A stretch of DNA of 14,407 bases from Thermoplasmata archaeon (GTDB taxonomy: Archaea; Thermoplasmatota; Thermoplasmata; Thermoplasmatales; Thermoplasmataceae), in the NCBI GenBank assembly GCA_021797225.1, contig JAKAAE010000029.1, positions 1 to 14,407 of the forward strand, given 5' to 3'. The position numbers and the translations under genes were made by a program. Positions 1 to 14,407 of the stretch are shown one piece after another. The notes under the pieces are model-generated. The model saw nothing but the letters and a program-made list of their open reading frames with translations. It was not told the DNA's origin and made no database searches. Numbering within the stretch: position 1 is the stretch's first letter; each line of letters starts with the position of its first letter.

Positions 1-15
1 TGGTTAGAATACCTC

Positions 16-46
16 GTATCAATTCCATTAAGGATAGATTCCTAAT
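16..46 (-). repeat. Degenerate leader-distal CRISPR repeat
   Basis: The leftmost repeat differs from the consensus at four positions: A for T at base 27, and CCT for TTC at 41-43. The other 47 copies look identical. Decay at one end only is typical of the leader-distal end of an array and supports the orientation given for the array. Whether a further repeat lies left of base 1 cannot be seen. Confidence 0.9.
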
Positions 47-2390
47 TTCTTGTATGTTTAAGGAGAGTTTCGCCACTAGATTTGTATCAATTCCTTTAAG
101 GATAGATTTTCAATAATATCAGTGCTGACCCTTCTGTTTTTTCTTCAGCGTATCAATTCCTTTAAGGATAGATTTTCAATAATGCCAGGAAGAGGATCCG
201 GAAGAGGCTTCGGTATGTATCAATTCCTTTAAGGATAGATTTTCAATTAGTAGAAACTTGCTTTTGAGCTAATATAGGTATTTGTATCAATTCCTTTAAG
301 GATAGATTTTCAATCTAAAAATCCACCGATTAAACCGCCTATTACGAAGTATCAATTCCTTTAAGGATAGATTTTCAATTTTCCCGTTTTTCATATAATA
401 ATATGCGGCTAAATCGTATCAATTCCTTTAAGGATAGATTTTCAATTACTTACCGAAGGGGTGGAAATTATGAGCATAGAAGTATCAATTCCTTTAAGGA
501 TAGATTTTCAATACTCTCAACACGGGCAAACTTCAACACGGTAGTACAGTATCAATTCCTTTAAGGATAGATTTTCAATATCCTAATTTTGAAATCATAA
601 TATACAATCCAAATCCGTATCAATTCCTTTAAGGATAGATTTTCAATCCATATCCCTATCCGTTCCGCCGTAAACAATAGTTGTGTATCAATTCCTTTAA
701 GGATAGATTTTCAATGTTTTGAGACCTGAGATTGTAGCCACGTAGTTATTAGTATCAATTCCTTTAAGGATAGATTTTCAATGATATGGATTATATCGCT
801 TAGCCCTTTGTGAGCATCGTATCAATTCCTTTAAGGATAGATTTTCAATACGTGAATTTTGAAAGAACCTTCGCTAACTACAAATGTATCAATTCCTTTA
901 AGGATAGATTTTCAATTTCAGCATCTGGCCATTTCTGCAACGCAAGTTTTTCGTATCAATTCCTTTAAGGATAGATTTTCAATCCTATTCCTCTATGCCC
1001 TCTTATACCGGCTCGAATGTATCAATTCCTTTAAGGATAGATTTTCAATTTAAAAATGAAAGGATATAGACAGGTTTCACTTCCTGAGTATCAATTCCTT
1101 TAAGGATAGATTTTCAATATTGGGTTCAGGAATGGCACGAATTCGCTTACGACTGTATCAATTCCTTTAAGGATAGATTTTCAATTATATCCCACGTCCA
1201 GGGCGTAGCCTCATCCTGAGAGTATCAATTCCTTTAAGGATAGATTTTCAATCGAGAAAGGGAACGGCACAGCAAACCAGTATATAAAGGTGTATCAATT
1301 CCTTTAAGGATAGATTTTCAATCATGACTGACTGGGAATATGCCTCCATGCCCATTCCAGTATCAATTCCTTTAAGGATAGATTTTCAATTTTCGGGAAG
1401 TATTTAGCTCTCTTTAACATGATTAAGTATCAATTCCTTTAAGGATAGATTTTCAATTAATTCGTGCCGTCCAGAGTGAAGGGCGTAACAAGGTATCAAT
1501 TCCTTTAAGGATAGATTTTCAATCGTTTGCCGATATATCCCCTTGATGGAATATATACGTATCAATTCCTTTAAGGATAGATTTTCAATTTCTACGACAT
1601 CAGGACTTAGCGTGAACCCGAATGCGTATCAATTCCTTTAAGGATAGATTTTCAATTTATAGTTGCTATGCTTTCCCATGCTCCCGTTGCGTGTATCAAT
1701 TCCTTTAAGGATAGATTTTCAATTTAATGGGGTGTATAAATCGCCTGTAGATTTCATGTATCAATTCCTTTAAGGATAGATTTTCAATTTTTTCATCTCC
1801 TGTATTGTGATTTCTTCTTGAATAGTATCAATTCCTTTAAGGATAGATTTTCAATTTCTCCAAGAAAAATGACACACAGGCGCACGATTGGGTATCAATT
1901 CCTTTAAGGATAGATTTTCAATCTCAAGGATTGACACACACGCCCCGCCTGCACAGATGTATCAATTCCTTTAAGGATAGATTTTCAATATGATGGAGGA
2001 GTTCGCCAGGAATGAAGAGCCCACGTATCAATTCCTTTAAGGATAGATTTTCAATCGAATGGGATATACTCCCCAATCACCATGAACAGTAGTATCAATT
2101 CCTTTAAGGATAGATTTTCAATTTCGGGGATTTCCGAGACGCCCAGTTCCTTGAGTTTGTATCAATTCCTTTAAGGATAGATTTTCAATGCTATCATCGC
2201 CAGTATGAAGACAAAGGCTGTTATGTATCAATTCCTTTAAGGATAGATTTTCAATCGGAACACCGGTTATAATCCCTGTACAATTCGTTGTGTATCAATT
2301 CCTTTAAGGATAGATTTTCAATAGTTCTTGGACTTCATAGACCTTTAAGAATTGGATATGTATCAATTCCTTTAAGGATAGATTTTCAAT

Positions 2391-2426
2391 ATGTACAACC
2401 ACAAATACGCTCAGTCTTCCGGCTAA
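2391..2426. other. Spacer 36 from the left, homologous to the spacer at 2592
   Basis: This 36-nt spacer matches 26 of 36 bases of the spacer at 2593-2628. Eight of the ten mismatches fall at every third position. Read from its second base it gives CTTTNTLSLPA, against CTTSNTISLPA in the partner. It was probably acquired from the same coding region of a related invader. Confidence 0.75.
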
Positions 2427-2457
2427 GTATCAATTCCTTTAAGGATAGATTTTCAAT

Positions 2458-2493
2458 CAATGTGGCAAACGGTTTTTTTCCACAGTTGGCACA
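2458..2493. other. Spacer 37, zinc-ribbon-like coding content
   Basis: On the minus strand this spacer reads CANCGKKPFATL with no stop. The C-x2-C-G-K motif is typical of a zinc ribbon or zinc finger knuckle, so the targeted gene may encode such a protein. The source element is unknown. Confidence 0.4.
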
Positions 2494-2591
2494 GTATCAA
2501 TTCCTTTAAGGATAGATTTTCAATGATATTCTTTTTAAGTCCTTGTTCATTCCGTATTTAGTATCAATTCCTTTAAGGATAGATTTTCAAT

Positions 2592-2628
2592 TATGTACAA
2601 CAAGCAATACCATAAGCCTACCAGCGAA
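2592..2628. other. Spacer 39, partner of the spacer at 2391
   Basis: This 37-nt spacer, from its second base, aligns without gaps to the spacer at 2391-2426, with differences concentrated at codon third positions. In that frame it reads CTTSNTISLPA. See the spacer at 2391. Confidence 0.75.
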
Positions 2629-3198
2629 GTATCAATTCCTTTAAGGATAGATTTTCAATTGTAAGGCTTTAGCAATAAAGAATATCAGGATTATTAGTAT
2701 CAATTCCTTTAAGGATAGATTTTCAATCGCCGCCAATTCGAACCCATTACTCGGGATCACAACGTATCAATTCCTTTAAGGATAGATTTTCAATAGGATT
2801 CTTTGGAATAAGCGAGCTTGTTGGAACACGTATCAATTCCTTTAAGGATAGATTTTCAATTTTAGAAAGCAGGCTCACCATTTCACCGGCTCCAATCGGT
2901 ATCAATTCCTTTAAGGATAGATTTTCAATGTGGTAATGCTTCTTGATGTCTTCTTCCTGGTAAGGGTATCAATTCCTTTAAGGATAGATTTTCAATCAGC
3001 CGGGGGAGATCGGGGTAAAGGTCAATGAGAGCCGTATCAATTCCTTTAAGGATAGATTTTCAATTACAAGTTCTCTCTCGGAGACATGGTTATAATCAGG
3101 GTATCAATTCCTTTAAGGATAGATTTTCAATTGTCTGGCTGTCTATGAATGATACAGATGTAACATTGTATCAATTCCTTTAAGGATAGATTTTCAAT

Positions 3199-3309
3199 AA
3201 GATATCTCACTAGTACTATAAAAATATTATTAAATTGACCAAGACACATATAAAAATATTTTAATACGATTATATTTTTATTTATATACTCGAAATACAT
3301 TATCATCTA
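3199..3309 (-). promoter_or_regulatory. CRISPR leader
   Basis: This AT-rich, gene-free stretch lies between the cas2 stop and the first intact repeat. It has no good ORF. On the minus strand it holds several TATA-like stretches (around 3217-3225, 3247-3256 and 3280-3289), any of which could start the pre-crRNA; the one near 3252 would start transcription about 30 bases before the first repeat. The 13 bases next to the repeat belong to a 14-bp element also found in the cas6 promoter. Leaders of this kind both drive array transcription and direct Cas1-Cas2 to the first repeat. Confidence 0.85.
3217..3260. repeat. 12-bp direct repeat in the leader
   Basis: TATAAAAATATT occurs at 3217-3228 and again at 3249-3260, a start-to-start distance of 32 bp, or about three helical turns. 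It may be a duplicated promoter element or a leader site used in adaptation. The region is AT-rich, so chance is possible. Confidence 0.6.
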
Positions 3310-3573
3310 TTATTCTAGAAAATTATCACTCTTATATTTTTGTTCCCCAAATTTAAGTTCTTGGAATATCTGGCTATCCATAATTTTCCACACATATACA
3401 ATTTCATCAGTCTTTAAAGATTTTTTTAGTAAATATTCAAGTTCCATTATTTGAGACTTATTTAAATTTCCACGAAAAACACTATTTTGTATGTGAATCA
3501 GATATAATTGACAGATTTTTTTAAAAATTTCTGTCCGATCTGCATGCACATCATATGAAACTATAATAAACAT
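3310..3573 (-). CDS. cas2: Cas2, CRISPR adaptation protein
   Basis: This 87-residue protein opens MFIIVSYDV, the first beta strand of the Cas2 ferredoxin-like fold, with the conserved Asp at position 8. Its length is normal for the family. Cas2 dimerises between two Cas1 dimers and acts as the ruler that holds the prespacer during integration. The ATG follows the cas1 stop TAG with no gap, and a strong GGAGGT at 3584-3589 inside the end of cas1 lies 10 bases upstream, which fixes the start. It is the last gene of the cas operon, and the stop TAA is followed directly by an in-frame TAG. The array leader begins immediately downstream. Confidence 0.97.
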   Translation of the reverse strand: MFIIVSYDVHADRTEIFKKICQLYLIHIQNSVFRGNLNKSQIMELEYLLKKSLKTDEIVYVWKIMDSQIFQELKFGEQKYKSDNFLE

Positions 3574-4530
3574 CTAATATTTTACCTCCATATTGAAGGG
3601 AACATATTGTGCAATATTCATATAATTCTTTATTAATTTAAATAATTCTATTTTTAACAGTTCTCTATTAGAAATATTCCGATTTAACTTTCCATAAAAA
3701 TATGATTCGTTCAACCATCTCTCCCACTCCTTAAGAAAGTCCTTTCTTCCATTATCATTTAAAAGTATACCATTTCCCTCTTTATGAAAACTATTTTTTG
3801 TGATAATATTCTTCTTTATAACCTTCAGAATAAACTTGTCTACAAGAAACGGCTTAAAAACTTCCGAAATATCGAGTACAAGAGAGTAACGTGAGGTTTC
3901 AGGTGAATGGTAAAAAGATATAGTTGGATTTAATGAAACATAACGTGATTGTGTTACAAGTTCTGAATAAAGCCTAGAATTGCCAAAGGAGATCAATGTA
4001 TTACCAAAATTATCTGGGGGATGTTTCACTCGCTTGTTAATTTTAAAGGTATCAGGAAGTAGTGAGTCCAACTTTTCGTAATAGTTTTTTCTCATCCTTG
4101 CTTCTATCAACATTAATTCTTCAACGGAATTGCCTTTAATCTCACTTACATCAAAATTAATTCCATACTGCGAAAGGAAGCTTTTCATATTCACTCTTAT
4201 TCCTTCCACAAGCCGGTTACAAAGGTCTAATCGCCTCTCTTTATTGAGATATAGTTTAACCTGTTCTATAGTAAGATCGCCACTGAAATATTGTTCCTTT
4301 GGCCAGAAACTCCCAACATAATTGCCATAATATCCAAAGAAATTTAATACAATATTATGCTTTGCTGAAGTATTTAAGGCTCCACTAGTTACACTGCACC
4401 CACCGTATATATTCAAAGATCTAATATTTTCTACAGGTATGCGCCTGAAACCGTCCCTTGAATTAAATCGTAATACTGATTCCTCAGCCTGTAGAACCCC
4501 ATTTCCCAAAATATAAAAATTTTCTTTCAT
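3574..4530 (-). CDS. cas1: Cas1, CRISPR integrase
   Basis: Cas1 joins prespacer ends to the leader-proximal repeat. I choose the ATG at 4530 (318 residues, MKENFYILGNG). It matches the usual Cas1 N-terminus, overlaps the cas4 stop as ATGA, and has AGGAGC ten bases upstream. An in-frame ATG at 4557 would add nine residues with no family resemblance. The beta-rich N-terminal half runs to about residue 90, followed by the helical catalytic domain. The metal ligands are visible: E143 in LIEARMRKNYYE, H208 in SFYHSPE, and the acidic pair D220/E223 in VLDISEVFKPF. Nothing suggests inactivation. Cas4 and Cas2 flank it, forming the adaptation module. Confidence 0.98.
   Translation of the reverse strand: MKENFYILGNGVLQAEESVLRFNSRDGFRRIPVENIRSLNIYGGCSVTSGALNTSAKHNIVLNFFGYYGNYVGSFWPKEQYFSGDLTIEQVKLYLNKERRLDLCNRLVEGIRVNMKSFLSQYGINFDVSEIKGNSVEELMLIEARMRKNYYEKLDSLLPDTFKINKRVKHPPDNFGNTLISFGNSRLYSELVTQSRYVSLNPTISFYHSPETSRYSLVLDISEVFKPFLVDKFILKVIKKNIITKNSFHKEGNGILLNDNGRKDFLKEWERWLNESYFYGKLNRNISNRELLKIELFKLIKNYMNIAQYVPFNMEVKY
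3584..3589 (-). promoter_or_regulatory. Ribosome binding site for cas2
   Basis: GGAGGT on the minus strand, ten bases before the cas2 ATG and inside the last codons of cas1. It shows that internal genes of this operon use Shine-Dalgarno initiation. Confidence 0.8.
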
Positions 4531-5039
4531 GACCAACAGAGCTCCTGATAACTGCATCCCTTACATACGGGTATTTTTACGGGCTTAGGGCATGCCCCAT
4601 CTAGAATCCTGTTCATTTCTAAAATTTTAGCATCTACTTTTTCAGAATTTTGTTCTACTTTAATTTTCTTCCTTACCTGAACAAGATGTATAAAACCTAC
4701 CACTTCTTGCTCTGTAATTTCTGATAAGATTTTCATATAATACTGAACCTGTAAAATTTGTGGTTCTGAAATAGATTTCCCTTTTTTTATTTCATGTATT
4801 TCAAGTACATTATTTTTTGATATAAAGTCGATCTGGCATATCCCATCTATAATCAATTCCTTTTTATTTCGCAAAAATGAATAACTATCCAGCACCTTAC
4901 CAACCTGTACGTGCTCATTTTCACTGAAGTTACCATATATGTTTTTATGTTGGAGCCAGAATCTAGTGTTGCATGTGGCAAAATTAAAGAAATCTAACCC
5001 CTTAATATTGTATTTTTTATAAGAATATGTTGTCATCAT
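4527..5039 (-). CDS. cas4: Cas4, adaptation nuclease with Fe-S cluster
   Basis: Cas4 trims prespacers and selects for PAM-bearing ends before Cas1-Cas2 integration. The RecB-like PD-(D/E)xK core is visible. Numbering from the ATG at 5048: H46 and G50 in EHVQVGK, D74 in QIDFI, E86 and K88 in HEIKK, and Q100/Y104 in the QxxxY motif. Four cysteines, C26 and C162/C165/C171, fit the Fe-S cluster. That ATG lies only two bases after the GGAGGT at 5051-5056, which is too close. The ATG at 5039 (MMTTYSYKKY) is 11 bases away and is my choice, giving 170 residues. The gene begins inside the end of cas3 and overlaps cas1 by four bases, so translation is probably coupled. Confidence 0.95.
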   Translation of the reverse strand: MMTTYSYKKYNIKGLDFFNFATCNTRFWLQHKNIYGNFSENEHVQVGKVLDSYSFLRNKKELIIDGICQIDFISKNNVLEIHEIKKGKSISEPQILQVQYYMKILSEITEQEVVGFIHLVQVRKKIKVEQNSEKVDAKILEMNRILDGACPKPVKIPVCKGCSYQELCWS

Positions 5040-6816
5040 TTTCTGCATTCACCTCCTCTGGTTTTAATAATTTTTGGGAAACAAACATTTGGTTATATAA
5101 AACTTTGAGCATTTTCATATAATATTCTGGTTTTTCAGAACCACAGATAATATTGTAAATATTTTCTTGTATCTTTAATGCAAATTTAGATCTATTTAGA
5201 AAATCTTCGTTCGTCATAGCTATGAGACGGCCTCCTCGCCTGCTTGTTATACCTTCATATATTATGTTAACTTTTTGAATTTTTTCATAGAAATCTTTAA
5301 CTACATATACTTTTGCAACTTCATTATATTCCATTTTATAGTGTGTTTTTGCATATACTATGTCATCTTCTGTTTCTTTTAGATCTGGTAGTTGAATTTT
5401 TATATTCCTCGTTATCCCTCGGAAATAACCAAAATTTATAAAAAAATTATTAATCCAGCTATGTATATCTAAAATGTCTTCCTGTGATAAATATAAATCA
5501 TTATCTATTTCCCTTTCAAACTGATCTATTTTAAAATATCTTTGCATAAGGGGCACTTTGGCCACTAATGCGTGTACCTGGTCCCTTAAATCATGATTTC
5601 CAGAAAATCTAGAAACTGTATATAAAAATCCAGCCATATGATTTTCACAGTAACACGCGCTAAAATTTTTTGGCGATAATGAAATTTTTTCAGTTATGTA
5701 TTTCATGATGTCCTTATAATTTAAATTAACTTTACTGTCCAAATTTTTAAGGACCTTTATCTGTTCAGTATTAACATGTATGAAAATTGATGCGTTTATT
5801 CCAGATCTTCCACTTCTACCTATCCTCTGCCAGAAATTTTCATAATAGGGTCCCGGTTCTAAATGTGATATTAGCGGGTTAATATTTATTCCAAGTTCTG
5901 CTGCATTCGTAGCAACTATTAATTTTTCATCCAATTTTTTTACACTTTTATTTGTAGATCTATGATAATAACCAGTCATTTCCAGTGGAAATATCCCTTC
6001 TCCGTTAAGTCTATATATAAATCTCTCTGCATCAATTTTATGGTCAAACATGTACATAGTTTTTCCTTCCATATTTACATGCACTTTTTCGTTTATCAAA
6101 GGTCTGTTTGTAAATGTCAGGCTTAATTTACCGCTTATCTTTCTTGCGTTTGAATCATCATCTGTTGTTTCTACCTCTATTACGAATGGAATTATGCCAT
6201 ATTTTTGCAGAATTTGGATTAGCTTTTGATTAGGAGTTCCTGAAGAAAAAACAAACTTTAAATTATTCCCGGTTGCCCTTGAAAGTAGTATGAGTGCAAT
6301 TATTTTACCTATGCTTTCCTCATCATAGGCATGGTATTCATCAATTATGAATAATGATATTCTCTTAAATAACTCTGACCACTGAAGTAATTTATTTTCT
6401 TTAATGGTGCCACCGTGCCGCTTATACGAATTTATATAAAAGCCGGAAACATAAAGTGATATAATATCTATATTGGTCAGCAGGATATCATTTTTTTCTA
6501 ACTTTTCTGGTATTCCCCATAGTCTATCTTTCCTTTTATCGGCTCCTGTAACCTTGTCAAAATGTATTTCCTCTTCCATGGTCACAGATTGCTCTGCTAT
6601 TTTATCATATAATTCTGCCATAATGGCATTTGTTGGCTCTGTAATTATAGATTTCGATCGACCAGTAAAAGACTGCGCAGAGGAAGAGAATGTGGGCAGT
6701 AGAAATCCAAATGTTTTACCAGCTCCAGTTGGTGCATGTATAAAAATGACATTCCCAGAACTTTTAATTGCATCGTTTGTATTATTTATAATATCTTTAA
6801 GTTCTTGTTCTGTCAA
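5017..6816 (-). CDS. cas3: Cas3 helicase (Cas3'), type I-D
   Basis: This is the superfamily 2 helicase that unwinds target DNA for the I-D effector. It has no HD nuclease, which in I-D sits in Cas10d. From a TTG at 6816 (599 residues) the motifs are Walker A APTGAGKT at 28-35, motif Ia TEPTNAIM near 59, the DEYH box at 159-162, SSGTPN at 190-195, ATNAAELGI at 301-309 and QRIGRSGRSG at 329-338. The C-terminal 250 residues are unassigned. The TTG has no ribosome binding site, and the same frame stays open for 58 more codons with no ATG, GTG or TTG. The real start is probably at 6980, with one base missing (see the next entry). It overlaps cas4 at its 3' end. Confidence 0.9.
   Translation of the reverse strand: MTEQELKDIINNTNDAIKSSGNVIFIHAPTGAGKTFGFLLPTFSSSAQSFTGRSKSIITEPTNAIMAELYDKIAEQSVTMEEEIHFDKVTGADKRKDRLWGIPEKLEKNDILLTNIDIISLYVSGFYINSYKRHGGTIKENKLLQWSELFKRISLFIIDEYHAYDEESIGKIIALILLSRATGNNLKFVFSSGTPNQKLIQILQKYGIIPFVIEVETTDDDSNARKISGKLSLTFTNRPLINEKVHVNMEGKTMYMFDHKIDAERFIYRLNGEGIFPLEMTGYYHRSTNKSVKKLDEKLIVATNAAELGININPLISHLEPGPYYENFWQRIGRSGRSGINASIFIHVNTEQIKVLKNLDSKVNLNYKDIMKYITEKISLSPKNFSACYCENHMAGFLYTVSRFSGNHDLRDQVHALVAKVPLMQRYFKIDQFEREIDNDLYLSQEDILDIHSWINNFFINFGYFRGITRNIKIQLPDLKETEDDIVYAKTHYKMEYNEVAKVYVVKDFYEKIQKVNIIYEGITSRRGGRLIAMTNEDFLNRSKFALKIQENIYNIICGSEKPEYYMKMLKVLYNQMFVSQKLLKPEEVNAENDDNIFL
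5050..5058 (-). promoter_or_regulatory. Ribosome binding site deciding the cas4 start
   Basis: GAGGAGGTG on the minus strand lies inside the end of cas3. It is two bases from the first ATG (5048) but 11 from the next (5039), favouring the latter. Confidence 0.7.
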
Positions 6817-6980
6817 TTTTTTGCCATTTTTTCTAACTTTTTGGATTAGGTATCCAATGTCATCCTCTCTTTTATTAAAAAAAAGTAGTATTTCCTGAAA
6901 CCGATTCAGTTTAACACCTGAGAATTCGATCTCTGAGTTTTCCAGATATTGTGGACTAATTGTTATGCTTACTTCATCAT
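6817..6980 (-). pseudogene. cas3: N-terminal part of cas3 cut off by an apparent 1-base deletion
   Basis: The cas3 frame continues upstream of the TTG to the end of cas5, encoding VSITISPQYLE and later KLNRFQEILLFF, a plausible helicase N-terminus. No usual start codon lies in that frame. On the minus strand two adjacent ATG codons at 6980-6975 are followed by AAGTAAGC, so reading stops at once. One extra A would give MMKVSITISPQYLE and join the long frame. A Shine-Dalgarno-like GGGGATGA at 6991-6998 lies ten bases before that ATG. The missing base would fall at 6973-6974. This is a real frameshift, a recoding site, or a sequencing or assembly error; the last is quite possible. Confidence 0.7.
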
Positions 6981-6986
6981 CCGTAT

Positions 6987-7646
6987 TTATTCATCCCCAT
7001 AAAAATAATTTGCTATTTCGCTGGGTTTGACATTCTTTTTTATGATGTATCTGTCTGAATAATGATAAACAAAATCTGTTTTTATTGATCGTAATTTATC
7101 AAACCCATTTACAATTCCAGACGTAAATAAATTTACCCAGACATTATCCCTGTTATCGATAGATACCCTTCTACAAAAACCAAGAGTACTCTTCATATTT
7201 CCAAGTCTTATTGTAAATTTTTCTGGAAATCTATAGGACATGTTTTTATTATATATGATATAAAAATAAAAGTTATTGTTTGGAGAAAGACCCTGCCTTT
7301 TAATCCAGCTTCTGAAGGGCGACCTTTTAGATTTTATTATAGCCTGCTGGTCTGCATACCCCTCACTGAGAAATGATGTGGCCATATCATATACTCTCGT
7401 TTTCTGGCATCTGCCTATGGGAATACCAACAGTAGATACAAAATTGAAATTTTTTATTTCACTGTAATCAGGTTTATGTGATGTGTATTTAAAGGCAGTA
7501 TTATATATATTGAAGCTAAAGTTTATGGCATAATCAAGAGCGATATCACCAATCCATGGATAGGTGGTGGTTGAACCCGAAGCTCCAGCATCGAGCGAAC
7601 TGTTATAAAACAGTGGGTCTAAAAGTTGTAGCTCATATTTCTCCAT
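6987..7646 (-). CDS. csc1: Csc1, Cas5-family subunit of the type I-D effector
   Basis: This 219-residue protein resembles Csc1, the Cas5-type RAMP of I-D, which caps the crRNA 5' handle in the effector. The N-terminus (LQLLDPLFYNSS, then WIGDIALDYAIN near residues 31-42) follows the Csc1 pattern of a RAMP strand followed by a G-x-x-A-L-x-Y-A segment. The position between csc2 and cas3 fits. The ATG at 7646 is preceded by AGAGGAAG inside the end of csc2 and overlaps it by 14 bases, so the two are probably translationally coupled. No catalytic residues are expected. RAMP proteins diverge strongly, so the assignment rests on pattern plus context. Confidence 0.88.
   Translation of the reverse strand: MEKYELQLLDPLFYNSSLDAGASGSTTTYPWIGDIALDYAINFSFNIYNTAFKYTSHKPDYSEIKNFNFVSTVGIPIGRCQKTRVYDMATSFLSEGYADQQAIIKSKRSPFRSWIKRQGLSPNNNFYFYIIYNKNMSYRFPEKFTIRLGNMKSTLGFCRRVSIDNRDNVWVNLFTSGIVNGFDKLRSIKTDFVYHYSDRYIIKKNVKPSEIANYFYGDE
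6991..6998 (-). promoter_or_regulatory. Probable ribosome binding site for cas3
   Basis: GGGGATGA on the minus strand, in the last codons of cas5 (csc1), ten bases before the paired ATG codons at 6980 and 6977. Its spacing matches that of the cas2 site and supports 6980 as the original cas3 start. Confidence 0.5.
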
Positions 7647-8694
7647 CTTCTACTTCCTCTTTTCTTTTCGATCTTGAACTTTTTTGCTTTTTATTCCCAA
7701 ACTTGGAATACTGATAAAGCGCGGTTATGTCACCTTGCAACTGCTCAAAACTATCTTTCATTTCCTCAAATGAGCTGTTATTGATGCGCTTTATTACCGA
7801 AGAAAGATCTGACCCATTAAGTAAACTAAAACTACCGGTAAGACTTTTTTCTGTGTTGTTTACCATATATTTTTCAATATTTTCCATGGTCACAGATTCA
7901 TTTTCATTCCAGTCACGCGAAACAGTATAGGAAGAAATCGCCGGCTCGTTATGGCATCCACATAAGAATACAACATTGTTTTTTATATTGCTTCCTGTTA
8001 TGCTTGTCTGTGCTCCGTAAGAATTTTGCTTCAAAACCGAAAGCGCGAATATCAACGACTCAGGTGTAGGGTCCACTAGTGTTAGAAAAGAAGGAAAATA
8101 GACTCCTGGAACTATATATTCTGTTTCAAAGAGCGATTGCCTGTTTTGGCCCTTTTCATTATCCCACATTGTTCCGTTATATGAAAGGGAATTATGGGTT
8201 AATCTCTCAGTCAGCAATGACTTGTCACGTATAGAATACGAGTTGCTGTAAAGGATTCTTGCCGGTAACATCCCCTGTCCTGCATTGTCGCCTCCACCAG
8301 AAACTACTGTATCGCCCATAATTCCACTTGCAGGATTGTTTAACTGTTCAACATTGTTTAGAGAGTTATAACGGTAACTTTGGTCTATTACATTGTATAA
8401 TCTACAAAGTCTTATTCCATACAACTTCTCTTTTGATTTGAACTTTCTAGCAGGGATTTCTATAACCTCCTTCTCACTTATTCCATCTCCCATTTTAAAG
8501 CCTATAGTTTCGTCAGGTACTGTACTTCTGTCTATAAATGGGCCAATGGTTTCCCTTATTATTCCTATTACAATTCTATTTGGTCTATTCCTGGCCAGTA
8601 ACGGTATCTGTGTCTCAACTTTATCTAATTCTTCGTCTCCAGCAAAATATTCTGCTCCTATTTTTGTTTTTATATATTCCCCTAATTCACTCAT
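7633..8694 (-). CDS. csc2: Csc2, Cas7-family backbone subunit of type I-D
   Basis: Csc2 polymerises along the crRNA to form the effector backbone. The 353-residue protein shows the family's signature regions: RIVIGIIRET near 40-49, SYSIRDKSLLTERLTHNSLSYNGT near 152-175, and VPGVYFPSFLTLVDPT followed by SYGAQTSITG near 195-234. The segment that in other Csc2 proteins, as I recall, carries a CPDC-like zinc site (here about 110-145) has no cysteine and is Asn/Gly-rich instead. Its cysteines are C97 and the pair C245/C247 with H248. The C-terminus (335-345) is a basic KKQKSSRSKRK tail. The start overlaps the cas10d stop as ATGA, with GAGGTG just upstream. Confidence 0.93.
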   Translation of the reverse strand: MSELGEYIKTKIGAEYFAGDEELDKVETQIPLLARNRPNRIVIGIIRETIGPFIDRSTVPDETIGFKMGDGISEKEVIEIPARKFKSKEKLYGIRLCRLYNVIDQSYRYNSLNNVEQLNNPASGIMGDTVVSGGGDNAGQGMLPARILYSNSYSIRDKSLLTERLTHNSLSYNGTMWDNEKGQNRQSLFETEYIVPGVYFPSFLTLVDPTPESLIFALSVLKQNSYGAQTSITGSNIKNNVVFLCGCHNEPAISSYTVSRDWNENESVTMENIEKYMVNNTEKSLTGSFSLLNGSDLSSVIKRINNSSFEEMKDSFEQLQGDITALYQYSKFGNKKQKSSRSKRKEEVEDGEI

Positions 8695-9155
8695 TCCTTC
8701 ACCTCATTATTTTTACGACTAGCATATTCCTTAATTTTATTCCATTTCGCTATATTGTATAGCAGGGCAAATTGTGCTATAATATCCCTTTTTATACTCT
8801 GTGATGGCATCCCATTATATGTGTTCTCAATTATTTCCATAAATTTGTGTGCAAAGTTCAAACATGCCTCCTGTACTTCTTTAGAAGGTTGATCATTTCT
8901 TCTATTGGCGGTCTCGCTCAAGATTCCTGCTATTTTCTGTTCTATGTCCAGTTTATCGTTGTTGATCTTCCCTTTTTTGTCTCTTCTGTTTCTCTCATAT
9001 ACTGTAAAGGCCGTCCTGATTATCCATGAATAATCACTGTTTGAGCTCATTTTTGCATATTTATCAATAGGTAAGCTTATGTCTACCAGTTCCTCCATAC
9101 CTCTTCTCTCTTTTTCTTCTATATTAACCACCTCAAATTGTTTTATACTGCTCAT
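8691..9155 (-). CDS. Possible internally initiated Cas11d small subunit
   Basis: Type I-D small subunits are known to be made from an internal start inside cas10d. An in-frame ATG at 9155 (MSSIKQFEVVNIEE) has GGGG five bases upstream and would give a 154-residue, mostly helical and charged C-terminal fragment, of about the right size. Other in-frame ATGs follow in the next 50 codons (RRGMEEL, YAKMSSN), so the exact start is uncertain. This is inference from family knowledge plus a modest ribosome binding site. Confidence 0.4.
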   Translation of the reverse strand: MSSIKQFEVVNIEEKERRGMEELVDISLPIDKYAKMSSNSDYSWIIRTAFTVYERNRRDKKGKINNDKLDIEQKIAGILSETANRRNDQPSKEVQEACLNFAHKFMEIIENTYNGMPSQSIKRDIIAQFALLYNIAKWNKIKEYASRKNNEVKE

Positions 9156-11381
9156 TATTTCCCCAATACGGAACATCAGGCTCGGTTTCTTTGTAACACT
9201 GTTCCATATAATCTGGTATATATTCATTTTTTGCTGTTCCAGTTTTGATATAACTGATGGTATATCTCTGTATCCACGGTCTAATTGCGCTAATTTGCCT
9301 AGCATATCAAGAAAATATTGAGCATAAATAATCTGGTCAATTCTTAACTCATCCAATCCGTAATCCCTTACCCATGAGGGTGCAGATTCCCATTTGAACG
9401 TATAGTAAAATGTGTCCTCTGATTCAAACATTGTCGAAATTTTCAACTTTATACCTGTTTCTGAGATTATTTTAATCAGGTTCCGTAAAAAGTAAAACTG
9501 TGAAATAATGTTTTTCCGTGGGTCATTATTTTTCCGGGAGTCTTTATCACCAATATCTAAAAATGTTATGTTATGGTAATTTATTATTGGGATGCTTAGA
9601 TTGTTGGATAACCTGATTAAATAACTTTGGCTGACATCTTTATAAGACTCTTCACTATTATTTGCGATTCTAAGGTTCTCATAGTTTTGCAGAATATCAC
9701 CAATATCAATAAAAGGAATATAATCTCCAATATATGTCTGTACACACAGTGTGCTAGTTTTACTATAATTCTCTGTTCTAATTTTATTTTCAAGATTGCA
9801 CAAAGAACAGATCTTGCCATTGTACATATCAGAATATTCCAGCACTGATACCTTTAATCCTGTACCAGAAGTGGCATTAATACCAAAACTGTTTATTCTG
9901 GTGAGGTTCATATTATTAAAATACTCTCCGCACTGGATGCAGTTTTCTTCTTTCCCTCTTATATCTTTATTTATAACAATTTCATCAGACAAGATTCTAT
10001 CAATTAAAGAAGAATAAACGGAACTGTCGTCGCGTTTTATAGCATTTCGATTTAACATAGCAGATACGCGGGTTATAGTTTCCTGGAAGGTTGATTTAAT
10101 GTGCTCTTTATTTATATAAGAGTATGCCGCAGAAATTATAGTTTTAAATGTAATTGCGTCAATAGCTTTAACGTCTATCCCACTGTCCTGAAGAAGCTGG
10201 ATTTCATCCTCTATGTTTATGCCTGTACCTTTATCCAATTCAATTCTACGTAAAATCGCCGTTTTTACATATGCACTTTTTAAACTTATATCCTCATCTA
10301 TTGCATTATCATTATCTTCAATATATTTTATTTTGCCATCTTTTGATACATCGAACCCCCATAGTTTGAACATATCTGATATGTGAAATGCTTGATTTAG
10401 TCTGTCAAGTTTCTGATATAATAGAAGGGCAGAACCCCAAAGATTCATAAACACTGTTAAAAATTCTGGGGTTACATTTATTTCATCTGCAAAGGTAGTG
10501 TTTATTTGATTAGATGAAGGGCGGTAATTGGTAGCAATCTTATTATAATCGCTTGTTAAGGGCTTCAATTTACCTATTAGATAAGCTTTTAGCTTAATCT
10601 TTTCCTCATTTCCTATTTCCCTGTTTAATATAATCCAGTTCGGACTTTTAATAATTGCATCTTCTTTAAAATAGTCGCATGTGTACCTTATAATATAATT
10701 TCTGAGCAGGGATTGATGTGCAGGTTGGAACTCTATAATAGAAACGTTAATCATGCCATTATTTTTCAGATCATTAAGAATAGTATGACCGATTGAAAAA
10801 TCATCTAATTCTAGGCTCATCTTTGATGAGATTTTATCGCCGTCAGAAATAGTGTCTGCAAGTAGTATCAAAATCTTTTTTTTATCATCTTCTATATTGA
10901 AATTGTTTACTATGTCTTTACTCTGGTTTTCAACATTTAATATAATATACTCGATTTCCTTGAATATGTTTTCATCGTCTCTAATATAGGGAGAGTAAAT
11001 TTTTAGGATTGCCTGTTTTTTATTATTTAGAAGTTCTAGATAATCTCTTGGCATCCAGATGTTATCTGGCACAAGCTTATTAAAATCATGCAGAATCGCA
11101 GATGCGAAAAATAGCTTTATGTATTCTCTATAATTATCTAATTTAACATTTCTCTCTTTTAATTTATTTTCCAATATTAGCCCACCAATATATGCAGTAT
11201 TTATTACGTGAACTAAATAGGTTGTATCTTTATATATAGGCCACTTAGTACCACCTTTAGCTGGCATCAAAGGATAATTTCTTATTATATATGTCATAGG
11301 GCCAGAGTCCGAAAATAGGTCATGAAATGCTTGATTAAATTCTCTGGACCTGAATAACCGCGGAATATTGTAATTAATCAT
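8691..11381 (-). CDS. cas10d: Cas10d (Csc3), large subunit with HD nuclease
   Basis: Cas10d is the signature large subunit of type I-D; it recognises the PAM and its HD domain cuts target DNA. From the ATG at 11381 (896 residues) I see AKGGTKWPIYKDTTYLVHV at 41-59 with H58, the HD pair H98-D99 in ILHDFNKL, and D176 in LADTISD. A zinc knuckle follows with C481, C484, C525 and C528. I see no GGDD cyclase motif, as expected for Cas10d rather than type III Cas10. A TTG at 11399 would add six residues; the ATG, preceded by GGTGG and overlapping the cas6 stop by eight bases, is preferred. It ends in an ATGA overlap with csc2. The 3' third probably also encodes Cas11d. Confidence 0.95.
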   Translation of the reverse strand: MINYNIPRLFRSREFNQAFHDLFSDSGPMTYIIRNYPLMPAKGGTKWPIYKDTTYLVHVINTAYIGGLILENKLKERNVKLDNYREYIKLFFASAILHDFNKLVPDNIWMPRDYLELLNNKKQAILKIYSPYIRDDENIFKEIEYIILNVENQSKDIVNNFNIEDDKKKILILLADTISDGDKISSKMSLELDDFSIGHTILNDLKNNGMINVSIIEFQPAHQSLLRNYIIRYTCDYFKEDAIIKSPNWIILNREIGNEEKIKLKAYLIGKLKPLTSDYNKIATNYRPSSNQINTTFADEINVTPEFLTVFMNLWGSALLLYQKLDRLNQAFHISDMFKLWGFDVSKDGKIKYIEDNDNAIDEDISLKSAYVKTAILRRIELDKGTGINIEDEIQLLQDSGIDVKAIDAITFKTIISAAYSYINKEHIKSTFQETITRVSAMLNRNAIKRDDSSVYSSLIDRILSDEIVINKDIRGKEENCIQCGEYFNNMNLTRINSFGINATSGTGLKVSVLEYSDMYNGKICSLCNLENKIRTENYSKTSTLCVQTYIGDYIPFIDIGDILQNYENLRIANNSEESYKDVSQSYLIRLSNNLSIPIINYHNITFLDIGDKDSRKNNDPRKNIISQFYFLRNLIKIISETGIKLKISTMFESEDTFYYTFKWESAPSWVRDYGLDELRIDQIIYAQYFLDMLGKLAQLDRGYRDIPSVISKLEQQKMNIYQIIWNSVTKKPSLMFRIGEIMSSIKQFEVVNIEEKERRGMEELVDISLPIDKYAKMSSNSDYSWIIRTAFTVYERNRRDKKGKINNDKLDIEQKIAGILSETANRRNDQPSKEVQEACLNFAHKFMEIIENTYNGMPSQSIKRDIIAQFALLYNIAKWNKIKEYASRKNNEVKE

Positions 11382-12075
11382 TAAAATCCACCATCCCAAA
11401 CCCTAATTGTGGGCTTTTTCCAATTCCTGTAGAAAGAATAGTCTGTAAGATATCTTCGCTACATGAAATGACAAATTTTATGATAGAACAAGGCAACTGA
11501 ATGTCATTTAATCGTATCAATTTCGGTTTTCCGTAAACAATATTTAACCCCTGAATATTCTCCTGGGTTCCCAATATTTTACTTGCTTTTCGTTCTATGG
11601 AGTCAATTAATAACTTTTCAAACAAAGGTTCCCCATATCTCACATACCTGCCATTCTTATCTTTAAGTAAAACAGGGCTTCTTGTTACTAAGGATACAAC
11701 AGAATTTGAAATTTTTATCTTAAATAGTTTATCAGAATAGATTTGTAACTTTGTTGGCCCTACATCTATATATTTCCCCTTTGATAAAATGGTGTTAAGT
11801 ACTTTCAACATATTTTCATCTCTGGATGATAAAATTAACATAACTCTCTTCGCATAAAAACCTTCTTTTTTAAATTTACAGTATCCTGACGGTATTAATT
11901 GGCTCATTACAAATAGTGGGACCGTTGCTCCATGGATATTGGCGGAAAGAGAAGGGTCAACTTCCTTTATATTTTTTAGTAAGTTTGAATACACCAGATA
12001 CTGATGACTGTATGGAATAACACTGAATGTTGGGTTATCCAAGCTGATTACAAGTTTTGAATATATTTTATCCAT
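11374..12075 (-). CDS. cas6: Cas6, pre-crRNA endoribonuclease
   Basis: Cas6 cuts within the repeats to release crRNAs carrying an eight-base 5' tag, here probably ATTGATAC. The 233-residue protein has two RAMP halves and ends with the Cas6 glycine-rich loop, GIGKSPQLGFGMV at 217-229. H48 in SANIHGA sits where the catalytic histidine of archaeal Cas6 enzymes usually lies, and Y26 and Y29 in HQYLVYS may correspond to the conserved N-terminal tyrosine region. It is the first gene of the operon. The ATG lies about 25 bases after a TATA box, so the mRNA is probably leaderless. Its 3' end overlaps cas10d by eight bases. Confidence 0.93.
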   Translation of the reverse strand: MDKIYSKLVISLDNPTFSVIPYSHQYLVYSNLLKNIKEVDPSLSANIHGATVPLFVMSQLIPSGYCKFKKEGFYAKRVMLILSSRDENMLKVLNTILSKGKYIDVGPTKLQIYSDKLFKIKISNSVVSLVTRSPVLLKDKNGRYVRYGEPLFEKLLIDSIERKASKILGTQENIQGLNIVYGKPKLIRLNDIQLPCSIIKFVISCSEDILQTILSTGIGKSPQLGFGMVDFND

Positions 12076-12110
12076 AACTTAAAATATCTCACTTATATAA
12101 AATATTTTTG
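12073..12110 (-). promoter_or_regulatory. Promoter of the cas operon
   Basis: On the minus strand TTTATATAAG (12102-12093) is a good archaeal TATA box, with an A-rich stretch just upstream as a possible BRE. Transcription about 25 bases downstream would begin at or next to the cas6 ATG at 12075. Between the box and the ATG lies AGTGAGATATTTTA, shared with the CRISPR leader. Confidence 0.7.
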
Positions 12111-12121
12111 CATAATAACAG

Positions 12122-12147
12122 TAATAATGCATTAATAATGCATTATT
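12122..12147. promoter_or_regulatory. Tandem palindromic operator candidate
   Basis: TAATAATGCATTA occurs twice, at 12122-12134 and 12133-12145. Each copy contains the palindrome AATGCATT, and the second extends to a perfect 14-bp palindrome, AATAATGCATTATT (12134-12147). The two centres are 11 bp apart, about one helical turn, as expected for two dimers on one DNA face. The element lies upstream of both divergent TATA boxes, so Csa3 binding here could control cas6 and csa3 together. Binding is inference. Confidence 0.6.
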
Positions 12148-12157
12148 GCAAACTATG

Positions 12158-12192
12158 AAAATATTAATTAATATAGTAATAATATCATTCTA
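12158..12192 (+). promoter_or_regulatory. Promoter of csa3
   Basis: An AT-rich AAATATTAATTAATATA stretch, centred about 26 bases before the csa3 ATG, is a plausible TATA box for a leaderless transcript; there is no Shine-Dalgarno sequence. It includes a perfect 14-bp palindrome, ATATTAATTAATAT at 12161-12174, which could be a further operator or mere AT-richness. Confidence 0.45.
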
Positions 12193-12872
12193 TGACTGTT
12201 GGTCTCGCGATATCAGGATTTAAGCCCGAGCTAGTTTTAGGTCCATTTTACTACAGGGAATTGCCAATTACAAAAATGTTAATTTTATATTATACTAATC
12301 ATGAAAAATCAATATCAGCTACAGAGAAAATTGAACGTAAATTGAGAGACTTTGACATTCTGGTACACAAAGTTGAAATTAAAAACATATTTGATTTCTA
12401 TGAAGTCTATATGAACACTCTCGAAATGACAAAAAAATTTAATATAAGCTGGGTTAATGAAACAGCAGGTCCTGGAATTGCAATTTCTTCAATAACCCTT
12501 GCAATGAAAGACAGAAAAATCAGCTATGTATATTTTCATGAATCAGCAGACGGAAGGCCAGCCTACACGGATATTATAAAAAGTTATAATCTTGAGATTT
12601 TTAATAAAGAAAAGACAAAATATATACCCATTATAAAGATAATATTCAATGAAACCTTAATTACAATAAATGGTTTATCAAGGTTATTATCTATATCCGA
12701 ATCTACAATTTCTCGGAAACTGTCTATACTTTCTTCAATGAATTTTATATCATCAACTGGATCAGGTCGTGGCAACAGCGCTAAAAAATTTAGGCTTACT
12801 GAAACCGGCAAAAAGGTTTATAACTATTATTCAGAAGCGTCAGAATCTAACAAAGAAACAAAATCTGAGTGA
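12192..12872 (+). CDS. csa3: Csa3-like CARF-HTH transcription regulator
   Basis: This 226-residue protein has the two-part plan of Csa3. A Rossmann-like CARF domain covers roughly residues 1-135, with WVNETAGPGIAISSITLAM at 87-105 in the place of the ligand-binding loop and following helix. A winged helix-turn-helix covers roughly 148-213: INGLSRLLSISESTISRKLSIL holds the recognition helix and SGRGNSAKKFRLTETGKKVY the wing. Csa3 proteins bind cyclic oligoadenylate or related ligands and activate or repress cas genes and leaders. It is divergent from the cas operon across a 116-bp gap with palindromes. The N-terminus differs from better known Csa3 proteins, so the subgroup (activator or repressor) is unclear. 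No cyclase is visible in the window to make its ligand. Confidence 0.85.
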   Translation: MTVGLAISGFKPELVLGPFYYRELPITKMLILYYTNHEKSISATEKIERKLRDFDILVHKVEIKNIFDFYEVYMNTLEMTKKFNISWVNETAGPGIAISSITLAMKDRKISYVYFHESADGRPAYTDIIKSYNLEIFNKEKTKYIPIIKIIFNETLITINGLSRLLSISESTISRKLSILSSMNFISSTGSGRGNSAKKFRLTETGKKVYNYYSEASESNKETKSE

Positions 12873-13038
12873 TTAGAGTTTTGAGTATTCTGACTAACGG
12901 CCTCAAGAGTCAAGTTGCATAACAACCGCCTCCGATTCACACACCTATATCGTCATATAGCTGAGGCTAAATAAGATTTTTCATGATTTCTGACTTTTTT
13001 ATAGCAAAATTTCAATATACATATTGATTATTTTCTTA
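12873..13038. other. Intergenic region with inverted repeats
   Basis: No gene is recognisable. CTATAT-CGTC-ATATAG (12945-12960) is a perfect 6-bp hairpin, nested within GCCTC (12928-12932) and GAGGC (12963-12967). An alternative TAGC-TGAG-GCTA hairpin overlaps its right side, and GTTG-CATAA-CAAC lies to the left. The block around 12890-12970 looks richer in G+C than the flanks. A T-run at 12995-13000 could end csa3 transcription. The block may be a terminator region, a small RNA or the remnant of an insertion element; I cannot decide. Confidence 0.4.
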
Positions 13039-14407
13039 GTGAAAAATAGCTTAAAAGTCCTAATTGTAGTTATAGTGGCTATTATTCTGATCGGAACCGC
13101 ATTTTTGGCATTATACCATCCATCAGAGCAGTTCACAGATACCTCCCAGACGGCAGCACCTGAGTCATTGGATCCGGCAACAGGTTTCTTTACAACAAAC
13201 GTACCTTTATTCAATGCAGTATTCAATACCTTAGTTGAATTTAACAGAAGCTCAACACAGCTTGTGCCAGTCATTGCAAGCCATGTATATAATGGAAACG
13301 ATAAGAATTATACCTTTGACATAAGGTCATACGCAAACTTCAGTAATGGCCAGCAGGTAAATGCATCATCAGTATGGTTTTCATTCGAACGCGGGGTAAT
13401 AATGGGTCAGGGGCCATACGCATCTAATTATCCGGGGATATTATTTAATTCTACAATAGCAAGCGAGTGTGGAATATCAATACCTAACGGAACAATAAAC
13501 GCATTAATAAATGCAGGATACCATATACCGGCCAATGGTTATTATAATATATCAGGCAAACTAACACATACACACTTCCTGAACTACACACTTGCAGCCA
13601 TTGACCTTGATAACATACTATCGCATTTTAATTACAATGCAACGGAAATGAAGGTGATGGAATACAAAGGGCAGGCACTTGTTGTCAACTCAAATGACAA
13701 TGTGTCAATAAACACAATGGTACCGTATGCATATCTATTGGATGATATAGCCCAGTGGGGATACATAGTTGATCGAAGCTATGTTGATGCTCATGGAGGA
13801 GTTACATATAATTCACCAAACTCATATCTTAACGCAAACGGAGCCATAGGATCAGGGCCATATATAATATCCAGTGTGGGAAAAGGATTCTCAACTATCG
13901 TGCTTGAGGCAAATCTTCATTACTGGGTTGATGGCCACACTTCCCAGGTTCCATCAATAGCCCAGCCTGCCCATATAAAGACAGTGGTAATAAAGTACGG
14001 ATTATCACACGCTGACAGATTAGAGGACTTAGACAGGGGAATATCACAGATATCTACAGTATCTCCCACTTCATTCAAGCAGATAATAGACGGGTATCAC
14101 ATAGCAGCTGACAGGAATAGTACACTCGTGCATTCATATAAAACAGTAGGAACCTTTTTCATATCTATGAACACACAGAGGTCATACACAAATAACATCC
14201 ATTTCAGGGAGGCACTGTACGATGCATTGAACTATACAGCAGAGTTGAAAGTATACGACAACAATTATAATGGCACCCCTGAGGCGTACCAGGAACTTGG
14301 TCCCATATCACCTATATATGGAAAGGCATACTACAATCCTGACAACTTACCTATGCCCACACAGAATTTAACCGCGGCTATACAGAACTTGACAATGGCA
14401 GGGCATG
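13039..14407 (+). CDS. ABC transporter substrate-binding protein, family 5 (partial)
   Basis: The reading frame starts at GTG 13039 (VKNSLKVLIVV) and is still open at the window end, 456 codons in. The first 25 residues are a hydrophobic anchor or signal segment. The body follows the peptide/nickel-binding family 5 pattern: SLDPATGFFTTNVPLFNAVF, then LVPVIASHV, YTFDIRSYANFSNGQQVNASSVWFSF, and later GSGPYIISSV. Such proteins capture oligopeptides or similar solutes outside the membrane for an ABC importer. Many N-x-S/T sequons suggest a glycosylated surface protein in an acidophile. A TTG at 13024 is an alternative start. The codon use is less AT-rich than in the cas genes. It has no visible link to CRISPR function, and the substrate cannot be told. 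Confidence 0.85.
   Translation, partial: MKNSLKVLIVVIVAIILIGTAFLALYHPSEQFTDTSQTAAPESLDPATGFFTTNVPLFNAVFNTLVEFNRSSTQLVPVIASHVYNGNDKNYTFDIRSYANFSNGQQVNASSVWFSFERGVIMGQGPYASNYPGILFNSTIASECGISIPNGTINALINAGYHIPANGYYNISGKLTHTHFLNYTLAAIDLDNILSHFNYNATEMKVMEYKGQALVVNSNDNVSINTMVPYAYLLDDIAQWGYIVDRSYVDAHGGVTYNSPNSYLNANGAIGSGPYIISSVGKGFSTIVLEANLHYWVDGHTSQVPSIAQPAHIKTVVIKYGLSHADRLEDLDRGISQISTVSPTSFKQIIDGYHIAADRNSTLVHSYKTVGTFFISMNTQRSYTNNIHFREALYDALNYTAELKVYDNNYNGTPEAYQELGPISPIYGKAYYNPDNLPMPTQNLTAAIQNLTMAGH

Follow-up and report, generated by a model that had tools for sequence, protein, structure and literature searches.

The window, meaning the whole 14,407-nt stretch of DNA that was analysed (contig JAKAAE010000029.1 of a Thermoplasmata archaeon), carries a CRISPR array, a set of cas genes, a putative regulator gene and, beyond the regulator and to the right of the cas genes, a gene for a solute-binding protein. 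The best named relatives of this protein, among the best 120 of 202 matches, belong to Candidatus Thermoplasmatota, Acidiplasma and Ferroplasma, and they place the host most probably with Ferroplasmaceae-like archaea. The features are as follows.

16..3198, minus strand (inferred transcription strand): CRISPR array, 47 exact 31-nt repeats and one degenerate repeat
16-46: degenerate repeat at the left array end, probably the trailer end
2391..2426, plus strand: spacer 36, 36 nt, forward frame CTTTNTLSLPA from base 2392
2458..2493, plus strand: spacer 37, between spacers 36 and 39
2525..2560, plus strand: spacer 38, between spacers 36 and 39
2592..2628, plus strand: spacer 39, 37 nt, forward frame CTTSNTISLPA from base 2594
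3199..3309, minus strand: probable leader between the array and cas2, assigned by position only
3310..3573, minus strand: cas2 (TIGR01573, 33.4 vs 24.5 bits; best PADLOC model Cas2b)
3574..4557, minus strand: cas1 (TIGR03641, 323.2 vs 304.1 bits; I-B class Cas1b in both libraries)
4527..5048, minus strand: cas4 (PADLOC Cas4b, 2.3e-31; NCBIfam TIGR00372, 51.1 bits, under the cut-off of 65)
5017..6816, minus strand: cas3' helicase of the I-D class (TIGR03158, 70.1 bits, narrowly above the cut-off of 69.1)
6987..7646, minus strand: csc1/cas5d (TIGR03159, 43.9 vs a cut-off of 41.4)
7633..8694, minus strand: csc2/cas7d (TIGR03157, 63.9 vs 38; PF18320, 75 vs 25.5)
8691..11399, minus strand: probable cas10d (csc3), a divergent large subunit of 902 aa
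11374..12075, minus strand: cas6 (TIGR01877, 63.9 vs a cut-off of 58.65)
12192..12872, plus strand: Csa3-like regulator with CARF and HTH parts, a weak assignment (PF19810, 31.8 vs 30)

Adaptation modules do not define the subtype of a CRISPR-Cas system, and the locus is assigned to type I-D because the effector genes decide. Both csc1 and csc2 clear their curated cut-offs, as cas3' does narrowly with the model of the I-D class, while no cas1, cas2 or cas4 of the I-D class was found and the best models for these three genes were of the I-B class (Cas1b, Cas2b and Cas4b). Judged by these gene models, the locus is a mosaic of I-D effector genes and I-B-like adaptation genes (3310-5048). The cas3' reading frame opens with a TTG codon at 6816, has a Walker A-like motif near its N-terminus and leaves 170 bases to csc1; its N-terminus may be incomplete, through an unusual start, a truncation or a frameshift. 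The regulator, encoded on the strand opposite to the cas operon, combines a CARF-like N-domain with a winged helix and reaches 22.6 with TIGR01884, under the cut-off of 60.2. In a review of type I-D systems, among the parts of it used here, the mode of action of the regulator is listed as an open question (PMC10212523).

The large subunit matched no model in Pfam, NCBIfam or PADLOC; of 7991 candidates that were scored, 9 qualified as sequence relatives at E <= 0.001. In a fold search with a low-confidence model (pLDDT 58.6), the best match was the type I-D Cascade chain 7sbb_I (E 2.7e-6) and the second was Cas10d 6yes_B (E 6.8e-3), both with a TM of about 0.2 and an rmsd of 25-30. A search of its profile against PDB sequences found no Cas10d, and a Cas10d profile run on genome_contigs gave 8 pattern matches, none of which was confirmed. 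Within the 10-row alignment, considered with the N-terminal HD domain of Cas10d in view, H104-D105 is invariant; the two PADLOC Cas10_Id models each match one of the ten members, and the two Cas8b models match six (weakly) and one. From the fold matches, the gene is probably cas10d (csc3).

The array holds 47 spacers of 34-39 nt. We infer that its leader lies at the right and its trailer at the left, because the degenerate repeat is on the left, the cas genes and the probable leader are on the right, and the repeat ends in ATTGATAC on the minus strand, which we take to resemble the usual 5' handle. Folding of the repeat on either strand was unremarkable and gave no clue to the orientation. A 26-nt core of the repeat had no match in genome_contigs or in viral_contigs, and 30 nt of the whole repeat, in either strand, had no match within the literature text searched. 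With a leader at the right end, spacer 36 is the older and spacer 39 the newer of the two spacers considered below.

Aligned without gaps, spacers 36 and 39 are identical at 26 of 36 bases, with mismatches at positions 10, 12, 13, 19, 20, 22, 25, 28, 31 and 34. Scored as matches minus mismatches, the pair reaches 16, the highest value among 1081 pairs on 2 strands, and the runner-up reaches 9. A resemblance of this size might arise by chance among 1081 pairs, and Markov-1 random sets of 47 spacers each do come near it at the DNA level, with maxima of 13 in 12 sets and 14 in 400. None of the 400 sets attained the observed value, however, a Gumbel fit to them gives P of about 0.001, and none of 200 translated sets attained the observed translated score; together with the codon-phase signal described next, this leaves chance hardly credible. 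The likeness that the sequence-only reading had pointed out is thus real and an outlier, and the two intervening spacers that it had counted are present as spacers 37 and 38. Its coordinates hold for spacer 36, whereas spacer 39 starts at 2592 and not at 2593, the first base having been dropped.

The mismatches follow a codon register, as had been proposed from their three-base spacing: eight of the ten are congruent modulo 3 (hypergeometric probability times three phases 0.0017; simple binomial 0.010). The proposed translations CTTTNTLSLPA and CTTSNTISLPA were also reproduced, and 9 of their 11 residues are identical. The mismatch phase is common to one forward and one reverse frame, both of them open. 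In the forward frame the differing codons comprise six synonymous and two replacement changes (BLOSUM 52), and in the reverse frame, which reads LAGRLSVFVVVH and FAGRLMVLLVVH, they comprise four of each, with 8 of 12 residues identical (BLOSUM 39). The forward frame is therefore favoured as the coding frame, the reverse one fitting worse. A frame starting with ATG was rejected, since only 4 of 12 residues are identical in it and a stop falls within spacer 36.

The translated score of 52 compares with 31 for the next-best pair of array spacers and with a maximum of 39 in the 200 random sets. When ten random substitutions were placed on spacer 36, 0.04% of 20,000 trials attained the best-frame score of the real pair and 0.7% attained its best-frame identity. 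The wobble base differs in 8 of 11 codons and the other bases in 2 of 22 positions (Fisher P = 4e-4, with the frame picked after the data had been seen), a codon signal carried by 11 codons only. Well supported by these comparisons is the view that both spacers derive from protein-coding sequences that are homologous and have evolved under purifying selection, which agrees with the earlier proposal of separate acquisitions from such genes. Because the wobble sites are near saturation, the source genes would be old homologues and not strain variants or escape mutants.

A protospacer of spacer 36 or 39 was found neither in the phage and plasmid records nor in the viral contigs. By blastn the whole array gave matches at E 1 and above in phages and at E 0.3 and above in plasmids; when the two spacers were searched singly against phages, one search gave a match at E = 5 (20 bases, a Pseudomonas phage) and the other gave none. 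An 11-codon pattern tolerant of synonymous changes had no locus in viral_contigs. The same pattern with the Cys codon left out and two codons made stricter had six (L001-L006), all of which were inspected: two have short reading frames (25 and 55 aa) and the other four have long ones. Two 20-nt halves that take in both spacers gave 3 and 4 loci, and the right-hand 21 nt, inferred to be PAM-proximal, of the two newest spacers gave one (L014) and none. Comparison of each of the 14 viral-contig loci with every spacer of the array (47) yielded no convincing protospacer, the best match of 25/36 being circular, as its locus had been picked by the search pattern itself. By a rough count, the numbers of viral-contig matches are at about chance level.

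The L014 match, at 4250-4270, agrees exactly with the right-hand 21 nt of spacer 47, the newest, and falls within a phage reading frame of 1080 aa that by eye lies in a tail region. As a protospacer of spacer 47 it was judged a chance match, because the remaining 15 bases agree at just 2 positions. Spacer 37 (2458-2493) reads in reverse as CANCGKKPFATL, by eye a zinc-ribbon-like peptide, and the corresponding codon pattern had no match in the viral contigs.

Spacers 36 and 39 had been offered as two sequences by which to identify a virus or plasmid family. Near versions of their shared peptide (TTTNTLTLPA, TTWNTMTLPA and TTTNTLSLPA) occur in proteins of the viral contigs. The PHROGs comparison covered the long reading frames of L002, L003 and L004, with matches to families of tail fibre, baseplate wedge and unknown function; the fourth long frame, in L006, repeats the stretch present in L002 and was left out. 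Because near versions are spread over such different viral proteins, the peptide is a poor family tag and by itself does not single out a family. The protospacer search that it had suggested brought up neither a single family with the peptide nor protospacers in unrelated or non-coding sequence.

The sources might also be transposon genes, integrated elements or the chromosomes of relatives in place of viruses and plasmids. Nothing direct supports this, the only precedent being a spacer of Ferroplasma acidiphilum that, in the part of the genome report used here, is described as recurring without a change inside a predicted helicase/nuclease gene of F. acidarmanus (PMC5473848). Against it, the GC content of the spacers is 0.425 and that of the remaining window 0.332, so the sources are unlike the surrounding host stretch, and the best match of any spacer to the rest of the window (25/36) is within the null, 25 having been attained by 2 of the 30 random windows as well. 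Sources of these kinds are on this account unlikely. Self-targeting of cas3 by spacer 38, at 25/36, lies within the same null and was rejected.

The right edges of spacers 36 and 39 coincide exactly, spacer 39 being one base longer at the left, and on the inferred orientation this common edge is the PAM-proximal one. In the type I-D adaptation of Synechocystis, according to the relevant part of the review, Cas4 cuts the PAM end (PMC10212523), and the type I-D PAM is given as GTN in the portion of the structural study drawn on here (PMC9123187). The coincidence would be accounted for if the same PAM had been sampled in each of two orthologous genes; by a rough estimate, however, it amounts to no more than an about five-fold enrichment over offset overlaps if PAM sites occur once in 16 positions per strand. 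Whether knowledge of adaptation in other I-D systems transfers to the present locus is uncertain, because the adaptation genes here are I-B-like.

The most probable reading, in which we place moderate confidence, is that the same PAM-defined site was acquired twice, from orthologous genes carried by two viruses or plasmids that are only distantly related. Cas1, Cas2 and Cas4 of the I-D system would have excised this site from the gene of each invader, and spacers 36 and 39 would have been inserted at different times, with two other acquisitions between them. At the second target the crRNA of spacer 36 would meet ten mismatches, which lie, counted from the inferred PAM-proximal end, at 3, 6, 9, 12, 15, 17, 18, 24, 25 and 27. 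With so many mismatches, among them positions 3 and 6, spacer 36 probably would give no protection there, so that a new spacer would be selectively useful. Mismatches at these two positions would also suit a virus that first supplied spacer 36, then mutated to escape it and, as this mutant, supplied spacer 39. Ten mismatches, six purely synonymous codons and wobble sites near saturation are far beyond the scale of escape, however, and the idea, very improbable on these grounds, was rejected because the divergence is too great.

The main rival of two acquisitions from two invaders is a single invader with two paralogous genes, or with one gene of repeated domains, in which each copy bears the same motif. 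This rival predicts the same codon phase, identity and edge; it suits a pair separated by two spacers only, and peptides similar to the shared one were found in large viral structural proteins such as tail fibre and baseplate proteins. On the other side, the near-saturated wobble sites would make any duplication old, and nothing positive speaks for paralogues, which we consider a serious but clearly less probable source of the pair. The sequence-only reading had spoken of two diverged invaders that might have been met close in time. Homologous coding sources are borne out and separate invaders are likely, with paralogues in one invader predicting the observations equally well; closeness in time is unsupported, as the order in the array yields order and not duration.

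Other type I complexes ignore every sixth base of the target. Counted from the inferred PAM-proximal end, eight of the ten mismatches of the pair fall on multiples of three, all eight of them wobble bases, and four fall on multiples of six. If the I-D complex also ignores every sixth base, these four wobble mismatches would be invisible to it, and synonymous drift would then do less harm to a spacer whose PAM sets the codon wobble in the ignored register than to a spacer in either of the remaining registers. It has a slim chance of being true that the second acquisition was primed, the crRNA of spacer 36 having weakly bound the diverged target and driven re-acquisition at the same PAM in this I-D system; what suggests such priming is the coincident edge and the register of the mismatches. 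As to priming in type I-D systems, the review reports, in the part used here, an absence of data (PMC10212523). The I-D Cascade structure paper contains none of the terms "sixth", "flipped" and "every six" (PMC9123187).

Among known systems, the type I-D locus of F. acidiphilum Y(T) has the same gene order, cas6-cas10-cas7-cas5-cas3-cas4-cas1-cas2, and is like the window in the length of its repeats, 30 and 31 bp, and of its main array spacers, 34-39 nt. Its spacers, like those of the window, had no match in known viruses or plasmids, and the part of the report used here does not mention related spacer pairs (PMC5473848). In Sulfolobus islandicus and its viruses one archaeal repertoire likewise faces diverged versions of viral sites, and spacer-protospacer divergence was analysed up to 10 mismatches; in the sections of that study consulted the comparison is of spacer with virus, whereas here it is of spacer with spacer inside one array (PMC6452263). 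The CRISPR loci of I-plasma and G-plasma, studied with the AMDV viruses, are also Thermoplasmatales arrays. According to the passages of that study used here, only the new, leader-end spacers of I-plasma matched sampled viruses and most virus matches of G-plasma lie at the new array end; such matches are present there, while none was found for the array of the window (PMC3330103).

The storage of the same spot twice is ordinary CRISPR behaviour. The pair supplies one conserved motif in two sequence variants, and the comparison of spacer with spacer, combined with codon phase, can point to targets that are homologous, and to their probable coding strand, when no viral genome is available. The combined peptide CTT[TS]NT[LI]SLPA, which with a GTN PAM would continue as [NK] followed by T, can serve as bait for a mobile-element family that was not found in the collections searched.
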